DNA of 64,000 nucleotides, taken from contig VGZC01000025.1 of NCBI GenBank assembly GCA_016872725.1, positions 1 to 64,000 of the forward strand, in the 5' to 3' direction. A program made the translations under genes and the position numbers. Positions 1 through 64,000 of the stretch are shown in pieces (positions within the stretch are counted from its first letter, which is position 1; every line of letters starts with the position of its first letter). The notes beneath the pieces were generated by a model that had not been told where the DNA came from, searched no databases, and worked only from the letters and a program-made list of their open reading frames with translations. The DNA is from Planctomycetota bacterium. GTDB lineage: Bacteria > Planctomycetota > Planctomycetia > Pirellulales > Pirellulaceae.

Positions 1-155
1 GAGGATCCGTCCACGCGCGGACTGGGATTGGGCGGATGCATCGAGCTCGCCCCAGGACCGGCAACGCCCCCCACAAACAAGAGCAACGCAACTCACCGAG
101 GGCCTCCAATCGCCGCATTCCGCGCATGCTGCGCAGAGGCCTTTCTTCAGGGGCC

Positions 156-296
156 TGGCCGAAACTGGCGTGGCGTGGCCGAAACTGGCGATTCCCAGGT
201 TTGCCAAAGCGCCTATTTGCCCTTTTGTTTCAGGTCGTCGCAGATTGCTGACTCCGGTGACCTGGTCAAGGTTGAAATGTGGTCAAGGTTGAAATG
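156..296. repeat. Intergenic doubled short motifs (possible mobile-element end)
   Basis: Two short motifs are each present twice in a row. The 15-mer tggccgaaactggcg occurs at 156-170 and 176-190. The 17-mer tggtcaaggttgaaatg occurs at 263-279 and 280-296 with no spacer. The second pair is preceded by gtgacctgg (257-265), the same lead-in that precedes a related doubled motif at 53596-53636. Multiple short repeats at one end are typical of IS21-like element termini, so this may be a relic end. That reading is inference, as no transposase is nearby. Confidence 0.5.
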
Positions 297-297
297 C

Positions 298-480
298 ATG
301 GAAAAGGCGGGAGGGATCGACGGGCTGCACGCGGCATTCTATAAACAAGGCGACCTGGGTTCGGACGGGGTCTGGGATATTTGGCGTGTCGAAGGCCCGG
401 CTTTCGTCTGGCATTTTCGCGGCGCGCGTCCCGTCCACGCATACGTCCACGTTGGGCTATTGGGCGAGTCGACACGCTGA
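298..480 (+). pseudogene. C-terminal fragment of a probable secreted protein
   Basis: The reading frame from 298 to the stop at 480 encodes about 60 residues with protein-like composition, ending in a segment rich in W, V, F and H (WDIWRVEGPAFVWHF, then VHAYVHVG). This resembles the C-terminal end of some exported planctomycete proteins that finish with a WR-(V/L)EGP-x-FVW pattern; that resemblance is from memory, not a search. There is no start codon with a ribosome site, and the recognisable part begins directly after the doubled 17-mer at 263-296. A likely explanation is a gene cut by an insertion or deletion at that junction. The family could not be named with confidence. Confidence 0.35.
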
Positions 481-525
481 CCCGCGGATGGTGGGCGCGC
501 GCGAGCGCAGGTCCGGTTGCCCGTC

Positions 526-1887
526 ATGCAACACCATACGATCGATCGACGGTCCGCGCTGGCTCGCCTCGCAGCTACGATTCCGGCCGCCCTGATCCGG
601 CGTGACGCATTCGCGGTCTCCGACGAGCCCACCGCACGCGCGGCGTCTGATGAAGGGACACCTCGTGACGCGTCGCCTCGAACCGCCTGGATGGCAACCG
701 GCGAACCGGTTTGCGGCTTTGAGCCGTTCGATCATCTGATGATCGGTTTTCTGCGCGACCAGTCGGTTCCGGGAGCCTCGCTTGCCGTGGCGAAGGGCGA
801 CCGCATCGTCTACTCCCGGGCGTTTGGAACGGTGGATCGGTCGACAGGCGGTCCCGTCCTCCCGGCATCGATATTTCGGATCGCGAGTCTCTCCAAGCCG
901 CTGACCGCGATGACGGTCGTGCGACTTGTTGAACGCGGTATCATGTCCCTGGATGATCGATGCCTTGACCGTCTTCGAACGCATCGTCGGCTCTTCGACC
1001 TTCCGGCACCGACCGATTCGCGATTTGCCGAGGTGACCGTTCGGCAGTTGCTGCGGCATACGGGCGGGTGGGACAGGGAGCAATCGACGGATCCGATGTT
1101 CCGATCGGTCGAAATCGCGCGTGAAGCCGGCGCGGCCCCACCGGCGACGGTGGAGCACATCATCCGATACATGGTTGGCCGGCCGCTCGACTTCGCTCCG
1201 GGGCAGCGTTACGCGTACTCGAATTTCGGTTATTGTCTCTTAGGACGCATTCTCGAGTCGGTTACCGGCTGCGACTATTCGGACGTCGTGCGGCGCGAAG
1301 TACTCGAACCGCTCCACGCCACTCGACTTCGACTCGGCCGCACGCGCGAGCGGTCGAGCCACGAAACGGCCTATCACGAGGACACCGAAGCGAGGGGCCC
1401 GTCGGTTTTCGCCGACCAGCTCGGCACTCCCGTTCCAACGCCGTACGGGGCATGGTGCCTTGAAGCAATGGACGCGCACGGCGGCTGGTTGGCCTCGGCG
1501 GAAGACCTGGTTCGCCTTTCGATCGCCTGCTTTGATCGCGACGACCTGATTTCCGACCGGGCTCGCGGATGGATTACGGAACGATCCGAGGGGCGAGCGG
1601 GATGGAACGAGGATGGTTCGCCGAAGGCGCCGTATTACGGGCTCGGCTGGATGATTCGCACCGCCAAGGACTCGATCAACGTCTGGCATACCGGTTCGCT
1701 GCCGGGCACGTCGACGCTGCTGGTGCGACGGCACGACGGGTACCACTGGGCTGTATTATTCAACGGTCGGAACGCGCGCGACGGGCGACGGCTGTCGGCG
1801 GTTATCGATCCCCTCTTGCACCGGGCCGCCGACGCCGTGACCGATTGGCCCGACGCGTCCCGGGGCGCCGCCGCGCCGGGTTCCTAG
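526..1887 (+). CDS. Serine hydrolase, class C beta-lactamase family
   Basis: This 453-residue protein belongs to the beta-lactamase/penicillin-binding-protein-like serine hydrolases, which act on D-amino peptides, beta-lactams or esters; the actual substrate is unknown. The catalytic SxxK is S121-L-S-K124, followed by a Y-S-N motif in YAYSNFGY and a late HTG in VWHTGSLPG. The N-terminus (DRRSALARLAATIPAAL) looks like a Tat-type export signal, so the enzyme is probably periplasmic. I chose the ATG at 526 over an upstream TTG at 517 because it gives a compact signal peptide. The last codons overlap the convergent DUF2062 gene by 4 bases. It could be an esterase rather than a peptidase. Confidence 0.85.
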   Translation: MQHHTIDRRSALARLAATIPAALIRRDAFAVSDEPTARAASDEGTPRDASPRTAWMATGEPVCGFEPFDHLMIGFLRDQSVPGASLAVAKGDRIVYSRAFGTVDRSTGGPVLPASIFRIASLSKPLTAMTVVRLVERGIMSLDDRCLDRLRTHRRLFDLPAPTDSRFAEVTVRQLLRHTGGWDREQSTDPMFRSVEIAREAGAAPPATVEHIIRYMVGRPLDFAPGQRYAYSNFGYCLLGRILESVTGCDYSDVVRREVLEPLHATRLRLGRTRERSSHETAYHEDTEARGPSVFADQLGTPVPTPYGAWCLEAMDAHGGWLASAEDLVRLSIACFDRDDLISDRARGWITERSEGRAGWNEDGSPKAPYYGLGWMIRTAKDSINVWHTGSLPGTSTLLVRRHDGYHWAVLFNGRNARDGRRLSAVIDPLLHRAADAVTDWPDASRGAAAPGS

Positions 1888-2450
1888 TCCGGATTCCCGC
1901 GCGGCGAAGGCGATTCGGCGGCCATGGGTCGTGTGAGGGATCCCCATCGTCTCATGCGATAGCGTCGGACAACGTAGTAGACCGACAGATAGGACGGGTA
2001 ACCGGTAACCAGTCCAACGACACACCCGCCGACCCAGAGCGGCCATGCGATGGCGATGAACCGGGTCCAATAGAACTCGACTTTCGGCATCCATGCGGCC
2101 GGAGGATGCGCCCAGCCTCGCCACCATTGGGCGTTCACGGCTTCGGACCGAATGACGGTGGCCCCCACCTTGTAGCAGAACCAATAAATCGGAACGAGCG
2201 TCGCGGGATTGGAGATCCAGACGAGTGGGACGCCCACGACCTTGTTGGCTCGAAGCATCCACGCGAAAAATACGACCAGCCCCATTTGAAAGCCGATTGT
2301 CGGAGTGAATGTGACGAACATGCCGATCGCGACGCCGAGCGCCAGGCGATGCGGAGGGTCATCGGCGTGCAGCATGTTGTGCACGACGAAATGCCTCGCA
2401 CGGCGCCACCGCTCGGAAACCGTCTCGCGAATCCACCGGTGCGGCGACAT
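1884..2450 (-). CDS. DUF2062 domain membrane protein
   Basis: A 188-residue small membrane protein of the DUF2062 family, function unknown. The family signature region is visible: PHRLALGVAIGMFVTFTP, then a second hydrophobic segment, then NPATLVPIYWFCYKVG, followed by a C-terminal hydrophobic hairpin around WPLWVGGCVVGLVTG. Three to four membrane segments are likely. The ATG lies 3 bases after the stop of the upstream RNA methyltransferase gene, so the two are probably translated together. DUF2062 proteins often sit beside glycosyltransferases or in small operons of envelope genes, but nothing here points to a substrate. Confidence 0.8.
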   Translation of the reverse strand: MSPHRWIRETVSERWRRARHFVVHNMLHADDPPHRLALGVAIGMFVTFTPTIGFQMGLVVFFAWMLRANKVVGVPLVWISNPATLVPIYWFCYKVGATVIRSEAVNAQWWRGWAHPPAAWMPKVEFYWTRFIAIAWPLWVGGCVVGLVTGYPSYLSVYYVVRRYRMRRWGSLTRPMAAESPSPRGNPD

Positions 2451-2453
2451 GAA

Positions 2454-3254
2454 TCACGTGCGGGCGCGCGACAGCGCGTACATGAAGACGCCGCTTGCGA
2501 CGGCGACATTGAGTGAATCGGTCGGAGGGGTCATCGGAATCGTCAGCAGATGGTCGGCGCGGGACTTCCAATACTCGGGGAGCCCGTGGCCCTCGTTTCC
2601 CAAGACGAGGATCAGACGGCCTGGACACGAAAAGGTATCAAGGGGAACGGCCTCTTTGTCAAGGACGGTTGCCGCGATTCGCGCGCCATAGCGACTGCGG
2701 AGTGTATCGAGGTCCGTCGCCAGATCATCCGATTCGACGATATCCAGGTGGAACGGAGCACCCATGGAAACGCGAAGAATCCGGCGGGAGAGCGGGTCAC
2801 CGCAATGGGGGCCGAGAATGACCGCGCGGGCGCCGAACGCGCTCGCGTTTCTCAGCACCGATCCGACGTTTTCGGGATCCTGGACATCGGCGAGCGCTAC
2901 GATGAGCCATCCGGAACGATCGAGGTCGGCGAGCCACCGCACGGAATGCCGCAGAGGCCGTCGGGCGCAGGCGACGACGCCGCGATGGAATCGGAACCCC
3001 ACGACCCGCTCACTCCATCCGTCGGGCACCACATAGACGTCGACGGAATCGGGAATCCCGGCTCCGAGTTCCTCAACGCGACGATGGTCGATGAGCAACG
3101 ATTCGGTTGTGAGGCCGCTTTCGAGCAAGCGGCGAACGAGCCACATTCCTTCGGCGACGAACGATCCCGAGCGCCGGCCCGCCTTCGAGGTCCTCAAGTC
3201 GCGATAGGCATCGAGCCTGGGGTCATCGAGGGAATCGATGGGAACGATCGGCAT
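2454..3254 (-). CDS. RNA 2'-O-ribose methyltransferase, TrmH/SpoU family
   Basis: This predicted 266-residue SPOUT methyltransferase transfers a methyl group from S-adenosylmethionine to a ribose 2'-OH in tRNA or rRNA. The N-terminal quarter is a SpoU substrate-binding type domain (SKAGRRSGSFVAEGMWLV). The C-terminal knot carries the three motifs: VQDPENVGSVLRNASAFGA, LILVLGNEGHGL and TDSLNVAVASGV. I start at ATG 3254 because the frame upstream (to 3389) has no protein-like character and would run into the divergent BtpA promoter region. The exact target nucleotide cannot be told from sequence. It leads a two-gene unit with the DUF2062 gene. Confidence 0.88.
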   Translation of the reverse strand: MPIVPIDSLDDPRLDAYRDLRTSKAGRRSGSFVAEGMWLVRRLLESGLTTESLLIDHRRVEELGAGIPDSVDVYVVPDGWSERVVGFRFHRGVVACARRPLRHSVRWLADLDRSGWLIVALADVQDPENVGSVLRNASAFGARAVILGPHCGDPLSRRILRVSMGAPFHLDIVESDDLATDLDTLRSRYGARIAATVLDKEAVPLDTFSCPGRLILVLGNEGHGLPEYWKSRADHLLTIPMTPPTDSLNVAVASGVFMYALSRART

Positions 3255-3387
3255 ACGCAGCTTCGCGCCGTTCGGGGTATCGCACTCCGGAAATCCGCCC
3301 GGTACGCCGCAGCCGCGCGACGGTGGCGTCCGGGGCCGTTGGCTGGTAATCTTGCACGCGCCGGCTCGACTTGACAAGGGAACGCAC

Positions 3388-4188
3388 ATGGTCGATTTTC
3401 ACGATCAGCTCGGCCCCAAGCCACTCTTGGGCGTCGTGCACCTTCTTCCCCTTCCGGGTTCGCCGGCGTACGGAGGCGACTGGCCAATCGTGAGGCGCCG
3501 CGCCGCGGAGGACGCGGCGGCGTACGCGGAAGGCGGCGCCGACGGTTTGGTGATCGAGAACTTCGGCGATTCGCCGTTCTTCCCGGGTTCGGTTCCCGCG
3601 GAAACGGTCGCGCATATGGCTGTGATCGGCGCCGAAATCCGCGATCGAACCGACTTGCCGCTCGGCGTCAACGTCCTGCGCAACGACGGACTATCGGCCC
3701 TGTCGATCGCCCACGCGATCGGCGCGGCGTTTATCCGAGTGAACGTGCTGATCGGCGCTCGCGTCGCCGACCAGGGACTTCTGGTCGGCATCGCGCACGA
3801 CCTGCTCCGCCTGCGAAGACGGCTCGACGCCGCCTCCGTGCTGATCCTCGCCGATGTGGACGTGAAACACGCGGCGTCCCTCGCGCCGCGTCCCATCGAG
3901 GAAGAAGTCGAAGAGACCTTGGAGCGGGGCCGCGCGGACGCGGTAATCGTGACCGGCCGCTCGACGGGCGATCCGGCGAACGGCGACGATTTGAGGCGGG
4001 CCGTCGAAGCGGCCGGGTCGCGGCCCGTGCTGGTCGGGAGCGGCGTGACGCCCGCGAACGTCATGTCGTGGAGAGGTTTGTGCGGCGGATTCCTCGTCGG
4101 TACGTATTGCAAAGAGGGCGGGGCGGTCGAACAACCGGTCGACCGGGCCCGCGTCGCTCGCCTTCGAGCGGCGCTTGACGACCGTTGA
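3388..4188 (+). CDS. BtpA/SgcQ family TIM-barrel protein
   Basis: A 266-residue protein of the BtpA/SgcQ family. In cyanobacteria BtpA affects photosystem I accumulation; in other bacteria the role is unclear, and the fold is a phosphate-binding TIM barrel. Recognisable segments are GVVHLLPLPGSPAYGG near the start, GADGLVIENFGDSPF, LPLGVNVLRND, DVDVKHAASL, DAVIVTGRSTG and the C-terminal VLVGSGVTPANV phosphate-binding type loop. The ATG at 3388 has an aaggg ribosome site 7 bases upstream, so the open frame from 3238 is not used. It is divergent from the TrmH gene with about 130 bp between starts. This is not a photosynthesis cluster, so a photosystem role is unlikely. Confidence 0.87.
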   Translation: MVDFHDQLGPKPLLGVVHLLPLPGSPAYGGDWPIVRRRAAEDAAAYAEGGADGLVIENFGDSPFFPGSVPAETVAHMAVIGAEIRDRTDLPLGVNVLRNDGLSALSIAHAIGAAFIRVNVLIGARVADQGLLVGIAHDLLRLRRRLDAASVLILADVDVKHAASLAPRPIEEEVEETLERGRADAVIVTGRSTGDPANGDDLRRAVEAAGSRPVLVGSGVTPANVMSWRGLCGGFLVGTYCKEGGAVEQPVDRARVARLRAALDDR

Positions 4189-4240
4189 TCGATCGCATGC
4201 CGCCGACGGGTACGCCTCGCTCGGGGTCCCCGGAGCATTC

Positions 4241-4271
4241 TTGACGCTTGTCCGAATTCTGACAGACTAAT
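4241..4271 (+). promoter_or_regulatory. Weak sigma70-like promoter candidate
   Basis: A TTGACG box at 4241-4246 is followed after 19 bases by ACTAAT at 4266-4271, 100 bases upstream of the zinc-ribbon gene. An inverted pair gtccga/tcggac (4250-4255 and 4271-4276) overlaps it and could be an operator. The spacing is long and the -10 match is only partial, so this is tentative. Confidence 0.25.
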
Positions 4272-4371
4272 CGGACTTCGGCGCCGCATCGATCGGGCCC
4301 GTTGGAATTGGAATCGACTCAAGGAACGCGGATCCGCGGAGCGAGTGCGGTCCGGAGGAGGGACCGACGTC

Positions 4372-5043
4372 ATGCCCATTCCGGTGACCTGCCCGACATG
4401 CCACAAACGATTCCAGGTCAGCGACAAGTTCGCGGGCCAAAAGGGTCCGTGCCCGAGTTGCAAGGGGATCATCCAGGTTCCCGCGAAATCGGAAGAGGTC
4501 GTGGTCCACGCCCCCGAGGAGTTTGGGCCGAAGTCGACGTCGGGCACCGCCGTGCTCAAACCGATCGGCCGCTCCGAGGCCCGATTCTCGGTCCCCGCCG
4601 CGGCCGGAATCGGCGCGGGGGTTCTCACGGTTTTTCTGGTAGCCTGGTTGTTGCGGTCGGAGGAAGGCAAGGTTGCGTTGCCCATCCTCGCGGCGGGCGC
4701 CGTCCTGCTCGGACCGCCGTTGGCGCTCGGCGGCTACACATTCCTGCGCAGCGACGAACTGGAGCCCCATCGCGGCCGCGCGCTCTACGTCCGCAGTCTG
4801 GTGTGCGGGTTGGTCCACGCCGCGCTATGGGGCGTTTACGCGCTCGGCATCCACCTGGTTTTTGAAGGCGAGCCTCTTGAGACTTATCAACTGGCTTTCG
4901 CCGCGCCGGTCCTGGTCGCCGCGGGCGCGTTCGCATCGGTGCTCAGCCTGGATCTGGATCCCACGTCGGGGGCGATCCACTACGGATTGTACTTGCTTGT
5001 GACCGTCGTCCTTCGGCTCGTCATGAATCTCCCCGCGTATTGA
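4372..5043 (+). CDS. Zinc-ribbon membrane protein of unknown function
   Basis: A 223-residue protein with an N-terminal zinc ribbon formed by CPTCHKRFQV and CPSCKGIIQVP (about residues 6-35), a pattern common at the start of planctomycete membrane proteins. A short polar linker leads to about five hydrophobic segments between residues 75 and 220. The topology suggests a cytoplasmic metal-binding head and a membrane body. The ATG at 4372 follows a strong ggaggaggg ribosome site at 4353-4361, which excludes the upstream in-frame codon at 4345. It is 32 bases from the next gene and probably co-transcribed with the HD phosphohydrolase. No enzymatic function is evident. Confidence 0.75.
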   Translation: MPIPVTCPTCHKRFQVSDKFAGQKGPCPSCKGIIQVPAKSEEVVVHAPEEFGPKSTSGTAVLKPIGRSEARFSVPAAAGIGAGVLTVFLVAWLLRSEEGKVALPILAAGAVLLGPPLALGGYTFLRSDELEPHRGRALYVRSLVCGLVHAALWGVYALGIHLVFEGEPLETYQLAFAAPVLVAAGAFASVLSLDLDPTSGAIHYGLYLLVTVVLRLVMNLPAY

Positions 5044-5075
5044 CGGACGGCGCGATCGGTTGAGGAGGAGGCCGA

Positions 5076-6419
5076 GTGGACGGGATACACGACATTCCCG
5101 AAATCCGTGAACTGGATTCGCGCCGGCAGCTCATCCGCATCCCCGATCAGATCGACGTGCCGCTGACGGCCCGCGTCAAGCAGCTCATCGACACGGTGGA
5201 ATTCCGAAGGTTGGCGCGCATCAGCCAATTGGGGCTCGTATCGCTCGTCTACCCCGCCGCGCACCACACGCGTTTCGAGCATTCGCTCGGCGTCTACCGG
5301 ATGTGCCTGCTCTACCTGCGCCAGCTCGCCTTCGATCCCAGATTCCCCCAGCTCATCGAACCCGCGGACGCGGAGATACTGATCGCGGCGGCCCTCCTGC
5401 ACGATCTGGGTCACTGGCCTTTTTGCCATCCGATCGAGGACATGCGGATCCCCGGCGTGCCGGACCACGAACTCCTGGCCAACAGTTTCATCCTGGAAGG
5501 CGAGATCTCGGACACGTTGCGGGACGACTGGTCGATCAACCCGCGCGACGTCGTGGCGCTCCTTTCCGAGAAGCCGCCCGGCTCGGCGGCCCGCCTCCTG
5601 CAGAGCGTCCTGTCGGGACCGATCGACGTCGACAAGATGGACTATCTCGCGCGCGACAGCCTGCACGCGGGCGTTCCGTACGGTCGGAACTTCGATCAGC
5701 AGCGATTGATCGGCAGCCTCTGCGTGAACGCGGCGGGTGACGGGCTCGCGATCCGCGAGAAGGGCCGAACGGCCGCGGAAATGATGGTTTTCGCGCGGTA
5801 TGTCATGTTCAGCGAAGTGTACTGGCACCACGCCGTGCGCTCGGCGACCGCCATGCTGCAACGCGCCTTCTTTTCCCTTCGGGATCAACTCGATATGGAT
5901 GCCCTCTTCCGGCTCGATGAACGCGAGATGATCGCCGAGATGGTCTCCGCGGCGGGCGGCGGTCCGGCGCGCGAACTGCTCGACGGCCTGTTCGGCCCTT
6001 CGCGCCGACTCTACAAACGGCTGGCCCAGTTCAGCTATTTCGAAACGCGCGACGTCTATTCCAAGTTGGCGCGTCGGCCCTATGCGTGGCTCGTCGCATG
6101 CGCCGAGTCATTCGCGAGGGTCGCCGGTCAGACGGTGGGGCGGAAGATCGCGCCGCACGAGATCCTGTTCGACGCGCCGCCCGTGGAATTGGAAGTCGAA
6201 TTCCAAGTCGAAATCCACTACCCCAAGGAAAAAGCCCACCGGCTGCTCGGCGACGTGTCACCCGTCGTCCAAACACTCGCCCGACGCCAGTTCGACGACT
6301 ACGTCAAGCGGGTCCGCGTGTTCGTCCATCCGCGCGTGATCGACGCGTTCGACGATCGGACCGACATCGCGTGGATCGTCGAGGAATCGATCGGGCTCGC
6401 CGATGACGCGATCGCCTGA
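5076..6419 (+). CDS. HD-domain phosphohydrolase (dGTPase-like)
   Basis: This 447-residue protein is an HD superfamily metal-dependent phosphohydrolase of the dGTPase-like group (COG1078 type), which hydrolyses nucleotide triphosphates or related phosphoesters. Metal ligands are visible: H64 and H69 in HHTRFEHSLG, H109-D110 in LLHDLGHWPFCH, with H113 and H118, and the later VDKMDYLARD motif that completes the site. The start is GTG at 5076, supported by an aggaggag ribosome site 6 bases upstream. The length is near the usual size for the family. Natural substrate is unknown; a role in nucleotide pool control is family knowledge, not shown here. Confidence 0.9.
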   Translation: MDGIHDIPEIRELDSRRQLIRIPDQIDVPLTARVKQLIDTVEFRRLARISQLGLVSLVYPAAHHTRFEHSLGVYRMCLLYLRQLAFDPRFPQLIEPADAEILIAAALLHDLGHWPFCHPIEDMRIPGVPDHELLANSFILEGEISDTLRDDWSINPRDVVALLSEKPPGSAARLLQSVLSGPIDVDKMDYLARDSLHAGVPYGRNFDQQRLIGSLCVNAAGDGLAIREKGRTAAEMMVFARYVMFSEVYWHHAVRSATAMLQRAFFSLRDQLDMDALFRLDEREMIAEMVSAAGGGPARELLDGLFGPSRRLYKRLAQFSYFETRDVYSKLARRPYAWLVACAESFARVAGQTVGRKIAPHEILFDAPPVELEVEFQVEIHYPKEKAHRLLGDVSPVVQTLARRQFDDYVKRVRVFVHPRVIDAFDDRTDIAWIVEESIGLADDAIA

Positions 6420-6460
6420 CCGCGCCCGTTCGTCGCGCGACGCGAATAGCGTCGGGCCGC

Positions 6461-6535
6461 GGCCCGGAATCGCGCGGCCCGGAATCGCGCGGCCCGGAAT
6501 CGCGCGGCCCGGAATCGCGCGGCCCGGAATCGCGC
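6461..6535. repeat. Five perfect tandem copies of a 15-bp unit
   Basis: The unit ggcccggaatcgcgc is repeated five times without interruption between the HD gene and the histidine kinase gene. The array ends 44 bases before the kinase start codon, so it lies in the 5' leader or promoter region. Its copy number is likely to vary through slippage. Confidence 0.95.
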
Positions 6536-6579
6536 GATCGGGCCTACCGGCCCGCGACGCTCGGCCCTAGAATCGACGC

Positions 6580-8283
6580 ATGGCTTCGCTCTTTGTCATT
6601 CGCGGCCGCGATCAAGGACGGCGGTTCGAGCTCGACCAGGACGTCTTGTCGGTCGGTCGGGACGCGACGAACGGCATCCAGTTGCACGACACGGAGGTAT
6701 CGCGCCGGCATGCCGAGTTCCGAGCGAACGGTCCACAACACGAGCTGGAGGATCTTCAAAGTTCCAACGGGACGTTCGTAAACAACGGCCGAGTCGATCG
6801 CCATCGGCTTCGGAGCGGCGATCGAATCCAGATCGGACGCACGCTGATGATCTACACGGCGCCCGAGGAGTCGCTGACGGTCGACGCGGCGGGGACCGTC
6901 GATATCGTGGGTGTCGGAACGGGCGCCGCGGCGCGGATCATATCGAGCGTCGGCCGGCCGGAATCGGGCGGAACGGGAGGCGTGGTGGAGGGGTCGGAAA
7001 GCCCCTGGCTCGCGCGGGCGCAAAGCAATCTGCAGATCATGTACCGCACGGCGCTCGCCGTCAGCCATACGCTCGACATCGACGAGCTCCTCGATCGGAT
7101 CATGGAGCTGATCTTCGAGTGGGTCGAAGCGGACCGGGGATGCGTGATGCTCATGGACCCCGAAACGGACGAGCTGCGTCCGGCCGTTCGACGCGATCGC
7201 CAGTCAGCGGGGAGCGAGGCGATTTCGATCAGTCGCACAATCCTCGATTACGTTCTGGAACGCAACGAGGGCGTTCTCACGAGCGACGCGAGGGACGACG
7301 AGCGATGGGAGGCGGCCCGCAGCATCGTGACCGCCGGCGTCCGGGAAGCGATCTGCGTGCCGATGCAGGGCCGATACGGCGTCGTCGGAATCGTCTATAT
7401 CGACACGTTCACGCCACCTGGACGAATCACCCTTCATCCCCATGCCAACAAGTTCACCGACGAACATCTCAAGCTGATGGTGGCGATCGGGCACCAGGCC
7501 GCTTTGGCGATCGAGGACACGTTCTACTATTCCGCCATGCTCCAAGCCGAGCGGCTCGCCGCGATCGGCCAGACGATCGCGACCCTTTCGCATCACATCA
7601 AGAACATCCTGCAGGGTATTCGAGGCGGCGGATACCTGATGCAGGAAGGGCTCAAGGCGCGCGACTTCGATGTCATCGGACGAGGTTGGGCCATCGTCGA
7701 CAAGAACCAGGAACGGATCTCCAATCTCGTCATGGATATGCTGACCTACAGCAAGGAACGCGAGCCCGAGAAGACGGCCGGCGACATCCACGAGGTGATC
7801 GGGGATGTCGTCGAGTTGATGCACGTTCGCGCCCGCGACGCGAACGTCAAGCTCGAATGGAATCCGTCCGAACCCAGCCCGCCGGCGTCCTTCGACGCCG
7901 ACGCCATGCACCGGGCCATCCTGAATGTGGTCACCAACGCCATCGATGCCTGCGAGCATGTCGCGAACGGCCGGGTCACGATCGAGACCCGGACAATCCC
8001 CGAGAAGAAGGTCTGCCGGATTCTGGTATCGGACAACGGCGAAGGGGTCGCTCCCGAGGATCGCGCGAAGATCTTCTCGATCTTCGAGTCCCGCAAGGGC
8101 AGCCGAGGCACGGGGCTCGGCCTCCCCGTCAGCCTCAAGATCGTCCGCGAACACGGCGGAGACATCACGCTCGACAGCGGCCCCGGTTCGGGAACGACTT
8201 TCACGCTCGCACTCCCGCTCTCCCCGGAGAACCGCGTCGAGGAAGACGAACGGTCGAGGCTCGTCGAGGGCAACGATCCATGA
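6580..8283 (+). CDS. FHA-GAF sensor histidine kinase
   Basis: A 567-residue soluble histidine kinase. Residues 1-95 form an FHA phosphothreonine-binding domain (SVGRD, SRRHAEF, SSNGTFVNN). Residues about 150-315 are a GAF sensor domain. The phosphoacceptor box is LSHHIKNIL with H338. The ATPase domain has the N box NVVTNAIDAC (N453), DNGEGV (D485) and GTGLGLPVS (about 511-517). No transmembrane segment is present, so it senses a cytoplasmic signal. The H box is followed by H rather than E/D, as in some NtrB-like kinases. No response regulator lies nearby, so the partner is elsewhere. FHA fused to a histidine kinase suggests cross-talk with Ser/Thr phosphorylation, which is inference. Confidence 0.9.
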   Translation: MASLFVIRGRDQGRRFELDQDVLSVGRDATNGIQLHDTEVSRRHAEFRANGPQHELEDLQSSNGTFVNNGRVDRHRLRSGDRIQIGRTLMIYTAPEESLTVDAAGTVDIVGVGTGAAARIISSVGRPESGGTGGVVEGSESPWLARAQSNLQIMYRTALAVSHTLDIDELLDRIMELIFEWVEADRGCVMLMDPETDELRPAVRRDRQSAGSEAISISRTILDYVLERNEGVLTSDARDDERWEAARSIVTAGVREAICVPMQGRYGVVGIVYIDTFTPPGRITLHPHANKFTDEHLKLMVAIGHQAALAIEDTFYYSAMLQAERLAAIGQTIATLSHHIKNILQGIRGGGYLMQEGLKARDFDVIGRGWAIVDKNQERISNLVMDMLTYSKEREPEKTAGDIHEVIGDVVELMHVRARDANVKLEWNPSEPSPPASFDADAMHRAILNVVTNAIDACEHVANGRVTIETRTIPEKKVCRILVSDNGEGVAPEDRAKIFSIFESRKGSRGTGLGLPVSLKIVREHGGDITLDSGPGSGTTFTLALPLSPENRVEEDERSRLVEGNDP

Positions 8284-8738
8284 TCGAGGTCTCGCGGATC
8301 GCGTGCTCGGGCGGTGGGAACGGCCCCGCGCACGTCCCCGGTTCCGCGTCACATGGTCGCCGAGGCCGGCGTCATGCGACAATGCGTCTATCCATGCCAA
8401 ACGCCTTTTCGTATCCTGGGGAGCGCCGTTCGAAGGGTTGCGCGGCTGGGTAATCCACGCGGTCCCGAGGTTGCGCGGCTGGGTAAGCCACGCGGTCCTC
8501 AAGCAACTTTGTCATATTTACAAGACGGGCGGTGCGATAGTTACCATGCGGTCTTGGTCCGAAACGGGTGAGCCCCCCGCCAATCCGGCGAAAACACGGC
8601 GAATCGGACGTGCGCCGATCGGTTTCGCGGAAACGGCGCGGCAGTTGCATAACACGGTGCGCCGGCCGGTTCGGCCCCGCGTCGCGGGTCTCATCAAACG
8701 CCGAACACGGTAACGGCATGGTTTAGGGAGGCTAGAGA
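8284..8738. repeat. Intergenic region with a 31-bp direct repeat
   Basis: No gene is supported in this 455-bp gap. It holds two near-identical 31-base copies at 8436-8466 and 8469-8499 containing gcgcggctgggta; they differ at two positions. An AT-richer patch follows (8508-8521). A 55-codon frame at 8546-8713 is open but has no homology signal or ribosome site and is not called. Confidence 0.7.
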
Positions 8739-9647
8739 ATGGAACGCTCGCATCGGGTCCAACCCGACGACCCAAGGAATCGGCGGCACCGGACGACGGC
8801 GGCATGGACCGTCCTCGCCCTATGCTGCGCCGCGACATCGTCATCGTCCGAGGCGCAGGAGGGTCGCCCGTCGGCACGGGAACCCGTGTATCGCGTCTCG
8901 AAGGCGAAACTCGATTCCCAGTCCAAACACCCGCTCGATCCCGCGCTCGACATGGCCCGACAGGGTCTCGAGAAGATCCAATCCGGCGTCCGCGATTACA
9001 CGTGCATCCTCGTGAAACGCGAACGGGTCAAGGGCGAACTTGGCGACCATCAGTTCATCTTCACCAAGGTCCGCAACCGGCAGGTCCGCGATGGGCGCAC
9101 GGCCGTGCCGTTCAGCGTCTACATGTACTTCCTGAAGCCGTCGGAGGTCAAAGGCCGCGAGGTCATCTACGTCGAAGGCCAGAACAACAACAAACTGTGC
9201 GCGCACGAGGGCGGCCGCAGGGGCAACCTGCTCCCGAGCGTTTGGCTCGCCCCCGACAGCATGCTCGCCATGCAGGGCCAACTCTACCCGATCACCGATG
9301 TCGGAATCGAGAACCTCATCGTCAAACTCATCGAACGGGGTGAACGGGAACGGAAATTCCCCGAAGTCGAGGTCGGGTTCAAGTCGCAGGCCCGCGTGAA
9401 GGACCGTACCTGCACGGTGCTCGAAATCCGCCATCCGCAACACCGACCCGATTACGAGTTCTACCACGCGCAAGTGTTCATCGACGACGAATTGCGGATC
9501 CCCATCCGTTACGCGGCTTACGGTTGGCCCGAGAACAAGGACGAGGAGCCGCCGCTGATCGAGGAATACACCTACATGGACCTCAAGATCAACGCGGGAC
9601 TCACCGACTCCGATTTCGATACGAAGAACGAGAAATACAATTTCTAG
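8739..9647 (+). CDS. DUF1571 family exported protein
   Basis: A 302-residue protein of the DUF1571 family, frequent in planctomycetes and of unknown function. Residues 1-40 form a signal peptide with a hydrophobic core (AAWTVLALCCAATS) preceded by arginines. The family core is visible in DYTCILVKRERVKGEL, VYMYFLKPSEVKGREVIYVEGQ and the C-terminal YEFYHAQVFIDDELRIPIRY and EEYTYMDLKIN. A GGAGG ribosome site lies 8 bases before the ATG. The family has lipoprotein-localisation-like architecture (LolA/outer-membrane carrier resemblance), which would fit an envelope role; that is inference. Confidence 0.85.
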   Translation: MERSHRVQPDDPRNRRHRTTAAWTVLALCCAATSSSSEAQEGRPSAREPVYRVSKAKLDSQSKHPLDPALDMARQGLEKIQSGVRDYTCILVKRERVKGELGDHQFIFTKVRNRQVRDGRTAVPFSVYMYFLKPSEVKGREVIYVEGQNNNKLCAHEGGRRGNLLPSVWLAPDSMLAMQGQLYPITDVGIENLIVKLIERGERERKFPEVEVGFKSQARVKDRTCTVLEIRHPQHRPDYEFYHAQVFIDDELRIPIRYAAYGWPENKDEEPPLIEEYTYMDLKINAGLTDSDFDTKNEKYNF

Positions 9648-9839
9648 TTCCGTATCGAGTCTGGGCTTGAGTTCGGGACCATTGGAACAGTGCGCTTGGT
9701 TTTCGGCGCGACGTTGCGCGACGACGTTCCCGCGAAGGGGCTCGACGCCGAATGCCGATCCGTGCGAGAACGCCCGCGGCGAACCAGGAAACGCCGCGGG
9801 CGCTCGACGTTCCGTGACAGCGACTCCGAGGAACCGATC

Positions 9840-10097
9840 ATGACCATGCGCAATCGGATCGCGATCGGCCTGATCGGCGCCGTCTCGCTCGGACTGGCTT
9901 GGTCGTACGGTTGCCAACGGAAGCGGATCGAGCCGCCGGTCCCCGAATCGGAGATCGACGCGCTCGATCTCGATATCGATACGGGAGTCGACGCGAAGGG
10001 GCCGCCGACGGCGTCGAGGAATCCCGAACCCGATTCGGGAGACATCCCAAACTCCGGCGCGTCGAAGGACGCGACTCCCTCCCCGGCCAAGTCGTAG
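9840..10097 (+). CDS. Small secreted or lipoprotein-like protein
   Basis: An 85-residue protein with a hydrophobic N-terminus (IAIGLIGAVSLGLAWSYGC) ending at a cysteine that could be lipidated, although S-Y-G-C is a poor lipobox. The rest is acidic and low-complexity (SEIDALDLDIDTGVDAK, then Pro/Ser/Asp-rich). No family was recognised. I start at ATG 9840 rather than 9690 because the intervening codons are basic and unlike a protein. The stop is 15 bases before the nitrilase gene, so the two are probably in one transcript. Confidence 0.55.
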   Translation: MTMRNRIAIGLIGAVSLGLAWSYGCQRKRIEPPVPESEIDALDLDIDTGVDAKGPPTASRNPEPDSGDIPNSGASKDATPSPAKS

Positions 10098-10112
10098 GAA
10101 TGCGGCCGTTCG

Positions 10113-11090
10113 ATGCGCGATCTCCGAGCCGCCGCCGTCCAATTCGAATCGGTGCCATCCGATAAGGACGCGAACCTCGCCCGCATGCGGTCGTTTGTCG
10201 AGCAGGCGGCGGGTCGGAATGTGCGACTGGTCGTCTTCCCGGAATGCTGCGTGACCGGTTACTGGCACCTGCGGAAGCGGACACGTGAAGAACTTGTTGA
10301 GCTTGCCGAGCCGATCCCCGACGGACCAACGGCGCAAACCGTGCTCGGCTGGTCCCGACTCCACGGCATGACGATCGGCGCGGGACTGCTCGAACGGGAC
10401 GGCGACCGCATCTACAACAGCTTTGTCGTCGGAATGGCGGACGGGACGATTCGAACGCACCGGAAGCTGCACGCGTTTGTGAGCCCCCACCTCTCATGCG
10501 GTGATGCGCACACGGTCTTCGATACACCCGACGGATACCGGGCGGCCGTGCTCATCTGCTACGACAACAACCTGGTCGAGAACGCGCGGATCTGCGCGCT
10601 GGCCGGCGCCGAAGTCCTCCTCGCGCCGCATCAGACGGGCGGCTGCGACTCGGGGAGCCCTTGCGCGATGGGCTTGATCGACCCGAAACTCTGGGACGCG
10701 CGCCGCGAGGACCCCGAGTCGATCGAGCGCGCGTTTCGCGGAGACAAGGGCCGAAGTTGGCTCATGCGATGGCTGCCCGCGCGTGCGCACGACAACGGCC
10801 TCTTCCTTGTCTTCGCGAACGGCGTCGGTCGCGACGACAACGAGATCCGAACCGGAAACGCCATGATCCTCGATTGCTACGGCAGGATCCTCGCGGAGAC
10901 GTGGAAAGCGGACGACGACATGGTCGTCGCCGATCTCGACGCCTCCTTACGGCCGCGCTGCACGGGCGTCCGGTGGATCCGGGCCCGAAGGCCCGAGTTG
11001 TACCAACCCCTCACCGAAAGGACAGGCCGGGAACGGGACACGCGGAGTGTTCGGTTCGACCACCTCCCGCCGGACAACCCGCCAAGCTGA
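10113..11090 (+). CDS. Carbon-nitrogen hydrolase (nitrilase superfamily)
   Basis: A 325-residue amidase/nitrilase superfamily enzyme that hydrolyses an amide or nitrile C-N bond through a Cys-Glu-Lys triad. The triad is visible: E44 in VFPECCVTG, K118 in HRKLHAF and C149 in LICYDNN. Length and order of motifs fit the family. There is no signal peptide, so it is cytoplasmic. The region after the nucleophile contains an insertion relative to short family members (about residues 175-220, CDSGSPCAMGLIDPKLW). The substrate is unknown. It probably shares a transcript with the small upstream gene and converges on the thioredoxin-like gene. Confidence 0.88.
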   Translation: MRDLRAAAVQFESVPSDKDANLARMRSFVEQAAGRNVRLVVFPECCVTGYWHLRKRTREELVELAEPIPDGPTAQTVLGWSRLHGMTIGAGLLERDGDRIYNSFVVGMADGTIRTHRKLHAFVSPHLSCGDAHTVFDTPDGYRAAVLICYDNNLVENARICALAGAEVLLAPHQTGGCDSGSPCAMGLIDPKLWDARREDPESIERAFRGDKGRSWLMRWLPARAHDNGLFLVFANGVGRDDNEIRTGNAMILDCYGRILAETWKADDDMVVADLDASLRPRCTGVRWIRARRPELYQPLTERTGRERDTRSVRFDHLPPDNPPS

Positions 11091-11134
11091 CCCCTTCGGG
11101 AATCCGCACCCTCGCGCGTGCCGGCTCGACCCGC

Positions 11135-11734
11135 TCACCCCGGCTCCGCCAGGAGTTCCTCGATCCGCGATCGCATGACGCGCTCGCCGTCCGTCCCGTT
11201 CCATTTCAGCTCGCCATACCACCAATACCGAATGTAACCTCGGCGATCGATGAGATAGACGCTCGGCCAGATACCCGTGCCCCAGGTCTTCCAATTCCCG
11301 CGCTCGTTGTCAACGACGATTGGAAAGTCAAACCGCTCGTCGGCGATCTTCTTCCGCAGCGCGGCAAGATCCCTTTCATGTTCGCCCTCCGGCGTGTGGA
11401 TTCCGATCATCCGCATTCCCCGGTTCCGAAAATCGGCCTGCCAACCCCTGTACCAGGGGTAGTTTCGAATGCAGTTGATTCACCCAAACGTCCAATAGTG
11501 AAGCACAATCACCTCTCCTCGCAAGTCGACCATGCGCAGGGGAGGCGATTGCAACCACTCGCTGGAGGACGCGAATTCAGGCGCCTTGAAAGCGACCCGC
11601 CCGAGCCGCGACGTGTCAAACGACGGACCAATCAAGGCGCCAAGCGTCCGAGTCTGGGAATCGGACAGAACGGCGAGCAACCGGGCGGTTTCACGAGTCC
11701 GAAGATCACGATATTCCTTGCTCGATCTGACCAA
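11135..11734 (-). CDS. Thioredoxin-like protein, probable UxxC selenoprotein
   Basis: One frame runs from TTG 11734 to the stop near 11135 with a single internal TGA at 11482-11480 (codon 85). Either side matches a TlpA/redoxin-type thioredoxin fold: upstream GEVIVLHYWTFG, downstream INCIRNYPWYRGW, then IGIHTPEGEHE and WPSVYLIDRRGYIRYWW. Cysteine homologues read WxFG-C-IN-C here, so the TGA replaces precisely the attacking cysteine. If TGA is read as selenocysteine the product is 199 residues with a U85-x-x-C88 redox site. A GGAGG ribosome site precedes the TTG, and an in-frame stop lies eight codons further upstream. No N-terminal signal peptide is evident. The alternative is a TGC/TGT-to-TGA nonsense mutation or a sequencing error. 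Confidence 0.75.
11444..11482 (-). promoter_or_regulatory. Candidate bacterial SECIS element (with UGA)
   Basis: Starting 20 bases after the in-frame TGA (11482-11480) the transcript can form a perfect 7-bp stem, acccctg paired with caggggt (11460-11454 and 11450-11444), closed by the three-base loop GUA. The loop begins 26 bases after the UGA and its first base is G. These match the usual bacterial SECIS rules (stem-loop shortly after UGA, G in the first two loop positions). A U-U mismatch sits just below the stem. The hairpin lies inside coding sequence, as bacterial SECIS elements do. Confidence 0.65.
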
Positions 11735-11892
11735 GACGCCTCCGCTGTTCGGCGGTCATGATCGTTTCCGATCGACGGTCCGAGTGCCAAGAAAACTCGC
11801 ATTTCGGCGGCGAACGGCTAAGATAGGATTCGACGCGAGACGGAAAGTCGCGGACTTGGCGACCCGGCATTCGAAAAAAGGACCCCTATTCC

Positions 11893-13812
11893 ATGCGCGA
11901 GAATCCCACGGCCCCGGATTGCATTCCCCATTCCCCACGCGCGGCTCAAGTCCGCTCGGCGATTCGGATTCGAATCGCCCTGTTCTGGATCGTCGCCCTG
12001 GCTGTTTTGCCGCTCCGCGCCCAGCCCGCCGCGAATGCCGATCCATTGGTGTCGGGGCTGCGGCCCGTTCTCGAGGCGGCGAGCGGCGCCGAGAGCTACC
12101 GCCTGCGGGGTCGCGTCGATTTCAAGGTCGGCGGAGACCGGCACGTGGTCGAGTGCGACCTTGTGCGCCACGGGGACGAGTCGTTTGATTTGACGATCAC
12201 GCACGCGGACTACGCGGTGAGCCTTCGTCGCCGCGCCGATGCGACGGCGTTCGCTCTACCCAAACACGGCGTGGTCTACCATGGAAAGGGCGACGTTCAC
12301 CAAGTTGATCGGCTAGCGCCGGCCAAGATCCTCGATCGGCTCGTGACGCCGCGCACATCGATCGCGCCGCTCGTGCCGCTCGTCACCGACGCCGAGCCAG
12401 AGACGCTTGCGTTGGCCCTGCGGGCGTTGTTCGGCGCGAAACGCGACGCGGACTCGGCGCGATGGAAGCTCGGCGACAGGATCGCGCTGACGTTTCCGGA
12501 ACCGGGCGCGATCGAGTTGGTATCGGGTGATGCGAGCGTGCGGCTCGCCGCGAGCTCGGACGTTCCCGCGCCCGACGCGGTCGACGCGTGGCCCGGGCTT
12601 CGGCCGATCGAACTGGACCGGTTCGAGCTCGAACGGCACCTCGCGCGCGGCGTGCGCCGCGCCTTGGAAATCCTGGCTCCCGGCCCCACGCTCACGCAAC
12701 CATCGACGGCGCCGCGCCGCGTGGCGCACGGTGAACTGCGATGGATCGACGGCCAGCGCGTGGCCATTCTCGAAGGAACACCCGAGCAGATCGGCCGCGC
12801 GCACGGCGAGCTGCTCCGGGACGAGGCGATCGCGTGCATCGACTCGGTCTTGTACGCGTTCGGCACAGCCCAGACGATCCGATCGGGCAAGTGGTTTCCA
12901 CGCGAGTTGATGGATGCGTACTCCCGATTGAAGTCGCACATCCCCGAGCGTCATGCGATCGAAACGCGCGCGTTGGCGCGGGCGCTGGAGATGGACGAGA
13001 CGCTGGTGGAAGCGGTCAATGTCTTTCCCGAGATGTTCCATTGTTCGGGGTTCGCCCTATTCGGAAAGGCGACGCGCGACGGCAAGCTCTATCACGGCCG
13101 CGTGCTCGACTACATGACGGAAATCGGTCTGCAGGACGCCGCGACGACGTTCATCGTTCGGGTCGACGACCGGATTGCGTTCGCCAACATCGGCTATGCG
13201 GCGTTCATCGGATGCGTGAGCGGCATGAATGCGAAGTCCGTTTCGCTCGGGGAAATGGGCGGGGGCGGCGAGGGCCATTGGGACGGCGTTCCGATGGCGA
13301 CCTTGATGCGGCGCGCGCTCGAGGAATGCGGCACGCTCGACGATGTGATCGCACTCTGGCGCGAGAGTCCGCGAACGTGCGAATACTACTATGTTTTCGC
13401 GGACGGGAAATCGCGGCGCGCGGTCGGCGTGGCCGCCCTGCCCGAATCGATCGAGTTCATCCAGCCCGGCCAATCGCACCCACGGCTCGGAGACGGCATC
13501 GAGGATGCGGTCGTGCTCTCCTCCGGCGATCGGCTGGCCACGTTGCGGGAACGCGTCACGTCGCGCCACGGCGCGTTTGACGTCGAGCTCGGCCAATGGC
13601 TGATGACGCGGCCCGTCGCCATGGCGTCGAACCTTCACAACGTCCTGTTTGTTCCCGAGGACGGCGTACTGTATGTCTCGAATGCGGACCACGCGAAGTG
13701 CGCAGCGGAACGCCCCTACGCGCGGATCGACCTGACGGCCATCTTGAACGAGCGTTCCACGATCGCGTCGAGCGGTGGCGGCAAGGAGTCCGGCGAAACG
13801 ACGGGGCGCTAG
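11893..13812 (+). CDS. Exported C45-family peptidase/acyltransferase-like protein
   Basis: A 639-residue exported protein. A signal-anchor-like segment (IRIALFWIVALAVLPLRAQP, about residues 26-45) is followed by a 230-residue N-terminal domain of unknown type. The C-terminal half (about 275-620) is an Ntn-hydrolase of peptidase family C45, related to acyl-CoA:6-aminopenicillanate acyltransferases and phospholipase-B-like proteins. The candidate nucleophile is C384 in EMFHCSGFALFG, followed by the typical GKLYHGRVLDY. Family members cleave themselves before this Cys and then act on amides. An aagga ribosome site lies about 10 bases upstream of the ATG. Substrate is unknown. Confidence 0.82.
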   Translation: MRENPTAPDCIPHSPRAAQVRSAIRIRIALFWIVALAVLPLRAQPAANADPLVSGLRPVLEAASGAESYRLRGRVDFKVGGDRHVVECDLVRHGDESFDLTITHADYAVSLRRRADATAFALPKHGVVYHGKGDVHQVDRLAPAKILDRLVTPRTSIAPLVPLVTDAEPETLALALRALFGAKRDADSARWKLGDRIALTFPEPGAIELVSGDASVRLAASSDVPAPDAVDAWPGLRPIELDRFELERHLARGVRRALEILAPGPTLTQPSTAPRRVAHGELRWIDGQRVAILEGTPEQIGRAHGELLRDEAIACIDSVLYAFGTAQTIRSGKWFPRELMDAYSRLKSHIPERHAIETRALARALEMDETLVEAVNVFPEMFHCSGFALFGKATRDGKLYHGRVLDYMTEIGLQDAATTFIVRVDDRIAFANIGYAAFIGCVSGMNAKSVSLGEMGGGGEGHWDGVPMATLMRRALEECGTLDDVIALWRESPRTCEYYYVFADGKSRRAVGVAALPESIEFIQPGQSHPRLGDGIEDAVVLSSGDRLATLRERVTSRHGAFDVELGQWLMTRPVAMASNLHNVLFVPEDGVLYVSNADHAKCAAERPYARIDLTAILNERSTIASSGGGKESGETTGR

Positions 13813-13835
13813 GGGGAGGTCTCGATCGCCGCCGA

Positions 13836-15116
13836 TCAGCTCCACGAACGGACGCCGTCGCGAAAGACGGCCTCGGCGGCTCGCGTATCGCCCGCCGTTC
13901 GATCGATGATCGGAAGATCGGCCGCCGCCACGAGACGTCTCACCATCGCGCCGCGCGGACAAGGCGTTTCGGGCTCCGCGACGCCGGGATGAACGACAAG
14001 GCAATCCCATTCCTTCCGCCCGAAGCTCAGCGACCAATTCAAAATCCACGCGTACGATCGCCAAAACGCCTCGTCCGACTCCGCGTCCGCGCGCGCCGGA
14101 ACGCCGACCACGACAAGGTCCGGTTTCGGTTGCAGCGCCCGAACGGTGCCTTTCGCCGATTGCTCGATTCCCTCCAGCGTCAGACCGTCGATGGGCCACG
14201 CCTTGACGTGGACTTGGCCTCCGGAACGGATCGGTTCGATGGCCACCCAGACCCACGCGTCAAACGGCGGCATGGCAAGAACGTTCACCGGCATCGATGC
14301 CGCGGCGCGGGCGCGAACGACGCCGAGGGCAGGTCGGATCGGCCCGATATCGGCGAGCGACACGTCGACGCCCGTGATCGCGCGACAGAGCGACTCGGCC
14401 ATGCGCTTATGCCCGTCCAGGTTGGGGTGGATGGGGTCGCTGAGCGTCATGCGGAACGCCCAAGCGTCCTCGGCGCGCAGCCGCTCGCCGGCAACATACT
14501 GATCGCATATCGGCGATCCCGACGCCAAACCGGCTTCGCGAATCCGCTCGCAATACGTTTCAAGTCTGGGGACGGGCCGATCGGGAGTGGTAAGGACGGC
14601 GTTGGGTGTGCAAAGCACGACGCGCGCCTTCGCCGCTCGGCAGCCCTCGATCAGCCGATCGAGGTTCCCGCGAAACGCGGGCTCGGCGACCCGCGTCATG
14701 TCGTTGAGCCCGAAACTGATCGTCACCAGATCGGGACGATGGGCGAGCACGTCGCGATCCAGCCGGGCGAGCCCGTCGGCCGTCGTGTTGCCGCTGATTC
14801 CCGCATTGACCACGCGGACTTTCGCGCCGGGAATCGCCCTCGCCACGGCGAGCTCGAGCAATTCGGGATACGCGCGCAGCCCGCCGGTGTGGTAGTACAC
14901 GCCCGTGACGCTGTCGCCCAAGCAGACGATCGTGACCGGCCGTTCGCGCCAAGGGAGGTCGGCTCCGGCGGGCTGCGTTTCGGGACCCGGCCGTCGACCC
15001 ACCCGCGCTTGCCCCGGCACCGAGATCGAAGTCGCGGCGAAGCCCGCGGCGGCCCGCAGGAAGGTCCGACGCGTCACCGCGGTCGAAAGCCGATGGGCAT
15101 CCAGGCGTTGATCCAT
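13836..15116 (-). CDS. Tat-exported SGNH/GDSL hydrolase
   Basis: A 426-residue SGNH-fold esterase or acyl hydrolase. A twin-arginine signal (TRRTFLRAAAGFAATSI) is near the N-terminus. The catalytic blocks are in order: GDSV (Ser), GISGNTT (Gly), GLND (Asn) and DPIHPNLDGH (Asp/His). The C-terminal 150 residues are an extra domain without a recognised family. I start at ATG 15116 with an aaagg site upstream; the open frame to 15179 would overlap the oxidoreductase gene and lacks a ribosome site. It is 41 bases downstream of the Gfo/Idh/MocA gene, so both are probably co-transcribed. Likely substrates are acetyl or other ester groups on glycans. Confidence 0.86.
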   Translation of the reverse strand: MDQRLDAHRLSTAVTRRTFLRAAAGFAATSISVPGQARVGRRPGPETQPAGADLPWRERPVTIVCLGDSVTGVYYHTGGLRAYPELLELAVARAIPGAKVRVVNAGISGNTTADGLARLDRDVLAHRPDLVTISFGLNDMTRVAEPAFRGNLDRLIEGCRAAKARVVLCTPNAVLTTPDRPVPRLETYCERIREAGLASGSPICDQYVAGERLRAEDAWAFRMTLSDPIHPNLDGHKRMAESLCRAITGVDVSLADIGPIRPALGVVRARAAASMPVNVLAMPPFDAWVWVAIEPIRSGGQVHVKAWPIDGLTLEGIEQSAKGTVRALQPKPDLVVVGVPARADAESDEAFWRSYAWILNWSLSFGRKEWDCLVVHPGVAEPETPCPRGAMVRRLVAAADLPIIDRTAGDTRAAEAVFRDGVRSWS

Positions 15117-15157
15117 CGCGGAAGGCCTTTCTTGGGTCGGTCGAAGTCGTGAACGCC

Positions 15158-16468
15158 TTACGCCGTCCAATCGCGCCATGCGCGGGACCGCAACCGGTTG
15201 GCCTCGTCATCGTCGATGAACGACTCGTTCTTGGGGTCGATCTTGAGCGGCCGCTGGAGGATCCACGCGATGGCGGCCGCGTGGCAGGCGATATGCGAGC
15301 GGCGCATCACGGTCGCGTTCGCCGCCGTCGCGCCGCGCGAACGAACGCAATCAAAGAAGTTCCGCGAATGGGCCGACACGTCCAAACCGCGGACTCGGCG
15401 CACCGCCTCGGGAACTTCTTTCCGAAGCGACTCGGGATGCGCGAGGACTTCGCCTTCATCACCCGTCTCTACCCAGCCTTCCTCGCCGACAAAGCGGACC
15501 GGGCACGTGCCCAACCGCGTCACGTAGTGCGGAGCCCGATCGCCGAACGGTAGCGGAAGGAAATCAAGAACCAACGCGACGCCGTTGGCGTAACGGCATT
15601 CGATGTTGCGATCCGACGGAACGTATTCGATCGGCATCGTATCATCGGCTTGATTCGCCCACTGGCACAGATCGACGGTGTGCGCTCCCCAATCGAGCAA
15701 TTTGGCGCCCGAATCGAAATCCCATTGGCCGCGCCAGCCTCCATCGACGTATTTCTGATTGAAAGGGCGCCAGGGCGCCGGGCCAAGCCACAAGTTCCAA
15801 TCGACGACATCGCGGGGCGGAGCGGGCTGCGCGGGCAACCATGTGTTGTCGAGCCCCGGCATGTAGACGGACGCGTGGAGCGTCTTCAATTCGCCGAGCT
15901 TCCCTCGGTGGGCCATGTCGACGGCGACTTGGAAATTGGGAACGCTGCGGCGCTGGGTTCCGGCCTGGAACACGCGTTGCCCGGCTTGCATCGTATCGGC
16001 CAGTTCCTGACACGCGGCGATCGTGATGCCGCACGGTTTCTCGCTATAAACATCCTTGCCCGCCTTCGCGGCGACGATCGAGGCGGCCGCGTGCCAGCGG
16101 TCCCCCGTCGCGACGATCACCGCGTCGATGTCCTTGCGGGCGAGCAATTCGCGGAAATCGCGGTATAGGACACAGTCCTTGTTGCCGTAATGCGCGTCCA
16201 CCAGTTGTTTTCCCGCGTCCCGACGGCTCGCTTGCACATCGGCGATCGCGAGACAGCGGATGTCGTCGAATTGCAGCATGGCCTTGAGATCGTACGTGCA
16301 TCGCGGCCCTATTCCGACCACTCCCAATCCGATCTTCTCATTCGGCGCGACATGCCCCGACCGTCCGAGCGCGCGATCCGGCACGATCGACGCCCACGAC
16401 GCCGTCGCCGCGGCGGCGGCCGCCGTCGACAAGAAACCTCGACGCGAAACGTCCCGCGGTCCGATCAT
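15158..16468 (-). CDS. Tat-exported Gfo/Idh/MocA family oxidoreductase
   Basis: A 436-residue NAD(P)-dependent sugar oxidoreductase. The Tat signal is SRRGFLSTAAAAAATAS. The Rossmann segment KIGLGVVGIGPR comes next, then DIDAVIVATGDRWH and the conserved EKP (YSEKPCGITIA). The C-terminal substrate domain includes GAHTVDLCQWA. Such exported Gfo/Idh/MocA proteins are abundant in planctomycetes and are often found near glycoside hydrolases and sulfatases. A gggagg ribosome site lies 6 bases before the ATG. Substrate unknown. It heads a two-gene unit with the SGNH hydrolase. Confidence 0.9.
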   Translation of the reverse strand: MIGPRDVSRRGFLSTAAAAAATASWASIVPDRALGRSGHVAPNEKIGLGVVGIGPRCTYDLKAMLQFDDIRCLAIADVQASRRDAGKQLVDAHYGNKDCVLYRDFRELLARKDIDAVIVATGDRWHAAASIVAAKAGKDVYSEKPCGITIAACQELADTMQAGQRVFQAGTQRRSVPNFQVAVDMAHRGKLGELKTLHASVYMPGLDNTWLPAQPAPPRDVVDWNLWLGPAPWRPFNQKYVDGGWRGQWDFDSGAKLLDWGAHTVDLCQWANQADDTMPIEYVPSDRNIECRYANGVALVLDFLPLPFGDRAPHYVTRLGTCPVRFVGEEGWVETGDEGEVLAHPESLRKEVPEAVRRVRGLDVSAHSRNFFDCVRSRGATAANATVMRRSHIACHAAAIAWILQRPLKIDPKNESFIDDDEANRLRSRAWRDWTA

Positions 16469-16640
16469 CGGTGCCTCCCTTTCGCATTGCCCCGTTGTGC
16501 TATGCCCTCGAGCGTGTTGCCCGCGGCGTTCCGGCGCGCGGCGCGCCTCCCACCTTCCAAACCGGCTTTCCGCGAACGTCCACCTCGGGTCGCCATTCTA
16601 TGCCGGAGCCGGACTCGGCGTCATCCCGGCCAGGTATTCC

Positions 16641-19451
16641 TCAAGGGCCGGCGCGGAAGACGTACGTCGCACCGGGTCGGGCTTCCAGTGCGATGATTCC
16701 CCGATCGTCCTGAGTCATGAGCTCGGCGCCGCCGTCGGGATCGGCGCGTTCCACGGCCGACCACGGACTCCGGAATCGCAACCGACCTCCGACCGTCGAT
16801 TCGATGCTCACTGCTTCGACTCGACCATCCGCGCACGACGCGGAGACAAGGAACCCGCCCTGCGCGCGGAGCCGGCGGAAGCGGGCGCGTCGATCCAAGG
16901 GCCACGCCGGAAACACGCGTACGACATCGGCGACGCTCTGCACGAGCAATTCGTTGATCGCCATCGTCGCCGCGAACTGTTCGGTGTAATGCCCAAAGTC
17001 GTTGATTCCCATGCCGGGGACGTTGCGGTTGAGCGTCAATGTCCGGTTCGGCCGCAAACGGGCGAGCAATTCGGTCCGCGTGAACGCGTATGCGTCGGGA
17101 AGACTCAATCGGGACCGCGCGACCGAGAGCAGGATCGCCGAATTGTTGCCGTTCCACCGCAGCGCATGGATCGATCGCGCGAAGAGTTCGCGTTGCGGTT
17201 CCGGCGACCAGATCGTCACGACATCCGACGGAAAGACGGGAGTGGCGGGCACGGCGATGTTGTATTCGATCGGCGGAGCGTCTTGCACATCGACGACGAC
17301 GGGCGGGTCGTCCGCCGTCACCGGATAATCGGGCAACAGGCTCAGCGCATGCCTCCACTCGGCGACGAGCGGCTCGTCGCGCCCGAGCGTGTTCGCGCCC
17401 TCGATCGCCGCCTCGAAGAGATATCGGAACATGCCCAGACAGAACGTGCCGTTCCGATTCCGCTCGAATCGCTTGGTCCATCCCCAATGTTCGGGCGACA
17501 CGGTGGGGGCGAGGATCGCCTTGCCATCCTTCGATCGTTCGCACGTCGCGAGGAACCGCGACTGGAACAAGGCGACGTCGCGCACGATCGGATAGGCCGT
17601 GTCTTCCAGGAATTCGCGCGACGGCTCGAACTTGTAATGCCACCAAACGGGCTGGGCGGAGAACGCGGCCACACCGAGCGTCCAACCCCAAACGTGATGG
17701 ATGTACTGGCGTCGCGTCGGCCCCTCGCACTGCTCCGGAGGAGGCTCGTAGGCGTACAGGACGTGGGGGATGTAGGCGCCCTCGAACCCAAAAAGTTCGC
17801 GGCACAGCCATCGGGCGCGCGGCATGTAGTCCACGATCAACCGATCGTACGGCCCGCCCAATTCCGGATGGTTCGATCCGTACGCCGCCCAGTACGTGGA
17901 CTGGATGTTGTAGTTGGTGTGGTAATCGCCGTGCCAGGCGATGTCATCGCTGAACGGACTGGCAAAAAGTCCGGGCGACACAGCGCCGGGCCGAACGACC
18001 GTTCGCAGGAAGTACAGATTGCGATACCACATCGATTCGAATTCGGCATCGTCGAGCTCAACGCCGCTCTTCGACCAGAAGTCCGACCAGACGGACTCGT
18101 GCGCGTCGACGAGTGATTCGGGGGACTCGCCGAGCGTCTTGCGCGCGAGCCGAAGGGCCTCCGCGCCCGGCTCGTCGGATTCTCGGCTCGTGACGACCGC
18201 GACGGCCGACCGGTCGGCTTTCGAGGCGAGCGCGACGCCGAATCGCATGCCTTTCCATCCGGCGTCGCCGGGCAGCGTCTGTTCGAGCAGTTCCACATCG
18301 GCGTCCACCCGGCGCACCGCCGCATCGGGAACATCGCGCGCTCGCGACGCTCGGAGGCGACCGGCTCCAACACCTTCGATCAGGACGACGTTGCGGTCCG
18401 CCAGCGCGCGGATCGTCGTCCGCTCAATCCCCTGTTCGTTGCGCTCGATGCGCGCCACCGCGCGACCGATGTCGATCGCGCCGCGCGCCGTCGGCGGCGG
18501 GCGAACCGTCAAGTCGACGCGGGATTCCCCGTCGGGACCGGCGAGCGAGACCTCGTCGAACCGATTCTCGGCGATCGCCCCGTCCTCGGTCCATGTATAG
18601 AGGATGGCTCGATGGATGGTGAGGTTCGCGGGGAGGGCGAACGAGCGGATCGCAGGTTCGGTTGGAGTTTCCTGCCATCCCGTGCCAAAATGCGGGCCCG
18701 TTCCCGTCGGCATCAGGTCGATGAAGAACCGCGCGTTCGCGCTTCCCGAGACGCGGACACGCAATGTCGGATAGCGGTTCGCATCGACGTTCATCGGTCC
18801 GTAGGCGAATCCGTTCGACGCGCCCGCTCGCCCCGCGATCCGCATCGTCGCGATTCCATCCTCCGACCGCCATTCGTTGACCGTACCCTCGGCGCGGATG
18901 CGCGTCCAGATCGGATGCGCGGTGTCGTCGAGTGCGTCGGCCGAGGCGCCGAGCACGACGCGGGCGCAGACGCGGGGACACGGATAGGCGCGCGCGTGAT
19001 AACTGTCGGGACCTTGCCAGGACGAGTTGGATTCCAGCAGGACCGCGTTGTTGACCAGCGTGGGGCCTTCGTCGAACGCCCATCGCCTCACGAGCGAGGC
19101 GGTCGGAAGGGGAGGATCGCGCTGAGCGTCAAGCCGCGCGTCCCATACGTCGTTCTTGCTTACGCTCAACACGACCCGGCCGCCCTCCGTGGTCACCAGC
19201 GCCTGCAAGTCGCCGTTGCCGATCAGCAAGCCGTGATCGAGCGGATTGTCGAGTTGTTCGACGGTGACGGCCGCCTTGCCGAGCGCGTCGGGAAAGGGAG
19301 GCGAGGCGAACGACGGATGGCCCGTGCCGCCGATCGTCAACGCGAAAACGAACGCGCCGCCCATCGCCAACCCGTGGGCCGAGCCGGCCGCCCTCGTTCC
19401 ACCGAATCCAAGACCCGACCGCAACATGCGTCCCCGTTCGTCCGCAATCAT
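16641..19451 (-). CDS. Large exported glycoside hydrolase, GH95-like
   Basis: A 936-residue predicted exported protein. After a hydrophobic N-terminal segment (AMGGAFVFALTIGG) it carries a family-95-like N-terminal domain (LPLDHGLLIGNGDLQALV-type region, SVSKNDVWDAR), a central beta-rich module and an (alpha/alpha)6-barrel-like segment with FASPFSDDIAWHGDYHTNYNIQSTYWAAYGSNHPEL and IHALRWNGNNSAILLS. GH95 members are alpha-fucosidases or alpha-galactosidases. The catalytic acid residues were not assigned with confidence, so specificity is open. I start at ATG 19451 with an aggaagg site 11 bases upstream, because the longer frame overlaps the neighbouring gene. Spacing to that gene is 13 bases, so both are co-transcribed. 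Confidence 0.78.
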   Translation of the reverse strand: MIADERGRMLRSGLGFGGTRAAGSAHGLAMGGAFVFALTIGGTGHPSFASPPFPDALGKAAVTVEQLDNPLDHGLLIGNGDLQALVTTEGGRVVLSVSKNDVWDARLDAQRDPPLPTASLVRRWAFDEGPTLVNNAVLLESNSSWQGPDSYHARAYPCPRVCARVVLGASADALDDTAHPIWTRIRAEGTVNEWRSEDGIATMRIAGRAGASNGFAYGPMNVDANRYPTLRVRVSGSANARFFIDLMPTGTGPHFGTGWQETPTEPAIRSFALPANLTIHRAILYTWTEDGAIAENRFDEVSLAGPDGESRVDLTVRPPPTARGAIDIGRAVARIERNEQGIERTTIRALADRNVVLIEGVGAGRLRASRARDVPDAAVRRVDADVELLEQTLPGDAGWKGMRFGVALASKADRSAVAVVTSRESDEPGAEALRLARKTLGESPESLVDAHESVWSDFWSKSGVELDDAEFESMWYRNLYFLRTVVRPGAVSPGLFASPFSDDIAWHGDYHTNYNIQSTYWAAYGSNHPELGGPYDRLIVDYMPRARWLCRELFGFEGAYIPHVLYAYEPPPEQCEGPTRRQYIHHVWGWTLGVAAFSAQPVWWHYKFEPSREFLEDTAYPIVRDVALFQSRFLATCERSKDGKAILAPTVSPEHWGWTKRFERNRNGTFCLGMFRYLFEAAIEGANTLGRDEPLVAEWRHALSLLPDYPVTADDPPVVVDVQDAPPIEYNIAVPATPVFPSDVVTIWSPEPQRELFARSIHALRWNGNNSAILLSVARSRLSLPDAYAFTRTELLARLRPNRTLTLNRNVPGMGINDFGHYTEQFAATMAINELLVQSVADVVRVFPAWPLDRRARFRRLRAQGGFLVSASCADGRVEAVSIESTVGGRLRFRSPWSAVERADPDGGAELMTQDDRGIIALEARPGATYVFRAGP

Positions 19452-19464
19452 CGCTTGCGCCTTC

Positions 19465-20838
19465 CTAGGTGTTCGAGGTGTTCCGTTTCGATCGGACAAG
19501 GCCAAGCCGCTGATAGGCCGCGACGGCGATCGGGTGTCGCATCCAATGTCGCCAAACCGTCCTGTTCCGGTGATTGGCGAGCGAGACGGCGAAGCTCCCC
19601 ACATCGATGCCGATCAAGTCGTCGGCGTGCCAAGGGCGTTCTCCGAGTCGGAAGGGGCGCAAGCCAAAAGGCCCCGACGCGACATGCCACGCGGCACTCG
19701 CCTTCCATCGCGGAAGCCGATCGCGAAGGACGTCGTCGGCCCACGGCAGGGCGGCAAGGAAGGTCATCGGCCAAACGACTCCATCCGGATCTCCGGCGAC
19801 GCACTTGGGGGCGCGGTAGCCGATGGGGCTGTCTCCCGCGCTGATGCCAATCCAGCCGCCCTCCGAGCCCGAATAGGTCCGTTCGCGTTTCCCTTCCTCC
19901 TCGCAAAACCGAATGTTCGCCAAAACGGCTTTTCCCGCTTCGGAGAAGAGATCGAGACCACGCCGATCGACGATGCCCTCGAGATCGTGCCATCCCATGC
20001 CGTAGTATGACGTGAAGAGCGGATGGCTCGGATTCAGGACGTCGATGCCCGCAACCACGCCCCGCTCGATCCTCGTCGCGTACCAGCACTCGGCGGAAAC
20101 GCCGTTGGGGCACCCGGTCGCGAGGAAATAGGCCATCGCCATTTCCGAACTCGCGACGTCGGCGGGTCCGAGTTGACCGCGACGCGGGTGCGATCCCAGC
20201 GTCAGAAGGGATCGACCGCGATCGCGATGCACGAACGCGGCCCAGTTCGCTCGATTCAAAATGCGATCGGCGGATTCGGAAATCGGGTCGCCGAATGCGG
20301 AGCTCGCGACCATGACACCGTTGAGCAGAATCGCCGAGTCCAAGACGGAAACCTCGCAGTCGTTCCACCGCGTTCCGGAGCGCCAGTCCACGAAGTGATA
20401 GTACAGCCCGTGAACGCCCTCGAGTCGCTTGTCGATCGTCGAAATCGTCTCGGCCGCGAGCGATTGGGCATCCGCGCCCGACAGCAGACCGAGACGCTCC
20501 ATTTCGGGAAGCAGGCTCAGGAAATAGCCGGTGCTTGCGATGCTCGCCATCTCCGGCTTGTCGAATCGAACGGCGACCGGCGCGTCATGGCGCGCGCGGT
20601 CGAGTACAAGACCCGATCGGGGGTTTCGGAACGTCAACAGCCAGCCGAGCGCCTTTCGGCCCAGTTCATCAAGAAGGGCGTCCGCGGGCGCCGCGCGAGG
20701 CGATCCGGCCTCGCCTTTCGCGGGATCTGGCTGCCCGACCACCTCGGCGGCGCCGCCCTCGGACAAGGGGCTTGGGCCCCATCCCCGCGATGCGTTCCCG
20801 AATAGCAACGCGAACAGGAATCGGCGGCGTTGGAACAT
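19465..20838 (-). CDS. Glucoamylase-like (alpha/alpha)6 exported protein
   Basis: A 457-residue protein of the glucoamylase-like family (Glycoamylase domain). Signature segments are STGYFLSLLPEMERLG, LYYHFVDWRSGTRWNDCEVSVLDSAILLNG split over about residues 160-200, and the late YSGSEGGWIGISAGDSPIGYRAPK. The N-terminus QRRRFLFALLFGN is a short signal-like segment. I start at ATG 20838 because the upstream frame to 21012 overlaps the divergent DUF1559 leader and has no protein-like content. Family members act on or near beta-glucans or related polysaccharides; the substrate here is not known. It lies directly upstream of the GH95-like gene. Confidence 0.8.
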   Translation of the reverse strand: MFQRRRFLFALLFGNASRGWGPSPLSEGGAAEVVGQPDPAKGEAGSPRAAPADALLDELGRKALGWLLTFRNPRSGLVLDRARHDAPVAVRFDKPEMASIASTGYFLSLLPEMERLGLLSGADAQSLAAETISTIDKRLEGVHGLYYHFVDWRSGTRWNDCEVSVLDSAILLNGVMVASSAFGDPISESADRILNRANWAAFVHRDRGRSLLTLGSHPRRGQLGPADVASSEMAMAYFLATGCPNGVSAECWYATRIERGVVAGIDVLNPSHPLFTSYYGMGWHDLEGIVDRRGLDLFSEAGKAVLANIRFCEEEGKRERTYSGSEGGWIGISAGDSPIGYRAPKCVAGDPDGVVWPMTFLAALPWADDVLRDRLPRWKASAAWHVASGPFGLRPFRLGERPWHADDLIGIDVGSFAVSLANHRNRTVWRHWMRHPIAVAAYQRLGLVRSKRNTSNT

Positions 20839-21010
20839 GGGCAAGCCTCTCGATTCGACTCGAGGGGACCCGATCGGGAGCGGATCGCGCCGCGCATTCC
20901 GCGAGCCGGGACCGGTTGCGTTGTCGACGCGCGGCCGATCGGCTAGTAACATGGAATCCATCGACTTGCCCGCGTCTTTCCAGTTGCCGACACCCGCCCG
21001 CGAGACGACC

Positions 21011-22066
21011 ATGCCGCCCTTCGGATCCGTGCGCGCGATCCGTTCGCACGACCATGGTCAAGCGCATCCGATTCGGAACGCCTTCGCGCTCGTCGAGTTG
21101 CTTGTCGTGATCGCGGTGATCGGGAGCCTGGTCGGCCTGCTGCTCCCCGCCGTTCAAGCCGCGCGCGAATCCGCGCGCCGCGCGATGTGCGGAAACCACC
21201 TGCGGCAAATCGGACTCGCGATCCGTCTTTACGAAAACACGTACCGGCGCCTCCCTGCGAGCACCATCTACAATCCCCAAGTCCCACCCTCGAATGACCG
21301 CCGCGCATGGGGCGTTCACGGAAGGATCCTGCATTTCCTCGAACAGGTCAACCTGTGCGACCAGATCGACATCAACTACGCATGGGACAACCAGTCGGCG
21401 ATCAGCGGACTGCGCATCACGATCTTCTCGTGTCCAAGCGATCCAGGATCCGGCCAGATGCGGGATCCCGGGCCAGGCAAGGCGAAGCTATATCCCACGA
21501 CCTACGGATTCAATATGGGGACGTGGTTCCTTTTCGACCCCAGGACTGGCCTGGGCGGCGATGGTGTTTTCTATCCAAACAGTCACCTGGCGCTCGCCGA
21601 CATTCTCGACGGCACGAGCAATACACTGCTCGCTTCCGAGGTCAAGGCGTGGCAGGTGTACCGGCGCAACGGCGGTCCGCCGACGAGCGTCCCGCCGGGA
21701 GATGCCGCCGGTGCGGCGGCCATCACGATGACGGCGTTGGAACACAAGACAACCGGGCACACCGTATGGCCGGACGGCCGTGTGCACCATTCGGGATTCA
21801 CGGCGACACTCCCGCCCAACACGCGCGTCCTGATCCACGTGGGAGGCGACTCGGCCGACAGCGACTACAATTCGTGGCAGGAAACGAAGGGCGGTTTGGC
21901 GGGCGCCCCGACCTATGCGATCGTCACTTCGCGAAGCCATCATCCGGGTATCGTTCAGGCCGCGTTTGTAGACGGCTCGGTCCGCCGCGTCCCGTCGTCG
22001 ATCGAACGCGCCGTGTGGCGCGCGCTTGCGACGCGCGCGGGAAGTGAAGTCGCCGGATTGCCGTAG
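21011..22066 (+). CDS. DUF1559 pseudopilin-like protein
   Basis: A 351-residue DUF1559 protein, a very abundant planctomycete family with a type II secretion/type IV pilin-like N-terminus. The leader ends in AFALVELLVVIAVIGSLVGL, followed by LLPAVQAARESARRAMC, the classic pattern. The C-terminal H-x-x-x-V-Q-A-AFVDGSVR motif is present. The residue before the processed Phe is Ala instead of the usual Gly, so prepilin peptidase cleavage may be inefficient. Two in-frame ATGs (20951 and 21011) are possible and neither has a strong ribosome site; I prefer 21011 because it gives a 24-residue leader. It is divergent from the glucoamylase-like gene. Confidence 0.88.
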   Translation: MPPFGSVRAIRSHDHGQAHPIRNAFALVELLVVIAVIGSLVGLLLPAVQAARESARRAMCGNHLRQIGLAIRLYENTYRRLPASTIYNPQVPPSNDRRAWGVHGRILHFLEQVNLCDQIDINYAWDNQSAISGLRITIFSCPSDPGSGQMRDPGPGKAKLYPTTYGFNMGTWFLFDPRTGLGGDGVFYPNSHLALADILDGTSNTLLASEVKAWQVYRRNGGPPTSVPPGDAAGAAAITMTALEHKTTGHTVWPDGRVHHSGFTATLPPNTRVLIHVGGDSADSDYNSWQETKGGLAGAPTYAIVTSRSHHPGIVQAAFVDGSVRRVPSSIERAVWRALATRAGSEVAGLP

Positions 22067-22132
22067 GGCCGCGGTCACAAGCCTGTCTTGTTTGAAAACG
22101 GAAGACGCCGCGCCGACGCGATTCCGCGGCGA

Positions 22133-23023
22133 TCACTCGCCGTGCGGCTCAAGATGCACGAGCACGTCCCGAAGCGCGCGGTGGTTATCCAACAGTATCG
22201 TCTTCACGGCGTGTCCGATGCGGTGCCCCGCCGCAACCGTCATTTCAGGGTCCACCTCAATGTGGATGTCGGCGAAGTACTCGAGTCCCGACTTGCGGAC
22301 CCAGAGCGTCTCGACGCCCCGAACTCCGTCGACCAATTCCGCCTGTTGCCGAATCGCGCGGACCATCGCCTCATCGGCTTGAGGATCGAGCAATTCACTC
22401 GCGCTCTTCCTGAAGAGCCGAACGCCCGTCCAGATGATGGCCGCGACGACGACAAGCGACGCGACTTCGTCAGCCCAGATCCATGGGACGCCGCCCCATC
22501 GGACGACGGTGAGACCGACGAGCACGGCGGCCGAGCAGAACGCGTCGCTCCGATGGTCCCATGCGTTCGCGACGATCGACGCCGACCCGGTCCGTCGGCC
22601 GACGCGCGCCTTGTAGCGATAGAGGCATTCCTTGACGACGACGTTGGCGCCCGCGATCCAAAGCGTCCAAACGGGCGGCGTCTCGTGCGGAACGGACAAT
22701 CGCGATACGGATTCCCATCCCAAGGCGAACGCCGACAGGACGATCAAGAGGGCCACGTTGGTCGCCGCGATCGCCTCGGCGCGCGTATGCCCGTAGGGAT
22801 GCTCCGCGTCCGGCGGCAACTGCGCCATGCGGAGGGCGACGAGCACGACGACGGTCGTGACGACGTCGCCAAGCGAATTGACAGCGTCCGCGATCAGCGC
22901 GAACGAATGACCGATCCAGCCCCCGGCCAACTTGACGGCGGCGAGGACCGCGTTGACCGCGAGCCCCAGCGCAGCGGCCCTCGCGACCTCGCGATACGGT
23001 TCGCTTGAATCGCCCTCGCCCAT
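22133..23023 (-). CDS. Cation diffusion facilitator (metal efflux) protein
   Basis: A 296-residue CDF-family transporter that exchanges protons for divalent metals such as Zn, Co, Cd, Fe or Mn. About six membrane segments are followed by a cytoplasmic C-terminal domain (VETLWVRKSGLEYFADIHIEVD). Metal-site residues are in HSFALIADAVNSLGDV (TM2) and ANAWDHRSDAFCS (TM5). The second site has H-x-x-x-D, as in Zn/Cd transporters, but metal choice cannot be decided here. ATG 23023 has a gagga site about 10 bases upstream. The longer open frame to 23212 runs into the IS relic and is not used. Confidence 0.88.
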   Translation of the reverse strand: MGEGDSSEPYREVARAAALGLAVNAVLAAVKLAGGWIGHSFALIADAVNSLGDVVTTVVVLVALRMAQLPPDAEHPYGHTRAEAIAATNVALLIVLSAFALGWESVSRLSVPHETPPVWTLWIAGANVVVKECLYRYKARVGRRTGSASIVANAWDHRSDAFCSAAVLVGLTVVRWGGVPWIWADEVASLVVVAAIIWTGVRLFRKSASELLDPQADEAMVRAIRQQAELVDGVRGVETLWVRKSGLEYFADIHIEVDPEMTVAAGHRIGHAVKTILLDNHRALRDVLVHLEPHGE

Positions 23024-23125
23024 CGATTCCGTTCCTCTGTCCCGCCCTCGGATCCGGCGCGGCGTCGGGCGCCCAGGGCTCTGTCGGTTTTGGATTGATG
23101 TATGGTATCCTCCTGACATTCGTTC

Positions 23126-23340
23126 ATGGAAGATCGGTTTTGCCAAAGAGCGTGTGGGGTGTGGGAGCGTTGTCGGGTGACGTTGACGGAAGAGGAGCGG
23201 AAGGAACTGCAAACGACGGTGGCTGCGGGAGGGCGGCGCGGGAGTTGGTGCGTGCGCATTCTGTTGCTAGCGGATGAAGCGGACGGCGGTCCGCCCAAGC
23301 CGGACTCGGAGATCGCCGACATGCTGGGATGCGGCCGGAC
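23126..23340 (+). pseudogene. IS630-family transposase, N-terminal remnant
   Basis: The frame from about 23170 reads VTLTEEERKELQ, then CVRILLLADEADGG, then DSEIADMLGCGRTTVERR, which is the helix-turn-helix N-terminus of IS630-type transposases. The expected MPKS-like start (near 23140) is in another frame, the catalytic DDE domain is absent, and the frame loses similarity after 23340. It is a decayed insertion sequence. It lies between two convergent-looking regions rich in palindromes. Confidence 0.7.
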
Positions 23341-23642
23341 GACAGTCGAACGACGTCCGCGTCACGCGTCCCGATCCGGACGGCGCGGGTCCGCTCGCAT
23401 GATTTCGGCGACCGTCGGACGGGGCCACTCGGCGTCGAGGACGAGCACACCCACGCCGCGGTGCGGGCGTCGGAGTTTTGGCTCGTCCGCGTCGGGGGCC
23501 CTGTCGTCGGGCCGCCGTCCCTCGTGAAACCCGAAGCCGAGCGTCGCGAGCCGTCAGGCTCGCGATGCGGAGGCGAGGGGGCGCCGTCTGCAAACGCCCG
23601 CGACCCGCCGTACAACCGAGGGACGATGTTTGACAAACAACC

Positions 23643-23707
23643 GTAGCGTCGGCTTTAGCCGACGCCAGATCGACGATGCGTGCCGCGTGGGCGGAAGCCC
23701 ACGCTAC
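23643..23707. repeat. REP-like palindrome pair with inverted ends
   Basis: Two 8-bp hairpins sit side by side: gcgtcggc-ttta-gccgacgc (23646-23665) and gcgtgggc-ggaa-gcccacgc (23685-23704). The unit begins gtagcgt and ends acgctac, so the whole 65-bp block has inverted ends like a REP doublet or small MITE. It is 14 bases from the end of the GH36 gene and may also act as a transcription barrier there. Confidence 0.8.
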
Positions 23708-23720
23708 CAAGGTCCGAGCC

Positions 23721-26438
23721 CTAGGGCGCCCGATCGCCCACGATCCGATACGCGACGACCGCCGCGCCCGGCCGACCGGGAATCGCGATGCGCAGGCCCC
23801 CTTCCATCAATTGTCGCCCGCTCATCCGGACCGGACTCGCGTCATCGAGATTCGTCACTTCGTACGTTGCGTCCGCGTCCAGCCCGCGCAATCGGAATTC
23901 ACAGCCGAAGAACGTGCTCTCCGCGCGGCGGAACGCCTGCACCATGCCTCGGCCCGAATCGCGAAGGTGGAATTGCCACGCGATCCAGTCGGCAGGTTCG
24001 AGCGAATGCGCGGTGAGCGGGTAGTAATCACCCAGAAACGCTGGCCCCACTTCGAGCCATTCGCCGTACAACTTGCGGATCAGTGCGTCATCGACCTCGG
24101 CGCGGAAATCGAAACAGGCCGTATTCGCGGGGCACATGTTGCTCCTGCGCGTGTACGCGTCGTACGAGATGCCGCCGGTCCCCCAACCCCATCCGACCGT
24201 GTTGGACGGCGTATAGCCCGTTCCGAAGAACGGGAGCCAGAACGACAATCCGTACGTGTGCCCCTGCTGACCGATGGGCTCGAACAGGTAATCGCTGCGC
24301 AGCAGGGGCACGGCGCGGCGCATCGTCTCGAGATCATTGCGTCGCCCGCCCGACGCGCACGAATCGATAAGCATCCCGGGGTGACGCCGCAGCAGCTCGT
24401 CCCAATAGGCGAGGTACCCCACGACATACCGGTTCTCGGTCATGCCTTGCCGGTCCTCGGTGTCGTTGCGACGCCAGTAATCGAGCGGGTCGATATTGAA
24501 GTCCTGGCGATAAAGATCGATCCCCTCCCGTGTGATGATCGAGTCGATATGGTTGACGAGCCAATCCCACGCGGCGGGATCGCCCAGGTTCAAGAGGCCT
24601 CCGTCGCCGCCGCCCAAGACCCATTCGGGATGTTCGGTCGCGATCCAGGTTCCGCCCGCGACCCGCTCGGGTTCGAACCAGACGATCGACTTGACTCCCT
24701 TGGCGCGGCCGTGATCACTGACGGCCCTCAGTCCATTGGGAAACCGATCCGGCCGGCGGTCGACTTCCCATGTTCCGACCCACGGCCATCCTTTCTCCGC
24801 CGCTCCCACATACCAGCCGGCGTCCATCCACCAATAGTCGATCTTGAGACCTTTGCGCAGATAGCTGTCGATGAACTCTTTCTGGTTCTGTTCATTCGCC
24901 TTCGTCATTTCCGCGAACTGGTGCGAACTGCAGGCATTGAACATGGGCGCGGTGATCGGTTTACCACCCGGGCGCGGCAAGTTGTGCTCCACCATCCAGC
25001 GCCGCCATGCGTTTTGCGAATCGACCCAATCGCCTTCGGGCGCGAACTGCAGCACGATGCGCGGAGTACGGATCGATTCGCCCGGTTCGAGTCTCATGCG
25101 CGTGGTCTGTTGTCCCGCGGAGACCCGAACGGTCGTCTCATCCGTGCCGATGAACCGAGTCTCCCATTGGCCAGGCCAACCCACGACGACGATGACTCCT
25201 TCCGATCCCGCGCGGAGATTGAAATACGGGAACGCTCCGTTCGTGGGCCGGCCTCCGTCGGGGGCCAGCACGCATTCGTCCCCGGACCGCAAGGGTCGCA
25301 CGAGCGGTTCAAAGCTGTTGGCTTCGCACGTGTCCCCTCGCGTATAGTGCAGGTCGAATTGACGTGTCGCGGGCCGCCGAGTGAACTCGCAATCCAGACC
25401 CCGCACGTCGCGCACGATCGGCGTCGCCTCGGTCCCGTCGTTCCGAATCGTGACGACCCACTCGACCGTGCGGTACTCGGGATATTCCACCGCATCCCAA
25501 CGAACGAGCATTCCCGTCCGAGGATCGAAATACTCGACCGTGTGTTCGGCCCGACCGTTGTCACAGTCCCCGCGTTCGATCGTGCGTCGGCACTCCTTCA
25601 GGAATTCGGCGGAAGGCACATCGCCGATCACAAAGGAAAACGGTTGGGGTATCGCACGGTCATCCCGACCTTCCTTCCAAACATCTCGGCGATCGGAAGC
25701 GCCCACCGTCACACCGCCCACCGTCTGGAGCCAGGCCCACAGGTCGGACGGGCGATCGACCGCGGGCTCGACCCGCAGCGTGAAGAAGACGACAACGTCC
25801 GGCTTGCCGCTTGCGCCGAGCGCGTGCGGCCCGACGAGATCGATCATCGCATCGCCGGTGGGAATCGCGCCGTGGAAGTCGACGAGCGTCACCTTCATGC
25901 GGGAGGTTCCATGCGAGGACGTGAACTCCCAGATTCCCCGCTCATACCCTCCGGCGGCCAGCGATCCGGACGAAGGCACGTCGGTGATCGGCCATCCCAT
26001 GGTTCGCGCCGCGCGATTGGCGGTGAACGGAGGGTACGGCGGGTCGGTTTGCGACATCGGAGCCATGACCGATACGGCCGGAACGCCGTTGTTTCCGTCC
26101 AGGAACAGGTTCATTCCCAAACGGGGCCACGCGCGCTCGCTGTCACAGTGCAGGGCGTAGGTATGGCTGCCTTCCTTGAGCGGGATCCGAATCGTGTGGT
26201 CCGCCGAGTCATTGAGCCAGACGATTGTTGCGGAAGACGGCTCGGCGACCTCGCGCACGAACAGGTCGTACGCCGCATCAACGGGTCCCGTATTGAAACG
26301 GATCGACGGATCGACCTGTCCCTGATCGTCGCACGCGAACAGTGTGATGGCCGTCAATTCCTGGGCGGGCGTCTCGGCCCCAACCGAACCGAACATCAAC
26401 ACACCGACGCAAGACAGGACGACCCGCGCCTGATTCAT
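23721..26438 (-). CDS. GH36-type alpha-galactosidase-like exported enzyme
   Basis: A 905-residue predicted secreted glycoside hydrolase of clan GH-D. A signal peptide (VVLSCVGVLMFGSVGAETP) is followed by about 140 residues of a carbohydrate-binding-like beta domain (YALHCDSERAWPRLGMNLFLDG), a beta-sandwich domain, then the (beta/alpha)8 barrel. Barrel motifs include KIDYWWMDAGWY, VKSIVWFEPERVAGGTW, LYRQDFNIDP with nucleophile candidate D646, and SCASGGRRNDLETMRR with acid/base candidate D702. The family hydrolyses alpha-galactosides or alpha-N-acetylgalactosaminides. A gggagg ribosome site is 7 bases before the ATG. Specificity is inferred from fold only. Confidence 0.85.
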   Translation of the reverse strand: MNQARVVLSCVGVLMFGSVGAETPAQELTAITLFACDDQGQVDPSIRFNTGPVDAAYDLFVREVAEPSSATIVWLNDSADHTIRIPLKEGSHTYALHCDSERAWPRLGMNLFLDGNNGVPAVSVMAPMSQTDPPYPPFTANRAARTMGWPITDVPSSGSLAAGGYERGIWEFTSSHGTSRMKVTLVDFHGAIPTGDAMIDLVGPHALGASGKPDVVVFFTLRVEPAVDRPSDLWAWLQTVGGVTVGASDRRDVWKEGRDDRAIPQPFSFVIGDVPSAEFLKECRRTIERGDCDNGRAEHTVEYFDPRTGMLVRWDAVEYPEYRTVEWVVTIRNDGTEATPIVRDVRGLDCEFTRRPATRQFDLHYTRGDTCEANSFEPLVRPLRSGDECVLAPDGGRPTNGAFPYFNLRAGSEGVIVVVGWPGQWETRFIGTDETTVRVSAGQQTTRMRLEPGESIRTPRIVLQFAPEGDWVDSQNAWRRWMVEHNLPRPGGKPITAPMFNACSSHQFAEMTKANEQNQKEFIDSYLRKGLKIDYWWMDAGWYVGAAEKGWPWVGTWEVDRRPDRFPNGLRAVSDHGRAKGVKSIVWFEPERVAGGTWIATEHPEWVLGGGDGGLLNLGDPAAWDWLVNHIDSIITREGIDLYRQDFNIDPLDYWRRNDTEDRQGMTENRYVVGYLAYWDELLRRHPGMLIDSCASGGRRNDLETMRRAVPLLRSDYLFEPIGQQGHTYGLSFWLPFFGTGYTPSNTVGWGWGTGGISYDAYTRRSNMCPANTACFDFRAEVDDALIRKLYGEWLEVGPAFLGDYYPLTAHSLEPADWIAWQFHLRDSGRGMVQAFRRAESTFFGCEFRLRGLDADATYEVTNLDDASPVRMSGRQLMEGGLRIAIPGRPGAAVVAYRIVGDRAP

Positions 26439-26595
26439 GGCGTACCTCCCAATTCCAACGGTCAGGACAGGTTCCTCCTTGATCCTTGGCCCCTCATCGG
26501 TACCTCTTCATCGTTCGGCTTTCATCCATCATCCATTTCGGAAGACGCGATACGATGCCGACCGGGCCGGTCATACCGGGCGTTCGAGCATGGAA

Positions 26596-27852
26596 TCAGG
26601 CGATGCAATCGAGCGGCGCGATCTTCTCGGGAAGGATCGCTTCGACGGGGATTTGCCACCATTTTTCGAGCATGGCGGCGTAGACGCTCCGGAAGTCGAC
26701 CGACATCTTCAGGTTGCCTCGTTCGTCGAGTTCCGAGAGGCTGGGATACTTCGCGTGCACACCCGGCTTGACGCCCGGTCCGAACAGGAACATCGGTTGC
26801 GCCTCGCCGTGATCGGTTCCGCCGCTGTAGTTCTCGGCGGCGCGCCGGCCGAACTCGCTGTAGGTGTAGGTCAACACGCGGTCGGCATTGCCGCAACGCG
26901 CCAAGTCCTCGTAAAACGCGCCGACCGTGCCGTCGAGCTCATCGAGCAGTTGTCCAAGGCGCCGCGGCTGATCGGCGTGCGTGTCGTACCCGCCGAAGAT
27001 GGCGATGCCCTGCGCCGCGTAAAAGGCGCGGGCATGCAGTCCGCCGTTGATGAACGCGGCGATCGTCTTGACCGAATTGCCGAACTGGGTATCCGGGTAC
27101 ACGACGGGCGTCTTGTACTGCGTCGCGAGATCGCCGAGCTTCTGGCTCGCCGCGTTCGCGTTGACCGACGTCTGCGTGATGAACTCCAAATCACCGGCCG
27201 GAGCCGTCGCCGGCATCTGATTCAAGCGCGAGTAAACATCCTTCTCACCCGTTCGCCGCGCGCCGTTGAACCGGAACGAATTCGGATTCACGAACCCGAT
27301 CCCAGGGTGCTCCTTGCCGGCAAGTCCGAGCGGGAGGCCGTTGGGTCCGACGGCGACGTTCCGAGTCGGCTCAGTGTCCTTGCACACGTAGTCGACGCAT
27401 TTTCCGAGCCATCCGTACGAGCCCGCCTTTCCGGTCGCAACGCCGTGCCGGCCGGCTTCCCAAATCTCCCGGCCCGTGAAGTGGCTCAGATTGAAATTCG
27501 GATAGCTTGTGCCGAGCACCACGGCCATTGCGCCGTTGTCGTGCATCTGCTTGATCCGCTTGAGGCTGGGATGCAAGCCGACCTGGTCGTTGAGCTTGAG
27601 CACTTCGGTTTCGGGGACCGCGAGCACCTTGCGGAGCTTGTAGTACGCGGGGTCCGCGTACGGAACGGTGATCGACATGCCGTCGGGACCACCGGTCAAC
27701 AGGAGCGAGACGACGATACGGCCCTTGGAATCGTCCTCGGGCGCCGCGAGCGCCGTGCGGAGGACATAGTTCGGAAGGGTCGCGCCGATCCCGACGATCC
27801 CCAAACCTCGGGAAAGGAACTCACGCCGCGTGGCAATGCTCATGCGCTTCAT
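26596..27852 (-). CDS. DUF1501 Tat-exported protein
   Basis: A 418-residue member of DUF1501, an exported alkaline-phosphatase/sulfatase-fold family of unknown function that is abundant in planctomycetes. A Tat signal (TRREFLSRGLGIVGIGA) is at the N-terminus. Conserved stretches include LLLTGGPDGMSITVPYADP, GLHPSLKRIKQMHDNG, FGGYDTHADQPRRLGQLLDELD, TYSEFGRRAAENYSGGTDHG and the C-terminal DFRSVYAAMLEKWW. An aggag site lies 8 bases before ATG 27852. The gene is 40 bases downstream of the DUF1800 gene; DUF1800-DUF1501 pairs are a recurring planctomycete operon thought to act together at the envelope. Confidence 0.9.
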   Translation of the reverse strand: MKRMSIATRREFLSRGLGIVGIGATLPNYVLRTALAAPEDDSKGRIVVSLLLTGGPDGMSITVPYADPAYYKLRKVLAVPETEVLKLNDQVGLHPSLKRIKQMHDNGAMAVVLGTSYPNFNLSHFTGREIWEAGRHGVATGKAGSYGWLGKCVDYVCKDTEPTRNVAVGPNGLPLGLAGKEHPGIGFVNPNSFRFNGARRTGEKDVYSRLNQMPATAPAGDLEFITQTSVNANAASQKLGDLATQYKTPVVYPDTQFGNSVKTIAAFINGGLHARAFYAAQGIAIFGGYDTHADQPRRLGQLLDELDGTVGAFYEDLARCGNADRVLTYTYSEFGRRAAENYSGGTDHGEAQPMFLFGPGVKPGVHAKYPSLSELDERGNLKMSVDFRSVYAAMLEKWWQIPVEAILPEKIAPLDCIA

Positions 27853-27892
27853 GTCCGACTTCTCCTATTTCTTTTTCGCGACAATGGACCGT

Positions 27893-30286
27893 TTACGACA
27901 ACTGATGCTCGGGAACACACAGCATGAGCATCAACAGCGATCGGAGTCTTTCGTTCAGGGCACCTTGCTGGCCCGCCCATTCGCCTTCGGGCGGAAGGGC
28001 TCCCAGATGCTGGACGAGCGCGTCGCGCTTTTCCTTCGACAGCGGCTGCGCGAGGCAGGCCTTGGCAAGATAATCGACGGCCTCCTCGCTTGTCTTGCAA
28101 CCGCCTTCCCGAATCAGCGTCACGACGTCGACACCCTGGCTTCCGATCTTTTCGATCAGGCTGGCCACCGCGTTGTAGCGGACAAAAAGTCTCTGCGAAT
28201 CGATCCAGGGTCGACCGTACCGCCAACCCTTGACATCGGGTGGTTCGAGCAGAAGCATGCCCATGTCGCCAAGGACCTTGTCGAGCGTTTCGTACGACGA
28301 GACGGACACGTCGATGACGAGGCTCGTTCCGTCCGACTTGGGCAGCGGTCGCTCGATCGGCTGCCAGACGACCTGGGGCTTGACGCCCAGATCCCGCAGC
28401 AATCCGACCATCAGTTCGACCGGACTCTTCACCTGCGTACCCATCGACCGCGCGCTGTAGAACTCCTCGGAAAGGAAGAGGCTCTTGAGCATCGGTTCGA
28501 GCGCGTATTGGCGATCCGAAAGGACGATGGCCAATCCGTCGATCGTCGCGGCGTCCGGATCCTGATAGGCGAAATACTCGAAAAGCTTCTTGGCGACGAA
28601 CCGCGATGTCTCGGGCCGTTCGAGGATCAGCCGAACGAGGTCGTCCCCCGTCCAAGTCCCCTTCTTTCCGAAAATCGTCTTTTCGGTCGTATCGTGGTGC
28701 TCATACACAAAACGATACGTCCCCGTCGCGTGGTCGAACGTATAGCCGGTCAGCGCGCGGGCCGCCTCGACGATGTCGTGTTCCGTGTACCCTTGATCCA
28801 CGCCCATCGAGAAGAGTTCCATGATCTCGCGGGCCAGGTTCTCGTTGGGATTTCCCTTGATGTTCTTGTTGTTGTCGAGATACCGGATCATCGCCGGATC
28901 GTGCACGATGCCGTACAGCATGGCGCCGAAATTACCGGCCGCATGCTGGCGGAAGAACTCGTTCTGGCGGAGCATCGTGTAGCTGTTGTTGACCACGCTG
29001 TTCTGGCTCGCGAAATGGCCGTGCCAGAACAGGGTGAGTTTTTCCTGAAGGGGTCGAGGCGACTCGACGAGCCGCCGCAGCCACCATCGGCGAACCTGGA
29101 TGAGCTGATTCGCTTCGACCGATTGCGGGTCGAGCCGAACGGCCCGGTTACCCACACCCGAATGCCGCATCTTGCCCCGCAGGGGATCGGAGACGAGCGG
29201 CGGCGTGAGTTCCAGAGCCGGAAGGTCGACCGGCTGTCGATAGAATTCGACAAGAAAATCCACGGCGTTGTGGAGGCCCATCGCGTGGAGTTTTTCGACT
29301 TCCTTCGGCGTGCCGCCGAATCCAGCGCGAACGAGCAGATGGCGGGCCTTGGCGTAGTCCCATTGATCGGGCGCGAGCGGCTTGAGGCCTCCGATGGCGG
29401 CTGACCGCAGCGTGTGGATCTCGATGTCCGCGTTATCGATCGCCTGAAGGGCCTCGGCTCGGATCGCCGCGGCGGCGGCCTTTTCCTGTTCCTGCTGCTG
29501 GACGAATTGTTCAAGCCGTTGTTTGAACGGGACGTCGGTCTCGATCGCCGCCGAATCCCGCGCGATCTGTGCGGCCTCGCCGCTCTGCTCGATCAGTTCG
29601 TCAGCCGTGTCCTTTCGGATCGCGGCCCACTGCTGGATCTCCATGACGCGGACCGCCTTGGTTTCGAGCAATGCGCGCCGCGCGGCGACCGCCTCGACAG
29701 CCTTGGCTTTCGCGTCGGCTTCCTTGCCGGCCTGGGTGAGGAGGCGGGCCGTTTCGTCGGCGAGCGCGTTCGACGCGGCTTCGAGCGGTTTGATCTCGAC
29801 GTCCCGAACGGCCGACATCGCGTCCCGCAAGGCCATTTCGGACGGAAACAGCTCGTTGGACGCCTTGTTGCCCGCGATCGTATCGGAGATGAGCCGATCG
29901 AGATCGGTTCGGAGCGTCGTGGTTCGCTCTTCCAATGACGCGCGCAATTCGGCGAGTTCCGCTTCGGGACGGCTCGCCGCGATCGCGGCCTGCAACGCGG
30001 CATGCACTTCCCTCCAGCGCGCGAGCGATTCCTCGCTGCGGCGCCGTTCGGAGCGGGCGATCTCGCGCGTCGCCGAGCGGGCCATTTCGCGCGAACTCTC
30101 CTCGCCGCGCGTCGTTGCCTCGTGTTTCCGCGCGGCGTCGAGCTCCGGATCGACCTTGGGCGGCTCGTCCGCCCGAGCGATCCGTCCGCCGCCCATCACG
30201 GCGGTCCCCGCCGCAAGAAGGACGGCGACGGCCCAAAGACAATAACGACAACTCCGCATACCGCCCCGAACGCCGCGCGTGGTCAT
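27893..30286 (-). CDS. DUF1800 protein with N-terminal coiled coil
   Basis: A 797-residue exported protein. The signal peptide is CLWAVAVLLAAGTAVMGG. Residues about 40-300 are Ala/Glu/Arg/Gln-rich with long helical heptads (coiled coil). The DUF1800 domain starts near residue 315 (KARHLLVRAGFGGTPKEVEKL) and shows KLTLFWHGHFASQNSV, DNNKNIKGNPNENLAREIMELFSMG, HDIVEAARALTGYTF and ERPETSRFVAKKLFEYF. Its function is unknown. The long coiled-coil extension is larger than the short leader of typical members. An aaggggaa site precedes ATG 30286, and a promoter candidate lies upstream at 30325-30354. It is co-transcribed with the DUF1501 gene. Confidence 0.88.
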   Translation of the reverse strand: MTTRGVRGGMRSCRYCLWAVAVLLAAGTAVMGGGRIARADEPPKVDPELDAARKHEATTRGEESSREMARSATREIARSERRRSEESLARWREVHAALQAAIAASRPEAELAELRASLEERTTTLRTDLDRLISDTIAGNKASNELFPSEMALRDAMSAVRDVEIKPLEAASNALADETARLLTQAGKEADAKAKAVEAVAARRALLETKAVRVMEIQQWAAIRKDTADELIEQSGEAAQIARDSAAIETDVPFKQRLEQFVQQQEQEKAAAAAIRAEALQAIDNADIEIHTLRSAAIGGLKPLAPDQWDYAKARHLLVRAGFGGTPKEVEKLHAMGLHNAVDFLVEFYRQPVDLPALELTPPLVSDPLRGKMRHSGVGNRAVRLDPQSVEANQLIQVRRWWLRRLVESPRPLQEKLTLFWHGHFASQNSVVNNSYTMLRQNEFFRQHAAGNFGAMLYGIVHDPAMIRYLDNNKNIKGNPNENLAREIMELFSMGVDQGYTEHDIVEAARALTGYTFDHATGTYRFVYEHHDTTEKTIFGKKGTWTGDDLVRLILERPETSRFVAKKLFEYFAYQDPDAATIDGLAIVLSDRQYALEPMLKSLFLSEEFYSARSMGTQVKSPVELMVGLLRDLGVKPQVVWQPIERPLPKSDGTSLVIDVSVSSYETLDKVLGDMGMLLLEPPDVKGWRYGRPWIDSQRLFVRYNAVASLIEKIGSQGVDVVTLIREGGCKTSEEAVDYLAKACLAQPLSKEKRDALVQHLGALPPEGEWAGQQGALNERLRSLLMLMLCVPEHQLS

Positions 30287-30324
30287 GGACGCATTCCCCT
30301 TCCGAAGGACTTCGAAACGTCACC

Positions 30325-30354
30325 ATAATATGCCGAAAGAAAACTCCATTTCAA
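30325..30354 (-). promoter_or_regulatory. Sigma70-like promoter for the DUF1800-DUF1501 unit
   Basis: On the minus strand TTGAAA (30354-30349) is followed after 18 bases by TATTAT (30330-30325), within an AT-rich island in otherwise GC-rich DNA. It lies about 40 bases upstream of the DUF1800 start codon. Both boxes match the consensus at four or five of six positions. Confidence 0.5.
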
Positions 30355-30454
30355 TAGTTTTTCGCGCAATCCGGTTCGGAATCGGCCGACACGCCGACCG
30401 GGGATGGACGGCGCGCCCGGGGCTCCCCGGATACGCGACACCGGGACGTCCCGC

Positions 30455-33451
30455 CTATTCGAGGCGAATGACGACGGCCGACCAATCCTCGGGAAGCCTC
30501 AATTCGGTGAGCGAGAAACCGTCGCGCGTGACGCTCGGCGCCTGGAAATCAGGGACTTCGCGCCCTTCCGCGTCGAACACATGCGTTTCGTGCCGGGCGC
30601 CGTCGCGCCAACCGAACAATCCGCTCCGCTTCGTCACGATCCGTTCCCGAGCGATTACGTACCCGTCGTGCAGTTCCAGGGGGGTCGCCGGGTACATGTA
30701 ATGCGTCAAGGTCGGATACGAAGGCATCACCTGGGCGTCGCTGTACCAGTGGTACAGGCAACCGAAATCGAGCGCGCCGAGCATTCCCCGATAGGCATCC
30801 GACTCGCTGCGCTCCGTCAGATGATCGCCGAGCGCGATGGGGGAGTGGAGCTGCGCCAGCGCGCAGTGGCTTGGACTTCCCGTCTCCACGAATCGAGGGA
30901 ACTTGAGCTGCGCGATCGTCCGCGTGTGCGGCTGTCCGTTCCCGACCAGCGGACCTCGTTCGAGGATGCGTTTCGCCAGCGCGACGCGCCACGGTTGGCT
31001 CACGAGCGTCACCGACGACTTGAGCCGCTGGATCCGGTGCGACGTCAAGTCGATGTCGGCCGAACATCCGTCCCACGGCTCACCGTAGTGGTATTGGTAC
31101 GCGCTGTATTCGAGTTCATCCCAGTAGACGCCGTCCGCGCCGATTTCGTCCAGGATCCGTTCGACGTTGCGTCCGATGACGCGGCCATAGGAGTTTGAAT
31201 CGGTCGGAAAGAAGTTCTTGTAGATTGGTTCGCCGTAATCGGCCTGGGTTCCGTCGGACCGCAGGTGGCGGGAATCGGCGAAGACCTGGGGCGAGTCCTC
31301 AACCGTATCGAGAAAGCAGTGGAAATAGACGCACGTCTTGACGCCCGGCGCAAGCCTGCGGACGCGTTCGACCCACCGCCGATACGAGTCGTGCGGAACG
31401 CGTTGGAAGGAAGTCCCGTGGGTATAGACGCCGTTGTACCTCGGATAGTCGATGCTCGCGCAGACCAGACTCGCGCTCTTGAACCGGATGAAGTCCGCGA
31501 AGGCCGCGTCGCTCCACGCCTCGGTCAGTGGTCCGGCTCGGAGGAACGCGAAACAGTCCTTGATGGTGAAGTTCGCCTCGCGGATGCGCCGCGCCGCGTT
31601 GACGAACTCGAAATAGTCGCCGCGCCGCACCGGCACGATCGCCCATTCGGCCGTATAGCTCGTCCCGGGCCTCAACACGAAGTACGGATCGCTCAGCGCC
31701 AACACGCCCCCGACCGACTCCTGCCTCGCGTGGACCAGGAACTCGTCGTTGAGCGGCATCAAGCCGATCCCTCCCGCGTCCGTCGCGCCGAACACGGTCG
31801 GATTCGCGGGCGACGATGCGGTTCCGTTGAGCGACGCGGGCGAGAGGCCGGCGACCCAAACCCGCCGGATGCCGCCCGCCGCTTCGACGCGGTGCCGTTG
31901 CATGAGCGGCAGATTCGCGCCCGTTCGGTTGACGAACGTGTCATGCACGATGATCGCCTCATCCGCGCGTTCGATGCGCCGCCGATGCTCGAAATGGGCC
32001 GTGGTTCCGTGGGCCCACGCGCCGTCTGGCATCGAGAACGCGCTGGCGATCGTAAACCGATCCCCTTCCCGATCGACTTCGATCCGGCCCGCGTCCCCTT
32101 CGCGCACGGCGTATTCGACCCGATGCGACTCGGCGGGCAGGACGACATCGAGCGGGCCGGTGGGCGGCCCCGCCTTCCCGCGCGGCGTGAACCGTTCGCC
32201 CACGCCCGTGGCGAGCCGACCCTCCGCGAGGACCATCGGGACGGTGACCGACTCGTTCGCGGCGTTCGCGATCCGAAGTTCATTGGAGCCGTCGACGACC
32301 AGGTCGGTGATCCGCAGGTGGAACTCACCCGTCTTCACGCCGGCGATCCCATAGACGGACGTGTCCGACGCGACGAAGTCGGGCGCGTAGAACACAGAGA
32401 ACCGGTCGATCGCGACGAGCGAATGCGTGCGGCCATCGGCCGCCGTTCCGCGCAGCGGCTTGCGAATGAGCCGCGAGCCGTCAAGCCAATGCCCATTGAC
32501 GGCGATGCGCAGCGCGGCCGTGTACCCCGCCGGCTTGGGCGTGTCCATGCGGGCGAACAGCGACAAGGTTGTTTCCTCGCCAGCGCCCGCGCGCGGCGCG
32601 GTGAACGCGATCCTGTGCTCCTCACCCGTCCTCAGCGCGAGTTGGTCGAAGAGGGGAGGGGTCGCGGGCGCATCGCGGACCGTGCCGTCGGCCCGCGCGA
32701 GACGGACCGGGTTGAGTCTCGATCGGACGATCGACCAGGGGCGCGGCGACGACGTCAACCAGGTCTCCTGCTTGGGTTCGTCGCCGTCCGTGTCCGACAG
32801 GGCGACCTCGATCGCGAACGCCCGCCCCTCCGCGGCGCCTTCCATGCCGACCAGTTTCCACGGGATGAGCGCCTCGACATTCCAACCATGGGTCGTCCGC
32901 GCCGAAACGACTCGGATTCCGGCGGGGTCGAGTCCGATTGGCTGGTAGACATAGGCCTCCGCCGGCAGATCGACGAACGGATCTCCCGTATTCAGGAAAT
33001 TCCCCGGACTCAGTGCGATCTGGAATTGCCCGCGGCCGAACGGATCGCGATCGGCGTCCTTCGCCGGATCGGCGTCGAGAAACACTTGGACGTTGTCGCC
33101 TCGATAGAGTTCGGCCGCGCGACCGAATTGCCGGATGACGTCGTCGGCGACTTCCGCCGCGAGGTAGAGTCCATCGGCGCGCCACGCGACCCAGATCGCG
33201 CCGCCACAATCGGACGGAGACCGCCAGCCCGTTCCGAACGTCACCTGCTCGGCGCGATTGACGATGATCGCGCCCTTGCGTCCGCGCCATTCCTCGACGT
33301 CGCCATCGAGCGCGGGCGGTGGATCGGGCCTCAGCGGGATCCCCATCGCCGGAGGCTCTTCGCCTTGAGCCTGTGAATCCCGGATCGTGCGGAACAGAAC
33401 GATCAGCGCCAAGACCCCCGCGAACACGAATCGCGCGATTCGCCCATGCAT
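30455..33451 (-). CDS. Exported CBM9-like plus C-terminal barrel-like protein
   Basis: A 998-residue exported protein. A signal peptide (FVFAGVLALIVLFRTI) is followed by a CBM9-like carbohydrate-binding domain (about 40-240: PPALDGDVEEWRGRKG, GLYLAAEVADDVIRQ, WNVEALIPWKLVG). A central beta-rich region follows. The C-terminal third has TIM-barrel glycosidase features (TCVYFHCFLDTVEDSPQ, EIGADGVYWDELEYS, KSSVTLVSQPWRVALAKRI), with the D and E of VYWDELE as possible catalytic acids. No known GH family was assigned. ATG 33451 has a gggaggag site 6 bases upstream; a GTG at 33466 would lie inside it. It probably acts on polysaccharide at the cell surface. Confidence 0.75.
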   Translation of the reverse strand: MHGRIARFVFAGVLALIVLFRTIRDSQAQGEEPPAMGIPLRPDPPPALDGDVEEWRGRKGAIIVNRAEQVTFGTGWRSPSDCGGAIWVAWRADGLYLAAEVADDVIRQFGRAAELYRGDNVQVFLDADPAKDADRDPFGRGQFQIALSPGNFLNTGDPFVDLPAEAYVYQPIGLDPAGIRVVSARTTHGWNVEALIPWKLVGMEGAAEGRAFAIEVALSDTDGDEPKQETWLTSSPRPWSIVRSRLNPVRLARADGTVRDAPATPPLFDQLALRTGEEHRIAFTAPRAGAGEETTLSLFARMDTPKPAGYTAALRIAVNGHWLDGSRLIRKPLRGTAADGRTHSLVAIDRFSVFYAPDFVASDTSVYGIAGVKTGEFHLRITDLVVDGSNELRIANAANESVTVPMVLAEGRLATGVGERFTPRGKAGPPTGPLDVVLPAESHRVEYAVREGDAGRIEVDREGDRFTIASAFSMPDGAWAHGTTAHFEHRRRIERADEAIIVHDTFVNRTGANLPLMQRHRVEAAGGIRRVWVAGLSPASLNGTASSPANPTVFGATDAGGIGLMPLNDEFLVHARQESVGGVLALSDPYFVLRPGTSYTAEWAIVPVRRGDYFEFVNAARRIREANFTIKDCFAFLRAGPLTEAWSDAAFADFIRFKSASLVCASIDYPRYNGVYTHGTSFQRVPHDSYRRWVERVRRLAPGVKTCVYFHCFLDTVEDSPQVFADSRHLRSDGTQADYGEPIYKNFFPTDSNSYGRVIGRNVERILDEIGADGVYWDELEYSAYQYHYGEPWDGCSADIDLTSHRIQRLKSSVTLVSQPWRVALAKRILERGPLVGNGQPHTRTIAQLKFPRFVETGSPSHCALAQLHSPIALGDHLTERSESDAYRGMLGALDFGCLYHWYSDAQVMPSYPTLTHYMYPATPLELHDGYVIARERIVTKRSGLFGWRDGARHETHVFDAEGREVPDFQAPSVTRDGFSLTELRLPEDWSAVVIRLE

Positions 33452-33609
33452 GCCAACTCCTCCCACAACGCCCCCAGCTTATTTCCCCCGATCGAGGACC
33501 ATGCCGACGAGAACGAGCTGAACGACGATGAACGATCGCGTTCGAGCGGACCATCGCCGCGCCGCGGTGCGCATGGGACACGGCAACGCGCCGCGGGATC
33601 ACGCCGAGG

Positions 33610-33638
33610 TTGGCAGGTCCGGCGAAACAGAATAGACT
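33610..33638 (+). promoter_or_regulatory. Sigma70-like promoter of the CxxCH/HEAT gene
   Basis: TTGGCA at 33610-33615 is followed after 17 bases by TAGACT at 33633-33638, about 34 bases before the ATG at 33672. The -35 box matches the consensus at five of six positions and the -10 box at four of six. Confidence 0.5.
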
Positions 33639-33671
33639 AGTCCGCGCCGTTCATAAACAGGAGACTGCGAG

Positions 33672-36600
33672 ATGTCCGTCCCTCGATGCACAGGGTTGCT
33701 TATCGTCGCCATCGTCGCGTGCGCGCGCGGGATCGCCGCGGACGAGCCGGTTCCGTTCGATCTCCGCGATGCCCATTGGATATGGCTGACGAACGCCGGT
33801 CCGGGCAATGCGATCGATAGCTGTTTCCTGCGCAAGACGTTCGTATTGAACGCCAAACCGGTCGCGGCGACGATCGCGATGACGGCGGACAACGGTTTTG
33901 ATCTGTATGTCAACGGTCACTATGTCGCCGGCGAAGGAGGCTTGGACGCGTCGATCTGGAACACGGTCGAACGGTTCCGGATCGAGCCGTATCTGATTGC
34001 GGGCGCGAACGTGATCGCCATCCAAGCGGACAACCTGGGCGGGCCCGGAGGGCTCATCGCCGCCGTCGAGATCGTCGCGGCGGACAGCCCTCCGATCCGC
34101 TTCGAGACCGACGATTCGTGGCGTGCGGCCGGGCTACCCCGCTTGGGTTGGACCGAGCCGGACCACGACGACAGCCTTTGGTCGAACGCGGCCGTTCTCG
34201 GCGGCATGGGCATGGCGCCTTGGGGGATGTTGGCCGTCCCGGAAAGACTCTCGGACCTGAAACCGCGAAGCCGTCGCCACGGCCGATTCAGCGATCCGGC
34301 CGATGATTTCGCGTGGCCCGATGGTATTGTCTTTGTGGCCGGACACGCGCCGCTCAATTCGACGCCCGGCGCGCCGCAGGCGAAATGGCCGATCGGAGGA
34401 AGCCGAGCGTTTTTCGAGCACGATACGCCGACGCCTCCCGCGCTCGGCCGCCGACTCTACGCGCTCGCGCCGGCGCGGCCCGACGGAACACCGCGTCTCC
34501 TGGTCGACGCGGGGCGCGGCGTGCTCGGCTCGCCCGCCGTCTCGTATGACGGGAATGAGGTCGTGTTCGCCATGGCGCCCGAGGGCGGGAAATTTTTTAA
34601 GATTTTTCGGATCGGCGCGGATGGGACGGGCCTCAAGGCGCTGACCGAGGGCCCCTGGCACGATTATGATCCCGCCATCCTCCCCGATGGGCGTATCCTC
34701 TTCGCGTCGACTCGGATCGGTAGCCGGGACGAATACCACGCGAACGTCGCGCGCAGCCTCTTCGCATTGAGCGCGGACCGCGCCTCGATCGAGCCGTTTA
34801 CCCACCACATCGTCGGAGACAGCGAACCGGTTGTCCTCGCCGATGGGCGGATCGCCTTCGTGCGTTCGGACAATTTCCTGGAACGCGCGAAGGTCGAAAC
34901 GCACATCCACGCCGTCCGCGCCGACGGATCGGGCGGCGAAGTTCTCCTCGGTCCGAATCGGGGCCCGATCGGTTACGATCGCGGAGCGGGCGCCGAGGAC
35001 GAGGCGATGTGGCTCCGCAATCTCGGATTCGGAAGCCCGGCCGCGATGCCCGATGGCCGAGTCGCCGCCCTGTCGCACATGGGCCTCGTGCTTTCCCCGG
35101 CGGCCAGGGAACTCGCCTCCGCGTCGCGGTCGGCGCCGCCATCCCAGGCGAGTTCCGGCGAAGGATCGGCGGCGCCGGGCTCGACCGAGCCGACTTCCTC
35201 GCCGCCGCGCGCGGCGGCGATCGGCGATCCGACGGCCGTGCCGACCGACATCGAGCTCTTCGACATCGCGTCGCTTCCCGACGGACGCCTACTCTGCAGC
35301 ACAGTCCTTTACGGCGCCATCGGCGTGCTCGAACCGTCGACGGGAACGGTCGTGATGGTCCATCAAATCGACGGCGTACCGTTGCACTCGGTGCGCTATC
35401 TTGGCCCGACGGCCAAGCCGCCTCGCATCAGCGACCAGACGAAGGCCGCGCCGTCGGGCCCCGACGCGACCGGCTGGTTGCTTTGCCAGAACCTATTCAC
35501 CGGCAAGCAGACCAACGGCGATTGGAGCCGAGTCAAGGGAGTCCGGGTCTATTCGGGCCGTCCCATGACGACGCGCGCGGCGCGGCACCCCTACGGCCAT
35601 ATCGGTACCGAAGGCGTCGAACTCGGCACGATCCCCCTCGCGCCCGACGGTTCGTTCTACGCGCGGGTGCCGGCCGATCGCGCGCTGGCGATCCAGGCGA
35701 TCGACGCGGAGGGCCGCGCCGTGGTGAACGAGTTGAGCTGGATCTACGTGCGTCCGGGTGAGCGCCGATCGTGTGTCGGGTGCCACAGTCCGCGACAGGG
35801 CGCGCCGGTCACGTCGCTGCCGCTCGCCGCGCGGCTTCCGCCCGTCGACCTGACCGCCGACGCGCGCCCCTATCGATTCCGCGCGAATAACGCGGCCAAC
35901 GGCGGTGTCCTGAATCTCCAGCTCGATCGTTTCCGCGAGGCGGGCGGCATCGACCTGTATTCGCAGGAACCCCTCGCGCCAAACGCCGATTCGACGGCCC
36001 TTCCTCCGGGTCGGCCCGAGGAAGTCCGCCGACTCGCCGCGCGGCTCGCCCACTCCGCCGAGGGCGAACGGATGGCGGCCGCGCGACGGCTCGGCATTCT
36101 CCGATCGCGTGAGGCGGTGCCTCCGTTGGTGAAGGCGCTCGGCGACGACTCGCCGCGCGTGCGACTCGCCGCGTCGTGGAGCCTGGCGGCGTGTGGCGAT
36201 CGGCGAGCCGCCGCGCCGTTGATCGACGCGATCACCGACGAGGACCCGCACGTCGGACGCGCCGCCGCGCTCACGCTCGGCCACCTGACGGGGCTGGACA
36301 TCCCGGCCGCCCCGGACCTTTCGCCGGCGAGCCGCGACGAAGAGCGGGCTCGATGGCGAAAACGGCTCGCGGGCGAACCGTGGGACGCGATCGAAGCGGA
36401 CCTTGTCCGGCGCGTCTCGGGCGAAGATGACGCCTCCGTGCAGCTCGCCATCGAGGCGCTCGGCCATGTCGGCGGCGACGCCGCGCGCCGAGCGCTGCGC
36501 GCGGTTGTCGAATCGGATCGGGTGACGAGTCTCCCCGCTCGGCTCGCCGCGATGCGCGCGCTCGGGCATTTGCGCGACGAGCAGGCTGTCCCGCTGCTCG

Positions 36601-37649
36601 GCGGTATCCTCCGCGCCAACATCGCGGAAACGCCGTTCGCGCCCCCGAAGAGCCATGAGTTCGGTTGGGCCCAACAACCTGTGCAGCTCGCCGGAGCCGC
36701 CGCCGAATCACTCGGATGGATCGCGACGCCGGCCGCCGAGTCCGAACTGATCGACGCGTTCCGAAAACTCGCGCCGTTTTGGTACTACACGTACCGCAAC
36801 GGCGACCACGATTGGCTGATGGGTTGCCACAGCTCGTTGCCGCACTACCGCATCGCCGAATCGCTCGACGCGATCGGCACGCGGGTCGATCGAGGCATCG
36901 TCGAGCGGTTGCTGCGCTCGGTGCCGATCGATCCCGACCGCGGGCTGCTTTATGAGAACGACGCGTACGAGACGGTGGCGGCGCGCATCGCGCATCGCAG
37001 CGGATACGCGGCCGAAGTCGTGGCGATCTGCCTTGCCGTGCTCGCCGATGACATGGCGTCCGGACCGGCGGAACTCCGCGACGCGGTGACCGCCTCGCCG
37101 CCCGCCGTATCGGTCGGCGTGCTCGATCCGCAATCCCGCGCCGCGCATTTGATCTCGGTCGTGAGTCTCCGGCCGGAGGACGCCCCGGGTATCCGCGCCG
37201 CGTTCGCGCGATACCGCGCGATGGAACCCTCGCGGCAGCGGAGCTGGGTTTGCTTCTTCCTGGCGCGCGCGCTGGGCAAATTGCGCGACGTCGATTCGGC
37301 CGCCGTCCTCTTGTCGGCGGTGTGCGAGGACCGCACCGAAGCGAGTTTCGGGATCCCCGATCCGCCGAATGTGTTCTTGCACGAGGCGATGACGCCCCTT
37401 TACCGCGCCGCGGCCGCCGACGCTCTGGGACGCATCGGCGCGGCCGGCGCGGAGCAAGGCCTCTTGGACGCGATTTGGAACTTCGAAAACGCGATGGAGG
37501 TCCGCGAGGCGGCGGCCCGCGCGCTCGGCCGGACGTGCGATCCCGCGCGGCTCGGCGAACTCCGCGAACAAGCCGACCGCTATCCCGAAGTCGCGACGCG
37601 GCGCGCGCTCTGGGAATCGTGCGCCGCACTCATGTCGCGGGCCGAATAA
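33672..37649 (+). CDS. Giant exported haem-binding/HEAT-repeat protein
   Basis: A 1325-residue exported protein with an unusual mosaic. After a signal peptide (LLIVAIVACARGIAAD), residues about 30-180 resemble the jelly-roll N-terminal module of rhamnosidases (ADNGFDLYVNGHYVAGEG). Residues about 240-700 look like a beta-propeller of TolB/hydrazine-synthase-alpha-middle type (SYDGNEVVFAMAPEG, DYDPAILPDGRILFAST), ending at the c-haem site C701-V-G-C704-H705 in RRSCVGCHSPRQG. Residues about 800-1320 are HEAT repeats (AVPPLVKALGDDSPRVRLAA and similar). A ggag site precedes the ATG. One haem suggests electron transfer or oxidation of a carbohydrate-linked substrate, which is inference. Confidence 0.8.
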   Translation: MSVPRCTGLLIVAIVACARGIAADEPVPFDLRDAHWIWLTNAGPGNAIDSCFLRKTFVLNAKPVAATIAMTADNGFDLYVNGHYVAGEGGLDASIWNTVERFRIEPYLIAGANVIAIQADNLGGPGGLIAAVEIVAADSPPIRFETDDSWRAAGLPRLGWTEPDHDDSLWSNAAVLGGMGMAPWGMLAVPERLSDLKPRSRRHGRFSDPADDFAWPDGIVFVAGHAPLNSTPGAPQAKWPIGGSRAFFEHDTPTPPALGRRLYALAPARPDGTPRLLVDAGRGVLGSPAVSYDGNEVVFAMAPEGGKFFKIFRIGADGTGLKALTEGPWHDYDPAILPDGRILFASTRIGSRDEYHANVARSLFALSADRASIEPFTHHIVGDSEPVVLADGRIAFVRSDNFLERAKVETHIHAVRADGSGGEVLLGPNRGPIGYDRGAGAEDEAMWLRNLGFGSPAAMPDGRVAALSHMGLVLSPAARELASASRSAPPSQASSGEGSAAPGSTEPTSSPPRAAAIGDPTAVPTDIELFDIASLPDGRLLCSTVLYGAIGVLEPSTGTVVMVHQIDGVPLHSVRYLGPTAKPPRISDQTKAAPSGPDATGWLLCQNLFTGKQTNGDWSRVKGVRVYSGRPMTTRAARHPYGHIGTEGVELGTIPLAPDGSFYARVPADRALAIQAIDAEGRAVVNELSWIYVRPGERRSCVGCHSPRQGAPVTSLPLAARLPPVDLTADARPYRFRANNAANGGVLNLQLDRFREAGGIDLYSQEPLAPNADSTALPPGRPEEVRRLAARLAHSAEGERMAAARRLGILRSREAVPPLVKALGDDSPRVRLAASWSLAACGDRRAAAPLIDAITDEDPHVGRAAALTLGHLTGLDIPAAPDLSPASRDEERARWRKRLAGEPWDAIEADLVRRVSGEDDASVQLAIEALGHVGGDAARRALRAVVESDRVTSLPARLAAMRALGHLRDEQAVPLLGGILRANIAETPFAPPKSHEFGWAQQPVQLAGAAAESLGWIATPAAESELIDAFRKLAPFWYYTYRNGDHDWLMGCHSSLPHYRIAESLDAIGTRVDRGIVERLLRSVPIDPDRGLLYENDAYETVAARIAHRSGYAAEVVAICLAVLADDMASGPAELRDAVTASPPAVSVGVLDPQSRAAHLISVVSLRPEDAPGIRAAFARYRAMEPSRQRSWVCFFLARALGKLRDVDSAAVLLSAVCEDRTEASFGIPDPPNVFLHEAMTPLYRAAAADALGRIGAAGAEQGLLDAIWNFENAMEVREAAARALGRTCDPARLGELREQADRYPEVATRRALWESCAALMSRAE

Positions 37650-37746
37650 CCCGTGCGATCGTTGCGACGCGAGGGACGCGACCGCATCCCGCGCGCGGCG
37701 CGCCGATCGCCGCTTGGCACGCGTGCGATCCGAATCCACCCTGTCC

Positions 37747-37965
37747 TTTTTCCGATTCACAAGCTCGCGCCAGGACACGTGGAAGGCCGTCCACCATTAC
37801 GCGCCATCGGACGCCTCCGAGCGATCGCATTATCAACGGTTCGATCTGGCGGAGGATCCGTTCGAGTCGACGAACGTCGCGGCGCACGAGACCGACAGAA
37901 GAATGATGAGAATGGTCCGGCCTCCCGCGCAGCCCGGAACGGGACGGTATCGTGCCCTGTTTGCG
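37747..37965 (+). pseudogene. Sulfatase C-terminal remnant
   Basis: The frame from 37747 to about 37965 reads FFRFTSSRQDTWKAVHHY, then YQRFDLAEDPFESTNVAA, then DRRMMRMV, the typical C-terminal end of a formylglycine sulfatase (W-K-V-H-Y ... L-F-D-L-x-x-D-P-x-E-x-x-N-L). The catalytic N-terminal part with the CxPSR motif is missing and no stop or start fits. It is the decayed tail of a deleted sulfatase gene. The rest of the 550-bp gap 37650-38198 shows nothing recognisable. Confidence 0.65.
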
Positions 37966-38198
37966 CCGAAAACTAGACTCAATGGTGGGATGGCTCCGAC
38001 GAACGGATGGACACCGTCTCTCGGGACCAAGTTCACTCGTTCGATCAATCGAACCCAGGCCCCATCCTGGGGCAACTCGAATCGACGCGTCGATCGCCGT
38101 CGATGCATGACTCGGATGGCCCGCGTTTGGCCGCATTCAAGACGACTCCTTTCGAGCGTTCCGAATGGGAGGATGCGCGGCCGTGTTCGATTCACGCG

Positions 38199-39611
38199 CT
38201 ATTGCGCCGTATCGGAATCCGGCAAGAGCCTGGCGCTCGGATCGGTCGGCGGCTTGTCGAGGCGCAGGAAGGCGAACAAATCGACCAGTTCCCGGCGGGT
38301 CAATTGCTGTTCGATTCCCTCGGGCATCAGCGAGATGGGACTTGTGCGCATCGATTCGATCGCGTCCGCCGGAACGATCTCCGTTTTTCCGCCCTGGAGT
38401 TTCAGCACGGTGCGCGTCGAGCCTTGTTCGGCGACCAGTCCGGTGAGCACGCGTCCTTCGGTCGTCACGACGACGCTCGCCTGATACGCCGTCCCGATCA
38501 CGAGGCTCGGATCGAGCACATTGGAAAGGAGCTGGTCGAGCGAGGCGCGGCCATTCACGGTGATGTCCGGCCCGACGTCCTGGCCTTCGCCATGGATCCG
38601 ATGGCATTGTCCGCAAATCCGCCGAAAAACGTCCCATCCGCGATGCGGATCGCCGGGCTGTGCGAGCACGAGCGCGCGGACATCGCGGATCACCGACTCG
38701 CGTTGCGGATCGCGCGTCGCGCGGACCGTTCCAAAAAGCCGACCGACGGAGGTGGCCAGCCCGGGATCCGCATGGGCTCGCAATCGCAACAGATGGTGCG
38801 TGCCGAGCTCGTTTCGATCGATGGTTCCTTCTTCGATCCGCGCGAGCAGGCCCCGCGCCCATTCGGCCCTCTGCGTGAGCAACTCGATCGCCCTCGGCCG
38901 CGCATCGGCCGGCAGATCGGGCCACGCGGACAGGACCATCGCGCCGGTCTCGGCGCCGCGCCGTCGGGCCAGTTCCTCGAGGACGCGCGCGCGGAGCGCC
39001 GAGGACGTCTCGGGGGCGCGAAGGGCCTTATTGGCGAGCTCGATCGCGGCCGAGTCGTTCGAGAACATCAACACGGCGAACGCGTCCCCGCGTTCGGCAT
39101 CGGTCCCGTCGGCGCGTTCCGCCCATTCCCGGATCCGGGTGAGGGCGCCCGCGTCGCCCCACGTCGCGGCCAAGAAGGCCGATGCGCGATGCAGCGCGTG
39201 GCCGGAATCGGCGAGCGCGGGAGCAACGATCGGCGCGAGTCGCTCCCTCAGCCGCTCGGCGGACCGCGCGTCCACTTCACCCGAGAGGAGCTTGGCATGG
39301 AGTGCGCCGAGGCACCGGCGGGCGGAGTCGGGATCGGAATCGATGACGAGTTCCAGGAGTCCGACGACGGAATCGGTGTCGACGCCCGCGGGCTGGTCGA
39401 CCGCGTCGCGCGCGGCGGCCGCGCGTGCCCGACGATCGAGCCCGCTTGGTCCGCTCCACGCGAAGGCGAGCAGAACGCCGCCGGCAATCGCGATCGCGCC
39501 GCTCCGCGAACCGGCGATCGCCATGGGATTCGACCGACGCATCGGGCCGACCTTCCGATCCAAACGCATGGGCACACGCCGACGCCGCAGAAAGATCATC
39601 GAGTGACGCAT
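38199..39611 (-). CDS. Haem-binding cytochrome c domain protein, partner of PVC dehydrogenase
   Basis: A 470-residue exported protein. A hydrophobic segment (AIAIAGGVLLAFAWSGP, about residues 38-55) acts as signal or anchor. The middle is helical-repeat-like (Ala/Arg/Leu-rich). The C-terminal domain is the planctomycete haem-binding type: the CxxCH site is ICGQCHRIHGEGQDVGPD, then LLSNVLDPSLVIGTAYQA and ELVDLFAFLRL. It would accept electrons from the dehydrogenase encoded just upstream. The start ATG at 39611 shares one base with the stop of that gene (TGATG), so translation is coupled. In many planctomycetes the two domains are fused. Confidence 0.87.
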   Translation of the reverse strand: MRHSMIFLRRRRVPMRLDRKVGPMRRSNPMAIAGSRSGAIAIAGGVLLAFAWSGPSGLDRRARAAAARDAVDQPAGVDTDSVVGLLELVIDSDPDSARRCLGALHAKLLSGEVDARSAERLRERLAPIVAPALADSGHALHRASAFLAATWGDAGALTRIREWAERADGTDAERGDAFAVLMFSNDSAAIELANKALRAPETSSALRARVLEELARRRGAETGAMVLSAWPDLPADARPRAIELLTQRAEWARGLLARIEEGTIDRNELGTHHLLRLRAHADPGLATSVGRLFGTVRATRDPQRESVIRDVRALVLAQPGDPHRGWDVFRRICGQCHRIHGEGQDVGPDITVNGRASLDQLLSNVLDPSLVIGTAYQASVVVTTEGRVLTGLVAEQGSTRTVLKLQGGKTEIVPADAIESMRTSPISLMPEGIEQQLTRRELVDLFAFLRLDKPPTDPSARLLPDSDTAQ

Positions 39612-41470
39612 CAGCGCGGCGCGAGCAACCGATCGGTGGCGCGGGGCATCACCTGTTTCAAACCGGGAGACTTCGCCAGATCGTGCTTCTTCACCTCGGC
39701 CAGGAACTCGGGGCCGTGGTCCTTGAGCAGCGGATGGAGGTTTTGCCAGACGATCCTGGGGATGAGCGGGTCGTCGCCGCACGCCGCCAGGACGCTCGTC
39801 AGGAGGGGGATCGCGGGCAGGCCCTCGACCTTGCGGGCCGCGATCGCGACCTGGAGCAGGACATCGGGCGATCGGTCGGAAACGAGTGACACAATCTTGT
39901 CACGATTCGCGGCCGACGCGGTCCGCAGGTTTCCCGCCGCGCGGACGCCCCACGCCCGCAACGCCGGCTCGTCGTCGGCGAGCAGCCTGCCGATCCACGC
40001 ATCGTCACAGGTCCTCTGCCCGAGCCGCGCCCAAAGAGCCGTCATGCGGTTCTTGAGCGGCGATCCTCCGTCGAACAGAACGGCATCCAGTCGGTCCGAG
40101 GCCGACCGCCGTTCGGCCAGGATGCGGACCGCCGTTTCGCGAAGGAATCCGTTGCCGCCGCTCAGACGAGCCACCAACTGCTCGTCCGATTCCTTGCCCA
40201 AGTCGATCGGTGCCGCGCGCGGCGCGTCCCCGTAGCGGATGCGATAAAGGCGTCCCCGCAGCCGATCGATGCCTTCCGGATCCCGCCTCGCGTCCTGGTA
40301 ACAGTGGTACCGGTCATACCAGTCGAGAACATGCAAACAACCGTCGGGGCCCGTCTTCTGGGCGACCGGCATGAACCACGCGTCGTTCGCCGTGAGGAAA
40401 TCGGGAGCCGGTTCGCCGCGATACGTCGAACCGTTGCGATGGAGAACGTCCGCGTTGACGCAGTTGCCGTGGATGTTGCCCATGAAGAGCCGGTCGCGGA
40501 AAGCCTCGGGATACGCGTCGCTGTCGAAATAATGGATCCCGCAATACGCGGCCTTTTGATGGGTATGCGCGACGATCGAATCGATCTTCCAGGTGAACGG
40601 CGGATAGGGACCGCCTTGCCGATGATAGTAACCCGTCTCGGCGATATGCCACAAATGGTCGATGACGCACGCGCTCAGGAAAGCGCTTCCCCACGGATCC
40701 CAGGCCACACCCCACGGATTGCTCGTCCCTTCCGCGAACAGTTCGAACGCCCGAGTACGCGGATCGATCCGAAACAAGGCGCACGTGAATTCGAACGTAC
40801 GCCCGCCCTGCTCGACGCGGCTCGGATTGAAAACGCCGTTGAGTCCGTACAGAAAGCCGTCGGGGCCCCAGGTCAATGAATTGGGAAGTTCGTGCGTGTC
40901 CGCGCGGCCGAATCCCGTGACAACCACCTCGCGCCGATCCGCGCGGTCATCGCCGTCGGTGTCCTGAAGGAAGAGGATGTCCGGCGAATTGGCCACCCAA
41001 ACGCCGCCATATCCGACCGCGATCCCCGACGGGATATTGAATCCCTCGGCGAAGATCGTGAACTTGTCCGCCGTGCCGTCGCCGTCGGTGTCGTCGAGGA
41101 TCTTGATTCGGTCGCGTCCCTCGCCGGCATCCATGCGAGGGTATTCCAGGCTCTCGGCGACCCACACCCGTCCGCGCTCGTCAAACGCCATCGCGACCGG
41201 ATTGACCAGATTGGGTTCCGATGCAACCAATTCAACGTGAAACCCCTCGGGCACGACCATCTTCTCGATCGCCCGACGCGGCGACAGGGCCGGACCGGGT
41301 GGTCGCGACTGGTTATGGGGAATGGCCGGCTCGTCCGCGCGGGCGCTCGCCGCAAACGGTCCACCGACCAGCCGAATCAAGAACACCGTCGTCGCCAATC
41401 CAACCAAGACCCGAACGATCGGCGAGATCGGCCGACTCCCCCATTCCGCCGCTCCAAGACCGATACGCAT
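39611..41470 (-). CDS. PVC-type membrane-bound dehydrogenase
   Basis: A 619-residue exported protein of the PVC membrane-bound dehydrogenase family, a beta-propeller related to PQQ/glucose-sorbosone dehydrogenases. The signal is VLVGLATTVFLIRLVGG. Family stretches are VVPEGFHVELVASEPNLVNPVAMAFDERGRVWVAESLEYPR split around residues 70-115, DDTDGDGTADKFTIFAEG, GPDGFLYGLNG, EGTSNPWGVAWDPWG and the late NIHGNCVNADVL. A short HEAT-like tail follows (RETAVRILAERRS). ATG 41470 has a ggggag site about 9 bases upstream. It forms an operon with the cytochrome gene. The substrate is unknown; a sugar or alcohol is inferred from the family. Confidence 0.9.
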   Translation of the reverse strand: MRIGLGAAEWGSRPISPIVRVLVGLATTVFLIRLVGGPFAASARADEPAIPHNQSRPPGPALSPRRAIEKMVVPEGFHVELVASEPNLVNPVAMAFDERGRVWVAESLEYPRMDAGEGRDRIKILDDTDGDGTADKFTIFAEGFNIPSGIAVGYGGVWVANSPDILFLQDTDGDDRADRREVVVTGFGRADTHELPNSLTWGPDGFLYGLNGVFNPSRVEQGGRTFEFTCALFRIDPRTRAFELFAEGTSNPWGVAWDPWGSAFLSACVIDHLWHIAETGYYHRQGGPYPPFTWKIDSIVAHTHQKAAYCGIHYFDSDAYPEAFRDRLFMGNIHGNCVNADVLHRNGSTYRGEPAPDFLTANDAWFMPVAQKTGPDGCLHVLDWYDRYHCYQDARRDPEGIDRLRGRLYRIRYGDAPRAAPIDLGKESDEQLVARLSGGNGFLRETAVRILAERRSASDRLDAVLFDGGSPLKNRMTALWARLGQRTCDDAWIGRLLADDEPALRAWGVRAAGNLRTASAANRDKIVSLVSDRSPDVLLQVAIAARKVEGLPAIPLLTSVLAACGDDPLIPRIVWQNLHPLLKDHGPEFLAEVKKHDLAKSPGLKQVMPRATDRLLAPR

Positions 41471-41562
41471 CACGCACACTCCCCTTCGGTCGCTCGACCA
41501 CCCTGAAAATCCCAGTTACGCCGCCCGCCCCATCATGCCATGCGATCGTCGCGGCAACCACT

Positions 41563-41664
41563 CCCAATGTCGCGCTCCGCTCCGCGAACCACCCGCACAT
41601 CGCGCGCCTTGGACGCCATGTCCGGTTGATCGTCGAGCGAGCAACGCCAATGTCGCGCTCCGCT
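41563..41664. repeat. 18-bp direct repeat in the divergent intergenic region
   Basis: The 18-mer ccaatgtcgcgctccgct occurs at 41563-41580 and again at 41647-41664, 84 bases apart, between the PVC dehydrogenase and lipoprotein genes. It lies just upstream of the promoter candidate at 41684-41713. It may be a binding site pair or a relic repeat. Confidence 0.7.
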
Positions 41665-41683
41665 CAAAACAAGAGCAAAAGTC

Positions 41684-41713
41684 TTGGACAATCCGGGCCA
41701 AACCTGCCATAAT
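41684..41713 (+). promoter_or_regulatory. Sigma70-like promoter of the lipoprotein gene
   Basis: TTGGAC at 41684-41689 and CATAAT at 41708-41713 are separated by 18 bases, about 45 bases upstream of the ATG at 41760. The -10 box matches TATAAT at five of six positions; the -35 box is weaker. Confidence 0.45.
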
Positions 41714-41759
41714 ATGCGACGTTCGCGAACCCCGGTCCTATTCCCGTGCGAGGTCGATC

Positions 41760-44042
41760 ATGCGCAGGGCAATGCTGGTTACCGTTTTGGCCTGGTGCAT
41801 CGTGCCGCTTGTCGGTTGCGATACGACACCCGAGACGAGTGTCGCGAGTTCGTCATCGACGCCCGGCGCATCGGGTGGTCCGGCACCACCTCCGTCGGAA
41901 CCGGCGTCGGCCGGGGCGGGTACCGGGGGTGCGGCTTCACCATCGAGCGGGCCTCCAGCCGATGCCGCGCCGGGAAAAGGCGGCCCTGGTCCCGGTGCGG
42001 CATTCCCCGACGGGCCGGCCGACGGCGCGTCGGCTCCAGGCGGCGACCCCATGGGTGACCCCATGGGTGGCCAAGGCGCTCCGGGTGGATTTCCCACAGG
42101 CGGGCCTCCGGGTGGATTTCCCACGGGCGGGGCTCCGGGTGGATTTCCCACGGGCGGGCCTCCGGGTGGATTTCCCACGGGCGGGCCTCCGGGTGGATTT
42201 CCAAGCAGCGGGCCTCCCGGTGGGTTTCCGGGTAGTGGCGGCGGCGGTGAAGCGGCAGCGCCGGGCATTCCACCCGCACCTGGTCAGGCGGGTGGCGGCG
42301 ACGGAGCGGCGGCAGCGCCGGGCATTCCGCCGGCTCCGGGTGGGTTCCCTGGACCTGGCGGATTCGCGGGCGCCCCGAACGGTTTTCCGAGCGGACCGGG
42401 CGGAAAAAACGGCCCCGGCGGGTTTACGGGACCGCCGAATGGTTTTTCAGGCGGGCCGGGCGGAACGGGCATCGCGGGATTCGGCGGCGCTCCCGGCGCC
42501 GAAATGCCCGACGGGCTGAGTGGATCGCCCGGCTATCCGGGCGGCCAACCCAATCAACGTCAATCCCAGGCCCCCAAGGCGCCCGAAACATTCGCCGAAG
42601 CGGCGACGATGGAATTCGGCGCGGGCCGCCACCGCGAAGCCTTTCAGATGTTATTGGCCGAGTTCATTTCGAATGACTCGGACGCCCGCTCGAATTACGA
42701 GGAAATGAAATACGTTGCCGGATTGAATCGACCGGTCGCGGCCATTCGATGGGGCGTCGGCGTCGATTATCAATCGGGCGCCTACCAAGGGGATCCTCGA
42801 CCGGTTGGCTACGGAAAACAGGTTGCTCAAACCAATCGCGGTCAAGGCGGCCCACCGACGGGCGGCGGGTTCGAACCAGGCGGCGTGGGAGCTCCCGGCG
42901 GTTTTGAACCGACAGGCGCCGGCGCGGGTGCCGGCGCGGCGTTCGGCGGAGGCGCACCCGGGCTCGGCATCCCCGGTGGCCCTGGCGGATTTCCCGGAGC
43001 GGGTGGAGGCGGTGCCTCGCCCGCCGGTGTCTCGGCGATCAGCGATCCCGACATCGCACGAACGACGGGTGAAGTCGGCGATCGTGTCTTGGAGCAATTG
43101 AAGTCGCGTGTGGAATCGGGCGCGTTCGGCGCCGCGTTGAAGGACTACGCGAGCATCGCGCCGTCGAGCAGTCCGCCGAGCTCGGGGATCGGCGGCTTTG
43201 GCGCGGATGGTGAAGGGTTCGGCGGAATTCCGTCCGGCCCAGGCGGTTTCCCGGGCGCGCCGGGCGGCGCGCCGAGCGGACCGGGCGGCTTTACGCGACC
43301 TTCGGGACCTCCCGGCGGGGTTCCCAGTGGTCCCGGCGGGTTCGCCGGAAAACCGGGAGGCGGTCCCGGCGGATTCCCAGGCGCGCCGGGCGGGATGCCT
43401 TCCATGCCCGGAATGCCCAACTTCGGGCGATCGAACTCAGCCTCCTCCGGCCAAGGCCCGCGCCTATTGATTCCCGGCATCGTGGGTTTGGGGCAAGCGA
43501 AAACCGACGAACTGCTCAAGCTCGCGAAAGCCGAGGAGCTCGACGTGCTTCTCGTCTTCCAGGTCCAGGTTGAAGAGAACCGGCGCACGAAGATCGTGAA
43601 CAACACGGTCCGATTCGCTTTGTACAACGTCGAAACAGGAGAGATGTTCAAGGATATCGGCGTGCGCGCCGTGAACAACATCGCGGTGGAGAAGGAGCGG
43701 GAGAAACGAAGCGACAAAGACACGATCCAGGACGCCGTGGAACAGCTCTTCCGGTTCGTCGACGGCCCATTCGCGCTCGCGGCAATGCCCGAACCGTTCG
43801 GTCATGACGAGGCGATCGAGCGTATCCGCGCCGTGCTGGCCGCGAACAACGGACGCACGTTGCAGAACCTGAATGAAGTCCGCTTCTATCGCAGTCGTCA
43901 GTGGCTCTCGACGGACGAGATGACGAAAGCGTACGAGCATTGCCTGGGCGGTGACGTCGAAACGGCTTCGAAACTGGCGTCCGGTTCCGAAGCCGACAAG
44001 AAGAAGGCCATGCAAGGTCTGCTCGCCAAGCTCGCCAAATAA
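41760..44042 (+). CDS. Gly/Pro-rich lipoprotein with C-terminal conserved domain
   Basis: A 760-residue predicted lipoprotein. The signal ends in a good lipobox (IVPLVGC, Cys20). Residues about 30-270 are low-complexity Gly/Pro/Ala, with five 9-residue repeats of the type GGFPTGGPP encoded at 42083-42217. A short helical segment follows (ETFAEAATMEFGAGRHREAFQMLL), another Gly/Pro-rich linker, then a second Gly/Pro block. The globular C-terminal domain (about 565-760) starts LLIPGIVGLGQAKTDELLKLAKAEELDVLLVF and ends in a helical tail. It has no recognised family. I start at ATG 41760 because the upstream frame lacks a signal. It may tether a domain to the envelope via a flexible linker. Confidence 0.75.
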   Translation: MRRAMLVTVLAWCIVPLVGCDTTPETSVASSSSTPGASGGPAPPPSEPASAGAGTGGAASPSSGPPADAAPGKGGPGPGAAFPDGPADGASAPGGDPMGDPMGGQGAPGGFPTGGPPGGFPTGGAPGGFPTGGPPGGFPTGGPPGGFPSSGPPGGFPGSGGGGEAAAPGIPPAPGQAGGGDGAAAAPGIPPAPGGFPGPGGFAGAPNGFPSGPGGKNGPGGFTGPPNGFSGGPGGTGIAGFGGAPGAEMPDGLSGSPGYPGGQPNQRQSQAPKAPETFAEAATMEFGAGRHREAFQMLLAEFISNDSDARSNYEEMKYVAGLNRPVAAIRWGVGVDYQSGAYQGDPRPVGYGKQVAQTNRGQGGPPTGGGFEPGGVGAPGGFEPTGAGAGAGAAFGGGAPGLGIPGGPGGFPGAGGGGASPAGVSAISDPDIARTTGEVGDRVLEQLKSRVESGAFGAALKDYASIAPSSSPPSSGIGGFGADGEGFGGIPSGPGGFPGAPGGAPSGPGGFTRPSGPPGGVPSGPGGFAGKPGGGPGGFPGAPGGMPSMPGMPNFGRSNSASSGQGPRLLIPGIVGLGQAKTDELLKLAKAEELDVLLVFQVQVEENRRTKIVNNTVRFALYNVETGEMFKDIGVRAVNNIAVEKEREKRSDKDTIQDAVEQLFRFVDGPFALAAMPEPFGHDEAIERIRAVLAANNGRTLQNLNEVRFYRSRQWLSTDEMTKAYEHCLGGDVETASKLASGSEADKKKAMQGLLAKLAK
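42083..42217 (+). repeat. Five tandem 27-bp coding repeats
   Basis: Five consecutive 27-base units, the first starting gggtggatttcccacaggcg, encode the nine-residue repeat GGFPTGGPP inside the lipoprotein. The last copy is degenerate (ccaagcagc in the middle). The array keeps the reading frame, so copy-number change would lengthen or shorten the linker without frameshift. Confidence 0.9.
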
Positions 44043-44099
44043 GGGCGTCGCCGGTTCACATGTGTCGAGCGGCACCGTAGCGGAACAACGTCGACGCCA

Positions 44100-44447
44100 T
44101 CATTTCGATGTTCCGTTCAGGCTGGCGATGAGCGGGATGCCGACCGCCGCCTTCGCCGTCTCGATGTGGCGCAGATACGCGTCCGGACCCGTGTTGTAGT
44201 CGCGCCGCACGGGCATGAACGAACTCGATTCCGCCGTGAATGCCGCATAACGCTCGTACAATTCATGCAACTGCATTTCATCGTGTTCGATCTGCTCCTC
44301 GAACAGCGACGGAAGCACGGCCGCTCGCGCTCCGGCCGATTCGAGCGAACGGAGCGAATCGACGTCGGCCGTCAAAGGGCACGCGGCGACAACGATCGGA
44401 TTGCGGAGGCGCAGCCCGAGATAGGTTGTCGACAGATCAACGCTCAT
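44100..44447 (-). pseudogene. Dihydroorotate-dehydrogenase-like gene, 3'-truncated
   Basis: The frame encodes 115 residues (MSVDLSTTYLGLRLRNPIVV ... IPLIASLNGTSK) that match only the first third of dihydroorotate-dehydrogenase-like proteins, which are normally about 330 residues. It ends right after the SLNG motif of the flavin barrel, with no similarity beyond the stop; the sequence continues into the end of the convergent lipoprotein gene. The barrel cannot be complete, so it is treated as a deletion remnant. The ATG overlaps the PFOR stop by ATGA, the usual coupled arrangement of PFOR with a DHODH-like partner. Confidence 0.75.
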
Positions 44448-47400
44448 GATGCCGTTTCCTGTTCCCGCGGAACGCCTTGACCGGCGTCGCGTTCCACCGA
44501 CGCCATCTGCTCGTAGTAGTGCCAGACCTCATCGATGTCCTGCTGCGCCAGGTCGAACAACCGTTCCGCCTCCACCGGATTGGATCGCATGAGCATGGCG
44601 AAGCGGGCCTCTTGCATGGCGAACTCCTTGAACGGCACCGTCGGCTTGCGGCTATCGAGTTGGAACGGATGGGCGCCCTTTCCGGCGAGCCTCGGGTCGA
44701 ACCGGTAGAGCGGCCAGAATCCCGAACGGATCGCGTCCTTCTGATGGGTCATCGAGGTCGACATTTCGATACCGTGCGCGACGCAGTGGCTATAGGCCAG
44801 GATGAGCGAGGGGCCGGGGTAGGATTCGGCTTCGAGCAGTACGCGGATGGTCTGCGCGGGGTTCGCGCCGACCGCGATTTGCCCGACATAGACGCTGCCG
44901 TAGGCGACCGCGAGCATGCCGAGGTCCTTCCGGCGGATCGTCTTACCCCCGGCCGCGAACTTGGCGACCGCCGCGCGGGGCGTCGATTTCGACGCCTGCC
45001 CGCCCGTGTTCGAATAGACGCCCGTGTCGAGCACGAGGACATTGACGTTGCGGCCCGACGCGAGCACGTGATCGAGCCCGCCGAATCCGATGTCGAACGC
45101 CCATCCGTCGCCGCCGATGATCCAGACGCTCCGCGGCACCAGAACCGGAGCGAGCGTCTCCAGCACGCGGGCGCGCGGATCGTCCAACCCGCGCAGTCGT
45201 TCCCGCAATCGGTCGATCCGACCCCGCTGCTCGGCGATCCCGCTCTCTGTCTCCGTGACCGCGTCCAGGAGGCCGGTCACCAGTTCATCGCCGAGCCGCC
45301 CGGCGAGTTCGCGAAGCAGTGTGCGGGCGTATTCGCCGCGATGGTCGACGGCGAGTCGCATGCCGAGCCCGAATTCGGCGTTGTCCTCGAAAAGCGAATT
45401 CGACCAGGCGGGTCCGCGGCCCGCCGCATTCACCGACCAAGGCGTTGTCGGCAGATTGCCGCCGTAGATCGACGAGCATCCGGTCGCGTTCGCGACGACG
45501 ATTCGGTCGCCGAATAATTGCGTGAGCAGCTTGAGATAGGGTGTCTCGCCGCATCCCGCGCATGCGCCCGAGTACTCGAAGAGCGGTTCGAGCATCTGCG
45601 AACCCTTGACGCCCTCGCGATTCACTTTCATGCGGTCGATCTCGGGAATCGACAGGAAGAACTCGAAGTTCTTCCGTTCGTCGAGGTGTTCCAGTTTCGG
45701 GAGCATGTTGATCGCCTTGTGCTTGGCGACTTCCTTGCTCTTCGCCGGGCAGACGTCGACGCATACGCCGCAACCGGTGCAGTCGTCGGGCGCGACCTGG
45801 ATGACCATCCGATGCCCGGGAAGATCCTTGCCCGACCACGCTCGGGACGCGAACGACTCGGGCGCCCCTTGCATGTCGGCCTCGGTGAACACCTTCATGC
45901 GGATGGCGGCATGGGGACAGACGAGCGGGCAGAGCGCGCACTGGATGCAGATGTCGGGATCCCAAATCGGGATATCGTGCGCGATGCTCCGTTTCTCGTA
46001 TTTGGCCGTGCCGGTCGGAAACGTCCCATCGACGGGCAGCGCGCTGACCGGCAGCAAGTCGCCTTGTCCGGCGATGATCATCGACGTGATGCGTTGCACG
46101 AAATCCGGAACATCCCCCTTCACGCCGATCACCAGGCGCCGATCGCCGGTCGCTTCCCGCGGCACGGAGACTTCGCGGAGCGCGTCGAGCGAGCGGTCGA
46201 CGGCGTCGAAGTTCTTCTTGAGAACGCTTTCGCCGCGTTTGCCGTAGGAGTATTGGATGGCTTCCTTGATCGACGCGATCGCCTGTTCGCGGGGCAGCAC
46301 GCCCGCGAGCGCGAAGAAACAGGTCTGCATGACCGTGTTGATGCGGTTCCCCAGCCCCGCGTCGCGCGCCACGCGGGCCGCGTCGACGACATGGAACTTC
46401 AAGCCCTTCTCGATGACGGCCTCCTGGACCTCGCGCGGCAAATACGGCCAGACCTCGTCGGCCGAATAAGGACTGTTGAGCAGGAACGTGCCGCCGGGCA
46501 CCGCGGCCGCGAGCACGTCCATCTGTTCGAGGAACTGGAATTGGTGGCAGGCGACGAATCCGGCCCGCTCGACAAGGTAGGTCGAATGGATCGCGCGTGG
46601 GCTGAATCGCAGGTGCGAAACGGTCATCGAACCCGCTTTCTTGGAGTCGTAAACAAAATAGCCTTGCGCGTGCAGTTCGGTGTTCTCGCCGATGATCTTG
46701 ACGGAGTTCTTGTTCGCGCCGACCGTCCCATCGCTCCCCAATCCATAGAAGACCGCGCGCACCACGTCGCCGGCCTCGGTCGACCATTCGCGGTCCCAGG
46801 GGAGACTGAGCCGCGTGACGTCGTCGAAGATGCCGATCGTGAACCGAGTCTTCGGTTCGGACCGATCGAGCTCCTCGAAGATCGCCTTGACCATCGCCGG
46901 CGTGAACTCCTTGCTCGAAAGGCCGTACCGGCCTCCGATGATGTGGTCCCGCGCCGGATGCCGGCGTTCGTTGAGCGCGGCGACCACGTCGAGAAAGAGG
47001 GGTTCACCGATCGCGCCCGGTTCCTTGGTTCGGTCGAGTACGGCGATCGATCGGACGGTCGAAGGGAGGGCGGCCAGGAACGCGTGGGTGTCGAAGGGGC
47101 GATAGAGCCGCACTTTCACGAGGCCGATCTTCTGGCCGGACGCGGTGAGTTTCGCGACAGCCTCCTCCGCCGCGCCGACCCCCGAACCCATCAGCACGAG
47201 GACGCGGTCGGCGTCGGGCGCACCGACATAATCGAAGAGCCGGTATGGGCGGCCGGCCAACGCGGCGAACCGATCCATCGTCGCCTGCACAATGCCGGGT
47301 ATCGCCAAATAGAACGGATTGCATGCCTCGCGCGACTGGAAGAAGACATCGGGATTCTGCGAGGTACCCCGCAGTACGGGTCGGTCGGGGTCGAGGGCCC

Positions 47401-48019
47401 GCTCGCGATGCGCGCGAATCAGATCGGCGTCGAGCATCGCGGAGACGTCGTCGTTCGTGAGCAACTCGATCTTGTTGACCTCGTGCGACGTTCGAAAGCC
47501 GTCGAAAAAATGCAGAAACGGAACCCGGGCGCGCAGAGTCGCCGCATGCGAGATCAACGCGAAATCGTGGACTTCCTGGACGTTGTTCGCGGCGAGCATG
47601 GCCCAGCCGCAGCCTCGCACGGCCATCACGTCGCTGTGATCGCCGAAGATGGACAGCCCGTGGGTCGCGATCGTCCGCGCGGCGATGTGGAATACGGTCG
47701 GCGTGAGCTCCCCGGCGATCTTGAACATGTTGGGGATCATGAGCAGCAGGCCCTGCGACGCCGTGAACGTGGTCGTCAGCGAACCGGCTTGGAGGGCCCC
47801 GTGCACGGCGCCGGCCGCGCCGCCCTCGCTTTGCATCTCGATCACTTCGGGTACGACGCCAAAAATGTTCTTGCGCCCGGCCGACGACCATGCGTCCGCG
47901 AATTCGCCCATCGGGGAAGACGGCGTGATCGGATAGATCGCGATCACTTCGCTCGCCAAGTGCGCGATGTGGGCCGCCGCTTCGTTCCCGTCGACCGTAA
48001 CGAACTGCCGAACTCCCAC
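44444..48019 (-). CDS. nifJ: Pyruvate:ferredoxin (flavodoxin) oxidoreductase
   Basis: A 1191-residue homodimeric-type PFOR that oxidises pyruvate with CoA to acetyl-CoA, CO2 and reduced ferredoxin. All domains are present: N-terminal pyrimidine-binding domain (VDGNEAAAHIAHLASEVIAIYPITPSSP, split over about residues 9-37), gamma and CoA-binding domains, two 4Fe-4S sites (CIQCALCPLVCP near residue 690 and CTGCGVCVDVCP near 745), and the TPP domain (GCGETPYLKLL, IIGGDGWAFDIGFGGLDH, GVYSNTGGQASKSTP). The start is GTG with a gaaggga site. PFOR is oxygen-sensitive in many organisms, so it hints at anaerobic or microoxic capacity. It is coupled to the truncated DHODH-like gene. Confidence 0.95.
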   Translation of the reverse strand: MGVRQFVTVDGNEAAAHIAHLASEVIAIYPITPSSPMGEFADAWSSAGRKNIFGVVPEVIEMQSEGGAAGAVHGALQAGSLTTTFTASQGLLLMIPNMFKIAGELTPTVFHIAARTIATHGLSIFGDHSDVMAVRGCGWAMLAANNVQEVHDFALISHAATLRARVPFLHFFDGFRTSHEVNKIELLTNDDVSAMLDADLIRAHRERALDPDRPVLRGTSQNPDVFFQSREACNPFYLAIPGIVQATMDRFAALAGRPYRLFDYVGAPDADRVLVLMGSGVGAAEEAVAKLTASGQKIGLVKVRLYRPFDTHAFLAALPSTVRSIAVLDRTKEPGAIGEPLFLDVVAALNERRHPARDHIIGGRYGLSSKEFTPAMVKAIFEELDRSEPKTRFTIGIFDDVTRLSLPWDREWSTEAGDVVRAVFYGLGSDGTVGANKNSVKIIGENTELHAQGYFVYDSKKAGSMTVSHLRFSPRAIHSTYLVERAGFVACHQFQFLEQMDVLAAAVPGGTFLLNSPYSADEVWPYLPREVQEAVIEKGLKFHVVDAARVARDAGLGNRINTVMQTCFFALAGVLPREQAIASIKEAIQYSYGKRGESVLKKNFDAVDRSLDALREVSVPREATGDRRLVIGVKGDVPDFVQRITSMIIAGQGDLLPVSALPVDGTFPTGTAKYEKRSIAHDIPIWDPDICIQCALCPLVCPHAAIRMKVFTEADMQGAPESFASRAWSGKDLPGHRMVIQVAPDDCTGCGVCVDVCPAKSKEVAKHKAINMLPKLEHLDERKNFEFFLSIPEIDRMKVNREGVKGSQMLEPLFEYSGACAGCGETPYLKLLTQLFGDRIVVANATGCSSIYGGNLPTTPWSVNAAGRGPAWSNSLFEDNAEFGLGMRLAVDHRGEYARTLLRELAGRLGDELVTGLLDAVTETESGIAEQRGRIDRLRERLRGLDDPRARVLETLAPVLVPRSVWIIGGDGWAFDIGFGGLDHVLASGRNVNVLVLDTGVYSNTGGQASKSTPRAAVAKFAAGGKTIRRKDLGMLAVAYGSVYVGQIAVGANPAQTIRVLLEAESYPGPSLILAYSHCVAHGIEMSTSMTHQKDAIRSGFWPLYRFDPRLAGKGAHPFQLDSRKPTVPFKEFAMQEARFAMLMRSNPVEAERLFDLAQQDIDEVWHYYEQMASVERDAGQGVPREQETAS

Positions 48020-48151
48020 GGGCTCGTCCCTTCAGTTGCCAAAGGATCTCGGAAAACCGGATCACGCGCCGACCGGAAACGCACTATGGTCGCTCGATCG
48101 GCCCGCTCCCGCAAGGCCATTGACTCGAGCGCCACCCCCCCGACTGACCGT

Positions 48152-49501
48152 TCACGTTCGTCCTTCATCCGTCCGCGTTCTCCCCGCCGCCGCCGCCGCG
48201 ATGGCGGCGGGGATCAACACGGCGGCGCCCGTCATGTAGCGGTCGTTCGCGGGTTCGACGAGGAGCACGAGCGACGTCTTGGCGGCCGCGAAGAGGAGGG
48301 CCGTCCAGAACAGGAGGTGCGTTTCGAGCCGGCCGACGTCGCGCGGCGCGCGGGTTGCGGGAATGCCGGCATCGGTTCGCCGGACCGACCGATTCGCCAC
48401 GAGCGAGACGGCCATACCCGCCAGGAACACGATCAGCAGCGCGCCGGTCCCCTTGTCGAAGACGATCAGCGTCAGGAGTTGTCGGCGCGCATGGTTGGCG
48501 TTGCCGACAAGCCATCGCGCGTAGGCGGCCGGCCGACGCCGCAAAACGGCAAGCGCCAACCGCGAAAGGCCCCGATTCGCGGCGACCACGTCCTCTCCGT
48601 AAACCGACGCGGCCGACGGCGCGGCGACTTGCCAGGCCGTCGGATTGTACATCGCTTCCATGCCCGCGAAGTCGCCGGCGGGCGCGTGCCCCAGCTCGAC
48701 CCGGCTCCGCAACATGGCTCGGGCCAATGGCCGCACGTCGTCGGGCAGCGTATCGACGAGCTCGCGGTCCAGGAATTGTCCTGCGATTCCGATCAGGTTG
48801 TGGCCCCCGAACGACACGAGACCGAAATGCCCCACGACGGCCCAGCGCACTCCGCAAAAAACGAAAAACGGACCGATCGTCGCCAACGCGATGCGCCCCA
48901 CCCTGGACCATCGTGCTCGGCGAGGCGCGCCGCGACGAAGGAGGAATACGTCGAGCACCCACGCGACAACCGGCCAGGTGACGATCAGAAAAAGGTACGC
49001 GGGCCGAACCTGGTAGGCGAGAAACGTACACACGACCAGCCCGATCCACCAGGAACGCCGGCTCGGGCCCGCCGTGACGGCGACGAGGCAACCGGTCGAG
49101 GCGATCGCGAGCGAAACGGCGAGCGAATCGGCCGTGACGAGTCGTGCGAGGTCGACGGCGCCGCGACCGAGCAACAAGGTCACCGAACACCAGGCGGCCG
49201 TCCGATTCGAATAGCCCGCGGCGCGCAATCCGCCCAGGAAGACGGCGACCGCCATGACGTGGATCCCGAACTGAAGCCATGGGACGCGGTCGGTATCGCC
49301 CGCCATGGCGAGAAAGAGCGGATAGCCGACCGTTCGGATCTGGCCGAGCATCGCGCGCGGTGAATGGAAATCAAACGTCAGGTAGGTGCGCGAGTCCTCT
49401 TCGAATACCGGGTCGAGGCGTCCGGTCATCGCCAAGAAACCACCGATCACCGCCGCCGCCGAAAGAAAACCGACCCAGGGTGCGCGCGAAACGCCGTTCA
49501 T
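48152..49501 (-). CDS. Multi-pass membrane protein, glycosyltransferase-like
   Basis: A 449-residue integral membrane protein with about 10-11 hydrophobic segments. The N-terminal region with an acidic pair in a periplasmic loop (GRLDPVFEEDSRTYLTFDF) and later large loops resemble GT-C fold glycosyltransferases (ArnT/dolichyl-phosphate-mannose-type), but the match is by topology only and no family motif is certain. The ATG overlaps the asparagine synthase stop by four bases (ATGA), so the two are translationally coupled. Together with the GT2 and methyltransferase genes it probably builds or transfers a sugar or lipid-linked glycan. It could instead be a flippase or ligase. Confidence 0.6.
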   Translation of the reverse strand: MNGVSRAPWVGFLSAAAVIGGFLAMTGRLDPVFEEDSRTYLTFDFHSPRAMLGQIRTVGYPLFLAMAGDTDRVPWLQFGIHVMAVAVFLGGLRAAGYSNRTAAWCSVTLLLGRGAVDLARLVTADSLAVSLAIASTGCLVAVTAGPSRRSWWIGLVVCTFLAYQVRPAYLFLIVTWPVVAWVLDVFLLRRGAPRRARWSRVGRIALATIGPFFVFCGVRWAVVGHFGLVSFGGHNLIGIAGQFLDRELVDTLPDDVRPLARAMLRSRVELGHAPAGDFAGMEAMYNPTAWQVAAPSAASVYGEDVVAANRGLSRLALAVLRRRPAAYARWLVGNANHARRQLLTLIVFDKGTGALLIVFLAGMAVSLVANRSVRRTDAGIPATRAPRDVGRLETHLLFWTALLFAAAKTSLVLLVEPANDRYMTGAAVLIPAAIAAAAAGRTRTDEGRT

Positions 49502-51513
49502 GAAGGGTCGCCTTCGTCACGCGGATGGGACGGTTCGAGATAGCCGCCCTGGGAGCGAACGACACGATGGACTTGAGTTGGCGCGGCGTCGGGGCGGCGC
49601 ACCGACCGGCGCGTCTCGCCGGTGATCCAAACGCGCCACCAGATTCCCATGACGAGCAGCGTGAACAGCGCGTACGCGTGGTCTCCACGCCCCAACGCGT
49701 GCTCGTCGATCATGCTCTCCAAACAGGTCCATTGGAACGCGCCGGTTTGATGAGCGAATTCGGCGGTCAGCGCCGATCTCAGGAGCGGTTGCCATTCGCA
49801 TCGGAGCCACTGTTCCAAGGGCATGACGAACCCCGCCTTGCGCCTTCGGAGGATCGCGGGCGGCAGATCGTCGTGGAGCATGGCGGCGAGCACCATCTTT
49901 CCCTTGTTTCCACGCCGCTTGTGCCCGCTCGGCATGGCAAGGCACGCCCGCACAACCTCGCGATCCAGCCACGGCACGCGCACTTCCAATGCGTGCGCCA
50001 TGCTCATCCGGTCCACTTTCACGAGCATGTCGTTCGGAAGATGGAAGGTCAAATCGAGATGCAATTGGCGGGCGAGCGGATCGAGCCAGTCCGGCGCGCC
50101 GGCCAACGCGTCGGCGTAGGGAGCGAGCGGCTCGGGGGGAAGCGCCGCGAGCCGCTCGGGTGTGAGCAATCGCCGCCGCAGGTCCGAGGAGACCATGCGC
50201 CGCCAGCCGCAGTGATCGAACGGAAACGGACGTTCCGCGGCGTCCACAAAACGCCTCAACAGCATCGACGCGCCGTACTTGCCTCGCGATAGGGGCAAGC
50301 GCCGCGCGAGCGGACCGAGGATGGATCGCCGGATCGGACCGGGAATCGCTCGATAATACGGCGCCAGTTGACTCGCGCGGTACGTCATATATCCGCCAAG
50401 CAGCTCGTCGGCGCCGTCACCGGATAGGGCGACCGTGACCTGTTTTCGAACCGATTCGGAAAGCAGATGGAACGGAATGGCCGAATGATCGGCGAGCGGC
50501 TCTTCGGCGTGCGACACGATCGTGGTGAGTATCGACGCGACGTCCGGATCGACGCGCCGCGCGTGGTGACGCGTTCCGAACGTGCGAGCCACTTCGGCGG
50601 CGAAGGTCGATTCATCGAATCGAGGATCCTCGAAACCGATCGTGAATGTCTCGACCGCGCCGCCTCCCCCGCGGCGCGCCATCGCCCGCACGATGGCGGA
50701 TGAATCCAGACCGCCGCTGAGCAGCGCGCCGAGCGGAACATCGGAGACCATTTGGCGTTCGACGGCGGATGCCAGCGCCGCGTCGAGCCGGTCGACCGAA
50801 TCCCGAAACGCGCCTCCCGGCGGACCGGACGGGTAGGGCAAGTCCTCCCATCGTCGCCGAGTCACCTTGCCCGTCCGCGCCACCCGGATCCACTCGCCCG
50901 GCATGACCTGCCGAATCCCATCGAAACCGGTCGATGGCGCGGGCGGATAACCAAACGTCAGGAACCGGTCGAGCGACTCCCAGTCGGGGTGCGCGGGGAT
51001 CCGATCGTCGGCAAGGATCGCCTTGATCTCCGACCCGAATCGAAATGCGCCTCGCTCGCTGTAGAAGAGCGGTTTGATCCCCATCGGATCCCGCGCCAGC
51101 CAAAGCGTGTCGTCGCGGCAATCCCACAATGCGAACGCGAACATCCCGTTCAACTCGGGCAAGACGTCCATGCCCCACTCGAGGTACCCCTCCAAGAGGA
51201 CTTCCGTATCGGAATCGGATCGGAATCGGCGGCCCAGCGACTCCAACTTGCGCCGACATTCCCGGAAGTTGTAGATCTCGCCGTTGAACACGAGCCAGCA
51301 CCATCCCCGGCGATCGCACATCGGCTGATGCGCGTGGAGGGAAAGGTCGATCACCGCGAGCCGGCGATGGGCGAGAAGAAGCCCAGGCGCGACGAGCAGG
51401 CCGCCGTCGTCCGGCCCGCGGTGGACGAGCGAATCGGCCATGCGGAGCCCGAGTCCCGCATCGGGAGGCAGCGCAAGGGCGTCGAATTCAAAAATGCCCG
51501 CGATCCCGCACAT
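49498..51513 (-). CDS. asnB: Asparagine synthase (glutamine-hydrolysing)
   Basis: A 671-residue AsnB-type enzyme that makes asparagine, or amidates a related carboxylate, using glutamine and ATP. The N-terminal glutaminase starts MCGIAGIFEF with Cys2 as nucleophile, plus HRGPDDGG and VFNGEIYNF. The synthetase domain has the PP-loop LLSGGLDSSAIVRAM and the substrate motif ALSGDGADELLGGY. The C-terminal 40 residues are a polar extension beyond the usual length. In sugar or lipopolysaccharide clusters such proteins often amidate a hexuronic acid or modify a glycan, so true asparagine synthesis is not certain here. It overlaps the membrane protein gene and lies about 115 bases downstream of the methyltransferase. 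Confidence 0.92.
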   Translation of the reverse strand: MCGIAGIFEFDALALPPDAGLGLRMADSLVHRGPDDGGLLVAPGLLLAHRRLAVIDLSLHAHQPMCDRRGWCWLVFNGEIYNFRECRRKLESLGRRFRSDSDTEVLLEGYLEWGMDVLPELNGMFAFALWDCRDDTLWLARDPMGIKPLFYSERGAFRFGSEIKAILADDRIPAHPDWESLDRFLTFGYPPAPSTGFDGIRQVMPGEWIRVARTGKVTRRRWEDLPYPSGPPGGAFRDSVDRLDAALASAVERQMVSDVPLGALLSGGLDSSAIVRAMARRGGGGAVETFTIGFEDPRFDESTFAAEVARTFGTRHHARRVDPDVASILTTIVSHAEEPLADHSAIPFHLLSESVRKQVTVALSGDGADELLGGYMTYRASQLAPYYRAIPGPIRRSILGPLARRLPLSRGKYGASMLLRRFVDAAERPFPFDHCGWRRMVSSDLRRRLLTPERLAALPPEPLAPYADALAGAPDWLDPLARQLHLDLTFHLPNDMLVKVDRMSMAHALEVRVPWLDREVVRACLAMPSGHKRRGNKGKMVLAAMLHDDLPPAILRRRKAGFVMPLEQWLRCEWQPLLRSALTAEFAHQTGAFQWTCLESMIDEHALGRGDHAYALFTLLVMGIWWRVWITGETRRSVRRPDAAPTQVHRVVRSQGGYLEPSHPRDEGDPS

Positions 51514-51628
51514 GCGCCGGCCAATCTCCTTGTCACACGCTCACGCCCCCGAACCGCAATGAATCCGATCACCTCATGGTCCGCACGGTCGAGCCGCGCG
51601 GCATCGGGCAATCGCCGTCCGGAGCGGA

Positions 51629-52387
51629 TCAGCCATCCCCGCTCCGTCCGACGGCGAGAACCGAGAGTCCGGCGAGCGATCCCAGGACCGGATCGGTCCA
51701 CCATGCGACGCGCGGCAACCATCGATCGACGGCTCGCATCGCTCGATTCGCCCTGACGTCGCCGAGTCCGGCCGATCGTCGAACCCGATTGTGATACCAC
51801 CATCCGACGGCGCCAAGGAAATTGACGTATCGAACGGCGTGCGGCCTCCAGCCCGCCGTATCCAGCAACGTCGTCAACGAGCGCCGCGAGTAGCGGCGGA
51901 AATGGCCGGCCTCGGCGTCCATGCGGCCGTAGAGCTCGGGCATCGCGGGCACGATCAGCGCCAGGGCCGCGCGCGGAGCGGCCGATTCGCGCAGCCATCG
52001 CAGCGCGCCGACATCGTCCTCGATATGCTCCAGCACGTTCACGCAGAGAATGGACTCGGCGGCGTACGCCGTGTGCGCGCGGATCGACGCTTCCTCGCGC
52101 AGGTCCACTCGATCGATCACAATCAAGTCGTCTCCCGCCCACGCGCGCCGCGCGGCGTCGAGGCACCTCGGATCGACATCCGTGGCGAGCACCCGTTTGC
52201 CCGCTTCGCGCATCCTCGCCGTGTATTGGCCGTGCCCCATGCCGACTTCCCAGACCCGATCGCCGAGCACCGGTTCGACGAGCCGGTACAGGTAGGCCGA
52301 ATACGCCTCCATTTCACGCATCGCGGGGCTCATCGTCGCCGCGCCCGCCGGTCGAGTCGAGTCGGCTCGCTCGCTTGGCCCGATCAC
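51629..52387 (-). CDS. SAM-dependent methyltransferase
   Basis: A 252-residue class I methyltransferase. The SAM-binding signature is VWEVGMGHGQYTARM, followed by the acidic motif VLATDVDPRCL and the later NVLEHIEDD. A polar C-terminal region and a hydrophobic tail (LAGLSVLAVG) follow. The start is GTG at 52387, overlapping the stop of the glycosyltransferase by GTGA, so the two are coupled; the open frame upstream to 52633 overlaps that gene and is not used. Being in a glycosyltransferase operon, it likely methylates a sugar or lipid-linked intermediate, which is inference. Confidence 0.8.
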   Translation of the reverse strand: MIGPSERADSTRPAGAATMSPAMREMEAYSAYLYRLVEPVLGDRVWEVGMGHGQYTARMREAGKRVLATDVDPRCLDAARRAWAGDDLIVIDRVDLREEASIRAHTAYAAESILCVNVLEHIEDDVGALRWLRESAAPRAALALIVPAMPELYGRMDAEAGHFRRYSRRSLTTLLDTAGWRPHAVRYVNFLGAVGWWYHNRVRRSAGLGDVRANRAMRAVDRWLPRVAWWTDPVLGSLAGLSVLAVGRSGDG

Positions 52388-53301
52388 GGAACGCCCTTTG
52401 ACTCGACGCGCCCCTCCACGTTCGGCCGCGGACGCTCGACCGGGACTTTGGGCGGCGCCAGCGCCACCGTCGCGAATCCCACGGACAGGATCATTCCGGA
52501 CGCGCTCGCGAAGACCGCCGCGACGAGAAACCACTGACACCCATCCGATTGAACCGCCGCGCGCGCCGCGCAAATCAGAGCCGCGATCACGAACGGCGCG
52601 GCCAGCAACAGGAACATCTTGATCGGATTGCACCGCAAGATCGCCTCGACGACGATCTGCAATGCGCGAAGCGAGTCCCGCACATGCCGTACCTTCGAAC
52701 TTCCCGACCGCTTGAAGTACTCGATCGGAACGTAGTGCACGCAGAGCTCGTGATGCAGGTAGGCCAACGTCGATGTCGTCGTGAACGAGAACCCGGCGCT
52801 GATCACCGGAAAGAACGGAACGACTTGGCTCTTGCGAAAGACCCGCATGCCCGAATTGATGTCGGGGATCGCATGCCCCACCGAGAACTCACTCAACTTG
52901 CGGAAAACCAATCGGCCGATCCGTTTGACGACCCCGCCTTGATAGAACCGTCCCGATCGGCATCCAACCACCATGTCGAACCGGTCGGACGCGCGGATCA
53001 GATCCGGAAGACGATCGGCCGGATACGTTCCGTCCGCGTCCGTGATGACGATCCGATCATGTGAGGCGGCTAGGATTCCCGTTTTCAGACTGCGGCCGTA
53101 TCCTCGATTTTGCGGATGTTCGACGACCCGGTCGGCGACGCCGCGCGCCACGTCGGCGGTACGGTCCTCGGCTCCGTCCACGACGATCACGATCTCGTGT
53201 TCGATGCCGGCCCGTTCGAGCGCATCGCGGATGCCGACGACGACACCCTTCAGTGCAGCTTCCTCGTTGTACGCCGGAATGACGACCGAGACGGCGGGCA
53301 T
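52384..53301 (-). CDS. Glycosyltransferase family 2 with C-terminal membrane segments
   Basis: A 305-residue GT-A fold enzyme that moves a sugar from a nucleotide donor, probably to a polyprenyl-phosphate or glycan. The N-terminal domain shows VSVVIPAYNEEAALKG, HEIVIVVDGAEDRTADVA, NRGYGRSLKTGILAA and the donor motif DADGTYP. The C-terminal region has two hydrophobic segments (MFLLLAAPFVIAALICAARA and FLVAAVFASASGMILSVGF), as in polyprenyl-phosphate GTs. A strong gaggaggag site lies 5 bases before the ATG. It is the first gene of the four-gene unit read leftwards. Confidence 0.88.
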   Translation of the reverse strand: MPAVSVVIPAYNEEAALKGVVVGIRDALERAGIEHEIVIVVDGAEDRTADVARGVADRVVEHPQNRGYGRSLKTGILAASHDRIVITDADGTYPADRLPDLIRASDRFDMVVGCRSGRFYQGGVVKRIGRLVFRKLSEFSVGHAIPDINSGMRVFRKSQVVPFFPVISAGFSFTTTSTLAYLHHELCVHYVPIEYFKRSGSSKVRHVRDSLRALQIVVEAILRCNPIKMFLLLAAPFVIAALICAARAAVQSDGCQWFLVAAVFASASGMILSVGFATVALAPPKVPVERPRPNVEGRVESKGVP

Positions 53302-53417
53302 GCGGCTCCTCCTCGTTCTTTCCTACCCCCTAATGATAGCTCGGCCCATCCCGCCCGCGGAACGCCCGCGCCGCCGCGCCTCATCCCGACCGCCTCATCC
53401 GGACAACCGCACTCAGC

Positions 53418-53636
53418 CCTCGACGCAGGCTTCGCATTCATCGCAATCCACCCATTCGCCGCCTTTACCGCATTCCGCGCCCGCAAGCGCCCGCAAGTGA
53501 CCTGGCCAAAATCGAACTTCCTCAATCCTCGACGCAGGCTTCGCATTCATCGCAATCCACTCATTCGCCGCCTTTACCGCATTCCGCGCCCGCAAGTGAC
53601 CTGGCCAAAATCGAACTTTTGGCCAAAATCGAACTT
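53418..53636. repeat. Direct ~100-bp repeats and tandem 17-mers upstream of the GT2 operon
   Basis: A block at 53418-53519 (102 bp, starting cctcgacgcaggcttcgcat) is repeated at 53527-53618 (92 bp; it lacks a 10-base duplication). Both end in tggccaaaatcgaactt (53503-53519 and 53602-53618), and a third copy of that 17-mer follows at 53620-53636. The lead-in gtgacctgg is shared with the doubled motif near position 257. No protein is supported in this 481-bp gap (53302-53782). It sits upstream of the GT2 operon and downstream of the EF-hand gene. Confidence 0.8.
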
Positions 53637-53782
53637 TGAACGGCGGCCGTTCGGTTCCGCTGGAACCGCGTCGCGGTTTGGACGCATCAACACGGCCTCC
53701 CCACGCGACACGCGGTCCACCGGACCGCACGAGTCGCCACGCGCGCGGGATCCACGACCCGGCCGGCGGGAAACGCGACGGG

Positions 53783-55834
53783 TTATTCCGCGCTTCCCGG
53801 CGGCTTCGGCGGCGGCGGAACATCGTCGCCACTTCTTGGCGGCGGCGGAACATCGTCGCCACTTCTTGGCGGCGGCGGAACATCGCCGGTGGAGGGCGGG
53901 CGCACCTTCGCCGGCTTCTTGCCCCCGGACGGTGGAGGCGGGGGATCATCGTCCGTCGAAGGCGGAGGCGGCACCGGACGCTCGCCGCCCTCGATGATTT
54001 CGAGTGAACCGATGAACGGTTCCCCGAACTCCTGTTCCAACTCGCGCGTCCGTTTCGCCGTGACCCATTGCAACGAATAGACCTTGTTGCCGACGCAGAC
54101 GTCGCGTCGAAACGAGTATTTTCCGTTCTGGCCCTCGAGCGTGAAGATCATGCCCGGATGGCCGCCAGTCCCACCATCGTCCTCGTCGGCGATCTTGAAC
54201 GTCGCGTCCTCGGTCATCGTCTTCTTCATGGAATTGAAGAACGTCTCATGTTCCTTTTCGATGTTCGCGTCGAACGTGCGAACCTCGGCGATATAGAAAC
54301 ACCTTGGGTCCTCGGTTTCGAACTGCCAGGAAACCAGCTTTTCCTCCTCATTCACGATCCGTTCGGGCGTGCCGGGCATCTTGAATCGAAGCCCGTCCGC
54401 GTCGGCCGCCACCGGTTTCAGAGCCGACTTCGCATCCGGCGAGGGCATGGGAGCCGGCGGGACCGGACCACTGTCCTCGGGCGCCTTCGTCGCGATCGAG
54501 ACGAGCGCGGCGCTCATCCCCACAAACTGCAAACGGTTCTCGACGATGAGGACCAGCTTCTCGCCGGTGAGACGGTGGGAAATCGTCATGAACAGGTTGT
54601 TCGATTCGTCCTGTTCGTTTCCGAACGTCTCCAGTTCGATCGACTTCACGCCTCCGACCCGGTCCCGCAGGATCCCCAGCACGGCCTCGTACTTGTCGCG
54701 CCCCACCGACTCGATCACCTGCGGATGGAACATGGCGATCGCCTCGTCGACTTCCCCCGCCACACCGTGCCGGATCAGCTTCTGACACCTCGGGGAATAG
54801 CCTTTCGCGAAGCGATCCTGCCATTCCTCGGATTCGACCAGGTCCTTGGCGAGCAATGTCTGCAGCGCGTCGTTCACCGGCGTTTCGAACTGGAAGCCGA
54901 GGAACTGGTTTTGGGCGAGCGTAAGATGGAGTTTGATTTCGCCCTCGTCGCATAGAATCGGCGCGATCACGTTGGCCGATCCGTCCTCGCCGGGCGCCGA
55001 TCGCTCGATCATCTCGGCGGCCGGTTCGCGCACTTCGCCATGCTGTCGTTTCAGGGCGAACAGGAGGTAAGCGAAAAGCGGCTCGTCCACGAGCTTCTTG
55101 AGTTCGGGGTGCATCATCGCGACGACCTTGCGTCCGTCCTGCCGATTGATGGCATCGACGGTCGCCGCGACGATCGATTCGGCGGTCACGTTCTTGCCGG
55201 TTTCGCGCGGAGCGGGTCCGGGATCCGGGCTCGGCCCGGGGCCGGGAGCACCACCCGCGAGCGCATCGAGCATCATGCCGGAAAGGAACTCGTCTCGCGT
55301 GACCCGACCGTCTCCGTCCAGGTCGTAATGGGCGGCGCCGGCGAGTTCGGTCCCCGACAGTCGGCCGTCCTCGGTGATGTCCAGTTTCGCGAATTCGGCC
55401 TCGCTCGTCGCGCGCAGCGCCTTCGCGTCGCGCCCCGCCAATTCGGCTCGCCGGCGCCGCAACCCGTCGCGGTATTCGTCAAGCGTCACGCGGCCGTCGC
55501 CATCGACGTCCGTGAACGCGACCGGTCGCAATTCCTTGCCCGACAGACGGCCATCCTCGTTCTGGTCGAGCTTCGCGAACGATTCCGAATCGCCCTGTTC
55601 AAGGCGCTGAATATGGGCCGCCACCCCCTGGTCAAACTCGCCGCGCGAGATCTCGCCGTCCTCGTCATTGTCCAGGAACTTGAGCCCCGCCGACTCCTTG
55701 CCGCTCAGAACGCCGTCCTCGTTCGAATCGAGCGATTCGAAAACGTCTGCGAATACGGGCGAAACGGACCCCCACGCGACCGCGGCGACGACCAACGCCG
55801 GCGCGAATCGCCCGGCCCAAAGGGGAAACCCCAT
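53783..55834 (-). CDS. Exported six-EF-hand protein with proline-rich tail
   Basis: A 683-residue exported protein. After a signal peptide ([21 protein letters not shown]) there are six EF-hand calcium loops within the first 190 residues ([72 protein letters not shown]). A Pro/Gly linker leads to two globular regions without a known family ([21 protein letters not shown] and [20 protein letters not shown]). The C-terminus has repeated [10 protein letters not shown] units. ATG 55834 has an aaagg site 8 bases upstream. It may be a calcium-dependent surface protein; function is not known. Confidence 0.8.
53809..53888 (-). repeat. 30-bp coding repeats in the proline-rich tail
   Basis: Three near-identical consecutive 30-base units encode the ten-residue repeat [10 protein letters not shown] at the C-terminus of the EF-hand protein. 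The unit length keeps the reading frame. The third copy diverges after about 20 bases. Confidence 0.85.
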
Positions 55835-56032
55835 GACACGACCTTTCGATTGGAGACCCGGGTGAAACGGCACTGGATCAATGTACCGCGCGACATGTGG
55901 AATTCAACCACGGAATCTAGGGTTCCGCCGACGGCCCGATCCGGCCAGAATAGGGTGACGATGGGACTCTCACCGGATCGACCGGTACGAACGTTCCGTG
56001 TCCGGGAGGGGGAACAGCATGTCGAGGGAACG

Positions 56033-57706
56033 ATGAGCGACGCAAGGCCCTGGGTGGACGGACTCACCATCGGACAGGTGCTCGATCGGACCGCGGAGGC
56101 GCGCGGCGGCGCCGATGCCGTGGCCTTTCCGAGGCTGAGCCTGCGCTGGAGCTGGTCGGAATTCGCGCGGCGCGTCGACGCCGCGGCGGCCGGACTGCTC
56201 GGAATCGGCATCGGTCGGGGCGAGCATGTCGCGATCTGGGCGACCAACGTTCCCGAGTGGATCGTCCTACAGTTCGCGACGGCCCGGATCGGCGCGGTGC
56301 TCGTGACGATCAACCCGTCGTACCGTCCTTTCGAACTGCGTTACGCGCTCGAACAAAGCGACTCCGTCGCGCTCGTCCTTGTCGACGCGTTCCGCTCGTC
56401 CGACTATTTCGCCATGCTCGGCGAGGTCTGTCCGGAGCTGTTGACCGCGTCGCCGGGCGGATGGACCAGTTCCGCATTCCCGCGGCTGCGCCGAGTCATC
56501 GTCGTCAAGGGCGACCGACAGCGCATTCCCGGCGCGATGACGTGGGACGAGATGATCGCGGCGGGAACGTCGATCGCGTCTTCCGTTTGGAAATCGATCG
56601 GACCGTTGGCACCGAGCGATCCGATCAACATCCAATACACGTCCGGGACGACCGGATTCCCCAAGGCGGCCATGCTCAGCCACCGCAATCTGTTGCTGAA
56701 CGCCTATTACGTGGGCGCATGCCAGCGTTTGACGGCGAGCGACCGGATTTGCATCCCAGTCCCCTTCTACCATTGCTTCGGCTGCGTGCTCGGAACGCTC
56801 TGCGCCGTCGTCCACGGCGCGACCATGGTCATTCCGAACGAGTATTTCCAATCGGCCGAAACGCTTGCCGCGATCGAATGCGAACGGGCCACCGTCATCT
56901 ACGGCGTCCCGACGATGTTCATCGCCGAATTGAACGACCCGTCTTTCGACCAGCGCGACCTTTCCTCGCTGCGAACCGGCATCATGGCGGGAAGCCCCTG
57001 CCCGATCGAGATCATGCGCCAGGTGATCGACCGGATGGGAGCCCGCGAAATGACGATCGCGTACGGACAGACCGAGGCGTCTCCCGTCGCGACCCAGACG
57101 CGGGCCGACGACCCGCTCGAACTGCGCGTCGAGACGGTGGGCCGTCCGCTTCCGGGAGTGGAGACCATGATCGTCGATCCATCCACGGGGAAGGAGCTTG
57201 GCGACGGCTCTCAGGGTGAATTCCGCAGCCGAGGTCATGGCGTGATGCTTGGCTACTACAAGAATCCGGAGGCGACGTCGGAGGCGATCGACGCCGACGG
57301 ATGGCTGCACAGCGGCGACCTCGCGATCCGACTTCCCAACGGCTATTTCCGGATTACGGGGCGGATCAAGGATATGGTCATTCGCGGCGGAGAGAACATC
57401 TATCCGCGAGAGATCGAAGAGTACCTCTTCACCCATCCCGCCATCGAACAATCGGCGGTCGTCGGCGTTCCCGATCCGAAATACGGCGAGGAACTCTGCG
57501 CGTGGATTCGGCTTCGCGCCGGCATGACACTCGCTGAAGACGAAGTGCGCGCCTATTGCCGCGAGAAACTGGCGCACTACAAGACACCCCGTTATGTGCG
57601 ATTCGTGACCGAGTTTCCGCAGACGGTCACCGGGAAGATTCAGAAATTCCGGATTCGGGAACAGATGATCGAGGAGCTCGGGCTTGAAGTGCCCGAAACG
57701 GCCTAG
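56033..57706 (+). CDS. AMP-dependent acyl-CoA ligase
   Basis: A 557-residue ANL-superfamily enzyme that activates a carboxylic acid (probably a fatty acid) to an acyl-AMP and then to acyl-CoA. Motifs are in order: [18 protein letters not shown] (A3, P-loop), [12 protein letters not shown] (A5), [21 protein letters not shown] (A7-A8, split over about residues 423-443) and the C-terminal lysine motif [13 protein letters not shown] (A10). The ATG at 56033 has a gaggga site just upstream; the open frame to 55040 overlaps the EF-hand gene and is not used. It fits FadD-like or medium/long-chain ligases. It converges with the ferrochelatase gene. Confidence 0.88.
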
Positions 57707-57731
57707 GATACGGTCTAGCCAGCGCGTTTGC

Positions 57732-57761
57732 CTCGTCCACGCTCGCCGGAGCGTGGACGAG
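57732..57761. terminator. Perfect intergenic hairpin between convergent genes
   Basis: A 13-bp perfect stem, ctcgtccacgctc paired with gagcgtggacgag, encloses a 4-base loop (gccg). It lies between the convergent acyl-CoA ligase and ferrochelatase genes, so it could stop transcription from both sides. There is no T-tract, so it may instead be a REP-like palindrome. Confidence 0.5.
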
Positions 57762-57795
57762 CCGCAGGCCACTGTCTGGCGCCGGTGGCTACCGG

Positions 57796-58806
57796 CTACG
57801 GGGGCGCGATGCAGCATCCGGCCGCGCAGGCGTCGGGTCGCGGACCGAGCCTGCCCCGCGCCGGCCGATCCGTTCGCCAGCCCTGCATTTCCTCGACCAG
57901 GTCGCACACCATTCCGATGAAGCAAGGATGCGTGCCGGCCGTTTCGGCGCGGACCATGGGGATACGCAATGCATCGCAAAGTTCGCGCGCTTCGTGATCC
58001 AGATCGTAAATGACCTCCATGTGGTCGGAGACGAACCCGATGGGCACGATGGCGATCGGAGACAGGTCGCGCGCGGCGTGCCGCGCACGGATGACGTCGC
58101 GGACGTCGGGTTCGAGCCACGGCTGGCTCGGCGGACCGCTCCGGCTCTGATAGACCAGCCGCCACTGGACAATCCCAAGCGCGTCGCTGATCGTTCGCGC
58201 CACGTCCTCCAATTGGGCCGCGTAGTCGCAAGCCGAGGCCATCGACCGGGGTATGCTGTGCGCCGAATAGAGCACTTCGACGCGATGCCGGTCGGCGATC
58301 GGAAGTCGGTCGATCGCCCGGCGCGCGCGGTCGACGCAGGCGTCGATGAAGGCCGGGTGATTGAAATAGGGGCGAATCTTCTGGATGCGCGGCGCATCCT
58401 CCCCGACCTCGGCGATCGCGCGGTCGATATCCTCGAGGTATTGCCGGCAACCGGCGTACGAACTGAACGCCGACGTCGTGAACGCGAGCGCCGCGCGCAT
58501 GCCGTCGTCGCGCATCGCGCGGACGGTATCGGCCAAGAGCGGATGCCAATTCCGGTTTCCCCAATACACGGGCAGCCGCCAGTTCCTTCGATCGATCTCG
58601 CGCCGCACGCTCTCGATCAACGCCCGATTGGCCGCATTGATCGGGCTGACGCCGCCGAATCGCAGGTAATGCTCGGCGACCTCGCGCATGCGATCGTTGG
58701 GAACGTCGCGGCCCCGGAGCACATTGCGCAGGAACGGCATCACGTCCTCGGGACCGTTCGGTCCGCCGAACGACAGGATCAGCAGACAATCGTACGGCCG
58801 CGTCAT
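57796..58806 (-). CDS. hemH: Ferrochelatase
   Basis: A 336-residue ferrochelatase, the enzyme that inserts Fe(II) into a porphyrin in haem biosynthesis. Signature parts are LLILSFGGPNGPEDVMPFL, RFGGVSPIN, VYWGNRNWHP, the metal-site region VEVLYSAHSIPRSM and the segment FVSDHMEVIYDLDHEA. It ends in a cysteine-rich tail (CAAGCCIAPP), which in some ferrochelatases binds a 2Fe-2S cluster. Whether it uses protoporphyrin or coproporphyrin is not decidable by eye. It lies 73 bases downstream of the ABC operon and is probably part of it. Confidence 0.9.
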   Translation of the reverse strand: MTRPYDCLLILSFGGPNGPEDVMPFLRNVLRGRDVPNDRMREVAEHYLRFGGVSPINAANRALIESVRREIDRRNWRLPVYWGNRNWHPLLADTVRAMRDDGMRAALAFTTSAFSSYAGCRQYLEDIDRAIAEVGEDAPRIQKIRPYFNHPAFIDACVDRARRAIDRLPIADRHRVEVLYSAHSIPRSMASACDYAAQLEDVARTISDALGIVQWRLVYQSRSGPPSQPWLEPDVRDVIRARHAARDLSPIAIVPIGFVSDHMEVIYDLDHEARELCDALRIPMVRAETAGTHPCFIGMVCDLVEEMQGWRTDRPARGRLGPRPDACAAGCCIAPP

Positions 58807-58879
58807 CGTTTTCCCATTCCCATCTTCGGAAGCACCGGGATCGCGGAATCGACGTTCGAGGACGGACCAACGTCGCGCG

Positions 58880-60067
58880 CTAAACTTCCCGCAAGGCCAC
58901 AGCGAGCGGCAAACGAGCGGCGCGAATGGCGGGAAAGAGCCCGCCGAGCAAACCGATGGCCGCCGCCCAGGCGATGGCCGTGACGAGGAGGCGGGGCGTC
59001 ACCGCGAAGGCGAAGGCGACCTGACTGAACGTCTGCCAGTTGATGGTGGAGGCCTGGAATCCGTCGAACGCGACATAGGCGGCCGCCGCTCCCGCCGCGC
59101 CGCCGATCAATGCCACGACCAGCGATTCGATGATGACCGACAGGATGACGGGACCCGCGCCGAACCCCAGGGCCCGGAGCGTGGCGATTTCGCGCGTGCG
59201 GGCCGCCACCGCGCTGTACATGGTGTTGAGCGCTCCGAACAGCGCGCCGAGCGCCATCAATCCCGCGATGCCAAGGCCGAGGCCCTGGATGAAACTCGTC
59301 AGCGCGCTGGACTGTTCGGCGAGGTATTCCGCCTGCAGGAGCGGCCGGACGCGGAGTCGGGGATTGCTCGTCAGCGCATCTTTGAACTCCCGGAACGCGT
59401 CGGCCGATCGCAATCGGGCGTAGACGGCCTGAAACGAATCGCCCCGATTGTAGGCGGGCTGAAGCACGGCGGCGTCGGTCCAGATCTCCGATTCCTCGGC
59501 CCCACTGCCGCCCGAGAAGATCCCCACGACTTCCCATTCATTCGGGCCGACGCGGAACTTCCGGCCCACATCGAGCCCGGCGAACGAGCGCGCGGCCCCG
59601 GCGCCCACGATCACTTCATTTCGGCCCGTTGCGAACATCCGTCCTTCCAACACGAGAATGTCCCCCCGCACGGCGACCGCCGTCTTCTCGACGCCTCGGA
59701 GGGGGACATTCGCATCGGTACCGGTCGAGCGCATGGGCAGATTGATCATGACAAACAGCTCGGCGGACGCCAGCGCCCCTTCCGCGCCGCGCGCCACGCC
59801 GGGCGCGTCGGCGATGAGCCGCGTCTCGTCACGGGACAGCCCGCTCGTCATTTCGCTGTCCGCGCCGCTGCGCAGCACAAGGGCCACGTCGTCATTCGCG
59901 GGCGCCGACATGGCCGCGCGAAAACCCTCCGCGATCGAAAGCACACCGACCAGGACCGCCACCACACCCGCAATGCCCACCGCCGCCGCGGTCACCGCCC
60001 CTTTGCGTTCGGGGATCGTCCGCAGGCTGAACAAGGTCACCGAGACGACTTGCGATAGCCAGTGCAT
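58880..60067 (-). CDS. MacB-like ABC transporter permease (second)
   Basis: A 395-residue permease with an N-terminal TM (GAVTAAAVGIAGVVAVLVGVL), a large periplasmic domain (about 45-270) and three C-terminal TMs (LGLGIAGLMALGALFGAL, VILSVIIESLVVALIGGA and the last near the end). This is the FtsX/MacB topology. ATG 60067 shares a base with the stop of the first permease (TGATG). It forms a heterodimer with that permease, energised by the adjacent ATPase. The longer open frame to 60292 overlaps the neighbour and is not used. Confidence 0.85.
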   Translation of the reverse strand: MHWLSQVVSVTLFSLRTIPERKGAVTAAAVGIAGVVAVLVGVLSIAEGFRAAMSAPANDDVALVLRSGADSEMTSGLSRDETRLIADAPGVARGAEGALASAELFVMINLPMRSTGTDANVPLRGVEKTAVAVRGDILVLEGRMFATGRNEVIVGAGAARSFAGLDVGRKFRVGPNEWEVVGIFSGGSGAEESEIWTDAAVLQPAYNRGDSFQAVYARLRSADAFREFKDALTSNPRLRVRPLLQAEYLAEQSSALTSFIQGLGLGIAGLMALGALFGALNTMYSAVAARTREIATLRALGFGAGPVILSVIIESLVVALIGGAAGAAAAYVAFDGFQASTINWQTFSQVAFAFAVTPRLLVTAIAWAAAIGLLGGLFPAIRAARLPLAVALREV

Positions 60068-61227
60068 CACCCTTGCCTCCGTAATGCCGTCGCGATGCGA
60101 AGCCGCATCGCCTCGAGCGCCGGGAGGATGCCCGTCACGACGCCCAGAGCGAAGACCAGCACCGCACCCATGGCGACGTACTTCGCCGGCAGGAAGAACA
60201 CGGGCAGCACGGACGGGATCGGACTGCCGCCCACCGTCGCGAGCCACGCCACCGCGAGGCCGGCGAATCCGCCGGCCGTCGCAATGAGACACGATTCCGC
60301 CAGCACGAGGGCCAGCACGAGCCCGTTGGTGAAGCCCAGGGCCTTCAATAAACCCAATTCCATCGTCCGCTCACGAACGGCCTGAGCCATCGTGTTGCCC
60401 GCGATCAACAGGATCGTGAAGAACACCGCGCTCAGGATGGCCATCAGGATGGCGCCGATATCGCCGATCTGCTGAACGAACCCTTGCGCGAACGCGCCTT
60501 CCGGCTCGGTCTTGGTTTCGTACGGCGAATTGGCGAATTCGGCATCCACGGCCCGAGCGATTTCGTCCGCCCGATCGGGATCGTCCGCGCGGACGACAAA
60601 CCAGCCGACCTGTCCCTTGCCGTTTGCCCGCGCTTCATCGAAATAGTCGTAACGGAAGTAGAATCCCGACGTGTCGGTGGCCCGGTTGGCGCCGTCGAAG
60701 ATGCCCACGATGTCGAACTCCCAAGCTTCCTCGGCCGCGCGGGGCCAGATGGGCGACTTCAGCGGAACTCGGTCCCCGATCTTCCAATGGAACCGATCGG
60801 CCAAGCTGCGTCCCACGACGGCGCCCGTGCGCGTTTTCAACCAGGCCTCCTCTTGCTCGGTCGGAAGCAGGAACTCGGGATACAAGTCAAAGTACGCAGT
60901 CGGGTCGGAGACCGGAAAACTCCCAAAAAAGTTCTTGGGCTCGTCCTGATAGATGCCGTTGAACCACGTCAAGTGCACGGCGGAGGCGACGCCCGGGATC
61001 CGTGCCATGCGCCGGGCGTAGGATTCCGGCAGCGTCATGATGAGCGACACCTTGTGGCGCGAGATCAAACGGTCGGCGCCGGCCAACGTCACACCGGCGG
61101 TGAACGCCTCCTTGATCGTGCAGAGCAGGCCGAACAGCACGAACGCGATGAAGATCGACAAGACGGTGAGCCCGGTGCGCAGTCGCTTGCGCCGCAGATT
61201 ACTCCAGACGAGCGAGACGTACTTCAT
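60067..61227 (-). CDS. MacB-like ABC transporter permease (first)
   Basis: A 386-residue permease with the same FtsX/MacB layout: N-terminal TM (GLTVLSIFIAFVLFGLL), periplasmic domain about 40-270, and three TMs at the C-terminus (AILSAVFFTILLIAGNTMA, LVLALVLAESCLIATAGGFA and VAMGAVLVFALGVVTGI). The start ATG overlaps the ATPase stop by four bases (ATGA). The pair of permeases plus ATPase and membrane-fusion protein resembles MacAB-type exporters of peptides, lipids or porphyrins. Confidence 0.87.
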   Translation of the reverse strand: MKYVSLVWSNLRRKRLRTGLTVLSIFIAFVLFGLLCTIKEAFTAGVTLAGADRLISRHKVSLIMTLPESYARRMARIPGVASAVHLTWFNGIYQDEPKNFFGSFPVSDPTAYFDLYPEFLLPTEQEEAWLKTRTGAVVGRSLADRFHWKIGDRVPLKSPIWPRAAEEAWEFDIVGIFDGANRATDTSGFYFRYDYFDEARANGKGQVGWFVVRADDPDRADEIARAVDAEFANSPYETKTEPEGAFAQGFVQQIGDIGAILMAILSAVFFTILLIAGNTMAQAVRERTMELGLLKALGFTNGLVLALVLAESCLIATAGGFAGLAVAWLATVGGSPIPSVLPVFFLPAKYVAMGAVLVFALGVVTGILPALEAMRLRIATALRRQG

Positions 61228-61925
61228 TCCGGCTTCTCCGCGGAAAACCGGCCCTTGTCGAGATAGAGCGTGCGCGTGGCCCGCGCCGACGCATGGGGAT
61301 CATGGGTGACCATGACGATCGTCTTGCCATGTTCGCGGTTCAGCGCCTGGAGCAGCCCCAGAATCTCGTCGCCCGACCTGCGATCGAGATCCCCCGTCGG
61401 CTCGTCGCAGAGCAACAGGGTTGGATCGGTCACGATGGCGCGGGCGATTCCGACGCGCTGCTGCTCGCCGCCGGACAACGTACGCGGAAAGTGGCGGGTG
61501 CGATGCGACAGGCCCACCACGTCCAGCGCCGTCTTGACGTGCTCGCGCCGCTCCGCCTTCGAGAGATGCGTCAGCAAGAGCGGCAATTCCACGTTCCGCT
61601 CCGCCGACAACACGGGTAGGAGATTGTAGAACTGGAATACCAGCCCCACGTGCCGCGCCCGCCATGCGGCGAGTTGTCGGTCGGGCAACTTGTCAATGCG
61701 ATCGCCGGCGATCGTGACCGACCCGCGGGTCGGTCGATCCAGTCCTCCGATCAGGTTCAAGAGCGTGGTCTTTCCGGACCCGGACGGCCCCATCAGCGCC
61801 AAAAACTCGCCGGTGGGGACTTCCAGGTTCATCTCGGACAACACGTGGATCTCTTCCGAACCTCGACGAAAGGTCTTTTCCACATTCTCGACATGCACGA
61901 GCGTCTCGACGCTGGAATGCATCAT
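61224..61925 (-). CDS. MacB/LolD-type ABC transporter ATPase
   Basis: A 233-residue ABC ATPase with all motifs: Walker A GPSGSGKTT, Q-loop VFQFYNLLPVLSA, signature LSGGEQQRVGIARAI, Walker B LLLCDEPTGDLD and the H-loop VMVTHDPH. The LLNLIGGLDRPTRG stretch is typical of the LolD/MacB subfamily. It overlaps the upstream membrane-fusion protein gene and the downstream permease by ATGA, so the four genes are translated as a unit. Confidence 0.93.
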   Translation of the reverse strand: MMHSSVETLVHVENVEKTFRRGSEEIHVLSEMNLEVPTGEFLALMGPSGSGKTTLLNLIGGLDRPTRGSVTIAGDRIDKLPDRQLAAWRARHVGLVFQFYNLLPVLSAERNVELPLLLTHLSKAERREHVKTALDVVGLSHRTRHFPRTLSGGEQQRVGIARAIVTDPTLLLCDEPTGDLDRRSGDEILGLLQALNREHGKTIVMVTHDPHASARATRTLYLDKGRFSAEKPE

Positions 61926-63136
61926 TTCGCCTCCGCCACTCGAATACCGTCCATCAGGTCCTTAGGCCCTTCCACGACCACGCGGTCGCCGCCGCTGACA
62001 CCCGCCGCGAGTTCGACCTGATCGCCGTCCACCCGTCCGACGGTGACGGCTCGACGCTCCGCCCGGCCGTCGCGCACGATCCAGACGACGTCCCGCCCGT
62101 CGTGCCGCGCGACGGCGGCTTTCGGAACGGTTACACTCCGCCGAACGGTCGGCGCGTCCTCGGCGCTGCTCTGGAACGCGACCTTCACGCTCATTTGCGG
62201 CAGGATGCGGGGGTCAAGCCGCTCGAATCCGACCCGCACCTTGACGGTGGCTTTCTGCCGGTCGGCGGTCGGAATCATGGCGATGACCTTGGCCGGGAAG
62301 CGATGGTCGGGATAGGAATCGAGCGTGGCCTCCACGGACTGCCCCGATTCAACACGGTTGATGTAGGTCTCGCCCACGTCCACTTCGATCTCCAGGGAAC
62401 TCATGTCGACGATCGTACAAATGCCCGTCCGCGTGAAACCGCCGCCCGCGGAGATCGGCGAGATCATCTCTCCCGGTTGGGCGTCCTTGGTGGTCACGAC
62501 ACCCGCGAACGGGGCGCGGACGATCGTGTCGTCAACCTGTTGCTGCCAGACCGCCACTTCGCGCTCGCTCACGGCGACATCGGCCGCCTGACGCTCCATT
62601 CGGGCTTGTTGCGACATGACATCCGTTTCGGCGCGGTCCAATTCCGATTGGCTGGCGGCATGCTTGGAAACCAACTGCGAGACCCGGCGCAGCTCGCGTT
62701 CGGCCTGATTGAGGTTGGCCTTGGTCTCCAGCATCGCACTGCGGGCCGACTCGAGCTGGGCTTGGGACAATTCGAGGCTCTTTTCCAAATTGGACGCATC
62801 GGTGCGGGCGAGCACCTGGCCCGCTTCCACCCGCATGCCTTCCTCAATCAACACCTCGACGACCTTGCCGGTGACCTTCGAGGAAACCGTGGATTCGCGC
62901 CGGGCCACGACATAGCCCGAGGCGTTCAGCAGCGTTCGGTCGCCGCGTGCCGACATCTCCTGAACGACGATCGTGCGGACGACCGCCACCGACGGTCGAC
63001 GAAACCACCAGGTCGCACCCGCGCCGAGCGCCGCGAGAAAAACGACAAGCAGGATCAGCGCGGTCGGCAAAGCGCGCGAACGCGCGTGGCCGCGATGGAT
63101 TCGCAGCGCTTCGAGCTTCTCTTTGCTGGGACTCAT
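61922..63136 (-). CDS. Membrane-fusion (HlyD/MacA-like) adaptor protein
   Basis: A 404-residue adaptor. An N-terminal TM anchor (TALILLVVFLAALGAGATWWF) is followed by a lipoyl-like half (SKVTGKVVEVLIEEGMRVEAGQ), a helical hairpin (NLEKSLELSQAQLESARSAM and the next coil), the second lipoyl half (VRAPFAGVVTTKDAQPGEMI), and a beta-barrel domain (LEIEVDVGETYINRVESG). It would link the ABC pump to an outer-membrane channel or the envelope. I start at ATG 63136; alternative in-frame starts at 63199 and 63217 have no better ribosome site. Upstream codons belong to a 63-bp tandem repeat, not to a protein. Confidence 0.87.
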   Translation of the reverse strand: MSPSKEKLEALRIHRGHARSRALPTALILLVVFLAALGAGATWWFRRPSVAVVRTIVVQEMSARGDRTLLNASGYVVARRESTVSSKVTGKVVEVLIEEGMRVEAGQVLARTDASNLEKSLELSQAQLESARSAMLETKANLNQAERELRRVSQLVSKHAASQSELDRAETDVMSQQARMERQAADVAVSEREVAVWQQQVDDTIVRAPFAGVVTTKDAQPGEMISPISAGGGFTRTGICTIVDMSSLEIEVDVGETYINRVESGQSVEATLDSYPDHRFPAKVIAMIPTADRQKATVKVRVGFERLDPRILPQMSVKVAFQSSAEDAPTVRRSVTVPKAAVARHDGRDVVWIVRDGRAERRAVTVGRVDGDQVELAAGVSGGDRVVVEGPKDLMDGIRVAEAK

Positions 63137-63314
63137 CGATGAGGCTGTGTCGCGCACGGCGGATCCGCTTGCCGGGATGGAGCTGAAAAGCACCCGCATC
63201 GGTTGGTTCCGGACCATCTCGTTTGCATACCATTTATACACGGCCTCCCCGTGGCGGATAAGTAGACCGATTGTCCTCAATCGCTCGCAATCGCTCGTAC
63301 GCCCGCGATCGCCG

Positions 63315-63356
63315 TGTGTTGGGTAGACTGTGTTGGGTAGACTGTGTTGGGTAGGC
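63315..63356. repeat. Three tandem 14-bp units
   Basis: The unit tgtgttgggtagac occurs three times in a row at 63315-63328, 63329-63342 and 63343-63356 (last copy with a g for a). It lies in the gap between the adaptor gene and the 63-bp array. No gene is supported here. Confidence 0.9.
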
Positions 63357-63430
63357 TTGGGTCCGCGAGCGTCGGATGCGACGACGCCGGAACGAGCGCG
63401 ACCCTTGTCACGATGGACACCGCATGCCGA

Positions 63431-63682
63431 CCTGCGCGACCCACGACACCCAAGTCCGTCGAGACATCCGGGATTGATTGAACGGGTTCGGGACCTGCGC
63501 GACACACGACACCCAAGTCCGTCGAGACATCCGGGATTGATTGAACGGGTTCGGGACATGCGCGACACACGACACCCAAGTCCGTCGAAACATCCGGGAT
63601 TGATTGAACGGGTTCGGGACATGCGCGACACACGACACCCAAGTCCGTCGAAACACCCGGGATTGACTGAACCGGTTCGGAG
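63431..63682. repeat. Four tandem 63-bp units
   Basis: Four copies with starts at 63431, 63494, 63557 and 63620 contain gcgacacacgacacccaag and ggattgattgaacgggttcg. They differ at a few positions only. Because 63 is a multiple of three, all frames stay open and encode 21-residue repeats, so an open frame here does not prove a gene. The array ends one base before the GTG of the partial reductase gene at the right edge. Confidence 0.92.
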
Positions 63683-63683
63683 T

Positions 63684-64000
63684 GTGGCGGACAGGGACGG
63701 CGGGACGTCGGGCAGGAGACTGTCCGCGACCATTCGCCGCGTTGGTTCCGAATCGCCCGGCGCCACGACACTCGCTCTGTCGCTCGATGATCCGGCCGCG
63801 CGCCGGATCCACCGATTCCGAGCGGGTCAGGTCCATCGCATCGAGATCGCGCGCGATCGTTGGATCACCGCGCCGATCTGTTCGGACCCGTCGGAACCGC
63901 TCCTCTTGGAACATACGATCGACTCTGGAATCCGATCCGGCGGACCCGCGCCGGAATGGGCCGTCGGCGCGACGGTCGGCGTACGCGGCCCGCTTGGCAA
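63684..64000 (+). CDS. Ferredoxin-reductase-like (FAD/NAD-binding) protein, 5' part
   Basis: The frame from GTG 63684 is open to the window end (about 105 residues so far). It reads ATIRRVGSESPGATTLALSL, then RFRAGQVHRIEI, APICSDPSEPLLLEHTI and VGATVGVRGPLG. This is the FAD-binding beta-barrel of FNR-type reductases, with the R-x-G-Q, S-D-P and G-V-R-G-P motifs, as in hydrogenase/sulfide-reductase gamma subunits and dihydroorotate dehydrogenase electron-transfer subunits. The NAD domain lies beyond the window. The start is uncertain, as the GGAG is only two bases before the GTG. Confidence 0.6.
   Translation, partial: MADRDGGTSGRRLSATIRRVGSESPGATTLALSLDDPAARRIHRFRAGQVHRIEIARDRWITAPICSDPSEPLLLEHTIDSGIRSGGPAPEWAVGATVGVRGPLG

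Follow-up and report, generated by a model that had tools for sequence, protein, structure and literature searches.

The window, the whole 64,000-nucleotide (64-kb) stretch analyzed here, lies on contig C25 of a 5.24-Mb genome that is assembled in 100 contigs and 95.8% complete. On its minus strand, positions 11734 to 11135 form a single frame of 199 codons with one internal TGA and a terminal TGA. The features of the locus are as follows.

11135 to 11734, minus strand: frame of a thioredoxin-like (TlpA/redoxin-type) domain read through the TGA, 199 residues from TTG 11734 (translation, PF00578, orthologues)
11480 to 11482, minus strand: proposed selenocysteine (Sec) codon, the in-frame TGA at codon 85, first Cys of CxxC (orthologue column comparison)
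11444 to 11460, minus strand: bSECIS-type hairpin of 7 Watson-Crick pairs with loop GUA, 26 nt from TGA to loop (pairing, folding, comparison)
11135 to 11137, minus strand: terminal TGA stop (translation)
11739 to 11743, minus strand: GGAGG, Shine-Dalgarno-like, 4 nt before TTG 11734 (sequence inspection)
11721 to 11777, minus strand: remnant of an N-terminal domain, profile positions 111 to 129, out of frame with the thioredoxin domain (E = 0.06, the best in the six-frame window; 11.9 bits)

Translation of the minus strand confirmed the original prediction of one frame broken once, by a TGA at 11482-11480 that occupies the first Cys position of a CxxC motif (context HYWTFG-TGA-INC). A match to PF00578 (AhpC-TSA) covering residues 50 to 170 (41.3 bits against a gathering cut-off of 26) runs across the TGA, and the predicted TlpA/redoxin-type similarity thus extends to either side of it without a change of frame. 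Under translation table 11 the gene is split into two open reading frames (ORFs) of 84 and 93 amino acids, as had been expected of an ordinary annotation. Motif-only screening of the window was abandoned as a route to TGA candidates: a loose U/C motif filter, combined with a minimum of 24 open codons both before and after the TGA, passed 146 TGA codons, 11482-11480 included, too many to carry meaning. What lifts this TGA above chance is the two-sided homology together with the alignment of the TGA with a catalytic Cys.

We compared the predicted protein with known folds and families. An AlphaFold2 model built from a 20-row alignment has a thioredoxin fold (pLDDT 88), and fold comparison placed DipZ (E = 1.9e-16), SOQ1, and NHLRC2 nearest, followed by ResA and others. 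By sequence, the closest solved proteins were likewise DipZ of M. tuberculosis, SOQ1, and NHLRC2 (E = 1.1e-25, 8.3e-20, and 5.6e-13, respectively). DipZ and SOQ1 hold a Cys at the TGA column, with which the window residue aligns when entered as C; all three are longer chains with other parts than the window protein. ResA and other TlpA-like proteins share the fold and match over the motif at a greater distance (44.4 bits with the NCBIfam ResA model, whose cut-off is 170). The family WAxxUGC_long (NF041054) is, by its name, ResA-like with a U-containing motif, but the window protein scores 17.2 bits against its cut-off of 300 and has the motif UINC rather than UGC. No NCBIfam family was found over its cut-off for the window protein, which also falls under the gathering cut-off of PF08534 (Redoxin; 20.1 versus 26.6 bits); the longer orthologues L026, L023, and L053 pass that cut-off. 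PMC13188914 lists predicted selenoproteins of the UxxC redoxin (PF08534) and Prx-like thiol:disulfide oxidoreductase (PF00578) types, with Sec first in CxxC as proposed here. Unlike those listed proteins, 54 of 60 members of the window's family add an N-terminal domain, which the window copy has lost. Going by what is known of the family, a thiol:disulfide reductase with Sec as the attacking residue would be the natural reading.

To follow the TGA column through relatives, we searched 60 genomes and then 396 (relatives plus order), and added one relative from 31 candidate stretches. The comparison comprised 60 orthologous rows, window included: the best matches of both searches, one extra locus, and chosen stretches that included every TGA-marked row at E ≤ 1.8e-41, which makes the sample nonrandom and enriched for TGA forms. 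A motif and anchor filter passed 61 entries; L075, a second copy in genome G115, was excluded from the tree, from the pair counts, and from the N-terminal-domain counts. L063 was missed by this filter and has TGC at the column. We skipped L070 (the same locus as L079) and did not use L077 (a Cys form with TGA only as its stop) or the distant homologues L047 to L051; TAG marks in L041 and L042 proved to be ordinary stops.

The original prediction had suggested looking for TGA or Cys at this column across relatives, and in the TGA-enriched sample of 60 rows we found 7 TGA (the window, L025, L026, L029, L053, L054, and L057), 52 Cys, and 1 Asn. In the 396-genome search, 119 rows were counted at E ≤ 1.8e-41, of which 10 were TGA-marked; we read all 10. 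In three of them (G075, G391, and G056:C203), the TGA was the terminal stop, leaving an internal TGA in 7 of 119 rows from six genomes, window included. The seventh TGA genome, G035, came from the 60-genome search. The Asn row, L032 (G024:C106), has AAC in place of the Cys or Sec codon together with changes at 10 of 40 near-invariant positions, and it probably lacks the usual redox function.

These rows bear on an alternative account without any link to Sec, in which a Cys codon became TGA through a plain nonsense mutation or a sequencing error. The source is one genome in 100 contigs and TGA is one base away from TGC or TGT, as such an account would have it, but the codon is also TGA in six genomes besides the source, and in five of these the downstream hairpin has a stem of at least 6 pairs. 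On a maximum-likelihood tree of the 60 rows, the TGA state requires at least 5 changes (bootstrap range, 4 to 6; well-supported branches force at least 2), with weak support near the window row. The TGA is therefore not one copied error, and gains or losses of Sec were repeated; the sequences thus point to several exchanges of Sec and Cys within this family.

The TGA state was also compared with the presence of selA, which was over its cut-off in 6 of 7 TGA genomes versus 13 of 53 others (Fisher's exact test, p = 0.003, without correction for kinship). The 53 comparison genomes are those of the 52 non-TGA rows plus G136, whose row had been dropped; the genome of L052 is outside the comparison. 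G115, whose two copies both have TGA and which is listed with 8% contamination, had no selA match at E ≤ 0.001; it has a tRNA-Sec (68.6 bits) that ARAGORN also calls. In G382, listed as 76% complete, selA is present and no tRNA-Sec was over the cut-off.

Downstream of the TGA, the window hairpin falls within the bSECIS model as given in PMC13188914 (stem of 4 to 16, loop of 3 to 9, a G among the first two loop positions, 16 to 37 nt from the UGA, and MFE of −7.5 or below), having a stem of 7, the loop GUA, a distance of 26 nt, and −11.3 kcal/mol. A stem of at least 4 also occurs at 39% of ordinary positions, so these criteria alone are weak. The stability of the hairpin is unexceptional (z = −1.0; 34 of 200 shuffles fold equally well), and a stem of at least 7 at the same place was seen at 2.0% of 34,639 codon positions in the stop-free stretches of at least 350 codons in the window. 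The value of the hairpin as evidence for Sec comes from the difference between TGA rows and the others, not from its stability. Stems of at least 6 pairs occur in 6 of 7 TGA rows versus 0 of 53 others, and the share of cells with the hairpin pair formed is 93.9% (of 49) for the TGA rows versus 40.4% (of 371) for the rest; when the pairs are shifted by one column in non-TGA rows, 41.0% are formed. Non-TGA rows slightly exceed their own shuffles, which were as high in 11 of 500 cases for pairing and in 6 of 500 for covariation. L025 is a TGA row with only 4 contiguous pairs.

Among the TGA rows, one hairpin pair varies on both sides, being C-G in 3 of 7 and U-A in 4 of 7. A single pair with a two-sided change is unremarkable by itself (seen in 441 of 500 shuffles); the observed number of changed cells together with the covariation score was reached in 11 of 500. 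The change links the wobble base of a Pro codon with an Arg or Lys codon, giving CCC with AGG in three TGA rows and CCT with AAG in four. In the four non-TGA rows with the peptide P-W-Y-R, Arg is coded by CGN, and of the six with P-W-Y-K only L035 and L055 combine CCT with AAG, the other four being without this combination. L055 (G134:C29) is a Cys row that forms 5 of the 7 hairpin pairs and encodes the peptide WYKGW, common in TGA forms; it may perhaps represent a recent change from Sec to Cys.

We then examined the source genome for the selenocysteine machinery. The genes on whose presence the original prediction depended, selA, selB, selC, and selD, are all there. SelA (556.9 bits) adjoins SelB (316 bits) on contig C2, and SelD (349.7 bits) lies at C19:20463-21389, all three over curated cut-offs; the best tRNA-Sec locus scores 67.2 bits, also over its cut-off, with the anticodon tca according to ARAGORN. 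The tRNA-Sec model is unspecific, being exceeded at three loci in the source genome and in 5 of 14 control genomes, and the case for a tRNA-Sec therefore lies mainly in the identification of the best locus by ARAGORN. The protein models passed their cut-offs in fewer control genomes (SelA, 1 of 14; SelB, 2 of 14; SelD, 2 of 14). The earlier suggestion that this organism decodes selenocysteine is well supported by these four predicted genes. The SelD gene (C19:20463-21389) holds an in-frame TGA of its own, in the context CAG-U-AGK; Sec-containing forms of SelD are known.

Of 15 AhpC-TSA matches in the genome, 6 have one TGA inside, the window gene included. The five further matches of AhpC/TSA type, each with one TGA, lie at the following positions.

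C54:7279-7650
C55:28558-28914
C38:6827-7132
C9:56745-57107
C6:99691-100083

Their TGA contexts are FTGG-U-TKEC, DW-U-GPC, HW-U-PPC, LM-U-LPC, and LT-U-PPF, which fall into the motif classes UxxC (3), TxxU (1), and UPPF (1). These five genes probably encode selenoproteins, and standard gene calling would break each of them in two. Together with the Sec machinery in the same genome, they count further against a chance nonsense mutation or sequencing error, a reading that we strongly disfavor. Read-through of TGA in several AhpC/TSA-type frames might also suggest its reassignment to another amino acid, such as Trp, in the source genome. However, the window gene itself ends in TGA, the alternatives at the column are Cys (52 rows) and Asn (1 row) rather than Trp, and the five further sites sit in the motifs given above; we consider reassignment extremely improbable. 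Taken together, the orthologues, the hairpin, and the machinery suggest that TGA 11482-11480 has, very probably, been inherited as a Sec codon.

The part of the gene upstream of the thioredoxin domain differs from that of most relatives. An N-terminal domain is present in 54 of 60 rows (leave-one-out profile of at least 30 bits, in an open frame), whereas the window frame scores 1.0 bit; the rows without the domain in an open frame are the window, L024, L045, L079, L080, and L081. At least 240 open codons precede the column in 51 of 60 rows, versus 91 in the window. The whole-protein profile aligns to the window gene only from position 184 onward, and the remnant at 11777-11721 matches positions 111 to 129 in another frame; between the remnant and the thioredoxin domain, some 54 profile positions are absent. 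In a shuffle test of a region large enough to contain the match, 0 of 3,000 shuffles scored as high as this remnant. Apart from it, the N-terminal profile found nothing better than E = 0.78 in the 64-kb window, and on this ground we rejected a location of the domain elsewhere in this stretch. From the profile start, the out-of-frame remnant, and the lack of another match in the window, we conclude that the front of the gene was lost.

Several observations accompany this N-terminal region. In orthologues, the N-terminus resembles a signal peptide by eye, and Pfam matches on the N-terminal part were all below threshold, LTXXQ among them in one of the three proteins tested. L024 (G015:C169) is a Cys orthologue whose linker is interrupted by a TAG ahead of the thioredoxin domain, the N-terminal domain being present beyond it; this TAG may be a nonsense mutation, a sequencing error, or the mark of a pseudogene. 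L080 (G310:C6) is a Cys form whose front is broken by TAA and TAG before the domain. The source genome also encodes a stand-alone protein resembling the missing N-terminal domain (L116, G000:C17:21797-22114); we set it aside as a partner of the window protein, since beyond this resemblance nothing supports joint action.

The original prediction missed the truncation relative to 54 of 60 rows; the extent that it gave, from 11734 to 11135, may nevertheless be real, with translation perhaps starting at TTG 11734 behind the GGAGG at 11743-11739. The thioredoxin domain is without clear decay in its sequence. It scores 274.7 bits against its leave-one-out profile, versus 210.7 to 299.2 in the other rows, and the window differs at 4 of 40 near-invariant columns (V to I, F to Y, T to G, and N to T), with more differences in 4 of 60 rows and an equal number in one.

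The missing front and frame-shifted remnant would be equally compatible with a gene in decay and with a short form. It is possible that the codon is ancestrally Sec and the window copy a recent 5′-truncated pseudogene, its front deleted with a change of frame and no protein now made. The loss of a domain kept by 54 of 60 rows and the 57-base remnant in another frame point this way, as do the broken fronts elsewhere (TAA and TAG in L080, the linker TAG in L024). No promoter-like site of the scanned types was found in 11000-12000, although only 0.2 would be expected there by chance. Against decay stand 199 codons free of stops and frameshifts apart from the TGA, 36 of 40 near-invariant residues, all 7 hairpin pairs, the GGAGG preceding TTG 11734, and the existence elsewhere of a short form with a signal-peptide-like start as judged by eye (L081). 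We regard the pseudogene as the minority case, though a substantial one, and hold that the window copy is probably still a working gene.

The reading that we favor, with a probability of roughly 0.6, is that a Sec codon lies within the gene of a UxxC thioredoxin-like oxidoreductase that lost its front and is still translated in a short form. The original proposal of a probable selenoprotein thus stands as far as the descent of the codon is concerned; it now carries the reservation that the 5′ part is lost and survives as a frame-shifted remnant. In general, SelA, SelB, and SelD serve in the synthesis and insertion of Sec. In the window's genome, SelA would turn serine on tRNA-Sec into selenocysteine with selenophosphate supplied by SelD, and SelB, on meeting the hairpin 26 nt downstream of the UGA, would bring the charged tRNA to the ribosome. 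Sec would then replace the nucleophilic Cys of a thioredoxin-like thiol:disulfide oxidoreductase. The source genome would have lost the front of the gene, the short form being translated perhaps from TTG 11734. We infer Sec insertion, redox activity, short-form translation, and the location of the window product from sequence comparison. The family probably acts outside the cytoplasm, since in most orthologues a signal-peptide-like N-terminus comes first, followed by another domain, which in one case is weakly LTXXQ-like. It is rather doubtful that an exported Sec oxidoreductase was turned into a short cytoplasmic selenoprotein by loss of the front and a new TTG start.

Published work already describes planctomycetes that have Sec machinery and candidate selenoproteins (PMC4807772). 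Among the literature matches listed, no paper treats this subfamily, and the candidate table of PMC4807772 may include it. UxxC thioredoxin-like selenoproteins are, as originally stated, an established type: selenoproteins of the UxxC redoxin and Prx-like kinds appear in PMC9312934 and, as predicted ones, in PMC13188914. The window gene adds to these already known UxxC redoxin-type selenoproteins. Appearing as two short ORFs under table 11, it is easily missed, and because it splits and five other AhpC/TSA-type matches contain a TGA, the redox set of this genome would be undercounted. With at least 5 changes on one 60-row tree, the family is useful for studying Sec/Cys exchange; most of its TGA forms, but no other row, have a hairpin stem of at least 6 pairs.
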